From Tistrella mobilis (GTDB lineage Bacteria > Pseudomonadota > Alphaproteobacteria > Tistrellales > Tistrellaceae), in contig NZ_CP121017.1 in the NCBI RefSeq assembly GCF_041468085.1, forward strand, positions 372,001 to 436,000: DNA of 64,000 bases, given 5' to 3'. The notes under the pieces are model-generated. The model saw only the letters and a program-made list of their open reading frames with translations. It had not been told where the DNA came from and did not search any database. This document shows, in pieces, positions 1 to 64,000 of this stretch. Position 1 is the first letter of the stretch. Every line of letters begins with the position of its first letter. The translations under genes and the position numbers were made by a program.

Positions 1-252
1 CGCCTCCAGCACATCGGCCAGGCCGGCGACCAGCGGAGCCTCGGGGCCGATCACCACCAGGCCGATGCCTTCAGCCTTGGCGAAAGCGGCGATGCCGTCC
101 ATGTCGGCCGGATCGAGGTCCAGAATCTCGGCATGCTCGGCAATACCGGCATTACCGGGTGCGGCACACAGATAAGACACGGAGGCACTGGCTTCGAGCG
201 CACGCGCCAGTGCATGCTCCCGACCGCCCGATCCGATCAGCAGAACCTTCAT
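1..252 (-). CDS. purD: Phosphoribosylamine-glycine ligase (GARS), N-terminal part
   Basis: Second step of de novo purine synthesis: ATP-dependent joining of glycine to 5-phosphoribosylamine, in the cytosol. Only the first 84 codons are inside the window; the gene runs off the left edge. Read on the minus strand from the ATG at 252-250, the protein begins [19 protein letters not shown], the hallmark N-terminus of PurD (Rossmann-like N domain with the GSGGREHA loop), followed by CAAPGNAG and later [13 protein letters not shown], both typical of the family. The gene diverges from xseA, with about 155 bp between the start codons. Identification is firm; the missing C-terminal ATP-grasp part cannot be judged. 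Confidence 0.95.
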
Positions 253-407
253 CGCACGCTCCCGTCGGCCTGATTCAGTGGAGTCCGCTTTCCCGGCGCG
301 GTCATACCGCCGGCGGTGCGCAACCGCCCCGGGTTGCCCGTCTTCGGGCACCATGCTTCTATCATGGCACCCGTCCGGGAGAAACCCCACCCGCGACCGC
401 GCCTGAC

Positions 408-2072
408 ATGCCTCGTCCCGCCCTCCGATCCGGAGCCGATGCCTTGAGCCGCCTGCCCTTCGATACCGACCGTCCCTCCCGCCAGCGCGACCCGGGCGCC
501 GAGGCGGCCGCAGACGGCCACAACCTGCCGGTCTATACCGTCAGCGAGATTTCGGGCGAGCTGAAGCGCACGGTCGAAAGCCGCTTCGCCGCCGTCCGGG
601 TCCGCGGCGAGATCAGCGGCTTCAAGCGTGCCGCTTCGGGCCACTGCTATCTGGCGCTCAAGGACGAGGATGCGCTGATCGATGCGGTGGTCTGGCGCGG
701 CGCCGCCATGCGGCTCGGCTTCAAGCCCGAGGACGGGCTGGAAGTGGTGGCGACCGGCCGGCTGACCACCTATCCGGGCCGGTCCAAATACCAGCTGGTG
801 GTGGAGCAGATGGAGCCGGCCGGCGCCGGCGCGCTGATGGCGCTGATCGAAGAGCGCCGCCGCAGGCTTGCCGCCGAAGGCCTGTTCGATGCCGCACGCA
901 AGCAGCCGCTGCCCTTCCTGCCCGAGGTGATCGGCGTGATCACCTCGCCCACCGGCGCCGTGATCCGCGACATCCTCCACCGCCTCGCCGATCGTTTTCC
1001 GCGCCGGGTGATCCTGTGGCCGGTGATGGTCCAGGGGCCGGGGGCGGCCGAGCAGGTGGCCGCGGCCATCCGCGGTTTCGATGCTCTGGGGCCAGGCGAC
1101 CGGGTGCCGCGCCCCGATCTGCTGATCGTCGCCCGCGGTGGCGGCAGCATCGAGGATCTGATGGCCTTCAACGAAGAGAGCGTGGTCCGCGCAGTGGCCG
1201 GGTGCTCGATTCCGTTGATCTCGGCCGTCGGTCATGAGACCGACACCACGCTGATCGATTTCGTGGCCGATCTGCGGGCGCCCACGCCGACCGCCGCTGC
1301 CGAGAAGGCGGTGCCTGTGCTGGGCGAACTGCTGCTGGAACTGGGGGATCTGGGCGCCCGCCTGCCGGCGGCCGCCTTCCGGCTGATCGAGCGCGGCCGG
1401 GAACGCACCGCCGGCCTTGCCCGCGGTCTGCCGCGGCCGCAAAGCCTGATCGATGCCGCCACCCAACGCCTGGATGATCGGGCCGAGCGGCTGGATGCCG
1501 GCATCGACCGGGTTCTGGAGCGCCGGGCGGCCCGTGTGCGCGAACTGGCCGCCCGGCTGAAGAGTCCCGGCCAGCGTTTCGCCGAGGCCGCCGGCCGGCT
1601 GGACCTGACCGGGCAGCGGCTGGAAGCGGTGATGGGCCGGGTTCAGGACCGTGCCGCGGCCCGGCTCGACCGGGTGGCGGCGGGGCTTTCGCCCGCAGCG
1701 GCGATCCGGGCCGGTCGGCTTGGTCGCGAACGGCTGGACGGGCTGGGCGTTCGTCTCGACGCCGGCGCCGGGTTGAAGCTGCAGCGGCTGGGGGAGCGGC
1801 TGGAGGCGCAGGCTGCGTTGCTGGAAAGCTATTCCTACCGCCGGGCGCTTGCCCGTGGTTTTGCACTGGTCGAGACGGTGGACGCGGCCGGCGGCATCGG
1901 CCAGCCGGTCACCCGGGCTGCGGTGGTCAGCCCCGGTCAGGCCCTGGCCCTGGTCTTTGCCGACGGGCGGGTCGACGTGCAGGTCTCGGGCGAGGCCGGG
2001 ACGACACCCCCGGCGGCACCGCGTCGGCGCGGCCGCGGGCGTGGTCCGGCAGCCCAGCCCGACCTGTTCTGA
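408..2072 (+). CDS. xseA: Exodeoxyribonuclease VII large subunit
   Basis: Large, catalytic subunit of exonuclease VII, which degrades single-stranded DNA in both directions together with small XseB subunits. The protein has the N-terminal OB-fold domain (starting [19 protein letters not shown] and including [17 protein letters not shown]), the catalytic domain ([17 protein letters not shown], then [19 protein letters not shown] and [20 protein letters not shown]) and a long arginine-rich helical C-terminal part. I chose the ATG at 408, giving 554 residues: the frame is open upstream to 159 but that stretch runs antisense across the purD start and has no family similarity. Even so there is an Ala/Arg-rich N-terminal extension of about 40 residues, so a later start such as the TTG at 444 is possible. 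No xseB is visible nearby. Confidence 0.93.
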
Positions 2073-2132
2073 CTGTGCAGCCGTGGTCGGCTCCCCCCCG
2101 GCCGGATCGTTGACGGAAAGGGTTCCCTCCCC

Positions 2133-3158
2133 ATGCCCCTGAACACCGCTCGTTTCCGCGGCACCGTCTGTGCGCTGCCGGTTCTGCTGATGCTGAATGC
2201 GGCAGCGCCGGCCCAGACCCGTGCCTCTGATCCGGGGCAGACCAATGCGGCTCAGCCACCGGCCATGCCGGCGCCGATCCAGGATCCCCCCACGGCCGAG
2301 GCGCCGGCGATCCAGATCGACGGTCCGGCAAGCCAGGGCAGCCTCAATCTCGGCCGGGTCCCCAAGGGCTGGCAGGTGGCGGTCGACGGCGTGCCGGCCC
2401 GGGTCGACGATTCCGGCCGCTTCGTCTTCGGCATCGGGCGTGATGCCGCCACCGCCGATCTGGTCGCCCGCGCGCCACATGGCGCCACGCTGGAGCGGCG
2501 GGTGACGGTGGCCGCGCGGGACTGGGCGATCGAACGGATCGACGGCCTGCCGCCGCCCAAGGTGACGCCGGATCCGGAACTCCAGGACCGGCTGCGTCAC
2601 GAGCGTGAGCTGATCCTGAATGCCCGTTCCGCCTCGGATGACGGCATTATCGGTTTCGAGATCGCGACCAGGGGCTTCCGCCTGCCGGTCGAGGGGCGGA
2701 TTTCAGGCGTGTTCGGCAGCCAGAGGGTGCTGAACGGCGCGCCGCGCAGCCCCCATCGCGGGCTCGACCTCGCGGCGCCGGAAGGCACACCGGTGCTGGC
2801 GCCGGCGGGTGGCAGGGTGGTGCTGGTGATGCCGGATCTCTGGTACACCGGCGGCACGATCATGATCGATCACGGCCAGGGCGTGACCTCGATCTTCGCG
2901 CATCTGTCCGAGACGCTGATCGCGCCCGGCCAGCTGGTCAAGGCGGGGGATGCCATCGGCCGGGTCGGCATGACCGGCCGGGCGACCGGTCCGCATCTGC
3001 ATTGGGGGGTGTTCTGGAAAGAGGTCGCGGTCGACCCGGCACCGCTGGTGCCGGCCCTGCAGGGCCGGATCGATCCGATGAAGCCTCGGCCCGAGCCCAG
3101 GCCCCAGACGGAACCGAAGCCTCAGCCGTCTGCGGCGGCAAGGCCGCAGACGGATTGA
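2133..3158 (+). CDS. Secreted M23-family metallopeptidase
   Basis: Probable periplasmic peptidoglycan endopeptidase (LytM/M23 fold, zinc-dependent). Residues 1-28 look like a cleavable signal peptide (short basic start, hydrophobic stretch to APAQ). A proline-rich linker follows, then a beta-rich region around residues 65-135, then the peptidase domain from about residue 185. Zinc ligands are visible: H208 and D212 in HRGLD, and H288/H290 in GPHLHWG, so the enzyme is expected to be active rather than a LytM-type activator. The C-terminal 30 residues are a Pro/Lys/Gln-rich tail. It follows xseA by 60 bp in the same direction, and GGAAAGGG about 10 bases before the ATG can serve as ribosome binding site. 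Physiological substrate bond is not determined. Confidence 0.88.
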   Translation: MPLNTARFRGTVCALPVLLMLNAAAPAQTRASDPGQTNAAQPPAMPAPIQDPPTAEAPAIQIDGPASQGSLNLGRVPKGWQVAVDGVPARVDDSGRFVFGIGRDAATADLVARAPHGATLERRVTVAARDWAIERIDGLPPPKVTPDPELQDRLRHERELILNARSASDDGIIGFEIATRGFRLPVEGRISGVFGSQRVLNGAPRSPHRGLDLAAPEGTPVLAPAGGRVVLVMPDLWYTGGTIMIDHGQGVTSIFAHLSETLIAPGQLVKAGDAIGRVGMTGRATGPHLHWGVFWKEVAVDPAPLVPALQGRIDPMKPRPEPRPQTEPKPQPSAAARPQTD

Positions 3159-3170
3159 GCCGACGGCCCG

Positions 3171-4196
3171 CTAGCCCTGCGGGTGATGTTCCGGGGGGCG
3201 CGGCGCGCCGCGGCTGCGGATCATCGAGACCGCGATGCCGCCGACGATCAGGCCGAAGGTGACGATCAGCGACAGCTCCGCCGGCGGCTTGCCGATGAAC
3301 TGGGTCCAGAAGATCTTGCCTCCGATGAACACCAGGATGATCGACAGCGCGTATTTGAGGTCGTGGAAACGGTGGATCATGGCGGCGAGTGCGAAATAGA
3401 GCGCGCGCAGGCCCAGGATCGCGAAGATGTTGCTGGTGTAGACGATAAACGGATCGGTTGTGACGGCGAAGATCGCCGGCACGCTGTCCACCGCGAAGAC
3501 CACATCGGCCGTTTCGATCAGCAGCAGGGCAACCAGCAGCGGCGTCGCATGGCGCCGGAGCCGTCCCTTGTCGTCGGGCAACCGCACGGTGAAGTCGTGG
3601 CCGTGCAGTTTGGGCGTCACCGGCATCGCCTTTTTCAGCAGCCGCATGAATATGCCCTGGGTGAAGTCCGGCGGGTCGCCGCCATCCTTGAGCATCTTGA
3701 TGCCGCCCCAGATCAGGAAGGCGCCGAAGAAGAGCAGGATCCAGTGGAATTCGTGCACCAGCGCCGCGCCGATGCCGATCATGAAGGCGCGCAGCACGAT
3801 CGCACCCAGAATGCCCCAGAACAGCACCCGGTGCTGCAGATGCCGGGGGATGGCGAGCGCCGCAAAGATCGTCGCGATGACGAAGACATTGTCCATCGCG
3901 AGCGTCTTTTCGAGCATGAAGCCCGTGGCGTATTCCATGGCGGCCGTGCCGCCCGACGACCACCAGACGAAGCCGCCGAATCCCAGGCCGGCGGCGATGT
4001 AGAAGGCCGAGAGCACCAGGCTCTGGCGCACGCCGATTTCGCGGTCGCGCTTGTTGAGGACGCCCAGATCGAAGGCCAGCAGGCCCGCGACCAGAGCGAC
4101 GAACAGACCCCACTGCCACAGCGGATGTCCCGCCATGGTGAGGCTTGCCGCGGAGATGATCTCCGCCGGCAGGATGGATGATGTTTCGGGGAACAC
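3171..4196 (-). CDS. TerC/Alx-family integral membrane protein
   Basis: Multi-pass inner-membrane protein of the TerC family, members of which are linked to tellurium resistance and, in the Alx/MntY-type branch, to manganese export. The sequence has about eight to nine hydrophobic segments and the conserved acidic motifs MDNVFVIA and ETADVVFAVDSVPAIF, which mark the family. The start is a GTG at 4196-4194, preceded by a GAGGGG ribosome-binding stretch; an ATG 20 codons later (MAGHPLW, 4136) is the alternative. It converges on the M23 peptidase gene with only 12 bp between stop codons. Upstream 4197-4443 contains no recognised riboswitch. The transported ion cannot be told from sequence alone. 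Confidence 0.88.
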   Translation of the reverse strand: MFPETSSILPAEIISAASLTMAGHPLWQWGLFVALVAGLLAFDLGVLNKRDREIGVRQSLVLSAFYIAAGLGFGGFVWWSSGGTAAMEYATGFMLEKTLAMDNVFVIATIFAALAIPRHLQHRVLFWGILGAIVLRAFMIGIGAALVHEFHWILLFFGAFLIWGGIKMLKDGGDPPDFTQGIFMRLLKKAMPVTPKLHGHDFTVRLPDDKGRLRRHATPLLVALLLIETADVVFAVDSVPAIFAVTTDPFIVYTSNIFAILGLRALYFALAAMIHRFHDLKYALSIILVFIGGKIFWTQFIGKPPAELSLIVTFGLIVGGIAVSMIRSRGAPRPPEHHPQG

Positions 4197-4443
4197 GCGA
4201 TCACCCCTCGATCGCGGTTGCGCTGCGTCCTAGCGCGAAATGGGTGAGGGATCCGACATCACGACCGACGCCTCGGTCGCCAGAGGGGCCCGGATCCGGC
4301 AATTCTGCTTATGTGGCGCAGCCGATGACGGCCGTCAAGGCGGCGGGTTCTTGGTGCTGCATGCGGTGATGCAAGGCGGGCTCGACGCCCGGCGCAGGAT
4401 CATGCAATCATGAGATGATCTGAACCGTCGGAGAACGGCCCCC

Positions 4444-5256
4444 ATGATGCAGAACATCGCCATGGATGATGGCGTGGAGATTGCCGTCGAGCAATCGGGC
4501 AACCCCGAGGGCCCGGCCCTGGTGCTGGTCCATGCATTGGCAGTCGACCACACGGTCTGGGATCTGGTGGCTGCACCCATGCGCGCCAGCCGGCGCATCG
4601 TGGCCATCGACATCGCCGGCCACGGCATGAGCGGCGTGCGCAGCTCCACGACCGACACTCCGCAGACCCTCGACCGTCTGGCCGATGACGTCGAGCAGGT
4701 GGTCGCGGCGCTGGGCATCACCCGGGCCGATTTCGCCGGGGTGTCGATCGGCGGCATGATCGGTCAGGTGCTGGGTGTGCGCAACCCGGCCTGGCTGCGC
4801 AGCCTGACCCTGGTCTGCACCGTCTCCGACGTGCCGGACGAGGCACAGGCGATGTGGGACGCCCGCATCGCGGCCGTGCGCGACCAGGGCATGGATGGCC
4901 AGGTCGATGCGACGCTGGAGCGCTGGTTCACCCCGGCCTTCCGCGATCTCGCACCCTCGGCGCTGGACCAGGTGGCGGCCATCATCCGCACCACCCCGCC
5001 CGAGGGGTTCATCGCGGCCGCCCATGCCATCAAGGGCCTGGCGATGGGGGCGAAACTGCCGGCCGTGAAGGTGCCGACACTCGTCGCCTCGGGCGCCCAG
5101 GATGCCGGCTCGCCACCCGAAGCCGGCCGCGCCATCGCCGCCGCCATCCCCGGTGCCCGCTTCGAACTCCTCGACCCCTGCGGCCATATGGGCCCGATCG
5201 AGGCGGCGGAACCGCTGTGGAAGCTGATGGACGCGCATCTGACCGCAGCGGGGTGA
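4444..5256 (+). CDS. Alpha/beta hydrolase, 3-oxoadipate enol-lactonase-like
   Basis: Soluble serine hydrolase of the alpha/beta fold. The layout resembles PcaD-type enol-lactonases and related esterases: oxyanion region LVLVHALAVDHTVWD, nucleophile elbow GVSIGG with S101, acid D220 in ASGAQDAG, and histidine H248 in CGHMGP; a helical cap lies between about residues 125 and 195. All three catalytic residues are present, so it should be active. A CGGAGAAC ribosome-binding stretch precedes the start, where two in-frame ATGs (4444 and 4447) lie side by side. It converges on the LysR gene with 14 bp between. No other aromatic-degradation genes are next to it, so the specific substrate is unknown and a pcaD symbol is not justified. 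Confidence 0.82.
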   Translation: MMQNIAMDDGVEIAVEQSGNPEGPALVLVHALAVDHTVWDLVAAPMRASRRIVAIDIAGHGMSGVRSSTTDTPQTLDRLADDVEQVVAALGITRADFAGVSIGGMIGQVLGVRNPAWLRSLTLVCTVSDVPDEAQAMWDARIAAVRDQGMDGQVDATLERWFTPAFRDLAPSALDQVAAIIRTTPPEGFIAAAHAIKGLAMGAKLPAVKVPTLVASGAQDAGSPPEAGRAIAAAIPGARFELLDPCGHMGPIEAAEPLWKLMDAHLTAAG

Positions 5257-5270
5257 GCTAACCGCCCCCC

Positions 5271-6233
5271 TCACTCCGGCCCATAGGTCCGTGCCGGCAG
5301 CGGCAGGGCTTCGACCCGTTCGCACAGCAGGGCCAGCAGCCCGGCCTCGGCGCGGTTCAGGCTGGCCTGCGGGTTGAAGACCAGGTGGATGTCGATCGCC
5401 GGCGGGTCCTGATAGGGCGGCAGCCGCCAGAGCAGGCCGTCGCGGACGTCGCGGCGGACCACATGCAGGGGCAAGGGGCCGATGCCGAGCCCGGCGGTGA
5501 TCATCCGGCGCACCTCTTCCAGGCTCGACGACACGCCGACCACCTCTTCGTCGACGCCGGCGCGGGCGCGCAGCAGCGCCACCGGGCGCAGCGCGTCGGA
5601 GGTATGATCGGTCTGGAACGAGACCGATGTCTCGCCGCGCAGATCTTCGAGCGTCAGACCGGTACGGCCGTAGAGCCGGTGGGTCGGGCCGCAGAAGAAG
5701 CCGAAGAATTCCCGATAGAACACCCGATAGTCCAGCCTGGGGTCCTGGGTGTGCACCAGGCACAGGCCGAAGGCGGCGCGTTTCTGGGCGACCGCCGTCG
5801 CCACGTCCAGGCTGGTCATCACCTGGATGCCGAAGGTTGCCCTGGGATGGCGGGCATGGAAATCCGACAGCGCCTCGTCGAACAGCGGCGAGACGATGTG
5901 GCTCGCCACCGCGATCAGCACATGGCCCGTCACCTCTTCCTTCACGTCGCGCAGCCGGATCGGCAGGCGTGACACCGTGCCGAAGATCTCCACGCAATCG
6001 GCATAGAGCAGCTGGCCGGCGCGGGTGACCTCGAAGACATTGGGCTTGCGCTCGATCAGCCGGCGGTCGAGCCGCCGTTCCAGCCGCGCCAGCGCATTGC
6101 TGATCGTCGGCTGCTTCAGTCCCAGCCGCTCGGCCGCCGCCGTGATGCCGCGTTCCTCCACCACCACCATGAAGGTGCGCAGCAGGTTCCAGTCCAGATC
6201 CCAGGCCAGGCGCTGGGCCTCGTGCTTTTTCAT
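5271..6233 (-). CDS. LysR-family transcriptional regulator
   Basis: DNA-binding regulator of the LysR family, 320 residues. The winged helix-turn-helix lies at about residues 12-72 (LRTFMVVVEERGITAAAERL followed by KQPTISNALARLERRL), and a periplasmic-binding-protein-like effector domain follows from about residue 100. The gene is transcribed away from the amino-acid-type ABC transporter genes, with 172 bp between its start and the ATG of the binding protein. This is the classic layout for a LysR regulator controlling the divergent operon, so it most likely senses a metabolite of the transporter/amidohydrolase/aminotransferase/BKACE cluster. The effector is not known. Confidence 0.9.
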   Translation of the reverse strand: MKKHEAQRLAWDLDWNLLRTFMVVVEERGITAAAERLGLKQPTISNALARLERRLDRRLIERKPNVFEVTRAGQLLYADCVEIFGTVSRLPIRLRDVKEEVTGHVLIAVASHIVSPLFDEALSDFHARHPRATFGIQVMTSLDVATAVAQKRAAFGLCLVHTQDPRLDYRVFYREFFGFFCGPTHRLYGRTGLTLEDLRGETSVSFQTDHTSDALRPVALLRARAGVDEEVVGVSSSLEEVRRMITAGLGIGPLPLHVVRRDVRDGLLWRLPPYQDPPAIDIHLVFNPQASLNRAEAGLLALLCERVEALPLPARTYGPE

Positions 6234-6405
6234 CGGGCACCGCAGATCATTCTTCAGAACTATGTTTTACATTTTCATTATCTATTTGATCAATGGTCTC
6301 GGCATCCGCGAGCATGACCTTACGCGGCGGCGAGGACCTGGGCGGAACCGGGGCCCGCGCGGGGGAACAGGGACCCGGCCGCAGATCTCGAGGGAGACCA
6401 CGACA
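6234..6405. promoter_or_regulatory. Divergent promoter region between LysR gene and ABC operon
   Basis: This stretch separates the divergent LysR and binding-protein genes and is clearly AT-richer than its surroundings from about 6245 to 6300. It contains a short perfect inverted repeat ATGT-TTT-ACAT at 6262-6272, which fits the T-N11-A core expected for LysR-type regulators, but the motif is weak and could be chance. A purine-rich ribosome binding site GAGGGAGACC precedes the ATG at 6406. No clear sigma-70 promoter can be assigned by eye. Confidence 0.4.
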
Positions 6406-7182
6406 ATGAAGCGTTTCTGGACGGGCGTGCTTGCCGCCGGCGTCGCGCTGGTGATGGGCGCCGGTGTCGCCGCGGCCGATGATCTGGCGAAGATCAAGGA
6501 CGAGGGCGTGATGAAGATCGCCATGAGCGGCGCCTACCCGCCCTTCAACTTCGTCAACGACCGCAACGAGGTCGTCGGCTTCGACGCGGCGATCGGGCGC
6601 GAGATCGCGAAGCGCATCGGCGTCGAGGGTCGGATCGTCACCACCGCCTGGGACGGCATCCTGGCCGGGCTGCTGGCAAAGAAATACGACACCATCGTCG
6701 GCAGCATGACGATCACGCCCGAGCGCGAGAAGGTGGTGGATTTCGTCGGCCCCTATTATCACGCCGGCCGTGCGGTCTTCGTGACCGAGGGCTCCGACGT
6801 GAAGAGCCTGGCCGATCTCAAGGGCAAGACCATCGGCGTCACCCTGGGCGAAACCCACGAGAAATGGGCCCGCACCCAGGACGGCTGGTCGGTGCGCACC
6901 TATAAGGGCCTGCCCGAGCTGCTGCTGGAGCTGAAGGCCGGCCGGGTTCAGGCGATCGTGAACGACAACATCCCCGTCCGGGTCGCGATCAAGGAAAACG
7001 GCGAGAAGCTGCGCCAGCTCGACACGCCGGACATCGAGGGCGGCGCGGTCGCGATCGGCATCGCCATCCGCAAGAACAACCCGGATCTCCACGCCGCCAT
7101 GCAGACGGCGTTGGACGGGATGATGGCCGACGGCACCTACGAGAAGATCTCGATGGAGTGGGTCGGCGCCGACATCCGCTGA
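6406..7182 (+). CDS. Amino-acid-type ABC transporter, periplasmic binding protein
   Basis: Periplasmic solute-binding protein (SBP_bac_3 type, 258 residues) that delivers its ligand to the two permeases encoded next. The start at 6406 yields a typical signal peptide (MKRFWTGVLAAGVALVMGAG, cleavage after AAA near residue 25). The mature part has the family signatures KIAMSGAYPPFNFVND, VVGFDAAIGREIAKRIG and MTITPEREKVVDF. The frame is open upstream to 6025, but that extension would lie antisense to the LysR gene and lacks a signal sequence. First gene of a tight ABC operon. The ligand is probably a polar amino acid or small amino/amide compound; the downstream amidohydrolase, aminotransferase and BKACE suggest it is then catabolised. 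Confidence 0.9.
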   Translation: MKRFWTGVLAAGVALVMGAGVAAADDLAKIKDEGVMKIAMSGAYPPFNFVNDRNEVVGFDAAIGREIAKRIGVEGRIVTTAWDGILAGLLAKKYDTIVGSMTITPEREKVVDFVGPYYHAGRAVFVTEGSDVKSLADLKGKTIGVTLGETHEKWARTQDGWSVRTYKGLPELLLELKAGRVQAIVNDNIPVRVAIKENGEKLRQLDTPDIEGGAVAIGIAIRKNNPDLHAAMQTALDGMMADGTYEKISMEWVGADIR

Positions 7183-7256
7183 TCCGTCGCGCGGGAGGCG
7201 AGCCCTCTCGCGCCCCGCTCCCCTTTTGGGGGCCATGACATCGGGAGACGGAGCCC

Positions 7257-7913
7257 ATGGATGTCGACCTGATGATCCGGGTCTTCCCCTTCTTCGCGGA
7301 AGCCGCCTGGACAACGGTGCAGATCTCGGTTCTGGCACTGGTTCTGGGCCTCGCCATGGGGGCATGCGGTGCTGCGGCGCGGCTGTCGCGTGTTGCCGTC
7401 ATCCGTTTCGTCGGTGCGGCCTATGTCAGCCTGTTCCGCGGCACGCCCTGCCTCATTCAGCTCTTCGTGCTCTATTTCGGCGGGCCGCAGATCGGGATCG
7501 AGCTGGACCCGTTCGCGGCCGGCGTCATCGGGCTCGGCATCAATATCGGGGCCTATATGACCGAATCGATCCGGGGCGCGATCCTGGCCGTCGATCGCGG
7601 CCAGACCGAAGCCGCGCGCAGCCTGGGCATCGGCCGTGGCCAGACCATGGTCCGGGTGATCCTGCCTCAGGCCGCCCGGCTGATGATCCGGCCGCTCGGC
7701 GTCAACACCATCGCCCTGATCAAGGGCTCGGCCCTGGTATCGGCCATCTCGCTGGTCGAACTCACCTATACCGCCCAGCGCTATATCGGCTCCACCTACA
7801 AGCCGTTCGAGATGTTCGCGATCGCGGCGCTGTTCTACATGGTGGTGATCTGGGTGGCGCTTCAGGCGATCGGCTGGCTCGACCGGCGCTTTGCGATCGA
7901 CGGGGGGCGGTGA
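7257..7913 (+). CDS. Amino-acid-type ABC transporter permease 1
   Basis: Integral membrane permease of the HisMQ type, 218 residues with about five membrane segments. It carries the cytoplasmic EAA loop, here EAARSLGIGRGQTMVRVILP, that docks on the ATPase, and the family segment SLFRGTPCLIQLFVLYFG. It starts 74 bp after the binding protein and is followed by permease 2 after a single base. Works as a heterodimer with the next gene product. Confidence 0.9.
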   Translation: MDVDLMIRVFPFFAEAAWTTVQISVLALVLGLAMGACGAAARLSRVAVIRFVGAAYVSLFRGTPCLIQLFVLYFGGPQIGIELDPFAAGVIGLGINIGAYMTESIRGAILAVDRGQTEAARSLGIGRGQTMVRVILPQAARLMIRPLGVNTIALIKGSALVSAISLVELTYTAQRYIGSTYKPFEMFAIAALFYMVVIWVALQAIGWLDRRFAIDGGR

Positions 7914-7914
7914 C

Positions 7915-8574
7915 ATGGAAGGCCTCGATTTCTCGGTCGTGCCGCCCTATGCCGATCTGATCCTGACGGGCGCCCTCTGGACCGCGGTGCTGACGATCTC
8001 GGCAGCGGCGGTCAGCTTCGCCGGCGGCATCGGCTTTGCCGTCGCCACCATGTACGGGCCCTGGTTCGTCCGCCTGCCGGTGCGCGGCTTCGCCTGGCTG
8101 TTCATGGGCACGCCGCTGCTGCTGCAGCTGTTCCTGATCTATTTCGGCCTGGTCCAGATCGGCATCGACGTTCCGGCTCTGGTCGCCGGCATCATCGGCC
8201 TCGGCCTGCATTTCGCGGTCTACAACGCCGATGTCATCCGCGCCGGCATCACGGCCGTCGATCCCGGACAGAACGAGGGTGCGCGCAGCCTGGGGCTCAG
8301 CCGCTATCAGAGCTTCCGCCATGTGATCGTGCCCCAGGCGGTGCGCTCGGTGGTGCCGCCCATCGGCAACAACCTGATCGCGCTGCTGAAGGAATCGGCG
8401 CTGGTCTCGGTGATCGGCGTCGCCGAACTGGTTCATGCCGCCCAGCTTGCGATCAGCGAGACCTTCCGGCCCTTCGAGTTCTACATCGTCGCGGCCGCGC
8501 TCTATTACGTCCTGAACCTGATGCTCGAAGCGGGCCTGCGCCTGATCGAGAAGCGCGTGGAGGCGACGCGATGA
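7915..8574 (+). CDS. Amino-acid-type ABC transporter permease 2
   Basis: Second HisMQ-type permease subunit, 219 residues. The ATG at 7915 sits one base after the stop of permease 1 and was preferred over an upstream TTG at 7891 that would overlap the previous gene. Its EAA loop is [20 protein letters not shown], and [16 protein letters not shown] matches the corresponding segment of permease 1. Its stop codon overlaps the ATPase start (ATGA), implying coupled translation. Confidence 0.9.
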
Positions 8575-9347
8575 CGACGACCAGTTCCTCCGCCCCCCGG
8601 CCGATGGTCGAGGTCCGCAATGCCCATAAGCGCTATGGCGCGCTCAAGGTGCTGAAGGGCATCGACCTCACCGTCGGCCGTGGCCGGATCATCGCGATCA
8701 TCGGCCCCAGCGGTTCGGGCAAAAGCACCCTGCTGCGCTCGATCAATCATCTGGAAACGCTGAACGAGGGCGAGATCTTCCTCGACGGCGTCCAGGTGAA
8801 CGCGCCCCTGACCGGGGCGGCCTTCGAGCGGCACATCAATGCGGTGCGCCAGCAGATGGGCATGGTCTTCCAGCACTTCAATCTGTTCCCGCATCTGACG
8901 GTCGGCCGCAACGTCACCCTGGCGCTCACCCTGCTCAAGGGTATGAGCGAGGCCGAGGCCCGCGAGGTGGCGCGGGAGCAGCTGGCGAAGGTTGGCCTCG
9001 CCGATCGCATGGACACTCATCCGGCCCGGCTGTCGGGCGGGCAGAAGCAGCGGGTCGCCATCGCCCGGGCGCTCGCCATGGGGCCCAAGGTGATGCTGTT
9101 CGACGAGGCGACATCGGCACTCGACCCCGAACTGGTTGACGAGGTCAATCTGGTGATGAAGCAGCTCGCAGCCGAGCACATGACCATGCTGATCGTCACC
9201 CACGAGATGCGGTTCGCCGAAGAGGTCGCCGACGAGGTGCTGTTCATGGATGGCGGCGTGGTCGTGGAACAGGGTCCACCGGCCGAGATCTTCCGCAAGC
9301 CCCGGCAGGAGCGTACCCGCGCCTTCCTGCGCAAATACCTCGCCTGA
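8571..9347 (+). CDS. Amino-acid-type ABC transporter, ATP-binding subunit
   Basis: Cytoplasmic ATPase powering the importer, 258 residues, GlnQ/HisP type. Walker A is GPSGSGKST, the Q-loop segment is [15 protein letters not shown], the signature is LSGGQKQR, Walker B is [15 protein letters not shown], and the switch histidine is in IVTHEM. Its start overlaps the permease 2 stop by four bases. The gene ends five bases before the next ATG candidate, so the dimethylformamidase-like gene is very likely in the same transcript. Confidence 0.93.
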
Positions 9348-9351
9348 CGGG

Positions 9352-11004
9352 ATGACCGCCATGAACGTCGCCCCCGGTAACCTCGCCGCCTGGCCCGATT
9401 ACGGCCTCACCGCCGCGCAGCGGCGCATTGCCGTGCTTGGCCATACCTATGAATATCCCGGCATGGATGGCGCCCGGGGTGAGATCTGGTGCTATACCGA
9501 CCGGCTCTCCTATGCGCCGGGCGATACGGTCGCCTTCCACGTCTCCTCGACCGCACGGCAGTGGCGGCTGGAGATCGCCCGTGACGGCGCCGTGTTCGAG
9601 GTGGTGCATGTCGAGGAGGGGCTCACCACGGGCCACCACGACACCCCTGATCAGTGCTCGGTGACCGGCTGTGGCTGGCCGGTGGCCCATCGGCTGGTCA
9701 TACCGGCCGGCTGGCGTTCCGGCGCCTATCGGGTGACGGCCACCGCGGCGGGTGCCGATGGGGCGCCGATCATCTGTCACCACCTGTTCATCGTCACTAC
9801 GGCGGGCCATCATCGCCTGCCGGGCCGGGTGCTGCAGATCGCCGCCACCGGCAGCTGGACCGCCTATAACACCTGGGGCGGATCCAACCACTATCAGGGC
9901 ATCACGGGGCCCGAGCGCAACCAGTATGCTCCGCGGGTCAGCCTGGAACGGCCCTTCTGCCGCGGCTTCGTGGTCCTGCCGCCCGAGGCGCCGCGGGTGC
10001 CGCTGGAGGTGCCGGTGCCGCCGGCCATGCCGCCGCGCTACCCGCATATGGAATGGGCCTATGCGACCGGGCATTCCAGGAAATACGCCTCGGCCGGCTG
10101 GGCCTCTTACGACGGGCATTTCTTCCGCTGGGCGGAGCGGGCCGGCTATGCCGTCGACCTCGCCAGCCAGCACGAGCTGCATTACCGCCCCGAGATTCTG
10201 TCGCGCTATGACTGTGTGGTCTTCGTCGGCCATGACGAGTACTGGACGGCGGAGATGCGCGACGCCGTCGATGCCTATGTCGAGGCGGGCGGTCGGGTCG
10301 CACGTTTCGCCGGCAACTTCATGTGGCAGACCCGGCTTGAAGACGATGGCCGCACCCAGGTCTGCTACAAATACCGCGCCCGCGCCGAAGATCCGCTCGC
10401 CGGCACACCCCGGGTCACCACCTCGTGGGAAGCGGCGGAGATCGGTCGGCCGGGGGCCCTGACCTTCGGGCTGGACGCAACCCGCGGCCTTTATGTCGGC
10501 TGGGGCGGCTGCGCCCCGCGCGGCGTGCGCGGCTTCCCGGTCTACCGCCCGGAGCACTGGGCCTTTGCCGGTACGGGGCTCTATTACGGCGATCTGCTCG
10601 GCGCCGATTCCCATGTCTTCGGCTACGAGGTCGACGGGCTCGACTATGTCATCCGCAACGGCCTGCCCGAGCCGGCCCCCGGAGCACAGGTCCCGGACGG
10701 GCTGCAGATCCTGGCGCTCGGCCTGTCGTCGCTGATCGAGGAATCGGCCGATATTCCCGCCGATGATCAGTTCCTGTCCGATGCCGATGCCCGGTTCGTC
10801 GCCGGCATTCTTGCCGGGGGCGATGACCGGGCGGCGGTCGAGCGGGTCAAGCGCGGCTCGGGCGCCATCGTCAACTTCCAGCGCGGCGACGGCGAGGTCT
10901 TCCATGCCGGCAGCTGCGAATGGGTGGCGGGCCTGCTCCGCCGTGACCCGATGGTCGAGCGGGTCACCGCCAATGTCCTCGACCGCTATCTCACCGCACG
11001 TTGA
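9352..11004 (+). CDS. N,N-dimethylformamidase large-subunit-like protein
   Basis: Homologous in architecture to the C-terminal part of the large (beta) subunit of N,N-dimethylformamidase, an iron-dependent amidohydrolase. Family features visible are an N-terminal beta-sandwich part (about residues 20-165), the segment WTAYNTWGGSNHY, the patch PHMEWAYATGHSR, and the strongly conserved YDCVVFVGHDEYWTAEM followed by GGRVARFAGNFMWQTR. At about 550 residues it is shorter than the roughly 760-residue DmfA2 subunit, and no small subunit is encoded nearby. The ATGs at 9352 and 9361 are both plausible; 9352 is kept. The context (amino-acid-type importer, aminotransferase, BKACE) suggests it opens an amide bond of an imported compound; dimethylformamide itself is only one possibility. 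Confidence 0.75.
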   Translation: MTAMNVAPGNLAAWPDYGLTAAQRRIAVLGHTYEYPGMDGARGEIWCYTDRLSYAPGDTVAFHVSSTARQWRLEIARDGAVFEVVHVEEGLTTGHHDTPDQCSVTGCGWPVAHRLVIPAGWRSGAYRVTATAAGADGAPIICHHLFIVTTAGHHRLPGRVLQIAATGSWTAYNTWGGSNHYQGITGPERNQYAPRVSLERPFCRGFVVLPPEAPRVPLEVPVPPAMPPRYPHMEWAYATGHSRKYASAGWASYDGHFFRWAERAGYAVDLASQHELHYRPEILSRYDCVVFVGHDEYWTAEMRDAVDAYVEAGGRVARFAGNFMWQTRLEDDGRTQVCYKYRARAEDPLAGTPRVTTSWEAAEIGRPGALTFGLDATRGLYVGWGGCAPRGVRGFPVYRPEHWAFAGTGLYYGDLLGADSHVFGYEVDGLDYVIRNGLPEPAPGAQVPDGLQILALGLSSLIEESADIPADDQFLSDADARFVAGILAGGDDRAAVERVKRGSGAIVNFQRGDGEVFHAGSCEWVAGLLRRDPMVERVTANVLDRYLTAR

Positions 11005-11050
11005 CCCTTCGCCTCACCCGGATATCGTTCCTTCCCGGAGCCTGCCCCCC

Positions 11051-12427
11051 ATGGCCACCCATGCAGCCCCCGCCGCCGGCGACAACCGGCCGCCCTCGCA
11101 TCTCTTCTATCAGGCCCGCCTGCGCCGGCCGCTGGCCAGCCGCGCCGAGGGCATCTACATCTGGGACGAGACCGGTCGCCGGGTGATCGACGGTTCCAGC
11201 GGCGCCATGGTGGTCAATATCGGCCACGGCAATCCGCGGGTGCTGGAGGCGATGAAGCGGCAGATGGATGCCGCCACTTTCATCTACCGCCTGCATTTCG
11301 AGAACGAGCCGGCCGAACGTCTGGCTGCGGCGCTCGCCGATCGCTGCCCGGCCGGGCTCGACCGGGTGTTCTTCGTCTCGGGCGGGTCGGAAGCGGTCGA
11401 ATCCTGCCTGAAGCTTGCCCGGCAATATGCGGTGGCGACCGGCCAGGGCAGCCGCTTCAAGGTCATTTCGCGCTTCCCCTCCTATCACGGCAGCACGCTG
11501 GGGGCGCTGGCGGTGACGGGACACGCCGCCTTCTCGGCGCCCTTCGCGCCGATGATGCACGAAATGCCGAAGATCCCGGCCCCCACCGCCTATCTCGACC
11601 GCGACGGGCTCGACATGGCGGCCCGCGGCCGGCGCTATGCCGATATGCTGGAAGACGAGATCCGCCGCCAGGGTCCTGAAACGGTGCTGGCCTTCATCAT
11701 GGAGCCGATCGGCGGCGCCTCCACCGGCGCCCTGGTCGCGCCCGACAGCTATTACCCGCGCATCCGCGAGATCTGCGACCGCTATGGCGTGCTGCTGATC
11801 CATGACGAGGTGATGTCGGGCGCCGGCCGCACCGGCCGTTATCTGGGCGGTGACCATTGGGGCATCACGCCCGATCTGGTGGCGCTCTCCAAGGGGCTGG
11901 GGGCGGGCTATGTGCCGCTCGGTGCCATGATCGCGTCGGAGAAGCTGGTCCGGCCGGTGCTGGATGCCGGCGGCTTCCAGCACGGTTTCACCTATGCCGG
12001 CAATCCGCTGGCCTCTGCCGCCGGCCTTGCTGTGCTCGACGAGATCGATGCCCACGACCTGATGGGCAATGCCGCCCGGATGGGCGCCCTGCTCAAGGCG
12101 CGGCTCGACGCCCTGAAGCCCCGTTTTCCCTTCATCGGCGATGTCCGCGGCAAGGGGCTGCTGCTTGCCGTGGAGTTCGTCTCCGACCCCGAGACCATGG
12201 CGACCCTGCCGCGGGAGCTGAACGCCCATGCCCGCGTCGTCGACCTGGCCTTCGAGCGGGGGCTGATCATCTATTCCCGCCGCACCCGGGGCGGCATCGA
12301 CGGCGATCATTTCCTGGTCTGCCCGCCGATGATCGTCACGGCCGGCCAGATCGACGAGATCATGGCGATCCTCGACGACACCCTGCTCGCGCTCGCCCGC
12401 GAGCTGAACCTGCCCCATTGCGCCTGA
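11051..12427 (+). CDS. Class III (omega) aminotransferase
   Basis: PLP-dependent aminotransferase of fold type I, class III, 458 residues. Characteristic elements in order: FVSGGSEAVESCLKLARQYA (cofactor phosphate region), SYHGSTLGALAVTGH, LIHDEVMSGAGRTG with the conserved Asp that holds the pyridine nitrogen, and LVALSKGLGAGYVPLGAM with the Schiff-base lysine. The ATG at 11051 follows a CGGAG ribosome-binding stretch; the upstream open frame overlaps the preceding gene and was rejected. It lies 46 bp after the dimethylformamidase-like gene and 34 bp before a BKACE gene. Likely converts an amino acid produced by the upstream hydrolase to the keto acid used by the BKACE; pyruvate or 2-oxoglutarate would be the acceptor. 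Confidence 0.88.
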   Translation: MATHAAPAAGDNRPPSHLFYQARLRRPLASRAEGIYIWDETGRRVIDGSSGAMVVNIGHGNPRVLEAMKRQMDAATFIYRLHFENEPAERLAAALADRCPAGLDRVFFVSGGSEAVESCLKLARQYAVATGQGSRFKVISRFPSYHGSTLGALAVTGHAAFSAPFAPMMHEMPKIPAPTAYLDRDGLDMAARGRRYADMLEDEIRRQGPETVLAFIMEPIGGASTGALVAPDSYYPRIREICDRYGVLLIHDEVMSGAGRTGRYLGGDHWGITPDLVALSKGLGAGYVPLGAMIASEKLVRPVLDAGGFQHGFTYAGNPLASAAGLAVLDEIDAHDLMGNAARMGALLKARLDALKPRFPFIGDVRGKGLLLAVEFVSDPETMATLPRELNAHARVVDLAFERGLIIYSRRTRGGIDGDHFLVCPPMIVTAGQIDEIMAILDDTLLALARELNLPHCA

Positions 12428-12461
12428 CATCCCTTTTATCCGACGATCGAGGAGTCCCCCA

Positions 12462-13427
12462 ATGTCTGTTCAGATCACGGATGCCAGGACCAGATCCACG
12501 CCCAAGGTCGTCATCACCTGTGCGGTCACCGGATCGATCCACACGCCGACGATGAGCCCGCATCTGCCCTGGCGGCCCGAAGACATCGCCGCCCAGGCGA
12601 TCGAGGCGGCCGAGGCGGGGGCCGCCATCCTCCATCTTCACGCCCGCGACCCGAAGGACGGCCGGCCCAGCCCCGATCCCGCGGTTTTCCTGCAATTCCT
12701 GCCCCGGATCGCGGCTGCGACCGATGCGGTGCTCAATATCTCGACCGGCGGCAGTTCGCTGATGACGCTGGAGCAGCGTCTGGAAGCGGCGCTCCGGGTT
12801 GCGCCCGAGATGTGCTCGCTCAACATGGGCTCGATGAATTTCGGGCTGCATCCGCTGGCCGACCGCTATCAGGACTGGCAGTTCGCCTGGGAACCGCAGC
12901 TGCTGGAGGCGACGCGCAGTTCGATCTTCCAGAACACCTTCGCCGATATTGAAGCCATCCTGCGCCGCCTGGGCGAGGGCTGCGGCACCCGCTTCGAATT
13001 CGAATGCTACGACGTCGGCCATCTCTACACGCTCGCCCATTTCCGCGACCGCGGCCTGATCCCGCATCCGCCCTTCATTCAGTTCGTGCTGGGCGTGCTG
13101 GGCGGCATCGGCGGGGATGCCTCGCATCTCTTCCATATGAAACAGACCGCCGACCGCCTGTTCGGCACCGATTACATCTTCTCGGTGTTGGGCGCCGGCC
13201 GGCGCCAGATGCCGCTGATCACCATCGGCGCGGCGCTGGGCGGCCATGTCCGTGTCGGACTGGAAGACAATCTCTACGACGGCCGCCAGGGGCTGGCCCC
13301 GTCCAACGCCGCCCAGGTCCGCCGCATCCGCGCCATCCTCGAAGCCCTGTCGCTGGAGGTGGCGACGCCCGCGGATGTCCGCGCCATGCTCGGCCTCAAA
13401 GGCGCCGATCTGGTCAGATTGGGGTGA
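12462..13427 (+). CDS. Beta-keto acid cleavage enzyme (BKACE, DUF849 family)
   Basis: TIM-barrel, zinc-dependent enzyme of the BKACE family, whose founding member Kce cleaves 3-keto-5-aminohexanoate with acetyl-CoA to give acetoacetate and a new CoA ester. The metal-binding pair H58/H60 is in ILHLHARDP, and the third ligand E268 is in the characteristic VGLEDN motif; SLNMGSMNFG and FECYDVGHLY are further family segments. At 321 residues the length is normal. An AGGAG ribosome binding site precedes the ATG. As the last gene of the cluster it would cleave the beta-keto acid made by the preceding aminotransferase. The exact keto acid cannot be deduced. Confidence 0.88.
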   Translation: MSVQITDARTRSTPKVVITCAVTGSIHTPTMSPHLPWRPEDIAAQAIEAAEAGAAILHLHARDPKDGRPSPDPAVFLQFLPRIAAATDAVLNISTGGSSLMTLEQRLEAALRVAPEMCSLNMGSMNFGLHPLADRYQDWQFAWEPQLLEATRSSIFQNTFADIEAILRRLGEGCGTRFEFECYDVGHLYTLAHFRDRGLIPHPPFIQFVLGVLGGIGGDASHLFHMKQTADRLFGTDYIFSVLGAGRRQMPLITIGAALGGHVRVGLEDNLYDGRQGLAPSNAAQVRRIRAILEALSLEVATPADVRAMLGLKGADLVRLG

Positions 13428-13473
13428 GACGGGGGGAGATCGGATGGCAGGGGGGAGGGCCATGCGCACTCCC

Positions 13474-13513
13474 CGCTCCGCCGGTCACGGCTTCGCTCCG
13501 CCGGTCACGGCTT
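13474..13513. repeat. 20-bp tandem duplication (two copies)
   Basis: The unit CGCTCCGCCGGTCACGGCTT occurs twice in direct tandem (13474-13493 and 13494-13513) just after the BKACE gene. The second copy contains the TGA stop (13505-13507 read on the minus strand) of the small protein encoded on the opposite strand, and the first copy carries the same TCA, so the duplication leaves a spare in-register stop further downstream of that gene. Confidence 0.85.
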
Positions 13514-13885
13514 CGCCAGGTAATCCGTCAGGTGCCGCAGCCCCGTTGCCGCATGTCGCAGAAGGCGCTCGCGTTCATCGGGGCTCCGGGCCGGTATCGC
13601 GGCAGCCCGGATATATGCGTCGATCAGCTTTGCCTGGGCCAGGGCGCCGGCTTTGGAGCATGGATGGAGATGAAGGGCTCGCCGTGTGACGGCCTCGTGC
13701 AACACGTCGAGCGCATCCGCCAGCTCCGGATCCGTCGACGATGTCGCCGCAGACCGGCGCGCACGGCCGGACAGACGAGACCAATCCGACAGCAGGGAAG
13801 ATACCGGGCAATTGCCTGAAAAAGACGCCTTAAAGATTACATCTGGTGCCGGTGATCTGGCGGGCTTCCTGCGTCTGGCAGGCAT
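13505..13885 (-). CDS. Small protein of unknown function, paralogous to 34719-35114
   Basis: I do not recognise a named domain. The 126-residue product resembles the protein at 34719-35114 along its length: both have CPVS-x-L-x-x-DW near residue 30, an Asp/Glu-Pro-x-Leu-Ala-x-ALD-x-L segment, and an Arg/His-rich C-terminal helix (RLLRHAATGLRHLTDYL here, HLRLAAEGARHLLRYL there). That shared pattern, together with the same genomic setting next to a divergent XRE regulator, is the main evidence that it is a real gene. No signal peptide or membrane segment. The first about 25 residues are basic and not shared, so the true start may be further in. Confidence 0.6.
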   Translation of the reverse strand: MPARRRKPARSPAPDVIFKASFSGNCPVSSLLSDWSRLSGRARRSAATSSTDPELADALDVLHEAVTRRALHLHPCSKAGALAQAKLIDAYIRAAAIPARSPDERERLLRHAATGLRHLTDYLAKP

Positions 13886-14049
13886 GGCAGGGTGCCTCCC
13901 TCTGTCGCCTTGGCATCCTCAATTGCACAGAAAATTTTATAGCACAACAAATTAATCACCCATGGCCGGATGGGGCGCCACCGTTGGTGCCGCTGCCGGC
14001 GGAGGCTTTTACCCCTACGTGTATGTAACTTATTAAGCTTAAATTTCCC

Positions 14050-14076
14050 CGAGTGGTAGCCCTATACAGCCACTCG
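14050..14076. promoter_or_regulatory. Inverted repeat upstream of XRE regulator
   Basis: A perfect inverted repeat CGAGTGG-N13-CCACTCG lies 32 bp before the start of the XRE-family gene and contains a TATACA that could be its -10 box. A 10-bp palindrome TTAAGCTTAA (14033-14042) lies just upstream. The spacing and position fit an autoregulatory operator; no experimental support. Confidence 0.45.
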
Positions 14077-14108
14077 CGTTCGTTGCGGACGGCACGCATA
14101 GTCCTGCT

Positions 14109-14540
14109 ATGACGAGCATTCCGCCGAACCGCATCCGTGAAATGAGAGGCCGTGCCGGACTGACGCAGGAGGCATTGGCCAACGCGATCGGTCAGACCCG
14201 GCAGGCCGTGCATCGCCTGGAGACCGGCCGCACCGGCCTGACCGAGGCGACGCTGCGCCGGATCGCAGCCGCGGTCGGGTGTGAGGCCTGGCAGCTGCTG
14301 GCCGGGTCGGAGACGGCGGATGACGTGCGGGCCGCGGACCTGGTATCGCCGGCCGAGGTGCGGATGGTGATCCTGGCGGTGGAGCGCACGCTGGCCAATC
14401 GCGGCATCGCAGCCAGCCCCGACCAGCGCGCCGACATGGTGACCTCGATCCTGAGCAATTACGCCCGCCTGTTCCGCGGCCTGGACCAGGACACCCTGCA
14501 GCGCATCGTCGAGACGTCTCAGGTGATTGTGCGGATCTAG
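14109..14540 (+). CDS. XRE-family helix-turn-helix regulator
   Basis: 143-residue DNA-binding protein. Residues 8-62 form a lambda-repressor-like HTH (IREMRGRAGLTQEALANAIG, then TRQAVHRLETGRTGLTEATL). The C-terminal 75 residues are helical and not recognised. It diverges from the small unknown protein at 13505-13885 and probably regulates it and itself through the inverted repeat in between. Same arrangement as at 34.7-35.5 kb, although the two regulators are otherwise different in length and tail. Confidence 0.85.
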   Translation: MTSIPPNRIREMRGRAGLTQEALANAIGQTRQAVHRLETGRTGLTEATLRRIAAAVGCEAWQLLAGSETADDVRAADLVSPAEVRMVILAVERTLANRGIAASPDQRADMVTSILSNYARLFRGLDQDTLQRIVETSQVIVRI

Positions 14541-14803
14541 AGTCGCCTCTTTTGGGCTTGCGAATTAAGTTGTGGGCTCATGAAAAAATAAAACCGAGAG
14601 TATCATTATTCGCATGCATGTGTTCGAGTTCTATTTATGTATTGCGTGATTTTTTCTGGGGTAATTATTTAAAAGTTGATCGCGCGCCATTCAGTACGGG
14701 AATGGCCGACGCGACGGGGCTGTAGCGTCCGGATATGCAACTGGCCCGCTGGGCGTTGAAATAATGCGCAAGGTGCACTATTTTGGAAGTGGAGATTCCA
14801 TGA

Positions 14804-15034
14804 ATGCCTACTATCGTGCGATTCGGGAATCTCAAGGTCCAGATGTTCGCTGATGATCACAAACCGCCCCATTTTCACCTTCTGACACCGGATTATGAGG
14901 CTTTGATCAAGCTTGCCGATTTTTCGGTGATAGCGGGACGGATTGACGGGCGAAGCTATGAAATCGCCACCAGATGGGCGGCGAATAATCGGGAGCTTCT
15001 TGCGCATGAATGGGAGCGGCTCGATCAAAGATGA
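14804..15034 (+). CDS. DUF4160-family small protein
   Basis: 76-residue protein of the DUF4160 family. Family hallmarks are the start MPTIVRFGNLKVQMFADDHKP, the conserved PPHFH motif in the first third, and the C-terminal WAANNRELLAHEW. Its function is unknown; the family usually sits directly before a DUF2442 gene, as here, where the two reading frames overlap by 29 bases. GGAG at about 14791 precedes the start. The upstream 263-bp region (14541-14803) is AT-rich and holds no other gene I can support, which hints at acquired DNA. Confidence 0.8.
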   Translation: MPTIVRFGNLKVQMFADDHKPPHFHLLTPDYEALIKLADFSVIAGRIDGRSYEIATRWAANNRELLAHEWERLDQR

Positions 15035-15500
15035 CCTGATCGTTGCGGGAGCCCCACTTCCGCGTCTTGCGGCCGCGGAACCGCTCGACGGGCGTAAGGT
15101 ACGCCTGACCTGGGTATCGGGTGAGCCAACAATTGTTGATCTGGCACCCGTGCTGGCGAGTCGCCGGATCTATATTCCCCTGCGAGAGGACGACGCGCTG
15201 TTTCGCTCGATGCGGGTTGCGGAATGGGGGAACGCCATCGAATGGGGTGGAGAGCTTGAGCTGTCTGCAGTGTGGCTGTCGAGATTGCCGCCGGTGGTGT
15301 TCGACAATGAGGATTTCCGGCGGGCGATGGATCATCTGGGAATGACGCTGGAAGGCATGGCCGCTGCCCTGGAGGTGTCGCGACGGCTGGTCGCTGACTA
15401 CCGAAAGAACAAGCCGGTTCCGCGTCATATCGGGTTGGCGGTGCGATATCTGCTGGAACATCATGGCGCGCCCGAGCGCGGGGATGCCGTGCGGGTATAA
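15006..15500 (+). CDS. DUF2442-type protein with C-terminal helix-turn-helix
   Basis: 164-residue protein. The N-terminal half (about residues 15-85) has the DUF2442 pattern: a substrate-like DGRKVRLTWVSGEPTIVDL strand region and LREDDALFRSMRVAEWGNAIEWGG-like segment ending in WGGELELSA. The C-terminal part (residues about 100-150) resembles an antitoxin-like HTH: DHLGMTLEGMAAALEVSRRL, then HIGLAVRYLLEHH. Start chosen at 15006 (MNGSGSIKDD), within the end of the DUF4160 gene, suggesting translational coupling. DUF4160/DUF2442 pairs are widespread and sometimes proposed as toxin-antitoxin-like modules; that is not established. It converges on the IclR gene, six bases away. Confidence 0.72.
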   Translation: MNGSGSIKDDLIVAGAPLPRLAAAEPLDGRKVRLTWVSGEPTIVDLAPVLASRRIYIPLREDDALFRSMRVAEWGNAIEWGGELELSAVWLSRLPPVVFDNEDFRRAMDHLGMTLEGMAAALEVSRRLVADYRKNKPVPRHIGLAVRYLLEHHGAPERGDAVRV

Positions 15501-15506
15501 TGATTT

Positions 15507-16379
15507 TCACCGCGCCCAATGCATGTCCTGCAACTGACGGCTGATCTCGGCCGCTGCCGTGCGGACCCGGGTGAGGGCGTCGGTGAGCGGCTGGCCGTCC
15601 TGGCCGATCAGCTGGGGGGTGAGACCAGAGACGCTGACAGCAGCCGCGACGCGGCCGCGGGCGTCGCGGACCGGGGCGGCGAGGGCCGAGACGCCCTTCA
15701 CGATGTCGTCGACCGCAACCGCCCAGCCGCGCTCGCGGATCAGGGCACCGTCCGCTTCCAGGGCCGCCGGCTCGGTCAGGGTATGGGGGGTGGCGGCGCC
15801 GAGCGGCCGGGCGAGACGACGCGCGCGTTCCTCGGCGGCAAGATGCGCCAGAAGCAGCCGGGGGGCCGCACCGCGGTTGACCGGCAGGCTTTCGCCGACA
15901 TTCCAGATCCGGACGTCGACCGGCGGGTTGCCGTGGCTGCGCTCGATGCACATCGCCCCGTCTTCGCGCAGGATCGACAGGAAGGCCATGGCGCGGGTCT
16001 CGCGCGCAAGGCCGGCCAGATGCGGGGCCGCCACATTGCGCAGATCCACCGTCACCGGCACCGAGGCGCCGAGGGCGACAACCCCCAGCCCCAGCGCATA
16101 GCGCTGGCCGATCGGTTCCTGCTCCACCAGATCCATGCCGATCAGGGTGAGCAGCATGCGCCGGGCGGTCGCCTTGTCGACCACTGCGGCCTCGGCGATT
16201 TCGGCCAGGGTCAGCCAGGGGCGTTCGGGGGTGAAGGCACGCAGGATGCGCACCGCCCGTTCCACGGCCCGCACACCGCCGCGCGACGGCTCGTCGCGGC
16301 CGTCGGTCTCGTGTTCCGCGGCATGGAGGCCGGCTTCGGCGCCGGACGCCTGAACCATGGCGGGCTTTCCCCTCGGCAT
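15507..16379 (-). CDS. IclR-family transcriptional regulator
   Basis: 290-residue regulator with an N-terminal winged HTH (about residues 37-95, AVERAVRILRAFTPERPWLT, then VVDKATARRMLLTLIGMDLV) and a C-terminal IclR effector domain ending in TAAAEISRQL. It is transcribed in the same direction as, and 95 bp after, the lyase gene, so it is probably the last gene of the dehydratase/lyase operon and may control it. IclR regulators commonly sense organic acids, which suits the neighbours. Starts at 16379 or at the second Met (16361). Confidence 0.9.
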   Translation of the reverse strand: MPRGKPAMVQASGAEAGLHAAEHETDGRDEPSRGGVRAVERAVRILRAFTPERPWLTLAEIAEAAVVDKATARRMLLTLIGMDLVEQEPIGQRYALGLGVVALGASVPVTVDLRNVAAPHLAGLARETRAMAFLSILREDGAMCIERSHGNPPVDVRIWNVGESLPVNRGAAPRLLLAHLAAEERARRLARPLGAATPHTLTEPAALEADGALIRERGWAVAVDDIVKGVSALAAPVRDARGRVAAAVSVSGLTPQLIGQDGQPLTDALTRVRTAAAEISRQLQDMHWAR

Positions 16380-16474
16380 GTGGTGTCGATATCCTCTCTG
16401 GGCTTATACGCGATGCGCGCCGACCGCAAGGCCGGCGCGCGTTTCAGGTTATTGGCGGAATGGCGATGTGTCGG

Positions 16475-17356
16475 TCAGCGGGGTTCCGTGCCAGTCAGGA
16501 ACTGCTCCTGCAACGCCATCACCCGGTCGAAGCCGATGAAGGTCTTGAAGTCGCCGAGCGGCGTCTGGCCGACCGGCAGGTTGATGCGGGTGCTGCGCGC
16601 GGCACGCACCGCCGCCAGGTTGCGGCGCATCGCATCGGTCGCGGTCAGCAACGCCACCAGCGGATAATGGGCGATGCCGGCCACCTCCTCGATCTGATCG
16701 GGGGTGAGGTCGGTTTCCAGCCAGCGCATGATCTGCAGGGACAGCGGCACGCCGGCGGCATCCCTCAGGCGCTTCAGACTGTCGAGATCGGTGAAGCCGC
16801 GGCTGATCGGCTGGATCATGTCGGCGCCGGCGGCGGCATAGCGCTTCGCCCGGGCGATGGTCTCTTCTTCGGTGCCGGCATCGGTGCGGGCCACGATCAC
16901 CAGATCCGGATCGGTGCGGGCGGCGACGGCGGCGCGGATCTTGGCCTCGCCTTCTTCGACCGTCACCAGTTCCAGCACGTCGGCGATCGCCGGGCAGCGC
17001 TTGGGCACGGCCTGATCTTCGACGATCACGGCGGCGACACCCGCCTGCTCGAACTCGCGGACGGTGCGCATCACGTTGATGGCATTGCCATAGCCGGTAT
17101 CGACATCGGCGATCAGCGGGATCGTGGTCGCGCGGACCATGTTGCGCACCACGGCCAGGTTCTCGGTCATGGTGTAAAGCTCGACATCGGGCTCGCCCAG
17201 ATGACTGGCCGAGATGGCGAAGCCCGAAGAGAGCATGACGTCGAAGCCGGCTTCCTCGATCAGTTTGGCGCTGACCGCATCGAAGGCGCCGGCCGACCAG
17301 GCGGTCTTGCCGGAGGCGAGCATGTCGCGCAGACGCTTGCGGGTGGGCAGGGACAT
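16475..17356 (-). CDS. Isocitrate lyase/PEP mutase superfamily lyase
   Basis: 293-residue TIM-barrel enzyme of the PrpB/dimethylmalate lyase/oxaloacetate hydrolase branch; 2-hydroxy acid C-C lyases of this group release pyruvate or oxaloacetate-type products using Mg2+. Visible: SAGAFDAVSAKLIEEAGFDV, the metal-binding DVDTGYGN, EDQAVPKRC with the catalytic-loop cysteine C121, and VIVARTDA. The usual KKCGH signature reads KRCPA here, so it is not a standard isocitrate or methylisocitrate lyase; dimethylmalate lyase or a related specificity is likelier. The ATG at 17356 (MSLPTRKRL) was preferred over a longer frame overlapping the next gene. It follows the LeuC/LeuD-like dehydratase genes with 34 bp between, as in dimethylmalate pathways. 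Confidence 0.82.
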   Translation of the reverse strand: MSLPTRKRLRDMLASGKTAWSAGAFDAVSAKLIEEAGFDVMLSSGFAISASHLGEPDVELYTMTENLAVVRNMVRATTIPLIADVDTGYGNAINVMRTVREFEQAGVAAVIVEDQAVPKRCPAIADVLELVTVEEGEAKIRAAVAARTDPDLVIVARTDAGTEEETIARAKRYAAAGADMIQPISRGFTDLDSLKRLRDAAGVPLSLQIMRWLETDLTPDQIEEVAGIAHYPLVALLTATDAMRRNLAAVRAARSTRINLPVGQTPLGDFKTFIGFDRVMALQEQFLTGTEPR

Positions 17357-17390
17357 GGGCGGATTTCCTCGTTGGGCTTCTTGTTCGGGG

Positions 17391-17921
17391 TCAGACGCCG
17401 AGGGCGGCCTTGAGGGCGGGCAGATGGCCGCCAAGGGCCAGCAGGCGGCACTCGGCCGGGCTCGGCGGCTCGAAGGGCAGGCTCCGGCCGTTGCTGTGGT
17501 TGACGACCAGGTGGCGGTCCCAGTCGATCTCCAGCTCGTCGCCGCGCCGGGCCAGCCCCAGAACCCCCGGACAGGCGATCTGCGGGAAGCCCAGGCTCAT
17601 TTCGCCGCGGTAATAGGTCGGCGCGAAGCCCTCGGCGATGACGGCGGCGATGCCCAGATGGCGCATGGCGCGCATCGGCGGGGCATGCGGGTGGCCGTAG
17701 CCGAAATTGTCGGCCGCGACCAGAACGTCGCCCGGCACGGTCCTGGCGGCGAAGTCCGGATCCTGATCGGCCATGGCGATCGCCGCCAGCTGGTCCAGGT
17801 CCTGGATCTTGATGTTCTTCACGCCCACGATCTGGTCGACATCGTAGTCGGGCTGATCGAACACCCAGGCGACCCGGCCGCGGATGGCCGGCAGCTTCAG
17901 GTCCTGCGCATCAGACGGCAT
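17391..17921 (-). CDS. Aconitase-family dehydratase, small subunit (LeuD-like)
   Basis: Swivelling small subunit of a two-subunit aconitase-type hydro-lyase, 176 residues. Seen: GRVAWVFDQPDYDVDQIVG, the DNFGYGHPHAPP motif that replaces the usual G-SS-REHA substrate loop, and GFAPTYYRGEMSLGFPQI. Its ATG at 17921 lies inside the end of the large-subunit gene (11-base overlap). Leucine biosynthesis is unlikely because no leuA or leuB is near and the partner genes are a lyase and a transporter; 2,3-dimethylmalate dehydratase (DmdB) or a related 2-hydroxy dicarboxylate dehydratase fits better. Confidence 0.82.
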   Translation of the reverse strand: MPSDAQDLKLPAIRGRVAWVFDQPDYDVDQIVGVKNIKIQDLDQLAAIAMADQDPDFAARTVPGDVLVAADNFGYGHPHAPPMRAMRHLGIAAVIAEGFAPTYYRGEMSLGFPQIACPGVLGLARRGDELEIDWDRHLVVNHSNGRSLPFEPPSPAECRLLALGGHLPALKAALGV

Positions 17922-19188
17922 CGGCGAACTCCGGATGGCGGCGTGGATCGGTGATCCGCCCTTCCAGCGCCGAAGCGGCGACGGTGGCGGCGCTGCAGAT
18001 GAAGATGTCGGCCTCGGTGCTGCCCATCCGGCCGGGCACGTTGAGCGTGCCGGTCGATACCGCCGTCTGCCCCGGTGCCATGGTGCCGATGCGGCCGTAG
18101 CAGAAGTCGCAGGTGGCGGCGCTGATGAAGGCACCGGCCTCGACCAGGGTGGCGATCAGCCCTTCACGTGCGGCCTGGGCCATCACCGCATTGCTGGTGG
18201 GGACGACATTCAGCTGGAAACCGGGGGCGATCTGCCGCCCGTCCAGAAGCTTCGCCGCCACGCGCAGATCCTCGATCCGGCCCGAGGCGCAGGAGCCCAG
18301 ATAGCCCACCTGCACCGGCCGGCCCTCGAATTCCGCCAGATCCCGGGTGTCGGCCGGGCTGGGCGGGGCGACCACGATCGGCCCCAGCTCCGAGAGGTCG
18401 AGCGCGATGCGGTCGCGATAGACCGCATCGGCGTCGCTGCGCAGATCCGGCAGGCGGATCCGGCCACGGGCGGCCGAGGCCGCGAGCCGGTCGTCGGGCA
18501 GGTCGACCAGACAGGACAGCGCACCCAGGAACATCACCTGGCCGGCGATCGACTGCAGCGCGTCGTCGGAGAGCGTCGCCACCGCCGGGCCGCCCAGTTC
18601 CAGTACCGCAAACCGGCAGGCCTTCACGCCCAGGCGGCGGATCAGATGATGGATGACGTCGCGCCCCATCACGCCGGGCTGCAGATGGCCGGTCAGGTCG
18701 ACCCGTACCGTCTCGGGCACCTTGATGTCGACGCCCGAGCGCACGAACGCCTCGATCAGCGTGCGCCGCGGCAGGTTGACGCCGAGCGCGCCATAGGCGC
18801 CGATCTGCGAGACATGGCCGTCGTAATGCACGACGAAGGCGCCGGGCGCGGCATAGCCTTCCTCGACGCAGACCTGGTGACCGATGCCGCGGCGTTCATA
18901 AAGCGTGGCGCCGGTCTTCGCGCACCAGTCGCGGGTCGCCTGGTGAACCTGTTCTTCGGCCGGGGTCGATGAGGGGACCATATGGTCGATGAAAATGGCG
19001 AAACGTTCGGGCGCGTCGAGCGTGTCGCGGCCGAAATCCTCGGCCATCATCTTGAAGAACTGGTCGGTGTAGCCCGGAAATTCGTAGGCGAGGACGAAAT
19101 CCGGTCGGGCCTGTACCTCTTCCCCCGCCCGGGCCGTCTCGCGGCCTGAAGCGCGGGCGAGGATCTTCTCTGCCATGGTGAAGCCCAT
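17911..19188 (-). CDS. Aconitase-family dehydratase, large subunit (LeuC-like)
   Basis: Large subunit carrying the [4Fe-4S] cluster of a 3-isopropylmalate-dehydratase-type enzyme, 425 residues. All three cluster cysteines are present: C300 in LGSCASGR and C360/C363 in CDFC. Further family motifs are FIDHMVPSSTP, DGHVSQIGAYGALG and VPGRMGS. It would reversibly dehydrate/hydrate a malate derivative with the small subunit encoded just after it. The start MGFTMAEKILARASG (19188) is the normal family N-terminus and lies four bases after the stop of the transporter ATPase gene. Placement between a transporter and a PEP-mutase-family lyase suggests the imported or derived hydroxy acid is isomerised and then cleaved. 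Confidence 0.85.
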   Translation of the reverse strand: MGFTMAEKILARASGRETARAGEEVQARPDFVLAYEFPGYTDQFFKMMAEDFGRDTLDAPERFAIFIDHMVPSSTPAEEQVHQATRDWCAKTGATLYERRGIGHQVCVEEGYAAPGAFVVHYDGHVSQIGAYGALGVNLPRRTLIEAFVRSGVDIKVPETVRVDLTGHLQPGVMGRDVIHHLIRRLGVKACRFAVLELGGPAVATLSDDALQSIAGQVMFLGALSCLVDLPDDRLAASAARGRIRLPDLRSDADAVYRDRIALDLSELGPIVVAPPSPADTRDLAEFEGRPVQVGYLGSCASGRIEDLRVAAKLLDGRQIAPGFQLNVVPTSNAVMAQAAREGLIATLVEAGAFISAATCDFCYGRIGTMAPGQTAVSTGTLNVPGRMGSTEADIFICSAATVAASALEGRITDPRRHPEFADAV

Positions 19189-19192
19189 GGGG

Positions 19193-20860
19193 TCAGCCTC
19201 CTTGCGCGAGCGCGGCGCCGGCGATATCGCCGGTGGCCGGGGCGGCGGGTGCCGTCCAGTGCCGTCCGGGGATCGCGGCCAGCAGCGCGCGGGTATAGTC
19301 ATGGGACGGTGTCTCGAAAACCCGGGCGGTCGGCCCCTCCTCGACGATCCGGCCGCGGCGCATCACCGCCACCCGGTGGCAGATGCGGGCCGCCACGCGC
19401 AGGTCATGGGTGATGAACAGGATCGCGAGGTCGAGACGGGTGCGCAGATCGTCGAGCAGCGCCAGGACCTGGGCCTGGACCGAGACGTCCAGTGCCGAGA
19501 CCGCCTCGTCGGCGATGAGCACCTTGGGATCGAGCGCCAGGGCCCGGGCAATGCCGATCCGCTGGCGCTGACCGCCCGAGAATTCATGCGGCCAGCGATC
19601 GGCCGCAGCTTCCGGCAGGCCGACCAGCCTCAGCAGCTCGAACATCCGCCGGCGGACCTCGGCTGCCGGTCGGCCATGGGCGAGGGGGGCCTCGCAGATG
19701 ATGTCGCCGACCTTGCGCCGCGGGTTGAGCGAGGCGAAGGGGTCCTGGAAGACCACCTGCATCCGGCCGCGCGCCTCTTTCAGGCCGCGTGCGCCCTGCG
19801 CCATCAGGTCGGTGCCGTCCAGCATCACCCGGCCGCCATCCGGCTCGATCAGCCGGACCAGGCAGCGGCCGACGGTCGACTTGCCCGAGCCGCTTTCGCC
19901 CACGATGCCCAGCACCTCGCCGCGGCGCAGGGTCAGTGCCACATTGTCGGCCGCATGGACCTCGCGGCCGGATCTGCGCGAGAACAGGCTGCGCTCGCCC
20001 CGATAGACCTTCTCAAGGCCCGCCACATCCAGCACCACCGGCGCATCGACCGGGATCGGCGGGGCCGCCGCCTCCAGCCGCGGTACGGCACCGATCAGCT
20101 TGATGGTGTAGGGATGGCGCGGCCGGTTCAGCACCTCTTCCGCGGTCCCCTGTTCGACCACGCGCCCCGCACACATCACCACCACCCGATGGGCGATCTC
20201 GGCCATCACCCCGAAGTCGTGGGTGATGAACATGACACCCATGCCGGTGCGGGCCTGAATCTCGCGGATCAGCTCCAGGATCTGGGCCTGGGTGGTGACG
20301 TCGAGTGCCGTGGTCGGCTCGTCGGCGATCAGCAGCTCGGGTTCGTTGGCAAGTGCGATCGCGATCATCACCCGCTGGCGCTGGCCGCCCGAGAGCCGGA
20401 AGGGATGGCTCTTCACGATCTTCTCGGGGTCCGGCAGGTCCACCCGGGTCAGCAGCTCGATCACCCGGCGACGGATTGCCGCCCGGTCGCGCATGCCATG
20501 GGCGATCAGCGCCTCGGCAATCTGATCGCCGACCGTCATCACCGGGTTGAGCGCGGTCATCGGCTCCTGGAAGATCATCGCGGCCTTGCCGCCGCGCAGC
20601 CGCCGGCGTTCGGCGGCCGGAAGATCCAGCAGCTCACGGCCGCCGAAGACCACCCGGCCGGCCGAGGGCGTCAGACCTTCGGGCAGCAGACCCATCACGG
20701 CGCTTGCCGACATCGACTTGCCGGACCCGCTTTCGCCCACGATGCAGACGATCTCGCCGCGGCCGATCTCGAAAGAGACCTCCTCGATCGCATTCGGCCG
20801 GTCAGCCCCTTCGGGCAGCGGAATGGTCAGGCCCTCGATCGAGAGCAGCGGCCCGCTCAT
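19193..20860 (-). CDS. Peptide-type ABC transporter, fused double ATP-binding protein (DppD-DppF)
   Basis: 555-residue protein with two complete ABC ATPase modules in one chain. Module 1 (about residues 5-260) has [27 protein letters not shown] and [11 protein letters not shown]; module 2 (about 290-540) has [28 protein letters not shown] and [11 protein letters not shown]. Both have the C-terminal extension typical of oligopeptide ATPases ([26 protein letters not shown]). Fusions of the DppD- and DppF-type subunits are common in Proteobacteria. The start at 20860 overlaps the permease stop (ATGA). Energises import of a peptide-like or other ligand by the two permeases encoded upstream. Confidence 0.92.
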
Positions 20861-21696
20861 GCCCGCCCCCGGCGCGCCAGGCGCGGGTTGAGGGCGTCGT
20901 TCAGGCCTTCGCCGACGAGGTTGAGCGCAAGCACGGTCAGCACGATGGCGACTCCGGGGAAGAAGCTCATCCACCAGGCCTGGCGGATCACGGTACGGGC
21001 GGCGCCGACCTGATAGCCCCAGCTCATGAGATCGGGATCGCCGAGGCCCAGGAAGCTGATCGCGCTTTCCATCAGGATCGCGGTCGCGATCATCAGCGAG
21101 GCCGAGACGATGATCGGCGCCATGGCATTGGGCAGGATCTGGCGGCAGATGATCACCAGATCGCTCTGCCCGCCCATGCGTGAGGCGAGGACGAATTCGC
21201 GGCCGCGCAGGCTGAGGAATTCGGCCCGGACCAGGCGTGCGACCGGCGGCCAGCTGACGGCTGCGATCGCCGCCACGGTCGAGGCGATGGAGGGGGTGAG
21301 GATGGCGACCAGCACGACCGCGAAGATCAGGCTGGGGACGGTCTGGAACAGTTCGGTCAGCCGCATCAGCGCGTCGTCGATCCGGCCGCCGAAATAGCCG
21401 GCGGTGGCGCCGATCACGACACCCACCCCCACCGTCACCAGGGTCGAGACCAGGCCGATCAGCATCGAGACGCGGGCGCCATGGGCGATGCCCGCCGCAA
21501 GGTCGCGGCCGAGCGTGTCGGAGCCGAGCAGGAAGCCGCCGGTCATCGGCGGGGCGAAGGGGCGCCCGGCCATGGTCCAGGGGCTGCCGGGGAAGAGCAG
21601 CGGCGCCAGCAGGGCCAGTGCCACCAGGGCCACCAGCACCACGAGGCCGATCACGGCCCCCTTGTGGCGGGCGAAACGGGTCCAGAAGGCGATCAT
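20857..21696 (-). CDS. Peptide-type ABC transporter permease (DppC-like)
   Basis: 279-residue inner-membrane permease with about six membrane segments. The LLGSDTLGRDLAAGIAHGAR motif near residue 55 is the DppC/OppC family mark, and the EAA-type loop is EFVLASRMGGQSDLVIICRQ followed by ILPNAMAPIIVSASL. The start lies four bases after the DppB stop and the gene end overlaps the ATPase start. Partner of the DppB-like permease. Confidence 0.92.
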   Translation of the reverse strand: MIAFWTRFARHKGAVIGLVVLVALVALALLAPLLFPGSPWTMAGRPFAPPMTGGFLLGSDTLGRDLAAGIAHGARVSMLIGLVSTLVTVGVGVVIGATAGYFGGRIDDALMRLTELFQTVPSLIFAVVLVAILTPSIASTVAAIAAVSWPPVARLVRAEFLSLRGREFVLASRMGGQSDLVIICRQILPNAMAPIIVSASLMIATAILMESAISFLGLGDPDLMSWGYQVGAARTVIRQAWWMSFFPGVAIVLTVLALNLVGEGLNDALNPRLARRGRA

Positions 21697-21700
21697 CGGC

Positions 21701-22678
21701 TCAACGCTCGAAACGGATGCGGGGATCGATCAGGCCGTAGACCAGATCGGTCAGAAGGTTGATGACCACGACCATGGTGGAGGTGACCAGGAACACGCCC
21801 AGCAGCACCGAATAGTCGCGCTGGAGCAGGGCGTTGAAGGCCAGCCGGCCGATGCCCGGCCAGGCGAAGACCGTCTCGACCAGGATCGTGCCGCCGACCA
21901 GATGGCCCGCCTGGACACCGGCCATGGTGACCACGGGCAGCAGGGCGTTGCGCAGCACATGGGCGCGTTCCACCCGCGCTTCCGTCAGCCCCTTGGCGCG
22001 GGCGGTGCGCACGAAATCCTGCGACTGCACCTCCAGCATCTGTGCCCGGGTCAGGCGGGCATAGACGCCGGTGTAGAACAGGCCGAGTGTCATTGCCGGC
22101 AGCACCAGATGCCTTGCAACCTCTGCCGTATAGGCGAAGCCGCCGGCGGGCGGGGTTGCGCCATGCATGCCGAAGGCCGGCAGCCAGCCCAGCTCCAGCG
22201 AGAAGAGCAGGATCGCCATCAGCCCCACCCAGAACAGCGGCGTCGCATAGAAGGCGAGTGCCAGGGTGGAGACGACCGTATCGACCCAGCCGCCGGGGCG
22301 GCGTGCGGCGATCACGCCGGCGGTGATGCCCAGCGCCAGCGAGATCACGAAGGCGGTGATGGTCAGCACCAGGGTTGCCGGCAGGCGTTCCAGGATGATG
22401 TCGGCCACCGGCCGGCCCTGGCGGTAGGAGGTGCCGAAATCGAGGGTCGCGACATTGCCCAGATAGACCAGCAGCTGCTCGTGTACCGGTCGGTCCAGAC
22501 CGAAGCGCTCGCGCAGCTCGTCGAGATAGGCCTGATCGGTCATCGCGGCCTCGCCGGCCATGACCGCGACCGGATCGCCCGGGGCCATGCGGATCAGCAC
22601 GAAATTCATGCAGGCGATGGCGAGGATGACGGCGACCGCCTTCACGAGGCGCGATGCCGCGCGGTCGAGCTTGACCAT
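21701..22678 (-). CDS. Peptide-type ABC transporter permease (DppB-like)
   Basis: 325-residue permease; ATG at 22678 (MVKLDRAASRLVKAV) gives the normal DppB N-terminus with the first membrane segment and FVLIRMAPGDPV, the family's conserved N-terminal motif. The coupling loop is DFVRTARAKGLTEARVERAH. Preceded by a 183-bp gap to the binding-protein gene that contains no gene. Confidence 0.92.
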   Translation of the reverse strand: MVKLDRAASRLVKAVAVILAIACMNFVLIRMAPGDPVAVMAGEAAMTDQAYLDELRERFGLDRPVHEQLLVYLGNVATLDFGTSYRQGRPVADIILERLPATLVLTITAFVISLALGITAGVIAARRPGGWVDTVVSTLALAFYATPLFWVGLMAILLFSLELGWLPAFGMHGATPPAGGFAYTAEVARHLVLPAMTLGLFYTGVYARLTRAQMLEVQSQDFVRTARAKGLTEARVERAHVLRNALLPVVTMAGVQAGHLVGGTILVETVFAWPGIGRLAFNALLQRDYSVLLGVFLVTSTMVVVINLLTDLVYGLIDPRIRFER

Positions 22679-22861
22679 CGGTGGCAGGTTTCCTGTGGTG
22701 GGGCGCAGAGGAAAGACGAAGACAGAGATCCGGGCGGCGGCAGTCATCGCCACAAGGGGAGACAGGTGGCGGCCTTAAGAGGGAGGGCGCCGCCGCCCGG
22801 CCCGGCGGGGGGACGCCGGGGAGGGGAGGAGGGTGGGAAGAGGGGAGAGAGGCTGCCGCGC

Positions 22862-24460
22862 TCAGCGCTTGGGCAGACGCACGTCTTCCATCTCGCCATT
22901 GAGGCCGGTGGCCCCGGTCACGAGGTTCTCGATGCCCGAACGGTAGAGGGTCGGGAACTGCACCTCGATCAGATAGCCGAAATAGGCCTGTTCCGAGATC
23001 CGCTGCTGAAGATCCGAGAAGAGCGAGGCCCGGGTGTCGCGGTCGGTCGCGACGGCGGCTTCGCGGAACAGCCGGTCGACCTCCGGATCGTTCAGCCCCG
23101 ACACATTGGCCGAGGGCGAGCCCTTGACCAGATTGGTCGAGACATAGGCCCGCTCCACGCCCAGCGACGGGTCGCCATACTGGTAGAGCAGGTTGAGGCT
23201 GAGATCGTAATCCCAGTCGCCGAGCCGCTTGGCCCAGCCGGCATGGTCGGTCGCGACCGTCTCGGTCCTGATGCCGATCTGCTCCAGCTGCTGGCGGATG
23301 TATTCGCCGAGGCGGATATAGGTCTCGCCATAGGGCAGCGGCAGGAAGCGGACGGTGGCGCGCACGCCGTCGGGGCCCTTCTTCAGCCCCATCTCGTCGA
23401 GCAGGGCTTCGGCCTTCTTCAGGTCGTAGTCGTAGTTGACCAGCGCCTTTTCGTCGTAGAACGGCGTGGTCGAGGCGATCGGGCCGGCCGACGGCTTCGC
23501 GAAGCCGAACCACAGATTATCGACGATGAACTGGCGGTCGATCGCATGCATCACCGCCCGGCGGAAGCGGGCATCGTCCATCGGCGCGCTGCGCAGGTTG
23601 AACTGCACCCACATCGTCGGCGACAGCATCTCATAGCCGGCGCGGGTCTCGGTGACACCGTCCGAGGCCGCAAGCCGCTGGACGTCGAAATACTCGATAT
23701 CGCCGCCGCGCAGCACGTCGACCTCGCCGGTCTCGAAGGCGAGCGCACGGCTGGCCGCATCGGGCACGATCACGAAGTTCAGGCCGTCGAGGTCGGGCTT
23801 GCCGGCCTGCCAGTAATCCGCGTTGCGTTCCAGCCGGATGAAGGCGCCGCGCTTCCATTCGGCCAGCTTGAACGGGCCGGTGCCGATCGGGGTCTGATTG
23901 GCCGGATTGGTCTGATAGTCGGTGCCCTCGTAGATATGCGCCGGGATCATCGGCGCCGACGAGGTCTCGAAGCCCATGATGAAGGGCGCGAAGGGCGCCT
24001 TCAGGGTCATGCGCACGGTATGGTCGTCCAGCGCTTCGATCTTGTCCGCCCGGCTGAAATGGCCGCGGGCACGCGGATGGACCTTGGCAAGGAAGTCGGT
24101 CGCCGAGAACACCACATCCTTCGCCGTGAAGGGCCGGCCGTCATGCCAGCGCACGTCCTTGCGCAGATGGAAGGTGTAGACCAGCCCGTCTTCCGAGATC
24201 TCCCAGCGCTCGGCCAGATGCGGCCGCGGCTGAAGATCGGGGCCGTAGGTCAGCAGGCCTTCATAGATCTTGCCGGCCACGAACTGGGTCGGGCCCTGCT
24301 GGTTCAGGCCCAGCATCAGGGTCGGGGGCTCAGGATGCGCAATCATGCGCAGCACGCCGCCATTGCGTGCGTCTTCGGCCGAAGCCCCGCCGGGCAGGCT
24401 GAGGGCGAGCAGGGCCGTTGCGGCGGCGCTGAGCGCCGCCTGCTTCCACAGTGTCCGCAT
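22862..24460 (-). CDS. Peptide-type ABC transporter, periplasmic binding protein
   Basis: 532-residue binding protein of the SBP_bac_5 family. A signal peptide is evident (MRTLWKQAALSAAATALLAL, cleavage near GGASAED), and the family segments KIYEGLLTYGPDLQPRPHLA, YTFHLRKDVRWHDGRPFTA and FNLRSAPMDDARFRRAVMHA follow. The ATG at 24460 has a strong GGGAGGACG ribosome binding site. First structural gene of the minus-strand operon leading through the permeases and ATPase to the dehydratase and lyase; the ligand is probably a short peptide-like or carboxylate compound feeding that pathway, but family membership alone does not fix it. Confidence 0.92.
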   Translation of the reverse strand: MRTLWKQAALSAAATALLALSLPGGASAEDARNGGVLRMIAHPEPPTLMLGLNQQGPTQFVAGKIYEGLLTYGPDLQPRPHLAERWEISEDGLVYTFHLRKDVRWHDGRPFTAKDVVFSATDFLAKVHPRARGHFSRADKIEALDDHTVRMTLKAPFAPFIMGFETSSAPMIPAHIYEGTDYQTNPANQTPIGTGPFKLAEWKRGAFIRLERNADYWQAGKPDLDGLNFVIVPDAASRALAFETGEVDVLRGGDIEYFDVQRLAASDGVTETRAGYEMLSPTMWVQFNLRSAPMDDARFRRAVMHAIDRQFIVDNLWFGFAKPSAGPIASTTPFYDEKALVNYDYDLKKAEALLDEMGLKKGPDGVRATVRFLPLPYGETYIRLGEYIRQQLEQIGIRTETVATDHAGWAKRLGDWDYDLSLNLLYQYGDPSLGVERAYVSTNLVKGSPSANVSGLNDPEVDRLFREAAVATDRDTRASLFSDLQQRISEQAYFGYLIEVQFPTLYRSGIENLVTGATGLNGEMEDVRLPKR

Positions 24461-24575
24461 CTTTGGTCGTCCTCCCGTCGGCCGGCCTGTCGGTACCCGG
24501 GCATGGGGCACCCGCCGGCTTCACATCTGTCGGCAGGATTCCGTTAAACGGAAGGCGTGTCAATTTATAAAATGA

Positions 24576-24592
24576 ATTTCATCTAATGAAAT
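24576..24592. promoter_or_regulatory. ATTTCAT-CTA-ATGAAAT palindrome, candidate MarR operator
   Basis: A perfect 7-3-7 inverted repeat in an AT-rich patch between the MarR-type regulator gene and the binding-protein gene it precedes. On the minus strand a consensus TTGACA (24563-24558) lies about a dozen bases downstream of it and could be the -35 box of the transporter operon, so a bound dimer would sit just upstream of, or against, the promoter. Size and AT-rich character match MarR-family boxes. Confidence 0.5.
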
Positions 24593-24625
24593 GACAGGGC
24601 CGGCCGATGCAGAATTCGGCGCCCC

Positions 24626-25258
24626 TTATACATAGCCCGGCGCATCCGCGTTCACCGCCAGCATACGGGCAAGCATGCTGGCCAGCTGGCCGCGTTCGTC
24701 CTGGGTGAACATGCGGATCAGATGGCGTTCGGTGGCGGCATGGTCCGCCATGGCGGCATCGGCCAGCGCCACGCCTTTCTCGGTCAGCTCCACGATCACG
24801 CTGCGCCGGTCGTTGCGGTCGGAGGTGCGGCGGATCAGCCCGTCTTTTTCAAGGCGCAGCAGCAGGTTGGAGATGCCGCCCGACGAGAACAGCATGGTCT
24901 GTTGCAGCTGCGAGGGCGAGAGCCGGTAGGGGGCGCCTTCCACCCGAAGCGTCGCCAGAATGGCATAGGCCGGATATTTCAGCCCATGGGCGGCCAGCGT
25001 GGCATTGACCGCCTTCAGGATCACGCCTTCGAGACGAAGGATGCGCCCGACCACGGCCTTGCCCGAGCTGTCGATATCCGGCCGTTCGCGGCGCCAGCGC
25101 GCCATGCCCCGGCCGACGGTATCGAAATCGGCCGGATCCCCCGGAGCCGTTCCGACCCCGGCGGGCGTGATCTGGCTGTCGGTCTCGTCGGTGGCAGGGC
25201 CTGGGGCCGGATCGGTCTGCATCGGCGGGTGCTGCTCCTGGCTGCGGCGTTTCCACAT
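24626..25258 (-). CDS. MarR-family transcriptional regulator
   Basis: 210-residue regulator. The winged helix domain covers about residues 75-195: LKYPAYAILATLRVEGAPYR, then LSPSQLQQTMLFSSGGISNL, LLRLEKDGLIRRTSDRNDRR (the wing arginines) and LTEKGVALADAAM. The first about 60 residues are a poorly structured Pro/Asp/Thr-rich tail, longer than usual; a second Met at 25222 is an alternative start. It lies upstream of and in the same direction as the peptide-type transporter operon and is the obvious candidate regulator of it. Confidence 0.88.
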   Translation of the reverse strand: MWKRRSQEQHPPMQTDPAPGPATDETDSQITPAGVGTAPGDPADFDTVGRGMARWRRERPDIDSSGKAVVGRILRLEGVILKAVNATLAAHGLKYPAYAILATLRVEGAPYRLSPSQLQQTMLFSSGGISNLLLRLEKDGLIRRTSDRNDRRSVIVELTEKGVALADAAMADHAATERHLIRMFTQDERGQLASMLARMLAVNADAPGYV

Positions 25259-25288
25259 GGTGGCCCGGCTGACGGTATCTCACAAGTT

Positions 25289-25302
25289 TCTTTCTTGAAA
25301 GA
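25289..25302. promoter_or_regulatory. TCTTTC-TT-GAAAGA inverted repeat upstream of MarR gene
   Basis: A perfect 6-2-6 inverted repeat lies about 30 bp before the MarR start codon in a short AT-rich stretch. It may be an autoregulatory site, but its arms differ from the ATTTCAT palindrome downstream, so one protein binding both is not obvious. Confidence 0.3.
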
Positions 25303-25530
25303 TAATCGGAAGAGACCTAGGCTTGCAATCAACGGGACGCATCGCGGCGGGGAGAGGCTGCGAAGACGGCCCGCCGGACGGATCAGGGCCCGGACAGGAC
25401 AGGGACCCCGCCGGCACCAGGCGCGATGCGCGGCATCACGAACAAGAGAGCCCCATGCGGGGCGCACAGAAATGCCCTTTCGGGCAGGGCACCGGCCGTG
25501 GGCCGGGGCACAGGCTGGGAGAACACGGAT

Positions 25531-26592
25531 ATGGCGACGGAACGCTCCAATCGCGCGCGGCGGCGGATGACGGCAGGAACCGCTGCGGCGGCCATCACGG
25601 CGGCGGTTGCGGTCGCGGCACCGGCTGCGGCATCGGCCGAAGAACTGGTGATCGCAACCTTCGGCGGCTCTTTCGCCGAGGACACCAAAACCTGCCACAT
25701 CGCCGCCTTCGAAAAGGCGACCGGCGCGACCGTCGCCATGAAGGTCGGCTCGTCCGTGCAGCATGCGGCCGCAATCCGCGCCATGGGCGGGCGCAGCCAG
25801 TTCGACGTCGCCTATATGGACGACTCGCTGGCCACCCAACTCGCCAATGAAAAGCTGCTCTCCGAGATCGACACCACGAAGCTCGGCAACGCAGCCGATC
25901 TGATCCCGGGCGCCATCCCCGACAACAAGCGCTTCGTGGTGTTCATGCTGGGTGCCACCGCGCTTGCCTACAACCCCGAGATGATGCCCGAGCCGCCGAC
26001 CTCGTGGACCGATCTCGCCGACCCGAAATGGAAGGGCAAGATCGCGCTGGGCGACGTGACCGGCACCTCGGGCATGCAGTTCCTGCTGGCGATGAACCGG
26101 ATGCATGGCGGCACGATCGACAATATCGATCCGGGCATCGCCGCGCTGAAGGAACTGGCGCCCTCGGCGGTCACCTTCTACACCCAGGCCGACCAGATCG
26201 TGTCGCTGTTCGAACGCGGCGAGATCGCCATGGCGCCCTGGTATCCCGACCGGGTCGGCTCTGCCGCCGACAAGGGGGTTAAGGTCGCGGTCGCCTATCC
26301 GAAGGAAGGTGCGGTCGGCATCCGCCCGACGCTGAGCATCCCCGAAGGCGCGCCCCATGCCGATCTCGCGCATAAGTTCGTCGACGTGGTGCTCTCGCCC
26401 GAGGGGCAGGCCTGCTTCGCCGAGCGGAAATATGCCGGCCCGGTGAATACCAAGGTCGAACTCAGCGACAAGGTTGCGAAGATCGTGCCGACCGGCGAGG
26501 CGCGCGACAACCTCTGGTTCCCTGATCCCCAGACGGTCGCGAGCAACATGCCCGACTGGATCCGGCGCTGGCAGCGCGAAGTCACCCGCTGA
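25531..26592 (+). CDS. Polyamine-type ABC transporter, periplasmic binding protein
   Basis: 353-residue solute-binding protein of the PotD/SBP_bac_8 group. The N-terminus MATERSNRARRRMTAGTAAA is a twin-arginine-like or Sec signal with cleavage near ASAEE. The mature start ELVIATFGGSFAEDTKTC, then FDVAYMDDSLATQLANE and NPEMMPEPPTSWTDLADPKW are characteristic. The GGGAG ribosome binding site and signal sequence favour the ATG at 25531 over a longer frame from 25426. First gene of a four-gene importer; ligand likely a cationic or amide-bearing compound, given the hydrolases downstream. Confidence 0.88.
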   Translation: MATERSNRARRRMTAGTAAAAITAAVAVAAPAAASAEELVIATFGGSFAEDTKTCHIAAFEKATGATVAMKVGSSVQHAAAIRAMGGRSQFDVAYMDDSLATQLANEKLLSEIDTTKLGNAADLIPGAIPDNKRFVVFMLGATALAYNPEMMPEPPTSWTDLADPKWKGKIALGDVTGTSGMQFLLAMNRMHGGTIDNIDPGIAALKELAPSAVTFYTQADQIVSLFERGEIAMAPWYPDRVGSAADKGVKVAVAYPKEGAVGIRPTLSIPEGAPHADLAHKFVDVVLSPEGQACFAERKYAGPVNTKVELSDKVAKIVPTGEARDNLWFPDPQTVASNMPDWIRRWQREVTR

Positions 26593-26878
26593 TCCATCCC
26601 ATGCACCGCCGCGCCGATACCTCCCCCCTTGGATCGGCGCGACGGTCCTGAACGGCGGCAGGGATGGGGGCTCTCCCCTCCCTGGCCCCCCGGACGCCTG
26701 TCTCCCCCCTTGCGGGCGCCCCCTGCCGCCGTTTCTTTCCCGTTTCAGACTGTCTTCCCGCTTCAGACCGTCCTCTTCGCCGGCTGCCCCGCCGGCCGGT
26801 GCGCGCCTGCGCCGACCGGCCGGAACGGGGAGCGCTGGCATCGAGGCGCAACCCGACCGCCTGGATGGACCGCCGCCG

Positions 26879-27958
26879 ATGGCCAAGCTGACGATCGACC
26901 GACTGCATAAGCGCTATGGCGACACCGAGGTGGTGCGCGACGTCTCCATCACCGTTGCCGACGGGGAATTCGTCTCGCTGCTCGGGCCCTCGGGCTGCGG
27001 CAAGACCACGATCCTGCGCATGGTCGCCGGGTTGATCGAGCCCAGCGCCGGGCGGATCATGGCCGGCGACGAAGACATCACCCGCCTGCCCCCGCACCGG
27101 CGCCGGATCGGGCTGGTCTTCCAGTCCTATGCCCTGTTCCCGCATCTGACGGTGGCCGAGAACGTCGCCTTCGGCCTGAAACGCCAGGGCGTGCGCGGGG
27201 CCGAGCTGTCGTCGCGGGTGAAAGAGGCGCTGGCCCTGGTCCGGCTCGACCATCTGGCCGACCGCTATCCCCGCCAGATGTCGGGCGGGCAGCAGCAGCG
27301 GGTGGCGATTGCGCGCGCGGTGGCGCCGCGGCCGCGGATGATGCTGTTCGACGAGCCGTTGTCCAATCTCGACGCCCAGCTGCGCGACGAGATGCAGATC
27401 GAGCTGAAGCGTCTTCAGGGCCGGCTCGGCATCACCAGCCTGTTCGTGACCCATGACCAGGCCGAAGCCCTGTCGCTGTCGGACCGGGTCTGCGTGCTGG
27501 CCCATGGCGTGATCCAGCAGTTCGATGCGCCCGAGGCGATCTATGCCCGGCCGGCCAACGGTTTCGTCGCGAGCTTCATCGGCCGGCCCAACCGGCTTCA
27601 GGGCCGGGTGGAGACGGCAGGGCCGGCGGGCCGGGTGCGGATCGGCCCCGAGCTCATCCTCGCCGCGGCCGACCCGCAGGTCGCGGCAGGTGGCGCGGCC
27701 GAAATCATCATCCGGCAGGAAGCGATCCGGATCCTGGGTCCCGAAGCGGATGTTCCGCATGCGGTTGCGGGCGAAATCGCCTTCCGCTCCTTCACCGGTG
27801 CCCGGGTGCAGTATGTGGTGAAGCTGGCCGGCGGTGTGGAGATGATCGCCGAGACATCTTCCGCCGGCCCCGGTGCCGATCTGGCCCCGGGGGCGGCCGT
27901 CCGGCTCGCCATCGATCCGGGTCAGGTCTTTGCGATGCCGGCGGGAGGTGCCGCATGA
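26879..27958 (+). CDS. Polyamine-type ABC transporter, ATP-binding subunit (PotA-like)
   Basis: 359-residue ATPase: Walker A GPSGCGKTT, Q-loop VFQSYALFPHLTVAENV, signature [15 protein letters not shown], Walker B MMLFDEPLSNLDAQLRDEM, switch FVTHDQAEAL, then a TOBE domain (about residues 275-355). The preceding 286 bp after the binding-protein gene hold no gene I can support. The stop overlaps the next ATG (ATGA). Confidence 0.93.
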   Translation: MAKLTIDRLHKRYGDTEVVRDVSITVADGEFVSLLGPSGCGKTTILRMVAGLIEPSAGRIMAGDEDITRLPPHRRRIGLVFQSYALFPHLTVAENVAFGLKRQGVRGAELSSRVKEALALVRLDHLADRYPRQMSGGQQQRVAIARAVAPRPRMMLFDEPLSNLDAQLRDEMQIELKRLQGRLGITSLFVTHDQAEALSLSDRVCVLAHGVIQQFDAPEAIYARPANGFVASFIGRPNRLQGRVETAGPAGRVRIGPELILAAADPQVAAGGAAEIIIRQEAIRILGPEADVPHAVAGEIAFRSFTGARVQYVVKLAGGVEMIAETSSAGPGADLAPGAAVRLAIDPGQVFAMPAGGAA

Positions 27959-28809
27959 TCATGCGCCGCCGAACCGGGCTGGGGCTGGTCTCGCCCCTGA
28001 TGCTGGTGCTGATCGCGTGCTTCCTGGCACCGGTCATTCTGATGCTGCCGACCAGTTTTCGCGAATACCTGCCGGGCATGGGCATCACCCCCGGCAGCTG
28101 GACCCTCGACAACTACACCCAGATCGTCACCGACGACTATTACCGCGAGGTGGTCTGGCGGACCTTCGGCCTGGGATTGCTGGTCACCGCGATCGCGCTG
28201 GTCATCGGCTATCCGCTGGCGCTGATGATCGCCCGCGGCCCGGCGCGCTGGCGGGTGCCGCTGACGCTGGCGGTGATCTTCCCGATGATGCTGAACCTGG
28301 TGGTGCGCTCCTTCGGCTGGATCGCGCTGCTCGCCAATCGCGGCCTGCTCAATAATCTTCTGATCGATCTCGGCCTGATCGACACGCCGCTCAAGCTCAT
28401 GTTCAACATGACCGGCGTGGTGATCGGCCTGGTCCATATCTACCTGCCCTTCATGGTGCTGATGCTGGTGGCGGCGATCCAGGCCGTGCCGCGCGATGTG
28501 GAGGCGGCGGCAGCCACCCTCGGCGCCGGGCGGATCCGGACCTTCTTCATGGTCACCCTGCCGCTGACCGCCTCGGGCATCCTGGCCGGCTCGATCCTGG
28601 TCTTCGTGCTCACCATCAGCGCGCTGGTCACCCCGCGCATGCTCGGCGGTGCCACCTACCGGGTGCTGGCCACGGTCATCTACGACGAATACATGCAGCT
28701 TCTGAACTGGCCGGGCGGGTCGGCACTCGCCTTCGCGCTCACCGTCACCGCACTGGTGGTGGTGTGGATCTCGGGCCGGCTTGCGAAGCGCTGGGGAGGT
28801 CTCGCATGA
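27955..28809 (+). CDS. Polyamine-type ABC transporter permease (PotB-like)
   Basis: 284-residue inner-membrane permease with six membrane segments; the conserved coupling loop is VPRDVEAAAATLGAGRIRTF. The second Met (27961) is an equally good start. Start and stop each overlap the neighbouring genes by four bases, so the three transporter genes are translationally linked. Confidence 0.92.
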   Translation: MIMRRRTGLGLVSPLMLVLIACFLAPVILMLPTSFREYLPGMGITPGSWTLDNYTQIVTDDYYREVVWRTFGLGLLVTAIALVIGYPLALMIARGPARWRVPLTLAVIFPMMLNLVVRSFGWIALLANRGLLNNLLIDLGLIDTPLKLMFNMTGVVIGLVHIYLPFMVLMLVAAIQAVPRDVEAAAATLGAGRIRTFFMVTLPLTASGILAGSILVFVLTISALVTPRMLGGATYRVLATVIYDEYMQLLNWPGGSALAFALTVTALVVVWISGRLAKRWGGLA

Positions 28810-29591
28810 CACTTGCACCCGGACGCGCCGTGGCGGTCACCGCCGTGCTGGTGGTGATTTTCCTGCAATTGCCGGTGGTGGTGACGGTGCTCGCCGCCTT
28901 CAGCAGCACCTCCTACCTCACCATTCCGCCCCAGGGGCTGACGCTCGGCTGGTTCGCCAAGGTGTTGAGCGATCCGGACTATCTGAGCGCGATCTGGCTG
29001 AGCCTGCTGCTGGCCGTGGTCTCGACCACGATCTCGCTGGTGCTGGGCGTCGCCGCCGCCTGGGCGTTGCACGCCAAGGCCCTGCCGGGATCGGACGCGA
29101 TCGCATCCTTCCTCATGGCACCGCTGGTTTTCCCCTCGGTCGTGATCGGCGTCGCCCTGCTGCAATATGTCAGCCTGCTCCGGCTCTATGGCGGCACCGG
29201 CGTGCTGATCGCCGCCCATGTGGTGATCACCGTGCCCTATATCGTCCGCGCGGCGCTTTCCAGCCTCGGCGGCATCGACCGCTCGCTCGACGAGGCGGCG
29301 CGGGTGCTGGGTGCTACCGGTTTCGAGGCCTTCCGCCTGGTCACCCTGCCGCTGATCCGCCCGGGGCTGATCGCCGGCGCGCTCTTCGCGCTCGTCACCT
29401 CGCTCGACAACGTGCCGGTCACGATCTTCCTGCTCGGCCCCGGCCAGCAGACCCTGCCGGTGCTGATCTTCTCCTCCGTCGAACATGGCGTCGACCCCAG
29501 CGTGGCCGCGGTCTCTACCCTGATGATCGTGCTGACCGGGCTGATCCTGTTCGTCGCCGAACGCCGCACCGGTTTCCACAAATTCGTGTGA
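28806..29591 (+). CDS. Polyamine-type ABC transporter permease (PotC-like)
   Basis: 261-residue permease completing the importer. The coupling loop is DRSLDEAARVLGATGFEAFR, and TSLDNVPVTIFLLGPGQQTL is typical for PotC homologues. The ATG at 28806 overlaps the PotB-like stop. Followed at once by the 62-bp repeat array. Confidence 0.92.
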   Translation: MTLAPGRAVAVTAVLVVIFLQLPVVVTVLAAFSSTSYLTIPPQGLTLGWFAKVLSDPDYLSAIWLSLLLAVVSTTISLVLGVAAAWALHAKALPGSDAIASFLMAPLVFPSVVIGVALLQYVSLLRLYGGTGVLIAAHVVITVPYIVRAALSSLGGIDRSLDEAARVLGATGFEAFRLVTLPLIRPGLIAGALFALVTSLDNVPVTIFLLGPGQQTLPVLIFSSVEHGVDPSVAAVSTLMIVLTGLILFVAERRTGFHKFV

Positions 29592-29612
29592 GCGGGAGGG
29601 AGTCGTTTTAGC

Positions 29613-29863
29613 CCCTCGCCGGGCGGGTGCTCCCGCACCCTTGGCCGCCGCCTCAATGGCGGGAGTCTTTAAGTCCCTCGCCGGGCGGGCGCTCCCGCGC
29701 CCTTGGCCGCCGCCTCAATGGCGGGAGTCTTTAAGTCCCTCGCCGGGCGGGTGCTCCCGCACCCTTGGCCGCCGCCTCAATGGCGGCTGGGAGCTGGTCA
29801 GTCCTCACCCGGCGGGTGCATCCGTGCCCCTGCTCGCCGCCATGTTGGCCGAAATCCTAAAGT
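29613..29863. repeat. 62-bp tandem repeat, four units, with conserved hairpins
   Basis: Three near-identical units start at 29613, 29675 and 29737 (exact 62-bp period; the third is followed by three extra bases) and a fourth, diverged 62-bp unit spans 29802-29863. Each unit holds two potential stem-loops: GGGTGC-TCCC-GCACCC and CCGCC-TCAAT-GGCGG. In unit 2 the first stem reads GGGCGC-TCCC-GCGCCC, a paired change that keeps pairing; unit 4 keeps it through G-T pairs. The array fills the space between the transporter and the NodB-fold hydrolase gene and ends 16 bp before that start codon, so it is likely transcribed as leader or spacer RNA. Confidence 0.85.
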
Positions 29864-29879
29864 CGGAACGCTGCATCCC

Positions 29880-30701
29880 ATGTCCTTCCATCCCGACGGC
29901 TTTCCCCTTTTCCTGACCTTCGACCTCGATGCCGAGACCATGTGGACGGCGCGGGATCCGAACAACGCCAACCGGCCGATCCTGATGTCGCAGGGGGCCT
30001 ATGGCTGGAAGGTCGGCATCTGGCGGATCCTCGATCTGCTCGACCGCTATGGCGTCAAGTCGACCTTCTTCGTGCCCGGGCTGGTGATGGAGCAGCGCCC
30101 CCAGGTGGTCGAGGCCCTGTTGACCCGCGGCCACGAGATCGCCCATCACAGCTGGAGCCATGCCTGGATCGTCAACCTCACGCCTGAGCAGGAGCGCGAG
30201 GAGATGGAGAAGGGCATCGAGATCATCAAGCGGATGACCGGCCGGGCGCCGCGCGGCTGGCGCTCGCCCGCCGCCGAGTTCAGCCCGATCACGATGGATC
30301 TGCTGGTCGAGAACGGCTTCGACTATTCCTCGAATTTCTTCGACGACGACAGCCCCTATATCCACAACCATAAAGGGCAGAAGACGAAGCTGGTCGAACT
30401 GCCCTTTCGCTGGGTGCTGGATGATGCGCCCTTCTTCCAGTACTCGATCATCCTGCCCGGCCGCACGCTCCAGGCGCCCTCGGCAGCGCTCGAAGCCTGG
30501 ACGCTCGAATTCGACACGCTCTATGCCGAGGACCGGATGATGATGCTGGGCATGCACCCCCAGCTGATCGGCCAGCCCTCGCGGCTCAAGCTGCTCGAAG
30601 GCATCATCGAACATGCGCTGAAGCATCCCCGGGTGGTGATCGGCCGCTGTGACGAGCTGGTCGATGCCATGCGTCCCGGCCTTGAAGCGGCGGCGTCATG
30701 A
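29880..30701 (+). CDS. NodB-fold (polysaccharide deacetylase family) hydrolase
   Basis: 273-residue metal-dependent hydrolase of the CE4/NodB superfamily. Motif 1 is LFLTFDLDAE (DxD variant of TFDD), motif 2 HEIAHHSWSH supplies the two metal-binding histidines, and motif 3 GWRSPAAEFS the Arg/Pro pair; GMHPQLIGQPSR lies near the C-terminus. No signal peptide is present, so action on cell-wall polysaccharide is unlikely; cytosolic members include PuuE-type allantoinase and cyclic imide hydrolase, which open ring C-N bonds. The downstream amidase makes a ring-imide or ring-amide substrate plausible. The ATG at 29880 follows the repeat array; its stop overlaps the next ATG. Confidence 0.82.
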   Translation: MSFHPDGFPLFLTFDLDAETMWTARDPNNANRPILMSQGAYGWKVGIWRILDLLDRYGVKSTFFVPGLVMEQRPQVVEALLTRGHEIAHHSWSHAWIVNLTPEQEREEMEKGIEIIKRMTGRAPRGWRSPAAEFSPITMDLLVENGFDYSSNFFDDDSPYIHNHKGQKTKLVELPFRWVLDDAPFFQYSIILPGRTLQAPSAALEAWTLEFDTLYAEDRMMMLGMHPQLIGQPSRLKLLEGIIEHALKHPRVVIGRCDELVDAMRPGLEAAAS

Positions 30702-31453
30702 ACCGTAACCGGGATTTCGAGGGCCGCCGGATCCTGATCACCGGCGGGGCCAGCGGCATCGGCCTCGCCACCGCCCGGATGATCGCGGAGCGCGGCGGCC
30801 GTGCCGCCGTGCTGGATCGCGACCGGGCGGCCCTCGACCGGCTCGATATCACGGGCGTCACCGGTCATGCGGCCGATGTGGCCGAGACCGCCGGCGTCGA
30901 GGCGGCAGTGGCCGCCGCGGCGGACGAGATGGGCGGCATCGACGGCGTCGTCTGTGCCGCCGGCATCGACCACGAAGAGCCGCTGGCGCGGATCACCGAT
31001 GCCGCCTGGGCGCGCAGCATCGGCGTCAACCTGACGTCCCCGATGCTGGTGATGCGCGCGGCTCTGCCGCACCTGGCGGCCGCGGGTGCGGCTTCGGCGG
31101 TGTTCATTTCGTCGGCCGCCGGTCTGGTGCCGCTCAAGGGCCGGGCCAGCTATTGCGCCGCCAAGGCCGGGGTCGTGATGCTCGCCAAATCGCTCGCCAT
31201 GGAGCTGGCGGATCAGGGGGTGCGGGTGAACGCCATCTGCCCCGGCGCCATCGACACGCCGCTCTTCCGCACCTCGTGGGAGCCCAAGCCCGACCCTGAG
31301 GCGACGCTGGCCGCGATCCGCCGCCGCTATGCGCTGGAACGGATCGGCACCCCCGACGAAATCGCTGCGGCGGTGCTCTGGCTGCTCGGCCCCGAGGCCG
31401 GCTATGTCACCGGCGTCGCACTCGCCGTCGACGGCGGCCGCAGTTTCCACTGA
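30698..31453 (+). CDS. Short-chain dehydrogenase/reductase (SDR) 1
   Basis: 251-residue NAD(P)-dependent oxidoreductase of the classical SDR type. Cofactor motif ITGGASGIG is at residues 14-22, the catalytic Ser region is FISSAAGLV, and the YxxxK motif is in SYCAAKAG; ICPGAIDTPLF follows. Asp in LDRD after the second strand suggests NAD rather than NADP preference. ATGA overlap with the NodB-fold hydrolase gene, so it is in the same operon. Substrate unknown, probably an alcohol/ketone intermediate of the pathway. Confidence 0.9.
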   Translation: MNRNRDFEGRRILITGGASGIGLATARMIAERGGRAAVLDRDRAALDRLDITGVTGHAADVAETAGVEAAVAAAADEMGGIDGVVCAAGIDHEEPLARITDAAWARSIGVNLTSPMLVMRAALPHLAAAGAASAVFISSAAGLVPLKGRASYCAAKAGVVMLAKSLAMELADQGVRVNAICPGAIDTPLFRTSWEPKPDPEATLAAIRRRYALERIGTPDEIAAAVLWLLGPEAGYVTGVALAVDGGRSFH

Positions 31454-31486
31454 TCAGATCCACGGTCAATCAAGGAGAGGCCGGCC

Positions 31487-32233
31487 ATGGCACGGTTTTC
31501 GGACAGGGTGGTGATCGTGACCGGTGCCGCGAACGGCATCGGTGCCGCAACGGTCCGGCGCTTCCTGGGTGAGGGCGCGCGCGTGGTCGGTGTCGATCTG
31601 GATGATGCCGGGCTGGCGGCGGTCTTCGAGGGGGCCGGCCAGGACGGGATGGCGGTTGCCGGCGACTGCACCGATCCGGCGGTGCTGGGCCGCGCCTATA
31701 TGCAGGCGGTTGACCGTTTCGGCCCGATCGACGTGCTGTTCAACAATGTCGGCCAGAGCGCCCGCGAGCGCGCCGGCCCCTTCCATGCCTCGGAAGAGGG
31801 CGTGTGGCGCTTCGTGATGGAGGTCAGCCTGATGACCACCCTGCGCATGACCCGGCTGGTGCTGCCGGAAATGCGCAGCCGCGGCACCGGCCGGATCATC
31901 AACATGTCGAGCGACGGTGCCTTCGTCGGCGATGCCGGCATCGTCGACTATGCCGCCGCCAAGATGGGCGTGATCGGCTTTACCCGCGCCCTGGCGCGCG
32001 AGAATGCCGGCCTCGGCATCACCGTCAACGCCGTTGCCCCCGGCGCCATCGCCACCCGCGCCCACGATCGGCTGACGCCCGAGGTGGTGGACCGGATCAA
32101 GGCCCAGACCCCGGCGGGCTTCGTGGGCGTGCCCGAGGATGTCGCCGGCGTGGTCGCCTTTCTCGCCAGCGACGATGCCCGCTACGTCACCGGCCAGACC
32201 CTGCTGATCGACGGCGGCCGCTGGATGATCTGA
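31487..32233 (+). CDS. Short-chain dehydrogenase/reductase (SDR) 2
   Basis: 248-residue classical SDR with VTGAANGIGA cofactor loop, acidic VDLDDAG (NAD-type), NNVGQSARERAG, the Ser-containing NMSSDGAFVG and the catalytic YAAAK in VDYAAAKMG. AAGGAGAGG ribosome binding site. It lies 33 bp after SDR 1 but is not a recent duplicate, as the sequences differ throughout. Two SDRs in series suggest two oxidoreduction steps in the same catabolic route. Confidence 0.9.
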   Translation: MARFSDRVVIVTGAANGIGAATVRRFLGEGARVVGVDLDDAGLAAVFEGAGQDGMAVAGDCTDPAVLGRAYMQAVDRFGPIDVLFNNVGQSARERAGPFHASEEGVWRFVMEVSLMTTLRMTRLVLPEMRSRGTGRIINMSSDGAFVGDAGIVDYAAAKMGVIGFTRALARENAGLGITVNAVAPGAIATRAHDRLTPEVVDRIKAQTPAGFVGVPEDVAGVVAFLASDDARYVTGQTLLIDGGRWMI

Positions 32234-32276
32234 ACCGGCGCCCGCGGCCCCCCTTCCGAACACGAGGACCGCCCCC

Positions 32277-33668
32277 ATGACCACCGATATCACCGGCTTC
32301 TCCGCCCGCGATCTCGCCCGCCTGATCCGCCGCCGCGAGGTCTCGGCGGTCGAGGCGACGGAGGCGGTGCTCGCCCGGATCGAAGACCGTGCGGATCTCA
32401 ACGCCTTCATCACCGTCTGTGCCGACGAGGCCCGTGCCGAGGCCCGTGCCGCCGATGATCGCGTGCGGTCGGCCGAAGATCCCGACACCCTGCCGCCGCT
32501 GCTCGGCGTGCCCTATTCGGTCAAGGATCTGACGCTGACCCGGGGGGTACGCACCACCATGGGCTCGGCCATCTTCCGCGATTTCGTGCCCACCCAGGAT
32601 GCCGTCGCCGTCGCCCGCGCCCGTGCCGCCGGGGCGGTGCTGGTCGGCAAGACCACCACTCCCGAATTCGGCCACAAACAGGCCGCCGACGCGCCGATCT
32701 TCGGCCGCACCCTGAACCCGATCGACCCGAAGGTCACCTGCGGCGCCTCCAGCGCGGGTGCCGCGGTCGCGGTCGCGGCCGGCATGGGGCCGATCGCACT
32801 CGGCACCGATGGCGGCGGCTCGATCCGCATCCCGGCCGCCTGCTGCGGCATCGTCGGCCTGAAGGCCACCCTCGGCCGCATCCCGCACCTCCAGCTGCCC
32901 GACCTGATCGCTGCCAATTCCTTCGTCGGCCCCATGGCGCGCGACGTCGCCGACACCGCTCTGCTCTTCGACGCCATCCAGGGCTTCGACGCCCGCGACC
33001 CCTGGGGCCAGGGCGGCCTGCCGCCCGAACGCCGCGCCACCACGCTCGATGGCCTGCGCGTCGCCTATCTGCGCAGCTGCGGCACCCGGGTCGACCCGCG
33101 CGTGCTCGCCGCCACCGACGCCGCCGTCGCCCGCATGATCGAGGCCGGCGCCCGCGTCCACGAGATCGAGATCGATTTCGCGTCGGAAGAGCGCCATTTC
33201 CTGGTCATCCTGCAATCCGGCCTCGCCGCCCGCGTCGGCCCCGAGCTCGCCCGCTTCCGCGACCAGCTCGACCCCTCGCTGGTGATGACCATCGAGAAAG
33301 GCCTCACCCACTCGGCCGTCGACCTCTCCGCCGCCGCCGCCGCCCGCACCGCGCTTTTCGGCCGCCTCCAGGACGAACTCGCCCGCGCCGACGTCATCGT
33401 CTCCCCCACCCTGACGGCACCGCCGCTGCCGGTCGACCAGGATCCCAACGGCATCGTCACCATCGCGGGCGAGGCGGTCGGCACCATCCGCGGCGCCTGG
33501 TACCCCTACACCTTCCCCCTCAACCTCACCGGCCACCCGGCCCTCTCCATGCCCTGCGGCACCACCCCCGATGACGGCCTGCCCCTCGCGCTCCAGATCA
33601 TCGGCCGCTGGCACGACGACCGCTACATTCTGGACGTCGCCGGACTGGTAGAGACGGCGCTCGGCTGA
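32277..33668 (+). CDS. Amidase signature family amidohydrolase
   Basis: 463-residue cytosolic amidase. The Ser-cisSer-Lys triad region is complete: lysine in LVGKTTTPEFG, the Gly/Ser-rich stretch TCGASSAGAAVAVAAG, and the nucleophile in GTDGGGSIRIPAACCGIVGL. Hydrolyses a linear amide to acid and ammonia. As the last gene of the polyamine-type transporter cluster it would act after the NodB-fold hydrolase; ring opening of an imide followed by half-amide hydrolysis is one consistent scheme. Codon use becomes extremely C-rich in the second half (33000-33660). Confidence 0.9.
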   Translation: MTTDITGFSARDLARLIRRREVSAVEATEAVLARIEDRADLNAFITVCADEARAEARAADDRVRSAEDPDTLPPLLGVPYSVKDLTLTRGVRTTMGSAIFRDFVPTQDAVAVARARAAGAVLVGKTTTPEFGHKQAADAPIFGRTLNPIDPKVTCGASSAGAAVAVAAGMGPIALGTDGGGSIRIPAACCGIVGLKATLGRIPHLQLPDLIAANSFVGPMARDVADTALLFDAIQGFDARDPWGQGGLPPERRATTLDGLRVAYLRSCGTRVDPRVLAATDAAVARMIEAGARVHEIEIDFASEERHFLVILQSGLAARVGPELARFRDQLDPSLVMTIEKGLTHSAVDLSAAAAARTALFGRLQDELARADVIVSPTLTAPPLPVDQDPNGIVTIAGEAVGTIRGAWYPYTFPLNLTGHPALSMPCGTTPDDGLPLALQIIGRWHDDRYILDVAGLVETALG

Positions 33669-33699
33669 CGGACAGGCCGGCGCCCTCTGCTCCGCAAGA

Positions 33700-33742
33700 C
33701 CAGGGCTGCCGCCCTGGACCCGCCCGGAGGCGAGGCCTCCGG
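33700..33742 (+). terminator. Two GC-rich hairpins after the amidase gene
   Basis: CCAGGGC-TGCC-GCCCTGG (33700-33717) and CCGGAGGC-GAG-GCCTCCGG (33724-33742) are perfect stem-loops 30-75 bp after the amidase stop. No T-run follows, so factor-independent termination is uncertain; they may also be general extragenic palindromes. Confidence 0.45.
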
Positions 33743-34119
33743 ACCTCCGGATTTCGCTCCGCCCGCAAATATCATCCGCATGTCCGTAAATGTCAGACTC
33801 CACCCTGTAAAATAATCGCACAAACTCTCCGCAGTCATCCCGGCGAAGGCCGGGATCCAGGTAGGCCTCTATCCCAATGAACAAAAATACGTGGCACACC
33901 GGTAATATCACGCGCCCAGTCAGCCATGATCTGATCCCGCATATCCCGTATCCTTTACGCAAACACGAGCCCGGCCATCGGCCTGTCGGGCAACGCCCTG
34001 CACAATAAAAGCCGGCCCCTGTCTTTCCGGCTGCCACAGCCCCGATAGCCACCCCAGCCCGACCGCAGATCCACCCCGCCTCACCCGCGAACCCCAAGCT
34101 CCCGTAAAAACCCCGGGAG
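33743..34119. other. Non-coding stretch with one extragenic palindrome
   Basis: No supported gene. Apart from the palindrome at 33835-33862 I see only mixed sequence with several stop codons in all frames. It separates the amidase cluster from the CRISPR array and marks the beginning of the accessory island. Confidence 0.5.
33835..33862. repeat. REP-like extragenic palindrome
   Basis: The stem ATCCCGGC-GAAG-GCCGGGAT (33837-33856) is perfect over 8 bp with a 4-base loop and is embedded in TCATCCCGGCGAAGGCCGG-type sequence, a very common dispersed extragenic element in alphaproteobacterial genomes. Only one copy is seen in this window. Confidence 0.6.
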
Positions 34120-34261
34120 GTTCGCGGAAAAAATTCTCCTGATCTTTCAGAGCATTAAATTTCACATGTGTGAAGCATTCATACGATAGAATATCCCCCA
34201 ACAGAGGTTCGCGCGGATCGCCTTTTTCCGGTCCCCGATTCAGGCTATTAAGAGGGGGTGG
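34120..34261 (+). promoter_or_regulatory. Putative CRISPR leader
   Basis: AT-rich segment directly 5' of the first repeat, on the side from which the repeats read ...GATTGAAAC, the expected leader side. It contains poly-A/T patches and a 6-2-6 inverted repeat TTCACA-TG-TGTGAA at 34161-34174. No promoter was pinned down. Confidence 0.5.
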
Positions 34262-34684
34262 GTCGCACCCTTGCGGGTGCGTGGATTGAAACAGCGCCTG
34301 CGGCAGCTGATGGGGCGCTGGTCCTGGGTCGCACCCTTGCGGGTGCGTGGATTGAAACCCAGGGGTTGTGACGCGGCGACAGAATTGGATCGTCGCACCC
34401 TTGCGGGTGCGTGGATTGAAACCCTTTGTGGGCCAGGCCCGCTATGCCACGGCCCTGGAGTCGCACCCTTGCGGGTGCGTGGATTGAAACCACGGGCGCC
34501 GCTCAATTGCCCGCGACGGGCGGGTCGCACCCTTGCGGGTGCGTGGATTGAAACGGAGTCCATGTGCCACCCCGCGTGCGTGATCGCACGTCGCACCCTT
34601 GCGGGTGCGTGGATTGAAACGGCGGCCGCGCTGAAGCCCAGCAGATCCCGCAGGTCGCACCCTTGCGGGTGCGTGGATTGAAAC
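34262..34684 (+). CRISPR. CRISPR array, 7 repeats and 6 spacers, type I-C-like repeat, no adjacent cas genes
   Basis: Seven identical 31-bp repeats beginning GTCGCACCC and ending GTGGATTGAAAC start at 34262, 34328, 34392, 34460, 34524, 34590 and 34654. Spacers are 35, 33, 37, 33, 35 and 33 bp and all different. The repeat folds as CGCACCC-TTGC-GGGTGCG, and the sequence matches the well-known type I-C (Cas5d-processed) repeat class. All repeats including the last are intact, so the array is young or protected from decay. No cas gene is present in this window on either side; function would need Cas proteins encoded elsewhere. None of the spacers has a match that I can see in the rest of the window. 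Confidence 0.97.
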
Positions 34685-34718
34685 CGTCGCCTGTTTCCCA
34701 GCCGCCGTTGTGGCCGCC

Positions 34719-35114
34719 TCAATCGGCCGACAGCCGAAGCGTGGTCAGATACCGCAGCAGATGCCGCGCGCCCTCGGCCGCGAGGCGCAGATGCCGGGTC
34801 CGGGCGTCTTCATCCAGCTCCGGATCGTCGGCGATCGAGACATGCAGCCCCACCAGCCAGGCCTGAAACGCGGCCCCTGACACCGACCCCGCCGTCACCC
34901 CGACTGCCCGCGCCATCACGGCATTGCGCAGCGCATCCAGCGCCAGCGCCAACCCCGGCTCCGCGGTCACATCGACCCAGCCGCCGGCGATCTGGTCGTC
35001 CAGGATTGCCCAATCGGTGGCGAGGGTAGAGACGGGGCAGGGGCCGGCCGGCCGCGCGGCCTCCGTCTCCGGTTCAGGTCTTTCTTCCGCCACGGTCATC
35101 TCCCTGCACCCCAA
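34719..35114 (-). CDS. Small protein of unknown function, paralogous to 13505-13885
   Basis: 131-residue protein with no named domain that I recognise. It shares with the 13505-13885 product the CPVS-x-L-x-x-DW motif, a Leu/Ala-rich helix with ALDALRNAVMARA, and the C-terminal RHLRLAAEGARHLLRYL. No signal peptide or membrane span. It ends 34 bp after the last CRISPR repeat and diverges from the XRE regulator at 35221. An internal start MTVAEERPE (35099) is equally likely. The repeated pairing with a divergent XRE gene suggests a function tied to that regulator. Confidence 0.65.
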   Translation of the reverse strand: MGCREMTVAEERPEPETEAARPAGPCPVSTLATDWAILDDQIAGGWVDVTAEPGLALALDALRNAVMARAVGVTAGSVSGAAFQAWLVGLHVSIADDPELDEDARTRHLRLAAEGARHLLRYLTTLRLSAD

Positions 35115-35170
35115 AAAAACCTCACTTCACCCTGCTCCACCCCGGGGAAAGCAGCGGCTCACGCTAATTT

Positions 35171-35201
35171 GAGGACTATAGTCCGTGGTTTTATGATCCT
35201 C
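35171..35201. promoter_or_regulatory. Controller-protein-like operator upstream of XRE gene
   Basis: A perfect 12-bp palindrome GGACTATAGTCC (35173-35184) is followed directly by GTG and a second, imperfect half (TTTTATGATCC), the whole being bracketed by GAGGA and TCCTC. This closely recalls the C-box operators of restriction-modification controller (C) proteins, which contain GACT-(T)ATAGTCCGTG followed by a second site, just before the controller gene. Here it ends 20 bp before the XRE start. Confidence 0.6.
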
Positions 35202-35220
35202 AAGACCACTAGCCTCGGGC

Positions 35221-35481
35221 ATGCATCCGCTCGAACGCGTCGCCCGAAACCTCCGCCGCCTGCGCGTCCTCCGGGGCCTTTCACAAGAGGCTCTGGCGGT
35301 GGATGCGGGTGTGGATCGCACCTACATTAGCCGCTTGGAGCGACGGTTGGAGAATCCCACTGTCGCCGTGCTTGATCGTCTGGCGGGAGCGTTGAAGTGC
35401 GATATCAGAGAATTTTTCGATGACGTGAAGGGGGAAGCGGCCGGAAATCTGATGCGAGGCAGGAAAAGAAATTCTTTTTGA
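35221..35481 (+). CDS. Small XRE-family regulator, controller-protein-like
   Basis: 86-residue DNA-binding protein that is almost only a helix-turn-helix domain: VARNLRRLRVLRGLSQEALA, then VDAGVDRTYISRLERRLENP and TVAVLDRLAGALKCDI. Size and sequence fit the C proteins that control restriction-modification genes as well as other small phage-type repressors. No methylase or endonuclease gene is nearby; instead the next gene, 28 bp downstream in the same direction, is the AlbA_2 gene, which it probably controls. The C-terminal 15 residues are already encoded by AT-richer DNA, like the next gene. Confidence 0.85.
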   Translation: MHPLERVARNLRRLRVLRGLSQEALAVDAGVDRTYISRLERRLENPTVAVLDRLAGALKCDIREFFDDVKGEAAGNLMRGRKRNSF

Positions 35482-35509
35482 ATTGCCCTTATCGTAAATG
35501 GAGGTGTAA

Positions 35510-36910
35510 ATGGAGAATATATATAAATTATTCTCAAAGAATTTCGATGATATCGATGCGGATGATCTCGTAATTCTCAAGGATATAAATGAAGGATGGT
35601 TTGTCGAATATAAGGAAGATATTCCAAAGCCTGATGCAATTGCAAAATATATGACTTCTTTTGCAAACACATATGGTGGGTGGATATTCTTTGGAATTGC
35701 GGAACACTCAAAAGAAAATCCTGTGGCAGGCAGTTTCCCTGGTATAAAGCGGGGGGATGCCGAAAAGTTACTCCAGACCATCCGGAATGTTGCGGCAAAT
35801 AATTGTGAACCTGTTCCCTTTTTTAATAAAAAGGCTGTATGGGGGCCATGTGAAAGCATCGGGCTCTGCAAAGATAAATGTGTAATTATTCTCCAAGTCC
35901 CTCAGGGGGGACATGCTCCTTATATTCATAAAGATGGACGAATTTACCGGAGAGTTGGAGATGGCTCAGAGCCTAAGCCGGAAACTGATAGGTTCTTGCT
36001 TGAGAAGCTATTCTTACGATCGCAGGAGATTAGAAATTCCCACCGAGATAATATTCGTGCCTCTCTTCAGCAAATTTCATTTGATGAGCATAATGCATAT
36101 ATGAAGATCTTCTTCATATCAGACTTCTGGATGGAGCGAGAGGTGTGGAGATTTCTAGAAATTCACGATATAAAGAGAATCTTAGGGAAATTGAGCGATT
36201 TTTATCGTATTGATTTTGATACCATTCATAGAAATGTAAACGGATTTACTTGTCGGCAAGTGGGAAATAACGATCCCGCAAAGAATGTTATGATGTGGAA
36301 AGCATCTCATAATCTTGACAATGAATTTACATTGCCCATACGTAAAATATTCATTGAAGATGTTTCTTCTGTGCCCGAACACATCAATGAATATAAATAT
36401 GGAAAGAGATTTATGGATATATGTCGCAAGCGTAATTTTAAAGAACTGATGATTCTCGATTTAAATTTGTTGCTTCCTGCGCTGATGGCTATATCCCAAA
36501 TATTAGTTATATTTAATCAGGAATTCAATACTCATGAGAGCGTGCATATCAAAATTTGTATGACTGGAGTAAAAAGAACAGTACCTTTTCTGGATGTTTC
36601 ATACGCGCTAGATCAATTCCAGAATCTGGGGGTGCCGATGGTTCTGGATGATGAGCTTGTAATTTTTCCTGGAAGTACTCCAGATAGCTATCTTGAGGAA
36701 AAAATTCCGAAATATGGGGGTATTGAAAATAAACAGACAGAATTGGCTACTAAATTGTTCGTAAATGTTATGATGGCTCTAGGTTTCTCGCTTCGATCAG
36801 ATCCGCAAGATGAGCGTTCAGGAACTGATCAATATGTTCTAGAATTACAAAAAGCAGGCTTGAGAGCGTCAAGAATTTGGAGGGGCGATGATGATGTTGA
36901 AGATTTTTGA
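35510..36910 (+). CDS. AlbA_2 (Schlafen-type) domain protein, AT-rich foreign gene
   Basis: 466-residue protein. The N-terminal about 150 residues form an AlbA_2 domain: E33 and K35 in WFVEYKEDIPK, then FANTYGGWIFFGI (residues 51-63) and a RVGDGSEPK segment, the pattern of Schlafen-like nucleic-acid-binding/nuclease domains. The remaining 300 residues are not recognised; they contain no obvious ATPase or membrane motif. Base composition is dramatically lower in G+C than everything around it (by eye near 40 percent against about 70), with A/T-ending codons, so the gene was acquired recently. A GGAGG ribosome binding site stands before the ATG. Its position between a CRISPR array, a C-protein-like regulator and a transposase remnant suggests a mobile defence gene, by inference only. 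Confidence 0.8.
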   Translation: MENIYKLFSKNFDDIDADDLVILKDINEGWFVEYKEDIPKPDAIAKYMTSFANTYGGWIFFGIAEHSKENPVAGSFPGIKRGDAEKLLQTIRNVAANNCEPVPFFNKKAVWGPCESIGLCKDKCVIILQVPQGGHAPYIHKDGRIYRRVGDGSEPKPETDRFLLEKLFLRSQEIRNSHRDNIRASLQQISFDEHNAYMKIFFISDFWMEREVWRFLEIHDIKRILGKLSDFYRIDFDTIHRNVNGFTCRQVGNNDPAKNVMMWKASHNLDNEFTLPIRKIFIEDVSSVPEHINEYKYGKRFMDICRKRNFKELMILDLNLLLPALMAISQILVIFNQEFNTHESVHIKICMTGVKRTVPFLDVSYALDQFQNLGVPMVLDDELVIFPGSTPDSYLEEKIPKYGGIENKQTELATKLFVNVMMALGFSLRSDPQDERSGTDQYVLELQKAGLRASRIWRGDDDVEDF

Positions 36911-36933
36911 ATAGCAGCGATCTGTAATAATAA

Positions 36934-37098
36934 TCAGAACCCCTGAGCCCAGCGTCTCAACCCGATGAACATGATTTTCCAGGGCTGGCTGATGAACTTG
37001 TTCCAGGCATGACAGCACACGGCGATGTGCACAGAGAGGGCAATCACCCGACGGCCGGCCCCTCTGGCGAGGCTTTCATGCCACGGGGTCAAGGTGAT
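36934..37098 (-). pseudogene. Transposase C-terminal remnant (IS630-like)
   Basis: Read on the minus strand this stretch encodes about 54 codons ending in a stop: the order is ITLTPWHESLARG, then SVHIAVCCHAWNKF, then ISQPWKIMFIGLRRWAQGF. The ending WN-x-(F/L)-I-x-QPW-x-IM-x-IGLR-x-WA is what I recall from C-termini of IS630-type transposases. A stop codon lies directly upstream in frame and no start or catalytic residues exist, so it is a fragment. It probably marks the edge of the acquired segment carrying the AlbA_2 gene. No terminal inverted repeats are seen. Confidence 0.5.
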
Positions 37099-37154
37099 CT
37101 AAAGTTTATCTTACCAGTTATGAATGTTCTCCCGACCGGCAGCCTTTGCCCCCC

Positions 37155-38078
37155 TCAATCCGGCCACCGCTTATGCACCCAGAACCACAGATCCGGCCGT
37201 TCGCGGATCCAGCCTTCCAGGCGGGCATTGACCAGCCTTGTAAGGCGTTCTGCGGCCTGCTCCAGGGTTTCGCCGGGTTCCGGTGTCGGGTCGATCGGCG
37301 GGTCGATGGTGATGCGGAAGCGGGGGCCGCTCAGGCGTTCGACACGGGCGGTGACCAGCGGTGCATCGAAGCGGACGGCGAATTCGCCATGGGCCGTGGT
37401 GGTCATGGCGTCGCGGCCGAAGAAGGGCAGGGGCGTGCCGGTGTTGAGTTTCTGGTCGATCAGCATCGCCAGATGGCCGCCGGCCTTCAGGCGTTTCATG
37501 ATCTCGCGGGCGGTTCTGGCACCCTTGGGCAGGAAATCGGTGGCGCCGCCGGCGCGGCGGCGGGAATGCTGGATCAGCTTTTCGATTTCGGTGTCGTTGG
37601 CCTGGCGATAGACCTGGGAGAGGGTGATGCCCGACTGGGTGGCGGCAAGCGATGCCAGTTCCCAATTGCCGTAATGGCCCGAGACGAAGATGCCTGGCCG
37701 GCCGTCGTCGCGGGCTTCCAGCACATATTCGCGGCCGATCACCTCCACCCGGGCAGGGTCGCCGCCGGTGCAGTCGAAGCGGTCGAGATGGGCGATCTCG
37801 AAGGCGGTGCGGCCGAGATTGTCCCACATGGCGCGCACGATGCGCTCGATCTCGTCGGCGCCGAGCTCGGGAAAGGCGCGGGCGAGGTTGCGGCGGGCGA
37901 TCCGGCTGACCTTGATCCGCGGGCCGATGCTGCGCGCCAGCCAGCCGCCGAAGGCCGAGGCGCGTTCCAGGCCGAGCAGCCGGGCGAAGCCGAAGGCCAG
38001 GCGGCCGGACAGGCTCTCCAGTCGCCGACGGAAGGTCATCGGCGGCGTTTCGGGGGTGAAAGGGGTGTCGGAAGTCAT
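37155..38078 (-). CDS. lpxL: Lipid A acyltransferase (lauroyl/myristoyl transferase family)
   Basis: 307-residue inner-membrane enzyme that adds a secondary acyl chain to Kdo-lipid IVA. The catalytic H-x4-E motif is in SGHYGNWELA; GGHLAMLIDQKLNTGTPLPF is also diagnostic. The N-terminal membrane anchor is weak. The ATG at 38078 overlaps the lpxK stop (ATGA), linking it to the lipid A operon. Whether it is LpxL- or LpxM-like in specificity is not resolved; the symbol denotes the family. Confidence 0.88.
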   Translation of the reverse strand: MTSDTPFTPETPPMTFRRRLESLSGRLAFGFARLLGLERASAFGGWLARSIGPRIKVSRIARRNLARAFPELGADEIERIVRAMWDNLGRTAFEIAHLDRFDCTGGDPARVEVIGREYVLEARDDGRPGIFVSGHYGNWELASLAATQSGITLSQVYRQANDTEIEKLIQHSRRRAGGATDFLPKGARTAREIMKRLKAGGHLAMLIDQKLNTGTPLPFFGRDAMTTTAHGEFAVRFDAPLVTARVERLSGPRFRITIDPPIDPTPEPGETLEQAAERLTRLVNARLEGWIRERPDLWFWVHKRWPD

Positions 38079-39163
38079 CTGCGGCGCCCGGTGCCGTCCT
38101 CGTGTCCGGTGCCGTCCTCATGCCCGGCCCGGCCGTCGATCAGCCGCGACAGCCCGGCCGGCGTGGCGGGTTCCGGCCGGCGCGGATCGATGCGGTCGAG
38201 CAGCCGGTCCAGCGGGTCGGCATCCAGCCATTCCAGGCTGATGGTCAGGTGGTCGACCAGGTCGCGCGCCTCGGGCGGCAGGCGGACCAGATCCTTCTCG
38301 GTCGTCACGAGCACGGCATCCATGCGATGGGCCACCTCCACCAGCCGGGCAATCTCGTCCGGATCATAGGGGTGGTGGTCGGGGAAGGACCAGCTGCCGG
38401 CGATGCGGCAGCCGATGGTGCGCAGCGTGTCGAAGAATTTCTCGGGCCGGCCGATACCGGCAAAGGCCACGACCTTGCGGTTGCGCAGCCGACGGGTCTC
38501 GGGGCCCGGCACGGTCACGGCGCGCAGCACCGGGCGTTCGAAGGGGAGTGCTGCTGCGACGTCGATCGTATCCTCGCCCACCACCACCACGCCATCGGCG
38601 CGGGCAAGGCCCCGGGCCAGCGGTTCGCGCATCGGGCCGGCCGGGATCACCCGGCCATTGCCGAAGCCATAGCCGCCGTCGACCACGATCAGCGACAGAT
38701 CCTTTTCGATCGACGGGTTCTGGAAGCCGTCGTCCAGGATCACGATATCCGCCCCGGCCGCCGCCGCGGCGCGCGCCCCGGCCACCCGGTCGCGGGCGAC
38801 CCAGGTCGGCAGGCGGCGGGCGATCAGCAGGGCCTCGTCGCCCACCTGCTCGGCACGATGGGCGATGGGGTCGACCAGCACGGGGCCCTTCACACTGCCG
38901 CCATAGCCGCGCAGCACCACATGGGGCCTGCGGCCGCGCTCGCGCAGCCGCGCGGCGATGGCGAGTGCGGTCGGCGTCTTGCCGGCGCCGCCGGCGGTGA
39001 GATTGCCGACACAGAGCACCGGCACGCCGGCCCGGGCCGGCCGGACCAGCAGCCGGCGCAGCTCACCCGCCGCCCGGAAGACGAGCGACAGCGGCGCCAG
39101 CGCCCAGAGCAGCGGGCGCTCTGCCGGTTTCGCCTGACGTCCCCAGAATTCCGGTGCCTTCAC
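38075..39163 (-). CDS. lpxK: Tetraacyldisaccharide 4'-kinase
   Basis: Phosphorylates lipid A disaccharide at the 4' position. 362 residues starting at a GTG whose GTGA overlaps the waaA stop; the start VKAPEFWGRQ is the typical LpxK N-terminus (APxFW). The P-loop is GNLTAGGAGKTPTALAIA, followed by RGYGGSVKGP, DEALLIARRLP and VILDDGFQNP, all diagnostic of LpxK. Confidence 0.95.
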   Translation of the reverse strand: MKAPEFWGRQAKPAERPLLWALAPLSLVFRAAGELRRLLVRPARAGVPVLCVGNLTAGGAGKTPTALAIAARLRERGRRPHVVLRGYGGSVKGPVLVDPIAHRAEQVGDEALLIARRLPTWVARDRVAGARAAAAAGADIVILDDGFQNPSIEKDLSLIVVDGGYGFGNGRVIPAGPMREPLARGLARADGVVVVGEDTIDVAAALPFERPVLRAVTVPGPETRRLRNRKVVAFAGIGRPEKFFDTLRTIGCRIAGSWSFPDHHPYDPDEIARLVEVAHRMDAVLVTTEKDLVRLPPEARDLVDHLTISLEWLDADPLDRLLDRIDPRRPEPATPAGLSRLIDGRAGHEDGTGHEDGTGRRR

Positions 39164-40494
39164 GACGGATCTCCCGATGCCTCGGCCGGTTCGAGAAGCG
39201 GTACCAGCGCCGCCGCGATCGCCTCCACCGCGGCACGTCCCTCTTCGGCCACCCGGGCGCCTGCCCGGGCCAGCCTCTCGCACGCCGCCGGATCGTCGAG
39301 CAGCCGCCCGGCCGTCCGGGCGAGTGCGGCGGCATCCTCGACGATTTCCACGGCGCCGGCAGCCCGGAAGCGGGCGGCCAGGCTCTCGAAATTGTCGAGA
39401 TGCGGCCCGGTCGTCACGGCTGCGCCGAGGCGCGCGGGTTCCAGCAGATTATGCCCGCCGACCGGGACAAGCGAGCCTCCGATAAAGGTGAGGGGGATTG
39501 CGCGAAAAAAAAGACCCAGTTCGCCGAGCGTGTCGGCAAGATAGACCTGCGTCTGCCCGGCCAGCGGCTCGCCTGCCGCCCGTCGCGCCACCCGAAGCCC
39601 CGCCGCACGGATCTCATCCGCCAGGGCCGGGCCGCGTTCGGGGTGGCGGGGGACGATGACGGTCAGCAGGCCGGGACGGGTCGTGCGCATCGCCCGGTCG
39701 GCGGCCAGGATCTGCGTCTCTTCGCCCGGATGGGTGCTGGCGGCGAGCCAGACCGGGCGCGGGCCGATCGCGGCCTTGAGCGCTGCGACCGCCGCCGGAT
39801 CCGCGGGCAGCGGCTCGGCCGCATCCTTAAGGTTGCCCGGGGCCGGCACCGGCCGGCCGAGCACGGCCGAAAACCGGGCGGCGCTGTCGTCATCCTGGGC
39901 GAGCAGCGGCCGGAAGCCGCCGATCAGCCGGGCGGCGAGGCCGGGCAGCCTCGCCCAGCGCCGGGCAGAGGTCGCCGACATCCGGGCATTGACCAGGGCG
40001 CGCGGGATGCGGCGCCGGTCCAGCCCGTCGATCAGATTGGGCCAGATCTCGCTTTCGACGAAGACCGCGGCATCCGGCCGCCAGTGATCCAGGAAGCCGT
40101 CGACCGCCACGGGCAGGTCGACCGGGGCGAACTGATGCAGGGCGCCGACGCCCCCCCCGGTTTCCGTCAGCCGGCTTTCCATCAACCGGGCCGAGGTGAC
40201 GGTGCCGGTTGTGACCAGCACCGTGGTGGCCGGCGCCATCGCCTTCAGCCGGGCGATCAACGGCAGCAGCGACAGGCTTTCACCGACGCTGGCGCCATGC
40301 AGCCAGACCAGCCGTCCGGCCGGGCGGGCGAGGCCGGGGCGGCCCAGCCGTTCCGGCCAGCGGGTTTCGTGCTCGCGCCCCGCCGCCCGGCGGCGAGCCA
40401 GATGGCGCGTCACCAGCGGCGTGCCCAGCCGGGCGAGCCCACGATAGAGGCAAAGGGCCAGGCCGGCGCCACTCATCGATCCGGTACCGCTCAT
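39160..40494 (-). CDS. waaA: 3-deoxy-D-manno-octulosonic acid transferase
   Basis: GT-B glycosyltransferase that adds Kdo to lipid IVA at the inner membrane, 444 residues. N-terminal amphipathic/membrane anchor (LCLYRGLARLGTPLV), then LVWLHGASVGESLSLLPLI, VFVESEIWPNLI (catalytic/substrate region), WLAASTHPGEE, and GGSLVPVGGHNLLEPARLG in the CMP-Kdo-binding C-terminal domain. The ATG at 40494 overlaps the stop of the DUF374 gene; a second Met (40476) follows. Gene order acyltransferase-waaA-lpxK is conserved in alphaproteobacteria. Confidence 0.95.
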   Translation of the reverse strand: MSGTGSMSGAGLALCLYRGLARLGTPLVTRHLARRRAAGREHETRWPERLGRPGLARPAGRLVWLHGASVGESLSLLPLIARLKAMAPATTVLVTTGTVTSARLMESRLTETGGGVGALHQFAPVDLPVAVDGFLDHWRPDAAVFVESEIWPNLIDGLDRRRIPRALVNARMSATSARRWARLPGLAARLIGGFRPLLAQDDDSAARFSAVLGRPVPAPGNLKDAAEPLPADPAAVAALKAAIGPRPVWLAASTHPGEETQILAADRAMRTTRPGLLTVIVPRHPERGPALADEIRAAGLRVARRAAGEPLAGQTQVYLADTLGELGLFFRAIPLTFIGGSLVPVGGHNLLEPARLGAAVTTGPHLDNFESLAARFRAAGAVEIVEDAAALARTAGRLLDDPAACERLARAGARVAEEGRAAVEAIAAALVPLLEPAEASGDPS

Positions 40495-41222
40495 CGATCT
40501 GCCGCCGCCTGTTCGGCATCGAGCGGGGGCGGCAGATCCAGCGGCACATGGCCGGTGGCGCGGTCGGCCTCGGCGGTGATGCGGTTCAGCTCGTCCTCGA
40601 TCCGGATCCGGTAGCGCTCCAGCGCCGCGGCATCGGCATCGCGGGGCACGTGGATCGGCTCTCCCCAGATGAACACCCCGCGGCTGAACGGCATCGGCAC
40701 CAGAAACCGGTCCCAGCTGCCGATCAGCCGCCGGCGGCGCATGCTGAAGGTGGCCGGGATGACCGGTACGCCCGACAGCCGGGCGATGGCGGCGATGCCG
40801 CCGCTGGCGCGCTGGCGCGGCCCGCGGGGCCCGTCGGGGGTGACGCCGGCATATTCGCCGGCGCGGATCGCCTTGACGATCTGGCGCACCGCCGCCGCCC
40901 CGCCTTTCGACGACGAACCGGCGACCGAGCCCAGGCCGAAACGGGCGATGGTATCGGCGATCAGCCGGCCGTCGCGATGCTGGCTGATCAGCATGTTCAT
41001 CGGCACGCCCGCCCGCCAGACATGGGGCATCATCAGCAGCCGTCCGTGCCAGAAGGCCAGGATGAAGGGCCGGCCCTCGTCCCAATGGGCGCGGGGGGCG
41101 GCATCGCCGGTGACCTGCCATCGGCTGGTGGCATGGACCAGGCGGATATAGGCGGCGGCAATCCGGCAGGCGAGGCGGCGCGCCCGGTCGCTCTTCAGCC
41201 AGCGCTTGACCAGCCCCGCCAT
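40491..41222 (-). CDS. DUF374 lysophospholipid acyltransferase-like protein
   Basis: 243-residue protein of the DUF374 family, related to PlsC-type acyltransferases. Characteristic: [32 protein letters not shown], the [14 protein letters not shown] segment and [19 protein letters not shown]. It lies between msbA and waaA, as in many alphaproteobacteria, so it probably acylates a lipid A or phospholipid precursor; the exact reaction is unknown. Confidence 0.88.
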
Positions 41223-41227
41223 CGGCC

Positions 41228-43096
41228 TCAGCCCTTCCGCACGGCCGGAGCGGCCATGTCGGCCGCATCCTCGACATCGCTGCGGCCGACGGGGGCTTCG
41301 GACTGGTCGGCAAACTGCAGCGCATGCAGCCGGGCATAGGCCCCGCCGGCGGCGATCAGTTCGGCGTGGCTGCCCTGTTCGATCACCCGGCCGCGATCCA
41401 TCACGCAGATCAGGTCGGCATCGACCACGGTCGACAGCCGGTGTGCCACCACCACCACCGTGCGGCCGACCATCAGCCGGGCGAGCGCATCCTGCACCGC
41501 CCGCTCGCTTTCGGTGTCGAGTGCCGAGGTCGCTTCGTCGAGCAGCAGGATCGGCGCGTCCTTCAGCATGGCGCGGGCGATCGAGATGCGCTGGCGCTGA
41601 CCGCCGGATAGGCTGGAACCATGCTCGCCCACCGGCGTGTCATAGCCCTTGGGCAGGGCCATGATGAAGTCATGCGCGGCGGCGTCACGGGCGGCGGCCT
41701 CGATCTCTTCGCGCGTGGCATCCGGGCGGCCATAGGCGATGTTGGCGGCGACGCTGTCGTTGAACAGCGTCACCTCCTGCGAGACCAGGGCGATGGCGGC
41801 GCGGAGCGAGGCCATGGTCACCTCGCGGACATCGGCACCGTCGATGGTCAGCCGGCCGCCGTCCAGGTCGTAGAAGCGCGGGATCAGATTGATCACGGTA
41901 GACTTGCCGGCGCCCGAGGCCCCGACCAGCGCCACCCGGCGGCCCGCCGGCACCACCAGATCGAGCCCGTCGAGCGCAGGCGCGCCCTCGGCGCCATAGC
42001 CGAAGCGGGCATCCTCGAAGCGGATTTCCCCCCTGACCGGCCCGCCGATGACCTGCGGCAGCGGCCTGGCATCCGGCCGGTCGGTAATCGTCGCCGGCAG
42101 ATCGATCAGTTCGAACACCCGATGGGTGGCGGCCAGGCCTTCCTGGAGATTGGCGTTCAGATTGGCGAGGGTCTTGGCCGGGCGATAGGCCATCAGCAGA
42201 GCGGTCACGAACGAGAAGAAGGCCCCGGGCGTGGTCTCGCCCGCCACCACCTGTGATCCGCCATAGAAGATGACGAGGCCGACCGCCACGCCGCCCAGCG
42301 CCTCCATAATCGGCGAGGAGGCGGCACGGATGCGTTCGGCCTTGCCGGTCAGGCGGTAGATTTCCTCGACTGTCACGCCCATCCGCCGGGTTTCGTAGCC
42401 CTCCATGCCATAGGCCTTGACGTGGCGGGCGCCCAGGAAAGTCTCTTCCAGAATGCCGGTCAGCCGGCCGATCTGGTCCTGGGCACGGTCCGACACCTTG
42501 CGCATCCGCCGGCCGAGTTTCGCGATCGGCAGGATCGCGACCGGGAAGACCACAAAGGCGATGATCGCCAGCAGCCAGTCCTGCCAGAACATCAGCCCGA
42601 CCAGAAAGACGACGGTCAGGCTTTCCTTGGCCAGGCTGGTGATCGCGGCGGCGGCGGATTTGCGCACCAGCTGCACGTCATAGGTGAAGCGCGCGATCAG
42701 CCGGCCCGATCCGGTGCGGTGGAAGAAGGCGAGATCGGCGGCCATCAGCCGCTGATACATCCGGTGCTGCAGATCGGCCACCACCCGGGTGCCCAGCCGT
42801 TCCATCAGCACCCGCTCGGCATAGGTCGCGAAGCCGTTGACGGCGGCGATGGTGAGCACGGCGGCGGGCACCAGCAGCAGCATGGTCTCGTCGCGCTTCA
42901 GGAACACGTCGTCCAGCACCGGCTGCATCAGCCAGGCATTGGCGGCGGTTGCGGCCGCGGTCACGACCATCGCCCCGATCGCGAGCGCGATCCGTCGCCA
43001 ATAGGGGCGCAGATGCTCGCGGGCGAGGCGGGTGATCAGGACCCGGGTGCCGGCGGCGCCATCGGGACGGGGGGACTTCGGCTTGCGGCGCGACAT
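41228..43096 (-). CDS. msbA: Lipid A exporter/ABC transporter, MsbA-type
   Basis: Half-size ABC exporter, 622 residues: membrane domain with six segments (about residues 30-320) fused to an ATPase with [31 protein letters not shown] and [15 protein letters not shown]. It flips lipid A-core or phospholipids across the inner membrane. The ATG at 43096 ([12 protein letters not shown]) gives a short basic N-terminus; the longer upstream frame overlaps the next gene. Location with waaA/lpxK/lpxL supports the lipid A role; generic multidrug export cannot be excluded by sequence. Confidence 0.88.
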
Positions 43097-43163
43097 GGGG
43101 CGGGGATGGATCCCGTGAAGAGGCGGCGGCCGGCGGATGCGGTCGGCATCCGGCCGGCGCGGG

Positions 43164-44030
43164 TCATGGCTGCGGTTGTACGCCAGCCGGCGCCGGGCTT
43201 CCAGCCGCATCGACCGCAAGCCGGCCGATCAGGGCGGCATGCAGCGCCGGGTTTGCGGCGATCAGCGAGGGATGTTCGGTGGTGTCGGGCCTGGCATAGA
43301 GCAGGTCGCGGCCCTCGGCATCGGTCATCCGTCCGCCCGCCTCGGCGACGATCAGATCGGCGGCGGCGAGGTCCCAATCCGCCTTGGGGCGCAGCGATAC
43401 CGCGGCATCGAAGCGGCCGGCGGCGACCAGCGCCAGCTTGTAGGCGATGGAGCCGAGCGCGATCACCGCACTGCCGTCCAGACCCGAACCCCAGCGGCGT
43501 TCATGAAGTTCCCGGCGCGAGACCAGCAGCCGGGCGGCCAGCGGATCGGTGCCGCCGCCCACCCGGCAGGGGGCGCCGTTCAGGCGGCAGCCATGGCCGG
43601 CCACCGCCTCGAAGAACTCACCCGTCGCCGGGTTGAAGACCTGGGCGATCACCGGCCGCCCGGCCTCGACCAGGGCGACCGAGATGGTGAATTCCGGCCG
43701 CCCGTCCACAAAGGCACGGGTACCGTCGATGGGATCGACCACCCAGATCCGCGGTCGGGCCCGCTCGGAGAGATGGGCCACGCTTTCCTCCGACAGCCAG
43801 CCATAGCCGGGCCGGGCATGGAGCAGATGGTCGCGCAGCACCGTGTCGATGGCGATGTCGACCTCGGTCACCGGGTTGTCGCCGCCCTTGTCCCAGGTCA
43901 CCGGGGCCTTGCCGAAGGCGTTCATGGCGATCCGCCCGCCCGTCCGCAGCGCCCGCTCCAGAAGCAGACGATCATCGGCGAGATCGGGCGGCAGGGCACC
44001 TTCCGGCAGGGCGAACAAGGGCTCGGTCAT
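43164..44030 (-). CDS. Inositol monophosphatase family protein (CysQ/SuhB-like)
   Basis: 288-residue Mg2+-dependent phosphatase. Metal motifs: LSEES (E/ES), WVVDPIDGTRAFVDG and the C-terminal WDLAAADLIVAEAGG. Members hydrolyse 3'-phosphoadenosine-5'-phosphate (CysQ), inositol phosphates or related compounds; the sequence does not decide between them. ATG at 44030 (MTEPLFALPEG). It lies between tldE and msbA in the same direction. Confidence 0.88.
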   Translation of the reverse strand: MTEPLFALPEGALPPDLADDRLLLERALRTGGRIAMNAFGKAPVTWDKGGDNPVTEVDIAIDTVLRDHLLHARPGYGWLSEESVAHLSERARPRIWVVDPIDGTRAFVDGRPEFTISVALVEAGRPVIAQVFNPATGEFFEAVAGHGCRLNGAPCRVGGGTDPLAARLLVSRRELHERRWGSGLDGSAVIALGSIAYKLALVAAGRFDAAVSLRPKADWDLAAADLIVAEAGGRMTDAEGRDLLYARPDTTEHPSLIAANPALHAALIGRLAVDAAGSPAPAGVQPQP

Positions 44031-44092
44031 CGGTGACGGGCACTCCCGGTCGTGGATCCGGCCTGGTGTCACAGGCCGGGTGGTCTCGCGGA

Positions 44093-45442
44093 TCAGGCGC
44101 CGGCGACGGTCAGGCCGTCGACGGCGAGCGTCGGCGCATCGGTACCGCTGCGGAATTCGAGATCGGAGGCGGGTTCCACCGACATCAGCATGTCCTGGAT
44201 GCGCCCTGCAACCGTGATCTCGTTCACCGGATAGGCAATTTCGCCGTTTTCGATCCAGAAGCCTGCCACACCCTGGCTGAAATCGCCGGTGACGACGTTC
44301 ACACCCGAGCCCATGGTTTCATCGACCAGCAGGCCGGTGCCGACCTTGGCAATCAGCTCGTCGCGGCTGAGCCTGCCCGGCGCCAGATAGAGGTTGCTCG
44401 ACGCCGGGCTCGGCGCCGAGCCGGCGCCGCGGGCGGCATGGCCGGTGCTCTTCAGCCCCAGCTGGCGGGCCGAGCGGCAGTCGAGCAGCCAGGATTTCAG
44501 CACCCCGCCTTCAACCACGGTCAGCGGCGCACCGGCGATGCCCTCGCCGTCGAAGGGATGCGAGGCCGGCGCCCGCTCGCGGAACGGATCGTCGATGATG
44601 GTGAAGGCATCGCAGGCGATGCGCTCGCCCATCCGGTCCTTCAGAAAGCTGGTGCCGCGGGTGACCGCCGCACCGTTGACGGCAGACGCGATCGCCGCGA
44701 CCAGCATCCGGGACACGCGGCGGTCGAACACCACCGGCACCCGCGCGGTCTTCGGCCGGCGCGGGTTCAGCCGCGCCACCGTCCGCTCGCCTGCGATCCG
44801 GCCGATTTCGGCCAGGTCGTCCAAATCGGCCACGAAGCGCTTGGAGGTGTATTCATGGCCGCGGACCATGTTCAGCCCCTCGCCCGCGATCACGCTGGCA
44901 CCCACCGTGAAGCGGCTGGTGCGATAGGCGCCGCGGAAGCCGTTCGAGGCGGCGAGTGCGATCATGCTGTGGGACTGGGACGCGCCGGCGCCCTCGGAAT
45001 TGGTCACGCCGTCGATCCCGCGGGCGGCCTCTTCACAGGTCTCCGCCCAGGCGAGCAGATCCTCGGCGCTGAATTCGGTCGGGTCGTAGATCTCCAGCGC
45101 CGGAATCTCGCGCGCGATCTCGCCCGGCTCGGCCAGGCCCGCAAAGCGGTCCTCGGGCACGACATTGGCCATGGCGACCGCGCGCTCGGCCAGCGCGTCC
45201 AGGCTGCCGGGCCTGAGATCGGCGGTCGAGACGATCGCCTGACGGCGCCCGACCAGGACCCGGAGCCCCAGATCGCCGCCATCCGACCGGGTCAGTTCCT
45301 CGATCTTGCCCAGCCGGCGCTGCACCGACAGCGCGCGGCTCTCGACCATCAGCGCATCGGCCTGGTCGGCACCGGCACGCTTCGCGCGCGCAATCAGGTC
45401 TTCGAGCAGGTCGAGAGCGTTTCCAAGTCCGGTATCGGTCAT
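44093..45442 (-). CDS. tldE: TldE/PmbA-family metalloprotease subunit
   Basis: About 449-residue subunit of the TldD/TldE protease, which processes modified peptides such as microcin B17 and degrades unfolded short peptides. Family features are the N-terminal LLEDLIARAKRAGADQADAL, LRVLVGRRQAIVSTADL, and the C-terminal LLDCRSARQLGLKSTGHAAR and SGVNVVTGDFSQGVAGFWIE. TldE lacks the zinc HExxxH site, as here. The partner tldD is 15 kb away at 60657-62102. Start at 45442 (MTDTGLGN) chosen; 45460 possible. Confidence 0.9.
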   Translation of the reverse strand: MTDTGLGNALDLLEDLIARAKRAGADQADALMVESRALSVQRRLGKIEELTRSDGGDLGLRVLVGRRQAIVSTADLRPGSLDALAERAVAMANVVPEDRFAGLAEPGEIAREIPALEIYDPTEFSAEDLLAWAETCEEAARGIDGVTNSEGAGASQSHSMIALAASNGFRGAYRTSRFTVGASVIAGEGLNMVRGHEYTSKRFVADLDDLAEIGRIAGERTVARLNPRRPKTARVPVVFDRRVSRMLVAAIASAVNGAAVTRGTSFLKDRMGERIACDAFTIIDDPFRERAPASHPFDGEGIAGAPLTVVEGGVLKSWLLDCRSARQLGLKSTGHAARGAGSAPSPASSNLYLAPGRLSRDELIAKVGTGLLVDETMGSGVNVVTGDFSQGVAGFWIENGEIAYPVNEITVAGRIQDMLMSVEPASDLEFRSGTDAPTLAVDGLTVAGA

Positions 45443-45571
45443 CTGGTCCTCGTGCGGCATCGTCCCGGGCCTCGGGGTGCATCGCCCGACGGGGTGCGCA
45501 GGCCCGAAGCCTAGATATGGGACGAAGCGTCACGGAACACCAGCGTCACGGCACGTGGAATGGTCCGCCGG

Positions 45572-46402
45572 TCAGCTTCGCGGCGGGTAGACCTCGTGCG
45601 CCACGTCGTCGATCACATAGGTGTCGAGCCCTTCGGGGCTCAGAAGGCGCGACTCGACCGTGCCGTCCTCGTCCAGCAGGTGCAGCGTCGCCCCCAGCCG
45701 CTTTTCGCCCGGAATATCAGCCGGGGCGAGCTTGTCGACGATGAAGCCCGAGGAGGCGCCGAAGGCGAAGACCGTGCCGTCGCGGCGGAAGATCCGGGCG
45801 GTGTGGAGATGGCCCGAGGCGACCAGCTTCACCATGCCCCGGCGGATCGCCTCCACATAGGGGCCGCGCGCGCGGCCAGGCACGCTCCAATAGCCGCGGT
45901 CGTCTTCGTCGGGGTCGTTCAGGAACAGCGGCTTGTGCAGGAACAGCGCCACGGGGCGGCCGGTGGCCTCGGCCTCGGCCAGCACGTCGCCGGCCCAGTC
46001 CGCCTGCTCCGCCTCACGCGGGTGGCCCGATCCCATCAGCATGGCGTTCAGCCCGATCAGCCGCCACGGCCCGGCGTCGCGCAGCCAGCGGTCCGGGCCG
46101 AAATGGGCTTCCCAGCGCGAGATGCGGAGATCGTTCACCGCCTGGAAATGGTCGGGGTTCTCGCTGCCGACATCGTGATTGCCGGGCACGGCCGCCCAGG
46201 GCAGTTCCAGCCCGTCCATCAGCCAGCGGCAATGGGCCAGATCCTCCACCATATCGGCGCCGTCGACGGTCACGTCACCGGTGTGGACCACCAGGTCCGG
46301 CGCAATCGCCCGCGCCAGCGCCGCGACCGGCGCCCAGTTCGACGCGAAATGCGGCTTGGTGGGGCTGATATGGGTGTCGGTGATCTGGAGGATGCGCAGC
46401 AT
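45572..46402 (-). CDS. Metallophosphoesterase, CpdA-like (cyclic nucleotide phosphodiesterase family)
   Basis: 276-residue calcineurin-like phosphoesterase. The dimetal motifs are in order: ITDTHIS, VVHTGDVTVDG, VPGNHDVG and ASGHLHTA. The pattern and length fit class III cAMP phosphodiesterases (CpdA/Icc). The start MLRILQITDTH (46402) places motif 1 at residue 6 as usual; an ATG at 46417 is close. Stand-alone gene. Confidence 0.85.
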   Translation of the reverse strand: MLRILQITDTHISPTKPHFASNWAPVAALARAIAPDLVVHTGDVTVDGADMVEDLAHCRWLMDGLELPWAAVPGNHDVGSENPDHFQAVNDLRISRWEAHFGPDRWLRDAGPWRLIGLNAMLMGSGHPREAEQADWAGDVLAEAEATGRPVALFLHKPLFLNDPDEDDRGYWSVPGRARGPYVEAIRRGMVKLVASGHLHTARIFRRDGTVFAFGASSGFIVDKLAPADIPGEKRLGATLHLLDEDGTVESRLLSPEGLDTYVIDDVAHEVYPPRS

Positions 46403-46517
46403 GCGAGGGTCATCCATGGCCGTGGGCGGGACGGATGACAGTAGCACGGGTGCGTGGCAGCTTCGCGACGATCGGGAGATCGTGAGTATGAGGGGCGGGT
46501 ATGTGCTTGTGGCCGGC

Positions 46518-46703
46518 TCAGCCGGCCAGCCTCTGGCGCCGCGCTTCCTCGTCGGCCAGGACACGTTGCGTCATGGCGCGCAACCGCCGTGAGACAGCTT
46601 CATCCGTCTCACTTGGCGGCAGGGCTTCGAAGATCCTGCGCAGATCTGCGACAAGGGAGGGTTCTGCCCGGGTATCGTTGATCTGATAAATTCGCTTGTT
46701 CAT
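46518..46703 (-). CDS. Small charged protein coupled to the nitrilase-like gene
   Basis: 61-residue, highly charged, probably helical protein, not recognised. Its ATG (46703-46701) overlaps the TGA of the upstream 607-residue gene (ATGA), so the two are translated together; this coupling is the main evidence that it is real. The C-terminal half (RRLRAMTQRVLADEEARRQR) could form an amphipathic helix. Role unknown; a small partner or regulator of the nitrilase-like protein is the natural guess. Confidence 0.6.
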   Translation of the reverse strand: MNKRIYQINDTRAEPSLVADLRRIFEALPPSETDEAVSRRLRAMTQRVLADEEARRQRLAG

Positions 46704-48523
46704 CTGTCAGCGCCTGATTTTGGCAGGTGATCACCGGGAGTAGACGTCAAGTTAGGACGGGGCGTCGGTTTGTTCAATGACTTCCTGCGTGGCAACACCA
46801 TCGGATCGGAAGGCTTCACCGCCCGGACGCCTGCCAGCGAGAGGAAGAAGCTGTTCTTGGACCGACCATCGATGGATATCTGTTGACGATGCTCGCGGAC
46901 AAGGCACAAGGCGAGAGCCTGATCGTCCGGGCCGATCGACAGTTCCTGTGCCTGGCCACCAGGCTGTTTCCAGAGTGCGATCGTGCGGATGTTCGGCGCG
47001 CCGGCCTGATGCTGCCGGTCGATCAGGGCCGTGGACGTGAAGGTCAGGACCGATGAGCCCGGATCCTCGGCAAGGACGGTGGCATATCGGCCCGGCCAAC
47101 GTTTCTCGAGTTGTGGTCCATCCATCAGCAGCGCCACGACGAGACTGGGGCCGATGGCGTTGATCACCGGCAGGACCGGGTCGAAGCGGGCGAGATCTTC
47201 ACAGATAAGAACCGCCAGGGACAGATCACTGTCGATGACACTGAAATGGCAGGTACGGCCACTCACGTCGATATATTCCCACCACTCGCGCGTGGGGTCG
47301 AGAACATGCCCCATATGGTAGCGCCGGATCTGATCACCGTTGAGCTTCCAGCGATGGTGCTTGCTCTGCGTCCATTTGCGTTGGACGGCGCCGTCTGCCG
47401 TCGACGCGGTGAAGGCGAGATTGCGGGGCATTGCCTCGGAGTTGGCGGGCTTGCCGATGGCGCCGGAGATGAAGAGCTGCAGCCTCGGATGGCGTCGTGC
47501 GACCTCTTTCGCCAGGTCCTCCGCGATCTCGGTCGGCAGGGCGCATTCCGGAAGAAAGACGGCATGGATCTCGCCCAGTTCCTTCTCGCCTGCCTGGATC
47601 AGACCGGCGATCATACCGGCCAGTTTTGAGACGTTGGTCGGCCCGGAGAGGGCATCATCATAGCCTGCGACATCGACGGTGAAGTATCCGGGTTCTTCCG
47701 CGTCTCTACGCTCGGCCTTGAACAGGCTGCCATTCACGCGTGCGGGCCACGGTATCAACAGGATGCCGAGCGGCCGGTGATGTTCCGGATCGGTCGCGAG
47801 GCCCGAGATGAGCCAGTTGGCTTCCACCATGCTCCGGGGCGGCAGCAACGCCAGATTGTGCGACATCGACCGCAACGTGCAGCCGACATCGGGAAGCCGG
47901 CTTTTCGGGAAGACGACGGCCTCCAGCGGCGTGACGGCAAGCGTCAGGCTCTGCGGGAAATGCGGCAGTTTCGGCATAACCGCAGATGCAGCCGTCGCGT
48001 CTCGCGTCGTGTAGGCGGGTTCCGCCGTAATGGTTGCACCGAGCACGGCCCGCGTGAACGGGGATATTCTGTCCGGAGACGGCCCGTTGGCAGGGGTGTG
48101 GGTCTTCGGCACGAACCCCATACCCTCTGCCGCTTCGTCTGCGATGCACATCAAGGTGATCAGCTTGCGGGCAAGGGGATGGGAAGGCGCCGTGTGGGCC
48201 AGAGCCTGGAGATCGACGTGATCTGCGCCGCCTGTGACCTCATGCCACAATCGTTTGGTGTACGAATCCGGCACGCCTTTGTCGCGCCAGCCGCGTCCGG
48301 CGGCTCGGATGGAACTTTTTTCAGACGAGGCCATCGAGGCATGCGCCGATTGATGAGCGTAGAGCCAGGCATGTGAGTAGAGGCCCGTCCGCTCGATCAG
48401 TGTCGCAGTGACGCCAAACAGATCCGGAGGCCATTCCGGACAGGTCGACCAATCCGGATCGTCACCACCCGGATTTGTTCCCGAGGGCATCATGTTTCTG
48501 ATCACGGCCCCGATCGTCGTCAT
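46700..48523 (-). CDS. Nitrilase-like (carbon-nitrogen hydrolase) protein with unknown N-terminal region
   Basis: 607-residue protein. The C-terminal half (about residues 250-510) has the nitrilase-superfamily layout with a complete Glu-Lys-Cys triad: E326 in HAVFLPECALP, K388 in KWTQSKHHRW and C441 in LAVLICEDLARFD, on the expected alternating strands (LGILLIPWP, LQLFISGAIG, CHFSVIDSD, LVVALLMDG). The N-terminal about 240 residues (YSHAWLYAHQSAHASM onward) match nothing I recognise and are mostly helical; the last 40 residues are Pro/Lys-rich. Base composition appears somewhat lower in G+C than the housekeeping neighbours. It is coupled to the 61-residue gene and isolated from metabolic genes. 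Nitrilase domains of this non-metabolic sort occur fused to some defence reverse transcriptases, but no RT is present here. Substrate unknown. Confidence 0.7.
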   Translation of the reverse strand: MTTIGAVIRNMMPSGTNPGGDDPDWSTCPEWPPDLFGVTATLIERTGLYSHAWLYAHQSAHASMASSEKSSIRAAGRGWRDKGVPDSYTKRLWHEVTGGADHVDLQALAHTAPSHPLARKLITLMCIADEAAEGMGFVPKTHTPANGPSPDRISPFTRAVLGATITAEPAYTTRDATAASAVMPKLPHFPQSLTLAVTPLEAVVFPKSRLPDVGCTLRSMSHNLALLPPRSMVEANWLISGLATDPEHHRPLGILLIPWPARVNGSLFKAERRDAEEPGYFTVDVAGYDDALSGPTNVSKLAGMIAGLIQAGEKELGEIHAVFLPECALPTEIAEDLAKEVARRHPRLQLFISGAIGKPANSEAMPRNLAFTASTADGAVQRKWTQSKHHRWKLNGDQIRRYHMGHVLDPTREWWEYIDVSGRTCHFSVIDSDLSLAVLICEDLARFDPVLPVINAIGPSLVVALLMDGPQLEKRWPGRYATVLAEDPGSSVLTFTSTALIDRQHQAGAPNIRTIALWKQPGGQAQELSIGPDDQALALCLVREHRQQISIDGRSKNSFFLSLAGVRAVKPSDPMVLPRRKSLNKPTPRPNLTSTPGDHLPKSGADR

Positions 48524-48601
48524 GCAGGCTCCCCGGACCCCGGTTTCCAGGAGGGTACGATGACACGGGTCCGAAGGCTCATCAACCTGGGCGTTTGTGT
48601 T

Positions 48602-50122
48602 TCAGTCCTTCACCGGCTTCCAGATCGCCTGCCCCGATCCGGGCAGCCCCAGTTTCGGCCAGATCTGGTCGATCCGGTCGATGACCGCCTGGTCCATGCG
48701 CAGCTCCTTGCCCCATTCGCGCTTCGTCTCGGGCGGCCATTTGTTGGTGGCATCCAGGCCGATCTTGGAGCCGAGGCCGGATTCGGGGCTCGCGAAGTCC
48801 AGATAGTCGATGGGGGTGTTCTCGATGACGGTGATGTCGCGCGCCGGATCCATGCGGGTCGACATCGCCCACATCACGTCCTTCCAGTCGCGCGCATTGA
48901 TGTCGTCATCCACCACGATCACCCATTTGGTGTACATGAACTGGCGGAGATAGGACCACACTCCCATCATCACCCGCTTGGCATGACCCGGATAGGCCTT
49001 GCGCATCGACACCACGGCGATGCGGTAGGAACAGCCTTCGGGCGGCAGCCAGAAGTCGACGATTTCCGGGAATTGCTGGCGGATCAGCGGGATGAACACT
49101 TCGTTCAGCGCCTCGCCCAGCACCGAGGGCTCGTCCGGCGGCCGGCCGGTGAAAGTGGAGAGGTAGATCGGCTGGCGGCGCATGGTCACCGCGGTGACGC
49201 GGAAAACCGGGAAGGGCTCGACATTGTTGTAATAGCCGGTGTGGTCGCCATAGGGCCCCTCGTCGCCGTAATCGTCGAGGCTGACCTCGCCTTCCAGCAC
49301 GATCTCGGCCGTGGCCGGCACCTTCAGCGGCTGGCTGACCGCATCGACCAGCTCCACCTTGCGGCCGCGCAGCAGGCCGGCGAACTGGTATTCCGACAGA
49401 GTATCGGGCACGGGCGTGACGGCGGCCAGGATCGTGCCCGGATCGGCGCCGATGACGGCGGCGGCCGGCAGCGGCTCGCGCTTGTTCAGCCCCCAGCGGC
49501 GATGATGCTGGGCACCGCCGCGATGGCGCAGCCAGCGCATCAGCGTGCGATCCCGCCCCAGAACCTGCATGCGGTAGATGCCGAGATTATAGCCGTCGGT
49601 CTTCTCGCCCCCGGGGCCGCGGGTCACCACCAGCGGCCAGGTGATCAGCGGTGCCGGCTCCCCCGGCCAGCAGGTCTGGACCGGCAGACGGGTGAGGTCG
49701 ATCTCGTCGCCGCGCAGGACCACCTCCTGCACCGGTGCGCGCGAGACCGTCTTCGGCCGCATCGCCATCACCGTCTTCATCAGCGGCAGCATGTCCAGCG
49801 CTTCGCGCCAGCCGCCCGGCGGCTCGGGCTGGCGCAGGAAGGCCAGGGTCTCGCCCACGCCGCGCAGCTGCGGCGGCTCGCGGTCCATGCCCCAGGCGAC
49901 CCGCTCCACCGTGCCGAACAGATTGACCAGCACCGGCATGGTCGACAGGCTGCCATCCGGCATCACCGGCTTTTCGAACAGCACCGCCGGGCCGCCTTCG
50001 GCCAGCAGCCGGGTCTGGATCTCGGTCATTTCGAGCACGGTGGAGACCGGCTCGCGGACCCGGACCAGACGGCCGGTGGCCTCAAGACGGGCCATGAAGT
50101 CGCGCAGGCTGTCATAGGGCAT
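48602..50122 (-). CDS. ubiD: UbiD-family decarboxylase
   Basis: 506-residue prenylated-FMN-dependent decarboxylase acting on 3-octaprenyl-4-hydroxybenzoate in ubiquinone synthesis. Recognisable: [41 protein letters not shown]-like [20 protein letters not shown], the E-x-P-region [17 protein letters not shown], and [16 protein letters not shown]. Full family length. ubiA lies upstream on the same strand, supporting the ubiquinone role. The 77 bp before the nitrilase-like gene show no gene. Confidence 0.93.
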
Positions 50123-50224
50123 CGGTGGCGGCCTCGCTTCGGCTTTGGGTATGCCCGGACTTGACCCGTCCCGGGGGGCGGGGTCAAGTGCACAGGCGAC
50201 GTTCAGACATGCGTGGAGCAGATG

Positions 50225-50488
50225 ATGGCGGCGAAGGATCCCGAGACAAGTCCCGAAGCCCGATCCGGCCTCAAAGGACGGCTGCGGGGCATCTGGGCGC
50301 GGTTCGATCTGATCGACCGCCAGCTGGTCAAGGTGGCGGGTGCCGTGCTGATCATCCTGATCCTGCGCCCGTTCCTGCCGCCTGCCGTGGACATGCCGGC
50401 GGGGGCCTGGATCCTGGCCGTGGCGCTGCTTCTGGCCCGGCCGCTCGCCCGGCTCATCCGCCGAGGGGGACCTGGCGGGCCAGGATGA
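50225..50488 (+). CDS. Small putative membrane protein
   Basis: 87-residue frame starting at the ATG at 50225 (GGAG six bases before). Residues 29-50 and 58-72 are hydrophobic ([28 protein letters not shown]), suggesting two short membrane spans. It overlaps the end of ubiA by 35 bases tail to tail. No homologue recognised; it may be real but chance open frames are common at this base composition. Confidence 0.4.
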
Positions 50489-51410
50489 TGGTGGCGAGCA
50501 GGATCAGCCCCATGTCGCGGTTTGACTTGAACAGTTTCAGGCACAGCGCCGGGTCGTCGATATCGAGCTTGCGGATCTGCCAGAACAGATGCGACGCCGT
50601 GAAGGCCATGGCCAGCACCCAGCCGGTACCGAAACCGGCGGCGAGACCCGCCGCCACGGTGAAGCCCCAGAAGACCAGATAGAACACCGCCACCGCCGGC
50701 CTGGTGCGCCGGCCGAGGGCGAGGGCGGTGGATTTCACCCCCACCAGCAGGTCGTCCTCGCGGTCCTGATGGGCATAGATCGTGTCGTAGCCGAGGGTCC
50801 AGAAGATGCCGCCCGCATAGAGCAGCAGGCCGGGCGTCATGGCGGCGAGATCGGCGGCACCGCTGGCGGCGGCCCAGCCGACCAGGGCCGCCCAGTTGAA
50901 GGTGAGGCCCAGCCAGGCCTGCGGCCAGTAGGTGATCCGCTTCATGAACGGATAGGGCACGATCAGCGCCAGCGAAGCGAGGCCGATGACGATCGCCGGC
51001 ACCGGCAGCATCATCAGCACCGCCAGGCCGACCAGCCCCTGGGGCACCAGGAAGAGCAGCGCCTGGAGCGGCGTCACCCGGCCGCTCGGGATCGGCCGGC
51101 TGCGGGTGCGCTCTACCTTCGCATCATAATGCCGGTCGGCCAGATCGTTGATCGTGCAGCCGAAGCCGCGCATGGCCACCGCGCCGATCAGGAAGGCCAG
51201 CATCAGCACGATATCGGGCAGGCCGCCCTGCGGGGCGGCCAGCGCGATCGCCCACCAGCCGGGCAGGAGCAGCAGCCACCAGCCGATCGGCCGGTCCCAG
51301 CGCGCCAGCAGCGCATAGGGCTTCAGCCCCTCGGGCAGCAGACGCATCAGCCCCTTATCGGCATGGATATCGGTATGACCGGTCCTGGACTTCGCGGCCG
51401 GTTCGGCCAT
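50454..51410 (-). CDS. ubiA: 4-hydroxybenzoate polyprenyltransferase
   Basis: 318-residue intramembrane prenyltransferase attaching the isoprenoid tail to 4-hydroxybenzoate. Nine hydrophobic segments; the two Asp-rich motifs are [20 protein letters not shown] and [14 protein letters not shown]. The ATG at 51410 gives a 30-residue hydrophilic N-terminus before [18 protein letters not shown], as usual. Diverges from rsmE across 172 bp. Confidence 0.95.
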
Positions 51411-51582
51411 GGCGCTGCTCCTCGGGCTCTGGCTCCTGGGGCGTCGGGCGGCGACGGATCCACCCCATGCCGGTTTATCCCCTGGGCGCAGGGTTGCCAA
51501 GGGCGGCAATGCACCGGCTTGGGCTTCAAACCCGCGGTCAGGGGCGCTATAGCTCATGGGGAAGAGCCGATACGGAGATCCC

Positions 51583-52368
51583 ATGGCCGCCGATGCGCCC
51601 CGCCTTTACCTTGATCCCGACCGTCTGACCGGGCCGATGACGGCCGGTGCAGAGCTGCTGCTCGACGAGGACCAGGCCCATTATCTTCGGGCGGTGATGC
51701 GGCGCGAGGCGGGGGCGGCGCTTGCCCTGTTCAACGGCCGGGACGGCGAATGGGCGGCAGAGCTGGTGCCCATGGGCAAGCGCGGCGCGGCTGCGCGGCT
51801 GGTGGCACGGCACCGCCTGCCGGTGCCCGAACGACGGCTGGAGCTGGTGATGGCCCCGGTCAAGCGCGGCCCGGTAGAGTTTGCGGTCGAAAAGGCGACG
51901 GAACTCGGCGTCACCGCGATCCGTTTCGCGGTCACCCGCCGCACCGTCGTCGACCGGTTGCGCATGGACCGGCTGGCCGCCATCGCGCGCGAGGCGGCCG
52001 AGCAGTGCGAACGGCTGACCGTGCCCGCCATTCATGCCCCGGAACCGCTGGATGCGGTGCTGGACGGTCTGGGCGACCTGCCCGTCGTCTTCGGCGACGA
52101 GACCGGGGCCGGGCGTCCGGCCGCGGACGTCGCGGCCATGCTGGGAGATGGTCCGGCCGGGCTGCTGACGGGGCCCGAGGGCGGCTTCGATCCGGCCGAG
52201 CTTGACCGGCTGAGGGGCCGGCCCCATCTGACCGCGATCGGCCTGGGCCCGCGCGTGCTCCGGGCGGAAACTGCGGTCATCGCGGGGCTTGCCATCCTGC
52301 AGGCCCTGGCGCCAGATGGCGGCGGCGCCCGCCATCGACCCGGGCCGCCGACCACCGTGCCGGGCTGA
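51583..52368 (+). CDS. rsmE: 16S rRNA (uracil-1498-N3)-methyltransferase
   Basis: 261-residue SPOUT-fold methyltransferase that methylates U1498 of 16S rRNA. N-terminal PUA-like domain (HYLRAVMRREAGAALALFNG), then ATELGVTAIRFAVT and the trefoil-knot SAM-binding motifs LTGPEGGFDPAE and IGLGPRVLRAETA. The ATG at 51583 follows ACGGAG; an upstream ATG at 51556 is less likely. Confidence 0.95.
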   Translation: MAADAPRLYLDPDRLTGPMTAGAELLLDEDQAHYLRAVMRREAGAALALFNGRDGEWAAELVPMGKRGAAARLVARHRLPVPERRLELVMAPVKRGPVEFAVEKATELGVTAIRFAVTRRTVVDRLRMDRLAAIAREAAEQCERLTVPAIHAPEPLDAVLDGLGDLPVVFGDETGAGRPAADVAAMLGDGPAGLLTGPEGGFDPAELDRLRGRPHLTAIGLGPRVLRAETAVIAGLAILQALAPDGGGARHRPGPPTTVPG

Positions 52369-52563
52369 CGCCCGGCCGGGAGATCCGTTTCAGGGGCGCC
52401 CTGCATGCGGCGTCCCCGGTGCCGCCACCAGGGGGGCACCGACCGGCCCGGTCCTGCCGGGCCGCATGCCCCGCCGGCCGGTCATCACGATCAGGGTGGC
52501 GGGCGCTCTTCCCGCCGACAGACGCCCGTCTGCCGGATCCGACACCCGGAGGCCGCCCGTCCC

Positions 52564-53805
52564 ATGCAGACGCTCATTCTGCCGCTTCTCGACGACATCC
52601 TTGCATCCCAGGCCGACAAGGTCACCGCCTGGTTCGATGCCCGTTTCACCGAGACCCCGGCACTTCCCTATGCCTCGGTCGATCTGCGCCATTCAGGCGT
52701 CAAGATCGCCCCGGTCGACACCAACCTGTTCTCGGCCGGGTTCAACAACATTTCCCGCGCCGCCCGCGGCCGGGCGTCGGAACGGTTCAAGACCCATCTG
52801 GCGCGGGTGGCACCCGACGGCCGGCGGCTGCTGATCGTGCCCGAGAACCACACCCGCAATCTGCACTACCTGGAAAACGTGCGGGTGCTGGCCGGAATCA
52901 TCGAAGAGGCCGGCTGGGAGGTCCGTCTCGGCAGCCTGATGTACGACCTGGACGAGGCGATGGTGCTGGAGACGGCGACCGGCGCCGATATCCGGGTTGA
53001 GCCGCTGCGTCGCGAGGACGGCCGGATCGGCACCGCCGACGGCTTCGTCCCCGATGTGGTGCTGATGAACAACGACATGACCGCGGGCGCGCCCTCGATC
53101 CTGGTCGATCTGGAACAGCCGGTGATCCCGCCGCTGTCGCTCGGCTGGTATCGCCGGCGCAAGAGCGGTCATTTCTCTGCCTATGCCCAGGTCGCCGACG
53201 CCTTCGCCGAGGAATTCGATGTTGACCCCTGGCTGATCCAGGCGCTGTGGCACCAGTGCGGCCAGATCAATTTCCGCGAAAAGGCCGGGCTCGGCTGCGT
53301 CGCCCGCGGTGTCGACAAGGTGCTGCACCTGACCCGCGAGAAGTACCGGCAATACGGCATCGAGAGCGACCCTTACGTCTTCGTGAAGGCCGACAGCGGC
53401 ACCTATGGCATGGGCGTGATGACCGCCCGGTCGGGCGAAGACATCCTGGAGATGAACAAGAAGACCCGGCACAAGATGAACGTCATCAAGGAAGGTGCCC
53501 TCAACACCGAGGTCATCGTCCAGGAGGGCGTGCCGACGGTCGACCTGATCGATGGCGAGAGCGCCGAGCCGGTGATCTATCTGGTCGACGGCCGGGCGGT
53601 CGGCGGGTTCTACCGGGTCAACAAGGGCCGGGGCGAGTATGACAGCCTGAACGCTATGGGGGCCTATTTCACCCAGATGTGCGACGAGGTCGAACCGCGG
53701 ATCGAGCCGGCGGGCAATGGCGGCGACGCCCCCTGTCCCTTCCGGGTCTTCGGCGTGCTGGGCAGCCTGGCCGCCCTGGCTGCCGCGCGCGAGCAGGTCA
53801 TCTGA
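52564..53805 (+). CDS. gshA: Glutamate-cysteine ligase
   Basis: 413-residue enzyme of the proteobacterial glutamate-cysteine ligase group first noted in Acidithiobacillus ferrooxidans and nitrosomonads, distinct from the E. coli GshA and plant-type forms. Recognised by SVDLRHSGVKIAPVDTNLF, LLIVPENHTRNLHYLENV, VLMNNDMTAG, FVKADSGTYGMGVMT and GGFYRVNKGRGEYDSLNAMG. First committed step of glutathione synthesis. The frame is open upstream to 52405 but the family N-terminus matches MQTLILPLLDDIL at 52564. Followed by a strong terminator; no gshB adjacent. Confidence 0.82.
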   Translation: MQTLILPLLDDILASQADKVTAWFDARFTETPALPYASVDLRHSGVKIAPVDTNLFSAGFNNISRAARGRASERFKTHLARVAPDGRRLLIVPENHTRNLHYLENVRVLAGIIEEAGWEVRLGSLMYDLDEAMVLETATGADIRVEPLRREDGRIGTADGFVPDVVLMNNDMTAGAPSILVDLEQPVIPPLSLGWYRRRKSGHFSAYAQVADAFAEEFDVDPWLIQALWHQCGQINFREKAGLGCVARGVDKVLHLTREKYRQYGIESDPYVFVKADSGTYGMGVMTARSGEDILEMNKKTRHKMNVIKEGALNTEVIVQEGVPTVDLIDGESAEPVIYLVDGRAVGGFYRVNKGRGEYDSLNAMGAYFTQMCDEVEPRIEPAGNGGDAPCPFRVFGVLGSLAALAAAREQVI

Positions 53806-53830
53806 GCCGGCCCGGAACGGCTGCCCGATG

Positions 53831-53858
53831 AACACGGGGGCCATCCGGCCCCCGTGTT
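53831..53858 (+). terminator. Rho-independent terminator of gshA
   Basis: AACACGGGGGCC-ATCC-GGCCCCCGTGTT is a perfect 12-bp stem with a 4-base loop, 26 bp after the gshA stop and followed by TC. The G+C-rich core and flanking A/T bases fit an intrinsic terminator. Confidence 0.8.
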
Positions 53859-53874
53859 TCATATCGGCCGCCGA

Positions 53875-53901
53875 TGAAACATCTGCAACGCATGTGTTTC
53901 A
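53875..53901. promoter_or_regulatory. TGAAACA-N13-TGTTTCA inverted repeat, candidate RpiR operator
   Basis: Perfect 7-bp arms with 13 bases between, 76 bp before the aminotransferase start and just after the gshA terminator. It is the only clear dyad upstream of the aminotransferase-rpiR-BKACE-TRAP genes, so the RpiR-family protein encoded second in that operon is the likely binder. Confidence 0.5.
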
Positions 53902-53976
53902 GTAAAACGGACGTTGCATCCATGATTTCAGCGGCCTAGCATCATCCGGACCCCCCGATCATCCGGATGAGACGCC

Positions 53977-55356
53977 ATGTCCGAGATTCCGCTGCGCCGT
54001 AACCGCGCCCAGTCCCGCGTGCTCCATCGTGCTTCCGCCGCCGAGCCTGCCGTCGCCGTCGGCGGCGAGGGCTGCTGGCTGATCGACCAGGATGGCCGCC
54101 GCTATCTGGATGCCTCGGGCGGGGCCGCGGTCTCGTGCCTGGGCCATGGCGATCCGCGGGTTCGCGCCGCGATCCTGGCCCAGCTCGACCGGGTCGCCTT
54201 CGCTCATACCGGCTTCTTCACCAACGAGCCGATGGAGCGCCTGGCCGATCTGCTGTCCGAGGCCGCCCCTGACGGCTTCGGCAAGGTCTGTTTCGTCTCG
54301 GGCGGGTCCGAGGCGATCGAGAGTGCGCTCAAGATCGCCCGGCAGCATGCGGTGGAGCGCGGTGATCCGGCTCGCACCCGGGTGATCGCGCGCCGGCAGA
54401 GCTATCACGGCAATACGCTGGGCGCGCTGTCGGCCACCGGCAATGTCGGCCGGCGCCGGCCCTTCCTGCCCTGGGTGATGGGCGATGTGGTCCATGTCGC
54501 CCCCTGCCATGCCTATCGCTATCGTCTGCCCGGGGAGAGCGACACCGGATACGGCGCCCGGCTCGCGGCGGAATTCGAGCGCGAGCTGCTGATCCAGGGG
54601 CCCGAGACCGTGCTCGCCTTCCTGGCCGAGCCGGTGGTCGGCGCGACGCTTGGTGCGGTCCCCGCGGTCGAGGGCTATTTCAAGGCGATCCGCGAGATCT
54701 GCACCCGCCATGGCGTGCTGCTGATCCTCGACGAGGTGATGTGTGGCATGGGACGGACCGGCCATACCTTTGCCTGCGAAGCCGATGGCATCGCCCCCGA
54801 CATCATCGTCATGGCCAAGGGGCTGGGCGCCGGCTATCAGCCGATCGGCGCGGTGCTGGTCTCGGACGAGATCGCCCGGGTGATCGAGACCGGCCGGCTG
54901 GGCCTGACCACCGGCCATACCTATATGGGCCATCCGGTTGCCTGCGCCGCCGCTCTGGCGGTGCAGGAGGCGATCCGCGACGACGGTCTGGTGGCCCGGG
55001 TGCGCGAGATGGGGCCGGTTTTCGAGCGGCTGCTGCGCGAGGGCCTGGGCGACCGGCCCTATGTCGGCGACATCCGCGGCCGCGGCTTTTTCCGCGGCAT
55101 CGAGCTGGTGGCCGATCGCGACAGCAAGGCGCCGTTCCCGGCCGGGGCGGGGCTGTGGAAAAAGATCAAGGAAGAGGCCTTCGCCCGGGGGCTGATCTGC
55201 TATCCGGGCGGCGGCACCGTCGACGGGCTCTCGGGCGATCATGTGCTGCTGGCGCCGCCCTTCATCGCGACGGAAGAGGAGCTGGCGCTCGCCGTCGACC
55301 GGCTGGGGGCCGCGATCGATGCCGCGCTCGCCGCGACCGGTCTGGCGGCCGGCTGA
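53977..55356 (+). CDS. Class III (omega) aminotransferase
   Basis: 459-residue PLP enzyme: FVSGGSEAIESALKIARQHA, QSYHGNTLGALSATGN, LLILDEVMCGMGRTG and IIVMAKGLGAGYQPIGAV with the catalytic lysine. Same subfamily as the aminotransferase at 11051-12427 but clearly divergent, so not a recent duplicate. First gene of a cluster with an RpiR regulator, a BKACE and a TAXI-TRAP transporter; likely transaminates an imported amino acid to the keto acid cleaved by the BKACE. Confidence 0.88.
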   Translation: MSEIPLRRNRAQSRVLHRASAAEPAVAVGGEGCWLIDQDGRRYLDASGGAAVSCLGHGDPRVRAAILAQLDRVAFAHTGFFTNEPMERLADLLSEAAPDGFGKVCFVSGGSEAIESALKIARQHAVERGDPARTRVIARRQSYHGNTLGALSATGNVGRRRPFLPWVMGDVVHVAPCHAYRYRLPGESDTGYGARLAAEFERELLIQGPETVLAFLAEPVVGATLGAVPAVEGYFKAIREICTRHGVLLILDEVMCGMGRTGHTFACEADGIAPDIIVMAKGLGAGYQPIGAVLVSDEIARVIETGRLGLTTGHTYMGHPVACAAALAVQEAIRDDGLVARVREMGPVFERLLREGLGDRPYVGDIRGRGFFRGIELVADRDSKAPFPAGAGLWKKIKEEAFARGLICYPGGGTVDGLSGDHVLLAPPFIATEEELALAVDRLGAAIDAALAATGLAAG

Positions 55357-55367
55357 TCCAGGGGGCA

Positions 55368-56357
55368 ATGATGACCGGAGCGGCAGGCGCGGACGAGGTG
55401 CTTCAACGGATCGAGGCCGGCATGGACGGTCTCAGCCCACAGCTGCGCCGCGCGGCGCGCCACCTGCTCGACCATCCCGACCGCGTGCCCCTGGTCTCGA
55501 TGCGTCGCCTGGCCGATGAAGCGGGGGTGACGCCCGCCACCTTCGTGCGCCTGGCTGAAAAGCTGGGCTATGCCGGCTTCACCGAACTGGGGGCACTGTT
55601 CCGCGACCGGCTGGCCGGTGGCGGCGACGGCCGCTATGCCGACCGCTCGCGCCGGCTGCAGCGTCTGGGGGCCGGCGACGGCCCAGCCGGGCTGGTCGCC
55701 GACTTTCTGGCGGCCGACCGGGCCAATCTGGACCGCAGCCTGGGGGCCGACGCGGCCCCGGCGCTGGCGGCAGCCGCCGGAGCGATCGTGGCGGCCCGCC
55801 GGGTGGTGGTGGTCGGCCAGCGCAAATGCCACACCCTCGGCTTCTTCCTGGCTTATGCGCTCGACCTTGTCCGGCCCGGCGTCGCGCTTGCCGGCGATGC
55901 GGCGGGGCTCTTGCCCGACCGGCTGCGGGATCTGGGGCCGGGCGACGTGCTGATCGCCGCAACCATCACCCGCTATGCCCGGGCGACCCGCGATGCGGTG
56001 GTCTTTGCCGCCGGTACCGGCGCGACCGTGGTGGTGCTGACCGACGACCGCGACGGCCCGGTCGCCGCCTATGCCGATCATGTCCTGCTGCTGGCCCATG
56101 ACGGGCCCGGGATCTTCCGCTCCCTGACCGGCGGGCTGGCCCTTGCCCAGGCCCTGGTCGGGCTGGTGGCGGTGGGCATCGGCGCAGCTGCCGACGACCG
56201 GGTGGCCCGGGCCGAGGCCCATCTCGACGGATTTCGCACATTGCTGGATGGTCCGGCGCAACGACCTTCCATCGCACACCGCGGATCGCGAAAAGATCGC
56301 TCAACTTCGAAGCCCGGTGCGATCACGGGCAGACAAGGCCGGATCGATGGTGGATGA
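55368..56357 (+). CDS. RpiR-family transcriptional regulator
   Basis: 329-residue regulator with an N-terminal HTH_6 domain (LSPQLRRAARHLLDHPDRVP, then LADEAGVTPATFVRLAEKLG) and a SIS sugar-phosphate-type effector domain around residues 125-265 (RRVVVVGQRKCHTLGFFL, DVLIAATITRYARAT). Second gene of the operon, 11 bp after the aminotransferase stop; two adjacent ATGs (55368, 55371). The C-terminal about 35 residues after the SIS domain are low-complexity and may reflect a degraded end. Probable effector is a phosphorylated or amino-acid-derived intermediate. Confidence 0.88.
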   Translation: MMTGAAGADEVLQRIEAGMDGLSPQLRRAARHLLDHPDRVPLVSMRRLADEAGVTPATFVRLAEKLGYAGFTELGALFRDRLAGGGDGRYADRSRRLQRLGAGDGPAGLVADFLAADRANLDRSLGADAAPALAAAAGAIVAARRVVVVGQRKCHTLGFFLAYALDLVRPGVALAGDAAGLLPDRLRDLGPGDVLIAATITRYARATRDAVVFAAGTGATVVVLTDDRDGPVAAYADHVLLLAHDGPGIFRSLTGGLALAQALVGLVAVGIGAAADDRVARAEAHLDGFRTLLDGPAQRPSIAHRGSRKDRSTSKPGAITGRQGRIDGG

Positions 56358-56399
56358 TCGGCGGAGCATCTTGTCCGCCCCCAGCAAGAGGCAGCGTTG

Positions 56400-57263
56400 A
56401 TGACGACGGCTTATGACACGCCAGTGGTTCTGGCGGTGGCACCCAATGGTGCACGCCGCGGCAAGGCCGATCATCCCGCTTTGCCGCTGACGCCGGCTGA
56501 GCTTGCGCGCGCCGCCGTCGATGCCGTGGCGGCGGGTGCCTCGATGATCCATCTGCATGTCCGCGATGCCGATGGCCGGCACAGCCTGGACGCTGATCTC
56601 TACCGCGCGGCCGTGGCGGCGGTGGAAGACGCCGCCGGCGGCCGGCTGGTGATCCAGGTGACCAGCGAGGCGGCGGGGCTCTACGAGGCGCCGGCACAGA
56701 TCGCCGCCATGCGGGCGTTGATGCCCGGCTTCTGTTCCCTGGCCCTCAGGGAGTTCCTGCCCGAAGGGGCGGGGCGCGCGGCCGAAGCCGATCTCGCCCG
56801 GCTGCTGGATGATCTGGCCGCTGCGGGTGGCCGCTGGCAGTGGATCCTCTATGATGCCCAGGAGGTTGAGCGTCTGGCCCGGCTGCGTGACCGGGGCATG
56901 CTGCCGGTGGCCGACGGGCTTGAGGGCGGTGCGGCGCCGGTGCTCTATGTCCTGGGGCGCTATGCCCCGGGCGGCGGCCGGCCGGGGGATCTGATCGGCT
57001 TTCTGGCGGCCCGTGCCGAAACCGGTTTCGAGGACCCCTGGATGGTCTGCGCCTTCGGGCCGGCGGAGCTGGCGGCGACCGGGGCGGCGATGTCGCTGGG
57101 TGGCCATGCGCGGCTCGGCTTTGAGAACAACATGACCTTGCGCGACGGGGCCCCCGCCCCGGACAACGCCGCACTGATCGGCCAGGCGGCCGGGGTGGCG
57201 GCAGCGCTGGGGCGGCCCGTCGCCGATGCGGCGTCGGTGCGTGCCCTGTTCGGGCTCCGCTGA
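56400..57263 (+). CDS. Beta-keto acid cleavage enzyme (BKACE, DUF849 family), short form
   Basis: 287-residue BKACE-type protein. Metal ligands: H51 and H53 in SMIHLHVRDADG and E242 in LGFENN, where the more common GLEDN reads GFENN. It is about 35 residues shorter than the BKACE at 12462-13427 because of shorter loops before the C-terminal third. AGAGG precedes the ATG at 56400 (a TTG directly before it is ignored). It would accept acetyl-CoA and split a beta-keto acid; a changed binding loop suggests a different substrate from the first copy. Confidence 0.85.
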   Translation: MTTAYDTPVVLAVAPNGARRGKADHPALPLTPAELARAAVDAVAAGASMIHLHVRDADGRHSLDADLYRAAVAAVEDAAGGRLVIQVTSEAAGLYEAPAQIAAMRALMPGFCSLALREFLPEGAGRAAEADLARLLDDLAAAGGRWQWILYDAQEVERLARLRDRGMLPVADGLEGGAAPVLYVLGRYAPGGGRPGDLIGFLAARAETGFEDPWMVCAFGPAELAATGAAMSLGGHARLGFENNMTLRDGAPAPDNAALIGQAAGVAAALGRPVADAASVRALFGLR

Positions 57264-57315
57264 GCGGGGGCCCGAAGACTTTCAACGATCGAGTAACGAG
57301 GGGAAAGGGAGAGCG

Positions 57316-58278
57316 ATGTTCGTTCGCAAATCGGCCCTTGCGGCCACCGTCTTCGCCGCGGGTCTGGCGGGTGCCACGGTTCCGGCCGTGGCGGCCACCG
57401 ACATTCTGATCGGCGGCGGTGCGGTCACCGGCGTCTACTACCAGGTGGCGCTGCAGGCCTGTGCCATCATCAACAAGCAGGCGGCCGACAAGCTGAACTG
57501 CGTCGGTCGTCCGGCGCTGGGTTCGGTGTTCAACGTCAATGCCGTCAGCCGCGGTCTGCTCGACTTCGGTGTCGCCCAGTCGGATGCCAACTACAATGCC
57601 TGGAGCGGTGCCGCCGACTGGGACGGCAAGAAGGTCGAAAACCTGCGCAGCGTGTTCTCGGTCCATCCCGAGACCGTGCTGCTGGTCACCCGCAAGGAGA
57701 CCGGCATCAAATCGGTCGAGGATCTGAAGGGCAAGACCGTCAATATCGGCAATCCGGGCTCGGGGCAGCGCGGCAATGCCATGGACGTGCTGGACCTCTA
57801 CGGGATCAATCCGGATGCGGATCTGAACGCCCAGGGTCTGCAGCAGGGTGAGGCCTCGCGCGCCCTGGTCGACAGCAAGGTCGATGCCTTCTTCTACACC
57901 GTCGGCAACCCGTCGGCGGCGATCGAGGATCCGGCGAACTCGACCGAGATCGACCTGATCAACATCAACTCCGACGCGATCAAGAAGTTCGTCGAGGAGC
58001 GGCCGTATTATGTGATGACCAGCATCCCGGCCAACACCTATCGCGGCGTCGATCACCCGACCGAGACCTACGCGGTCAAGGCGACGATGATCACCAGCTC
58101 CGATGTCTCGGAAGAGACGGTCTACACCTTCGTGAAGACCTTCTTCGACAACTTCGACACCTTCAAGGGGTCGAACGCCGCCTTCCGCGACCTGGATCCG
58201 AAGCAGATGCTGGAAGGGCTGACCGCCCCGCTGCATCCGGGCGCCGAGAAGTACTACAAGGAAAAGGGCTGGATGTAA
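57316..58278 (+). CDS. TAXI-family TRAP transporter solute-binding protein
   Basis: 320-residue periplasmic receptor of the TAXI (immunogenic-protein-like) TRAP group. Signal peptide MFVRKSALAATVFAAGLAGA, cleavage near AVAAT. Family features: LIGGGAVTGVYYQVALQACA, FNVNAVSRGLLDFGVAQSDA, VNIGNPGSGQRGNAMDVLD and VDAFFYTVGNPSAAIED. Delivers its ligand to the fused permease encoded next. TAXI ligands known include glutamate and other carboxylates. Strong purine-rich ribosome binding site. Confidence 0.92.
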   Translation: MFVRKSALAATVFAAGLAGATVPAVAATDILIGGGAVTGVYYQVALQACAIINKQAADKLNCVGRPALGSVFNVNAVSRGLLDFGVAQSDANYNAWSGAADWDGKKVENLRSVFSVHPETVLLVTRKETGIKSVEDLKGKTVNIGNPGSGQRGNAMDVLDLYGINPDADLNAQGLQQGEASRALVDSKVDAFFYTVGNPSAAIEDPANSTEIDLININSDAIKKFVEERPYYVMTSIPANTYRGVDHPTETYAVKATMITSSDVSEETVYTFVKTFFDNFDTFKGSNAAFRDLDPKQMLEGLTAPLHPGAEKYYKEKGWM

Positions 58279-58287
58279 TCCGGCACG

Positions 58288-58325
58288 GATGCCGCCGCCC
58301 GGTTGGGGAACCGGGCGGCGGCATC
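58288..58325 (+). terminator. Intercistronic hairpin between receptor and permease genes
   Basis: GATGCCGCCGCCCGGTT-GGGG-AACCGGGCGGCGGCATC is a perfect 17-bp stem with a tetraloop, 9 bp after the receptor stop and followed by GTCTTT. It probably lowers transcription into the permease or protects the receptor message from 3' decay, giving an excess of binding protein. Confidence 0.7.
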
Positions 58326-58406
58326 GTCTTTATGCATATCTGCTTCACGAGGTTTCATGCGCATTCCAAGCCGCACCTGCGGCGAATGCCGGGGAGGAGG
58401 GGCCTG

Positions 58407-60575
58407 ATGGCTGCATCGCAAACGGGGGGCCGCGGTGCACCCCCGAAGGGTGAGGGCGACATCGCGGCGGCCGAGGCCCTGGTCGCGCAGGTGGAAGCGG
58501 GGGCACGCGCGCCGAGAAGCCCGGTGATGCGCTGGCTGATCGTCGCGCTCTGCCTCGGCTGGTCGGCCTTCCAGCTCTACATCGCCTATGTGCCCTTCGA
58601 CCAGTTCCTGGCGCGGGTCTTCCACCTGACCTTCGCCATGCTGCTCGCTTTCCTGTGCTATCCCGCCTATCGCGCGCCGGATGGCCGCCTGGCGAAGCTG
58701 CTGGATCGCCTGTCCGGGGGGCCGCGTTCGGCGCTGGCAAAGGTGCCGGTCTACGATCTGGTGCTGGCGGTCGTGGGCGCCGTCGCCGTGCTCTATCTCT
58801 GGTGGGATTACGAAGAGATCGTCATGCGCGCGGGTCTGCCGCTGGAGCGTGACATCTGGTTCGGCCTCGCCACCATCATCCTGCTGCTCGAAGCCGCCCG
58901 ACGCACGCTCGGGCCGGCGCTCGCGATCCTGGCGATCGTCTTCCTCGGCTATTGCGTCGTGGGCCCCTGGCTGCCCGGCATCATCCGCCATCAGGGCGTG
59001 CCGCTCGATTTCCTGATGAGCGACATGTACCTCAGCGATACTGGCATCTTCGGCGTGCCGATCGGCGTCTCGGTCAGCTTCGTTTTCCTGTTCGTGCTCT
59101 TCGGCGCGCTGCTCGACCGCGCCGGTGCCGGGCGCTATTTCATCGACGTCGCCTTCTCGCTGCTCGGCCATCTGCGCGGCGGGCCGGCCAAGGCGGCCGT
59201 TGTCGCCTCGGGGCTGACCGGGCTGGTGTCGGGCTCGTCGATCGCCAACACCGTGACCACCGGCACCTTCACCATCCCGTTGATGAAGAAGGTCGGCCTG
59301 CCCGCCTACAAGGCCGGTGCGGTCGAGGTCGCAGCCTCCACCAACGGCCAGCTGATGCCGCCGGTGATGGGGGCGGCTGCCTTCATCATGGCCGAAATCC
59401 TGGGCATTCCCTATCTGGACGTGGTGCGCGCCGCCCTGATCCCGGCGGTGATCTCGTATCTGGCGCTGCTCTATGTGGTCCATCTTGAAGCCTGCAAGCT
59501 GGACCTGAAGCCGGTGCCGCGGTCGGAACTGCCGCGCTTCCGCCAGACATTCTTCGCCGGGCTGCACTTCCTGATCCCGGTGATCGTGCTGATCTGGTAC
59601 CTCGTGGTGTTGCAGCGCTCGGCCACGCTGTCGGTGCTGCTCGCGATCGAGGCCATGGCGGTCATCATGATCCTGCAGCGGCCGATTCTGGCCTGGCTGA
59701 CCCGGAAGCCGGGCGCACCCATGGGGCAGATCCTGCGCGACGGGGTCGCCCAGGGGCTGCAGGACATCTTTGACGGGCTGATCAACGGCGCCCGGAACAT
59801 GGTCGCGGTGGGCATCGCGACCGCGGCCGCCGGTATCATCGTGGGCGCCGTCACCATCACCGGTCTGGTCGGGCGTTTCGTCACCCTCATCGACGTGATC
59901 AGCTTCGGCAACATCTACCTGATGCTGGTGCTGACCGCGATCACCTCGATCATTCTGGGCATGGGTCTGCCGACCACGGCCAACTACATCATCATGGCGA
60001 CGCTCACCGCGCCGGTGATCGTGCAGCTGGGCGGCGATGCCGGGCTGATCTTCCCGCTGATCGCGGCCCATCTCTTCGTGTTCTATTTCGGCATTCTGGC
60101 CGACGACACGCCGCCGGTCGGGCTTGCCGCCTATGCCGCCGCCGCCATCGCCCGCGCCGATCCGATCAAAACCGGCATCCAGGGCTTCACCTACGACATG
60201 CGGACGGCGATCCTGCCCTTCATCTTCCTGTTCAACACCGATCTGCTGATGATCTCGGGCGTTGATGATGCCGGGCGGGCGGTGTGGATCGACGATCCGA
60301 TCCGTCTGGCCTGGATCTCGATCTGTGCCGTGGCGGCGATGTTCGCCTTCGCGGCCGGGCTCCAGGGCTGGTTTGCCCGGGCCTGCAAGGGCTGGGAGCG
60401 GCTGGCGCTGTTCGCCGTCGCCTTCGCCATGTTCCGGCCGGGTTTCCTGGCGCCCTATATCCCCCTGATGGGGCGGATCGAGGTGCAGGCGCTGGCACTC
60501 GCCTTGTTTGCCGCCATCTATCTCTGGCAGCGGCGCACCGCCGGGCCGGACCGCAGGCCGGCTGCGGTTCGCTGA
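58407..60575 (+). CDS. TRAP transporter fused permease, TAXI type
   Basis: 722-residue membrane protein fusing the small (4-TM) and large (12-TM) TRAP subunits, with a duplicated large-domain layout and about 17 hydrophobic segments. Family motifs: GSSIANTVTTGTFTIPLMKK, EVAASTNGQLMPPVMGAAAF, GLPTTANYIIMATLTAPVIV and FYFGILADDTPPVGLAAYAA. Uses a Na+ or H+ gradient. The ATG at 58407 follows GGAGGAGG; an upstream ATG at 58332 overlaps the hairpin region and lacks a ribosome binding site. Ends before a bidirectional terminator. Confidence 0.93.
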   Translation: MAASQTGGRGAPPKGEGDIAAAEALVAQVEAGARAPRSPVMRWLIVALCLGWSAFQLYIAYVPFDQFLARVFHLTFAMLLAFLCYPAYRAPDGRLAKLLDRLSGGPRSALAKVPVYDLVLAVVGAVAVLYLWWDYEEIVMRAGLPLERDIWFGLATIILLLEAARRTLGPALAILAIVFLGYCVVGPWLPGIIRHQGVPLDFLMSDMYLSDTGIFGVPIGVSVSFVFLFVLFGALLDRAGAGRYFIDVAFSLLGHLRGGPAKAAVVASGLTGLVSGSSIANTVTTGTFTIPLMKKVGLPAYKAGAVEVAASTNGQLMPPVMGAAAFIMAEILGIPYLDVVRAALIPAVISYLALLYVVHLEACKLDLKPVPRSELPRFRQTFFAGLHFLIPVIVLIWYLVVLQRSATLSVLLAIEAMAVIMILQRPILAWLTRKPGAPMGQILRDGVAQGLQDIFDGLINGARNMVAVGIATAAAGIIVGAVTITGLVGRFVTLIDVISFGNIYLMLVLTAITSIILGMGLPTTANYIIMATLTAPVIVQLGGDAGLIFPLIAAHLFVFYFGILADDTPPVGLAAYAAAAIARADPIKTGIQGFTYDMRTAILPFIFLFNTDLLMISGVDDAGRAVWIDDPIRLAWISICAVAAMFAFAAGLQGWFARACKGWERLALFAVAFAMFRPGFLAPYIPLMGRIEVQALALALFAAIYLWQRRTAGPDRRPAAVR

Positions 60576-60597
60576 GCTGAGCTGCGGCACGACACGG

Positions 60598-60634
60598 AAA
60601 ACCCCCGCCGGGCGGCCTGCCCGGCGGGGGTTTT
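60598..60634. terminator. Bidirectional terminator between TRAP permease and tldD
   Basis: AAAACCCCCGCCGGGC-GGCCT-GCCCGGCGGGGGTTTT, a perfect 16-bp stem with A and T runs on both outer sides, lies between two converging genes (TRAP permease and tldD) and can end transcription in both directions. Confidence 0.88.
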
Positions 60635-60656
60635 CAATTGGTCGGAGCCTTGCGGC

Positions 60657-62102
60657 TCAGGCGGCGATTTCGGTGCCGCCCACCGTCAGCCCGTCGATGC
60701 GCAGGGTCGGCTGGCCCACGCCCACCGGCACCCACTGGCCGTCCTTGCCGCAGGAGCCGATGCCGCCGTCGAGCGCCATGTCGTTGCCGATCATCGATAC
60801 CCGCTTGAGCACGTCGGGGCCGTTGCCGATCAGCGTCGCGCCCTTCACCGGCCGGGTGATCTTCCCGTCCTCGATCAGATAGGCGAGCGAGGCCGAGAAG
60901 GTGAACTTGCCCGAGGTGATGTCGACCTGGCCGCCGCCGAACTCCTTGGCATAGAGGCCACGCTTGACCGAGGCGATGATCTCGGCCGGGTCCTTGTCGC
61001 CGCCCAGCATGTAAGTGTTGGTCATCCGCGGCAGCGGCTGATGGGCATAGCTTTCCCGGCGGCCGTTGCCGGTGACCGGCACGCCCATCAGCCGGGCATT
61101 CATCCGGTCCTGCATATAGCCCTTCAGGATCCCGTCCTCGATCAGCACGGTGCGAGAGGACGGCGTGCCCTCGTCGTCGATGGTGAGCGAGCCGCGACGG
61201 TCGGGGATGGTGCCGTCGTCGACCACGGTGACGCCGGGGGCGGCCACACGTTCGCCGATAAGCCCTGAGAAGGCCGAGAGCCTGCGGCGGTTGAAATCGC
61301 CTTCCAGACCGTGGCCCACCGCTTCATGCAGCAGGATGCCGGGCCAGCCGGAGCCAAGCACCACCGTCATCTCGCCGGCGGGTGCCGGGGCGGCCTCCAG
61401 GTTGATCAGCGCCTGAGAAAGCGCCTCCTCGACCAGGGCCTGCCAGCGCTCGGGAGCAACCCAGCCGGTATAGCCGGCGCGGCCGCCGGCGCCGGCATAA
61501 CCGCTTTCCTGGCGGTCACCTTCCCCCACCAGCAGCGAGACGCCGATACGGACCAGCGGCCGCACGTCGCGGGCCGAACTGCCGTCGGGGCGCAGGATCT
61601 CCACCACCTGCCAGTTGGCCGAGAGCGTGGCGCTGACCTGCCGGACCCGGTTGTCGCGCGCGCGCGCCCAGGCGTCGATCTCGGCCAGCAGCTTCACCTT
61701 GTCGGCAAAGGGCATCGCATCCAGAGGGTTGCCCGGCTGGTAGAGGGCCGGACCGGGCTTCGCAGGCGCCAGATCCAGCGTGCCGCCATGGCCGCGCAGC
61801 ACGGCGCCGACCGTGTCGGCGGCACGCGCCAGCGCGCCGTCGTCGATCTGGCTGGCATGGGCGTAGGCGACGGTATCGCCGGCCACGGCCCGCATGCCGA
61901 AACCCTGAACAGTGTCGAAAGTGGCCGAACGCAGATGGCCGTCGTCGAAGCCCAGCACCTCGGACTGACGGTATTCGAGGAAGAGCTCGCCGTCATCCGC
62001 CCCTCTGAGCGCCTCGGCGACCTGGCGTTCCAGGCGCGAGCGGTCGAGTGCCCCCGAGGCGAAGAAGGGATCGGTGGCGGTGAGCTTGGCGGTATCGGGC
62101 AT
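60657..62102 (-). CDS. tldD: TldD-family metalloprotease
   Basis: 481-residue catalytic subunit of the TldD/TldE protease. The zinc site H259-E260-x3-H264 is in ILLHEAVGHGLEGD; LIGERVAAPGVTVVDDGTIP, DEGTPSSRTVLIEDGILKGY and the C-terminal LLGNG-like ATLIGNGPDVLKRVSMIGND are diagnostic. Full family length. Partner tldE is at 44093-45442. Diverges from ctaC across 600 bp. Confidence 0.94.
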   Translation of the reverse strand: MPDTAKLTATDPFFASGALDRSRLERQVAEALRGADDGELFLEYRQSEVLGFDDGHLRSATFDTVQGFGMRAVAGDTVAYAHASQIDDGALARAADTVGAVLRGHGGTLDLAPAKPGPALYQPGNPLDAMPFADKVKLLAEIDAWARARDNRVRQVSATLSANWQVVEILRPDGSSARDVRPLVRIGVSLLVGEGDRQESGYAGAGGRAGYTGWVAPERWQALVEEALSQALINLEAAPAPAGEMTVVLGSGWPGILLHEAVGHGLEGDFNRRRLSAFSGLIGERVAAPGVTVVDDGTIPDRRGSLTIDDEGTPSSRTVLIEDGILKGYMQDRMNARLMGVPVTGNGRRESYAHQPLPRMTNTYMLGGDKDPAEIIASVKRGLYAKEFGGGQVDITSGKFTFSASLAYLIEDGKITRPVKGATLIGNGPDVLKRVSMIGNDMALDGGIGSCGKDGQWVPVGVGQPTLRIDGLTVGGTEIAA

Positions 62103-62702
62103 TGGTCGCGGGCCTTACCTGGTCGGACGATCGGGGGTCGGGGGCAGTCGGAAATCGGGGTGGTCGGACGTTGCGGCGGTGGGACGTTGCGACGAGCGGA
62201 ACTCCGGGACGGGGCGGAGGGTTGCCCCGGCATGTGGCAGGCGACTGGTGCCGGCCAGAGGGTTGGACGTCGGCGTGTCGTTCATGCATGTTATATGGAG
62301 CGGTCGGCCGGGGGATATAAGGGATCGTTCGCAGAGCGCTCAGCTTCAGCCCGTCCACCCCGCGCAGGCACCGCCTTTCTCTCCGGACAGCCGTCGTTGC
62401 ATTCCGGACGAAATGGCCCGGACCGCATGGCGGATTCGCCTCCAGGTTCTGTGCGACAAGTTGTCGCATTTTTCCCGAGCGGACTCCGCTTCAGCCTAAG
62501 AAGCACAGAAAAACCGCGGAGACTCCAACCGTGGTTGAGCTGCATGGACACCATATCCGTGCAGCTTGTTAGACTTACGGGCGTCGTGTAGCCTTGGTCG
62601 CAGCCAATGCGGCCAATTGCCACACGAAGGCGAACTGAGGACGTGGTCTAACGCCGTCCGGCAGAAGACGGGCGGAGCCATCCGCAGGGGGAAGGCCCAA
62701 GA
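62103..62702. other. 600-bp non-coding region upstream of ctaC and tldD
   Basis: No supported gene in any frame. It holds a perfect dyad (62453-62469, listed separately), probable promoters of the divergent tldD and ctaC genes, and a GGGGGAAGG ribosome binding stretch before ctaC. The unusual length suggests a long regulated leader for the oxidase operon. No convincing -35/-10 pair could be fixed by eye. Confidence 0.5.
62453..62469. promoter_or_regulatory. PrrA/RegA-like redox regulator box upstream of cytochrome oxidase genes
   Basis: TGCGACAA-G-TTGTCGCA is a perfect 17-bp dyad; its core GCGAC-N5-GTCGC matches the GCGNC-Nx-GNCGC half-site pattern described for the alphaproteobacterial redox response regulators PrrA/RegA/RegR. 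It is 233 bp before the ctaC ATG and followed by five T residues, so an alternative reading as a small terminator stem is possible. Confidence 0.5.
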
Positions 62703-63542
62703 ATGAGGTCCAAGGATCTAGTCTCTTCGCTGATCGCGGTCTGCGCCGTTCTGTTCGGGACGGGCGGGGCGGCGTTCGCGGAAGGAGTTGCCCATGACTG
62801 GCAGCTCAATCTCCAGGCGCCGGCGACGCCTGTCATGGAGCGGGTCGTCGATCTGCATGACATCCTGCTCTACATCTGCTTCGGCGTGTCGATCTTCGTA
62901 CTCGCCCTGCTGGTCGTCGTCGTCCTTCGCTTCAATCGGACGTCCAACCCGACTCCGTCGAAGCGCTCGCACCACACCCTGCTCGAGATCGGCTGGACCG
63001 TTGCCCCGATCCTGATCCTGGTCGTGATCGCGATCCCCTCCTTCCGTCTGATCTATTTCGAGAACAAGGTGGAAGAGGCCGATCTGACCATCAAGGCGAT
63101 CGGGCATCAGTGGTACTGGTCTTACGAATACCCGGACAACGGCAACTTCACTTTCGTCAGCAACCTGCTGGAAGGTGATGCGCTCCCGGCCGGCGGCCAC
63201 CGCCTGCTGGAGGTCGACAACCGGGTCGTCGTGCCGGCCGGCAAGACCGTCCGCCTGCTGATCACCAGCGAGGACGTGCTGCACAGCTTCGCGATGCCGT
63301 CCTTCGGCGTGAAGATGGACGCCGTGCCGGGCCGGCTGAACGAGACCTGGTTCCGGGTCGACAAGCCGGGCGTCTATTACGGCCAGTGCTCCGAAATCTG
63401 CGGCGTGCGGCACGGCTTCATGCCGATCGTGATCGAGGCGCGGGCCGAGGGCGATTTCGAAAACTGGGTGACCGAAGCACAGGGCAGGTTCGCGCGCGTC
63501 GACGGGGCCGACGAGGTCCGGGTCGCGCTGGCGGGCCAGTGA
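62703..63542 (+). CDS. ctaC: Cytochrome c oxidase subunit II
   Basis: 279-residue CuA subunit of aa3-type cytochrome c oxidase. A signal peptide (MRSKDLVSSLIAVCAVLFGT... AFAEG) and two membrane spans (about residues 53-75 and 98-117) precede the periplasmic cupredoxin domain. All CuA ligands are present: H194 in VLHSFAMP and C229, E231, C233, H237, M240 in GQCSEICGVRHGFMP. The aromatic electron-entry patch is HQWYWSYEYPD. First gene of the oxidase operon; ctaD follows after 38 bp. Confidence 0.97.
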   Translation: MRSKDLVSSLIAVCAVLFGTGGAAFAEGVAHDWQLNLQAPATPVMERVVDLHDILLYICFGVSIFVLALLVVVVLRFNRTSNPTPSKRSHHTLLEIGWTVAPILILVVIAIPSFRLIYFENKVEEADLTIKAIGHQWYWSYEYPDNGNFTFVSNLLEGDALPAGGHRLLEVDNRVVVPAGKTVRLLITSEDVLHSFAMPSFGVKMDAVPGRLNETWFRVDKPGVYYGQCSEICGVRHGFMPIVIEARAEGDFENWVTEAQGRFARVDGADEVRVALAGQ

Positions 63543-63565
63543 GCTTCCGCGGGCACATCCGATAA

Positions 63566-64000
<435 letters not shown>

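Follow-up and report, generated by a model that had tools for sequence, protein, structure and literature searches.

Putative Anti-Phage Module Combining a Nitrilase-Superfamily Protein and a Small Basic Partner in Tistrella mobilis

Introduction

Class 3 defense reverse transcriptases (DRT1/UG5) are recognized by a C-terminal nitrilase domain with catalytic Glu-Lys-Cys residues. DRT1 has the nitrilase domain as its effector part, and the cysteine of this domain is needed for immunity, the outcome of which is abortive infection; activity depends both on assembly and on a lid at the C terminus (PMC13275509). In a literature search confined mostly to open-access papers, to the exclusion of most subscription journals and preprints, nitrilases with a working role in phage defense were found only within the work on DRTs.

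The window analyzed here, a stretch of 64,000 nucleotides from the genome of Tistrella mobilis, contains a gene pair that an earlier note, made from the DNA alone, had singled out as a possible stand-alone relative of the DRT nitrilases with a small protein as its partner. In the present study the pair and its relatives were compared with the DRTs, with ordinary amidases, and with known defense systems in order to evaluate this proposal.

Results

A nitrilase-superfamily protein with a complete triad

The larger gene of the pair and the features of its catalytic domain, in window coordinates, are as follows.

46700 to 48523, minus strand: P0001, a 607-amino-acid nitrilase-superfamily protein and putative defense effector (open reading frame and translation, confident model, 167 related loci)
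46814 to 47788, minus strand: nitrilase-superfamily catalytic domain, residues 246 to 570 (fold search, Foldseek)
47546 to 47548, minus strand: Glu326 of the triad (65 of 65 aligned relatives)
47360 to 47362, minus strand: Lys388 of the triad, within KHHRW (65 of 65 aligned relatives)
47201 to 47203, minus strand: Cys441, the nucleophile, within ICEDLAR (65 of 65 relatives, partly owing to the search pattern)

The AlphaFold2 model of P0001 alone, built with 65 sequences, was confident (pLDDT, 86; pTM, 0.89). In the fold search, residues 246 to 555 had a nitrilase fold, with Z scores of up to 18.6 against nitrilase-superfamily enzymes, no single one of which stood out as the structural match, and the catalytic domain was also matched by Foldseek (E = 8.7e-8). 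With this fold and its Glu-Lys-Cys residues, P0001 belongs to the nitrilase superfamily. The complete triad reported earlier was confirmed residue by residue, with Glu326, Lys388, and Cys441 identical in all 65 aligned relatives. The scan that collected the relatives used the pattern ICEDLARx[DE] or LLMDGPQ, and because of this the conservation near Cys441 and at residues 465 to 471 arose partly by selection; that of Glu326 and Lys388 was unaffected by the patterns. Further residues fixed in the family (H389, H390, W392, Y402, E416, R475, W476, P488, G489, D552, and R554) suggest that the enzyme has a definite substrate and is not a decayed domain.

When P0001 was searched alone, the Pfam, NCBIfam, PHROGs, and PADLOC models yielded no useful match, matches to the PDB by sequence were at chance level, and the predicted structures of viral proteins held no match.

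The N-terminal region

47789 to 48523, minus strand: helical N-terminal region of P0001, residues 1 to 245, without known relative (conservation, model, and structure searches)

The first 240 or so residues had been described as resembling no known protein, a description that stood up to profile searches, which gave no family match, and to comparison with solved structures. The predicted fold of residues 1 to 245 is a set of helices and a short strand region, with F36, W79, D129, K207, and G214 as conserved positions. When this region was modeled alone (pLDDT, 84), Foldseek gave no match below an E value of 3, and no structural match reached a Z score of 2 among 105 chains; the lack of such matches does not prove a new fold.

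Kinship with the nitrilase domain of defense reverse transcriptases

Neither P0001 nor the 64 other members of the family matched the Pfam model CN_hydrolase (PF00795) at E values of up to 1. PADLOC matches among the 65 members were to RT_UG5-nitrilase (26 members; best E value, 2.9e-6), RTasNitrilase (7 members), and Drt1a (3 members), a link that was visible only with the whole family and not with P0001 alone. Two of the RT_UG5-nitrilase matches, in frames of 585 codons, came with positions (673 to 788 and 659 to 718 of the 907 model positions), and both fell in the nitrilase part of the model. In hhalign, the family was aligned to DRT nitrilase domains (two UG5 and four DRT1-like) with a probability of 94 (E = 1.4e-7; score, 64), versus 66 (E = 5.6e-5; score, 44) for seven ordinary nitrilases from the same genome, a ranking that is only suggestive because both reference alignments were small but that agrees with the PADLOC matches. 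These profile comparisons are suggestive of the effector domain of the class 3 DRTs as the nearest relative of the family, and they support the kinship that had been proposed.

P0001 has the C-terminal nitrilase domain with catalytic Glu-Lys-Cys of a class 3 DRT. No reverse transcriptase domain was matched within the protein, its profile alignment with full-length UG5 proteins covered the nitrilase part only, no RT-UG5 match was found near the P0001 gene, and ten upstream neighbors of relatives gave no reverse transcriptase match. The only RT-UG5 match in the window genome was a separate frame of 518 codons on contig C1. Since a reverse transcriptase was found neither in the protein nor beside its gene, and one of that kind occurs elsewhere in the genome only as this separate open reading frame, P0001 is not a DRT.

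Members of the P0001 family resemble the DRT1/UG1 and UG5 proteins in being multidomain proteins whose nitrilase lies toward the C terminus, in the profile-related effector with its Glu-Lys-Cys residues, and in their association with defense. They differ in having no reverse transcriptase domain and a separate small partner gene, in the motif at the cysteine (ICEDLAR, compared to ICSEL or ICYDA), and in length (∼600 residues, compared to ∼1,000 to 1,320). One further frame, of 298 codons (locus L104, positions 1501 to 2136), strongly matched the nitrilase part (positions 678 to 878) of RT_UG5-nitrilase (E = 1.7e-28), and the match included no reverse transcriptase; located beside a flippase-like gene, it is perhaps another nitrilase of the DRT type without a reverse transcriptase.

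With the ordinary amidases (Nit2, formamidase, beta-ureidopropionase, and N-carbamoyl hydrolases), the family shares the fold (Z scores of 16 to 18.6) and the triad, but all 65 members lie below the detection of CN_hydrolase, and the large N-terminal region and the lack of metabolic context also set the family apart. The stretch from Lys388 to Cys441 is longer as well, with 53 residues in P0001 versus 37 in L128. The glutaminase domain of NadE also has ICED at the cysteine and is a structural match (Z = 18.2), but P0001 has no ATP-binding NAD synthase domain (no Pfam match, and the SGGxDS motif is absent from the translation) and is structurally no closer to NadE than to other nitrilases. Apart from the NadE-like open reading frame (ICEDMW), none of the nitrilases from the same genome has ICED; this resemblance is a hint of an amide such as glutamine, but no more. 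A match of the whole protein to a known amidase or NAD synthase family, which the earlier note had named as one finding that would speak against its proposal, was looked for by profile and was not found.

The small gene

46518 to 46703, minus strand: P0002, a 61-amino-acid basic protein (pI 9.9) and putative regulator or partner (same protein in all three species)
46703 to 46762, minus strand: residues 588 to 607 of P0001, an extension through loss of a stop codon (TAG here in both sister species)

The 61-amino-acid open reading frame is a real gene, because all of the differences between the three Tistrella genomes, compared pairwise, were synonymous (4, 5, and 6 synonymous and 0 nonsynonymous changes). 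The start of P0002 overlaps the stop of P0001 as ATGA, from which translational coupling had been proposed. This arrangement is present in the window and absent in both sister species, in which a TAG terminates the large open reading frame after codon 587 and the small one begins 56 bases on. Thus, both the overlap and the 20 C-terminal residues of P0001 are specific to the window genome, and translational coupling is not conserved.

Many members of the family have a codirectional short gene on their 3′ side, and many alphaproteobacterial members are without a clear partner. Eighteen small partners, nearly all of them betaproteobacterial, share the motif GR....E at the N terminus, after which comes a variable tail that is rich in lysine and arginine in several of them. 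In Bradyrhizobium, which has the nearest relatives of P0001, the small gene encodes 58 to 62 residues and is located at +52 to +58, and a four-base overlap like that in the window was found in Vibrio, an acidobacterium, and a viral contig. A pI above 9 was calculated for 32 of 40 candidate small partners, a count weakened by the tendency of spurious open reading frames in GC-rich DNA to be basic as well, and not all of the candidates are proven genes. A single common partner family did not emerge, since an HMM of the betaproteobacterial small proteins did not recognize those of Tistrella and Bradyrhizobium. The small partner is a fast-evolving, usually basic protein that, judged by sequence, is common but neither universal nor one recognizable family. 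The two-gene system suggested in the earlier note therefore holds in part: the small gene is real and lies 3′ of many members, with homology among those of the betaproteobacteria, but in some members no such gene could be detected.

Some loci stand out. The small partner in Cupriavidus (L015, positions 7776 to 8564) has 263 residues, a histone-H1-like tail with repeats such as KTAPTKTVPAKRA, and a pI of 12. In two Bradyrhizobium loci (L063, positions 11813 to 12307, and L065, just after position 5231), the small gene is replaced by one for a protein of 163 to 165 amino acids, located 12 to 15 bases downstream, that by eye is like a nucleoside 2-deoxyribosyltransferase (YLAGPTVFxP...).

The basic partner and the kinship with the DRT nitrilases can be combined in a reading in which the family is a counterpart of DRT1 without the reverse transcriptase. 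The small protein would bind nucleic acid and control the assembly or release of the nitrilase, in place of the self-made DNA adducts of DRT1, and a protein-nucleic acid sensor would thereby switch on the nitrilase effector. This mechanism is unlikely.

Relatives, their distribution, and their neighborhoods

At least 167 related loci were found on genome contigs, of which 80 were kept and 65 members were aligned. There were 16 matches in plasmid records, 10 of which covered at least 80% of P0001 at 29 to 37% identity. The hosts are mainly Alpha- and Betaproteobacteria, with further members in Gammaproteobacteria, Acidobacteriota, Planctomycetota, and Myxococcota and a copy on a Deinococcus plasmid. 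The family is rare: of 398 genomes sampled from the phylum, 2 had a strong match, one of them being the genome of the window itself. Class labels changed 8 times on the tree of relatives, compared to a minimum of 6, which indicates spread mostly within classes and does not clearly demand transfer between them. No relative was found in phage genome records; among viral contigs, a single-sequence scan found none and a profile scan found four, two of them partial. The Deinococcus member (L013, positions 7224 to 9803) has an open frame of 859 codons with a divergent N terminus and a C-terminal extension, and a gene for a large TPR protein follows it.

The genes in these loci were called with a codon-based script and then scanned with PADLOC. 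Next-door genes included BrxL (E = 0) and GajB (E = 5.7e-233), as well as a CBASS cyclase, ThsB, type I and type II methyltransferases, and a PifA-like protein. In 19 genomes, the genes at most four places from the nitrilase gene matched 128 PADLOC families at an E value of 1e-20, among them PglX, PglZ, BrxL, GajA, GajB, a cyclase, QatA, and DrmMI, with IetA and IetS found twice each, so that genes of BREX, Gabija, CBASS, ietAS, Qat, and DISARM are all represented. As a control, the 147 genes at most four places from ubiD in the same genomes gave no PADLOC match at 1e-20. Defense genes thus accounted for at least 11 of 139 genes near the nitrilase gene (with three large genes left out) and 0 of 147 near ubiD (Fisher P = 0.0003, an optimistic value because genes that share an island are not independent of each other). 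As a core gene, ubiD is a less strict control than an accessory gene of patchy distribution would be. Many neighbors in the survey had no PADLOC match, nor did ten further neighbors tested singly. The relatives therefore cluster with known defense systems, as anti-phage genes do, and some of them are on plasmids; they are not confined to the housekeeping context that the earlier note had named as contrary evidence.

A Methylorubrum plasmid locus has cyclase, E2, TIR, VPA1262, and SIR2 genes around the family member, and Rhizobium and Agrobacterium plasmid loci have DGQHR, radical SAM, and PIN-like genes. Two Pseudoduganella loci (L025 and L036) are multisystem islands, with what appears to be a CBASS-type cyclase just upstream in L025 and GajB just upstream in L036. 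Both carry a homologous pair of genes for proteins of 738 and 361 amino acids, which is probably the IetA/IetS match counted twice. Several relatives have a large codirectional gene just upstream (HSP90-like and patatin-like by eye, BrxL, or GajB), but because these genes share no kinship with one another, an operon with a second large gene was rejected. The neighbor that recurs in the family, if general regulators, mobile-element genes, and other common kinds are set aside, is the small partner.

The same evidence bears on whether the pair is a toxin-antitoxin or addiction module, in which the nitrilase would inhibit growth, the small protein would hold it in check, and the pair would be kept for the stability of plasmids or islands and not primarily for phage defense. 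Such a module would fit the arrangement in two genes, the usually basic and sequence-variable nature of the small partner, carriage on plasmids (12 PLSDB records with a strong match), and the start-stop overlap in some members (L014, L075, and L099). However, the small gene was not found in all members, proximity to restriction, BREX, Gabija, and CBASS genes is characteristic of defense, and the 245-residue N-terminal region is left unexplained, which makes this a rather unlikely account. It is quite improbable that the protein is an accessory metabolic amidase or nitrilase that breaks down environmental amides or nitriles and rides on plasmids and islands: the family has no conserved metabolic neighbor gene, it is more distant by profile from ordinary nitrilases than from DRT nitrilases, and none of the 65 members matches CN_hydrolase, although the nitrilase fold and triad, the many hosts from soil or the rhizosphere, and the nearly fixed surroundings of the active site (KHHRW, WWE, and DGPQ..RW), which suggest one definite substrate, would suit such an enzyme.

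The Tistrella locus

In the window, ubiD lies upstream of the pair and a gene for a calcineurin-like metallophosphoesterase lies downstream, and in the window genome and its sisters no defense gene adjoins the pair. The earlier description of the pair as alone among housekeeping genes is thus true of the window but not of the relatives. The pair was present in all three Tistrella genomes searched, with 97% identity and the same flanks (L001 to L003), and dN/dS for P0001 within Tistrella was ∼0.1. The GC content of P0001 was 0.622 and its GC3 was 0.73 (0.61 to 0.62 and 0.68 to 0.73, respectively, for the pair), compared to a GC3 of 0.83 to 0.89 for eight other genes of the window, and this lower GC content fits acquisition from elsewhere. 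Acquisition as a defense gene followed by domestication for a host function would agree with the retention of the pair in all three genomes, the low dN/dS (with a dN of 0 for the small protein), and the lower GC content but is very improbable, as intact defense genes can also be under purifying selection and no link to a host pathway was seen.

Two other parts of the window differ in composition. About 10 kb from the pair, positions 35510 to 36910 on the plus strand encode a 466-amino-acid protein with a Schlafen/AlbA_2 domain, in a patch (positions 35001 to 37000) of 38 to 50% GC compared to 67% for the window. This protein had no match in either sister species; the gene is a recent acquisition and possibly another defense gene. 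A second, weaker GC dip (0.576) was found at positions 14001 to 15000, with a Cro/C1-type HTH protein at 14109 to 14540.

Discussion

A function of the pair in defense is probable, and the best explanation of the evidence, which we consider fairly probable, is that the pair belongs to an undescribed anti-phage module that has spread horizontally. Whether the small protein regulates the enzyme is evenly balanced.

As a defense module, P0001 would join a helical sensor or regulatory region (residues 1 to 245) to a nitrilase-type amidase effector (residues 246 to 570). By analogy with DRT1, the sensor region and the small basic partner, which may bind P0001, would hold the nitrilase domain and, on infection by a phage, release or assemble it. 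The freed nitrilase might then use Glu-Lys-Cys catalysis to hydrolyze a C-N bond in an essential metabolite, and growth would stop or the cell would die before the phage matures, which would amount to abortive infection without a reverse transcriptase.

No description of the family was found in the open-access literature, and PADLOC of 2023 has no model that covers it. The nitrilase effector of the DRTs was already known; what is probably new here is a defense-associated nitrilase effector without a reverse transcriptase. A compact family without the DNA synthesis machinery would provide a simpler enzyme with which to find the substrate of the DRT1 nitrilase, and it would point to nitrilases as a class of effectors in general use in bacterial immunity, like TIR and SIR2 domains.
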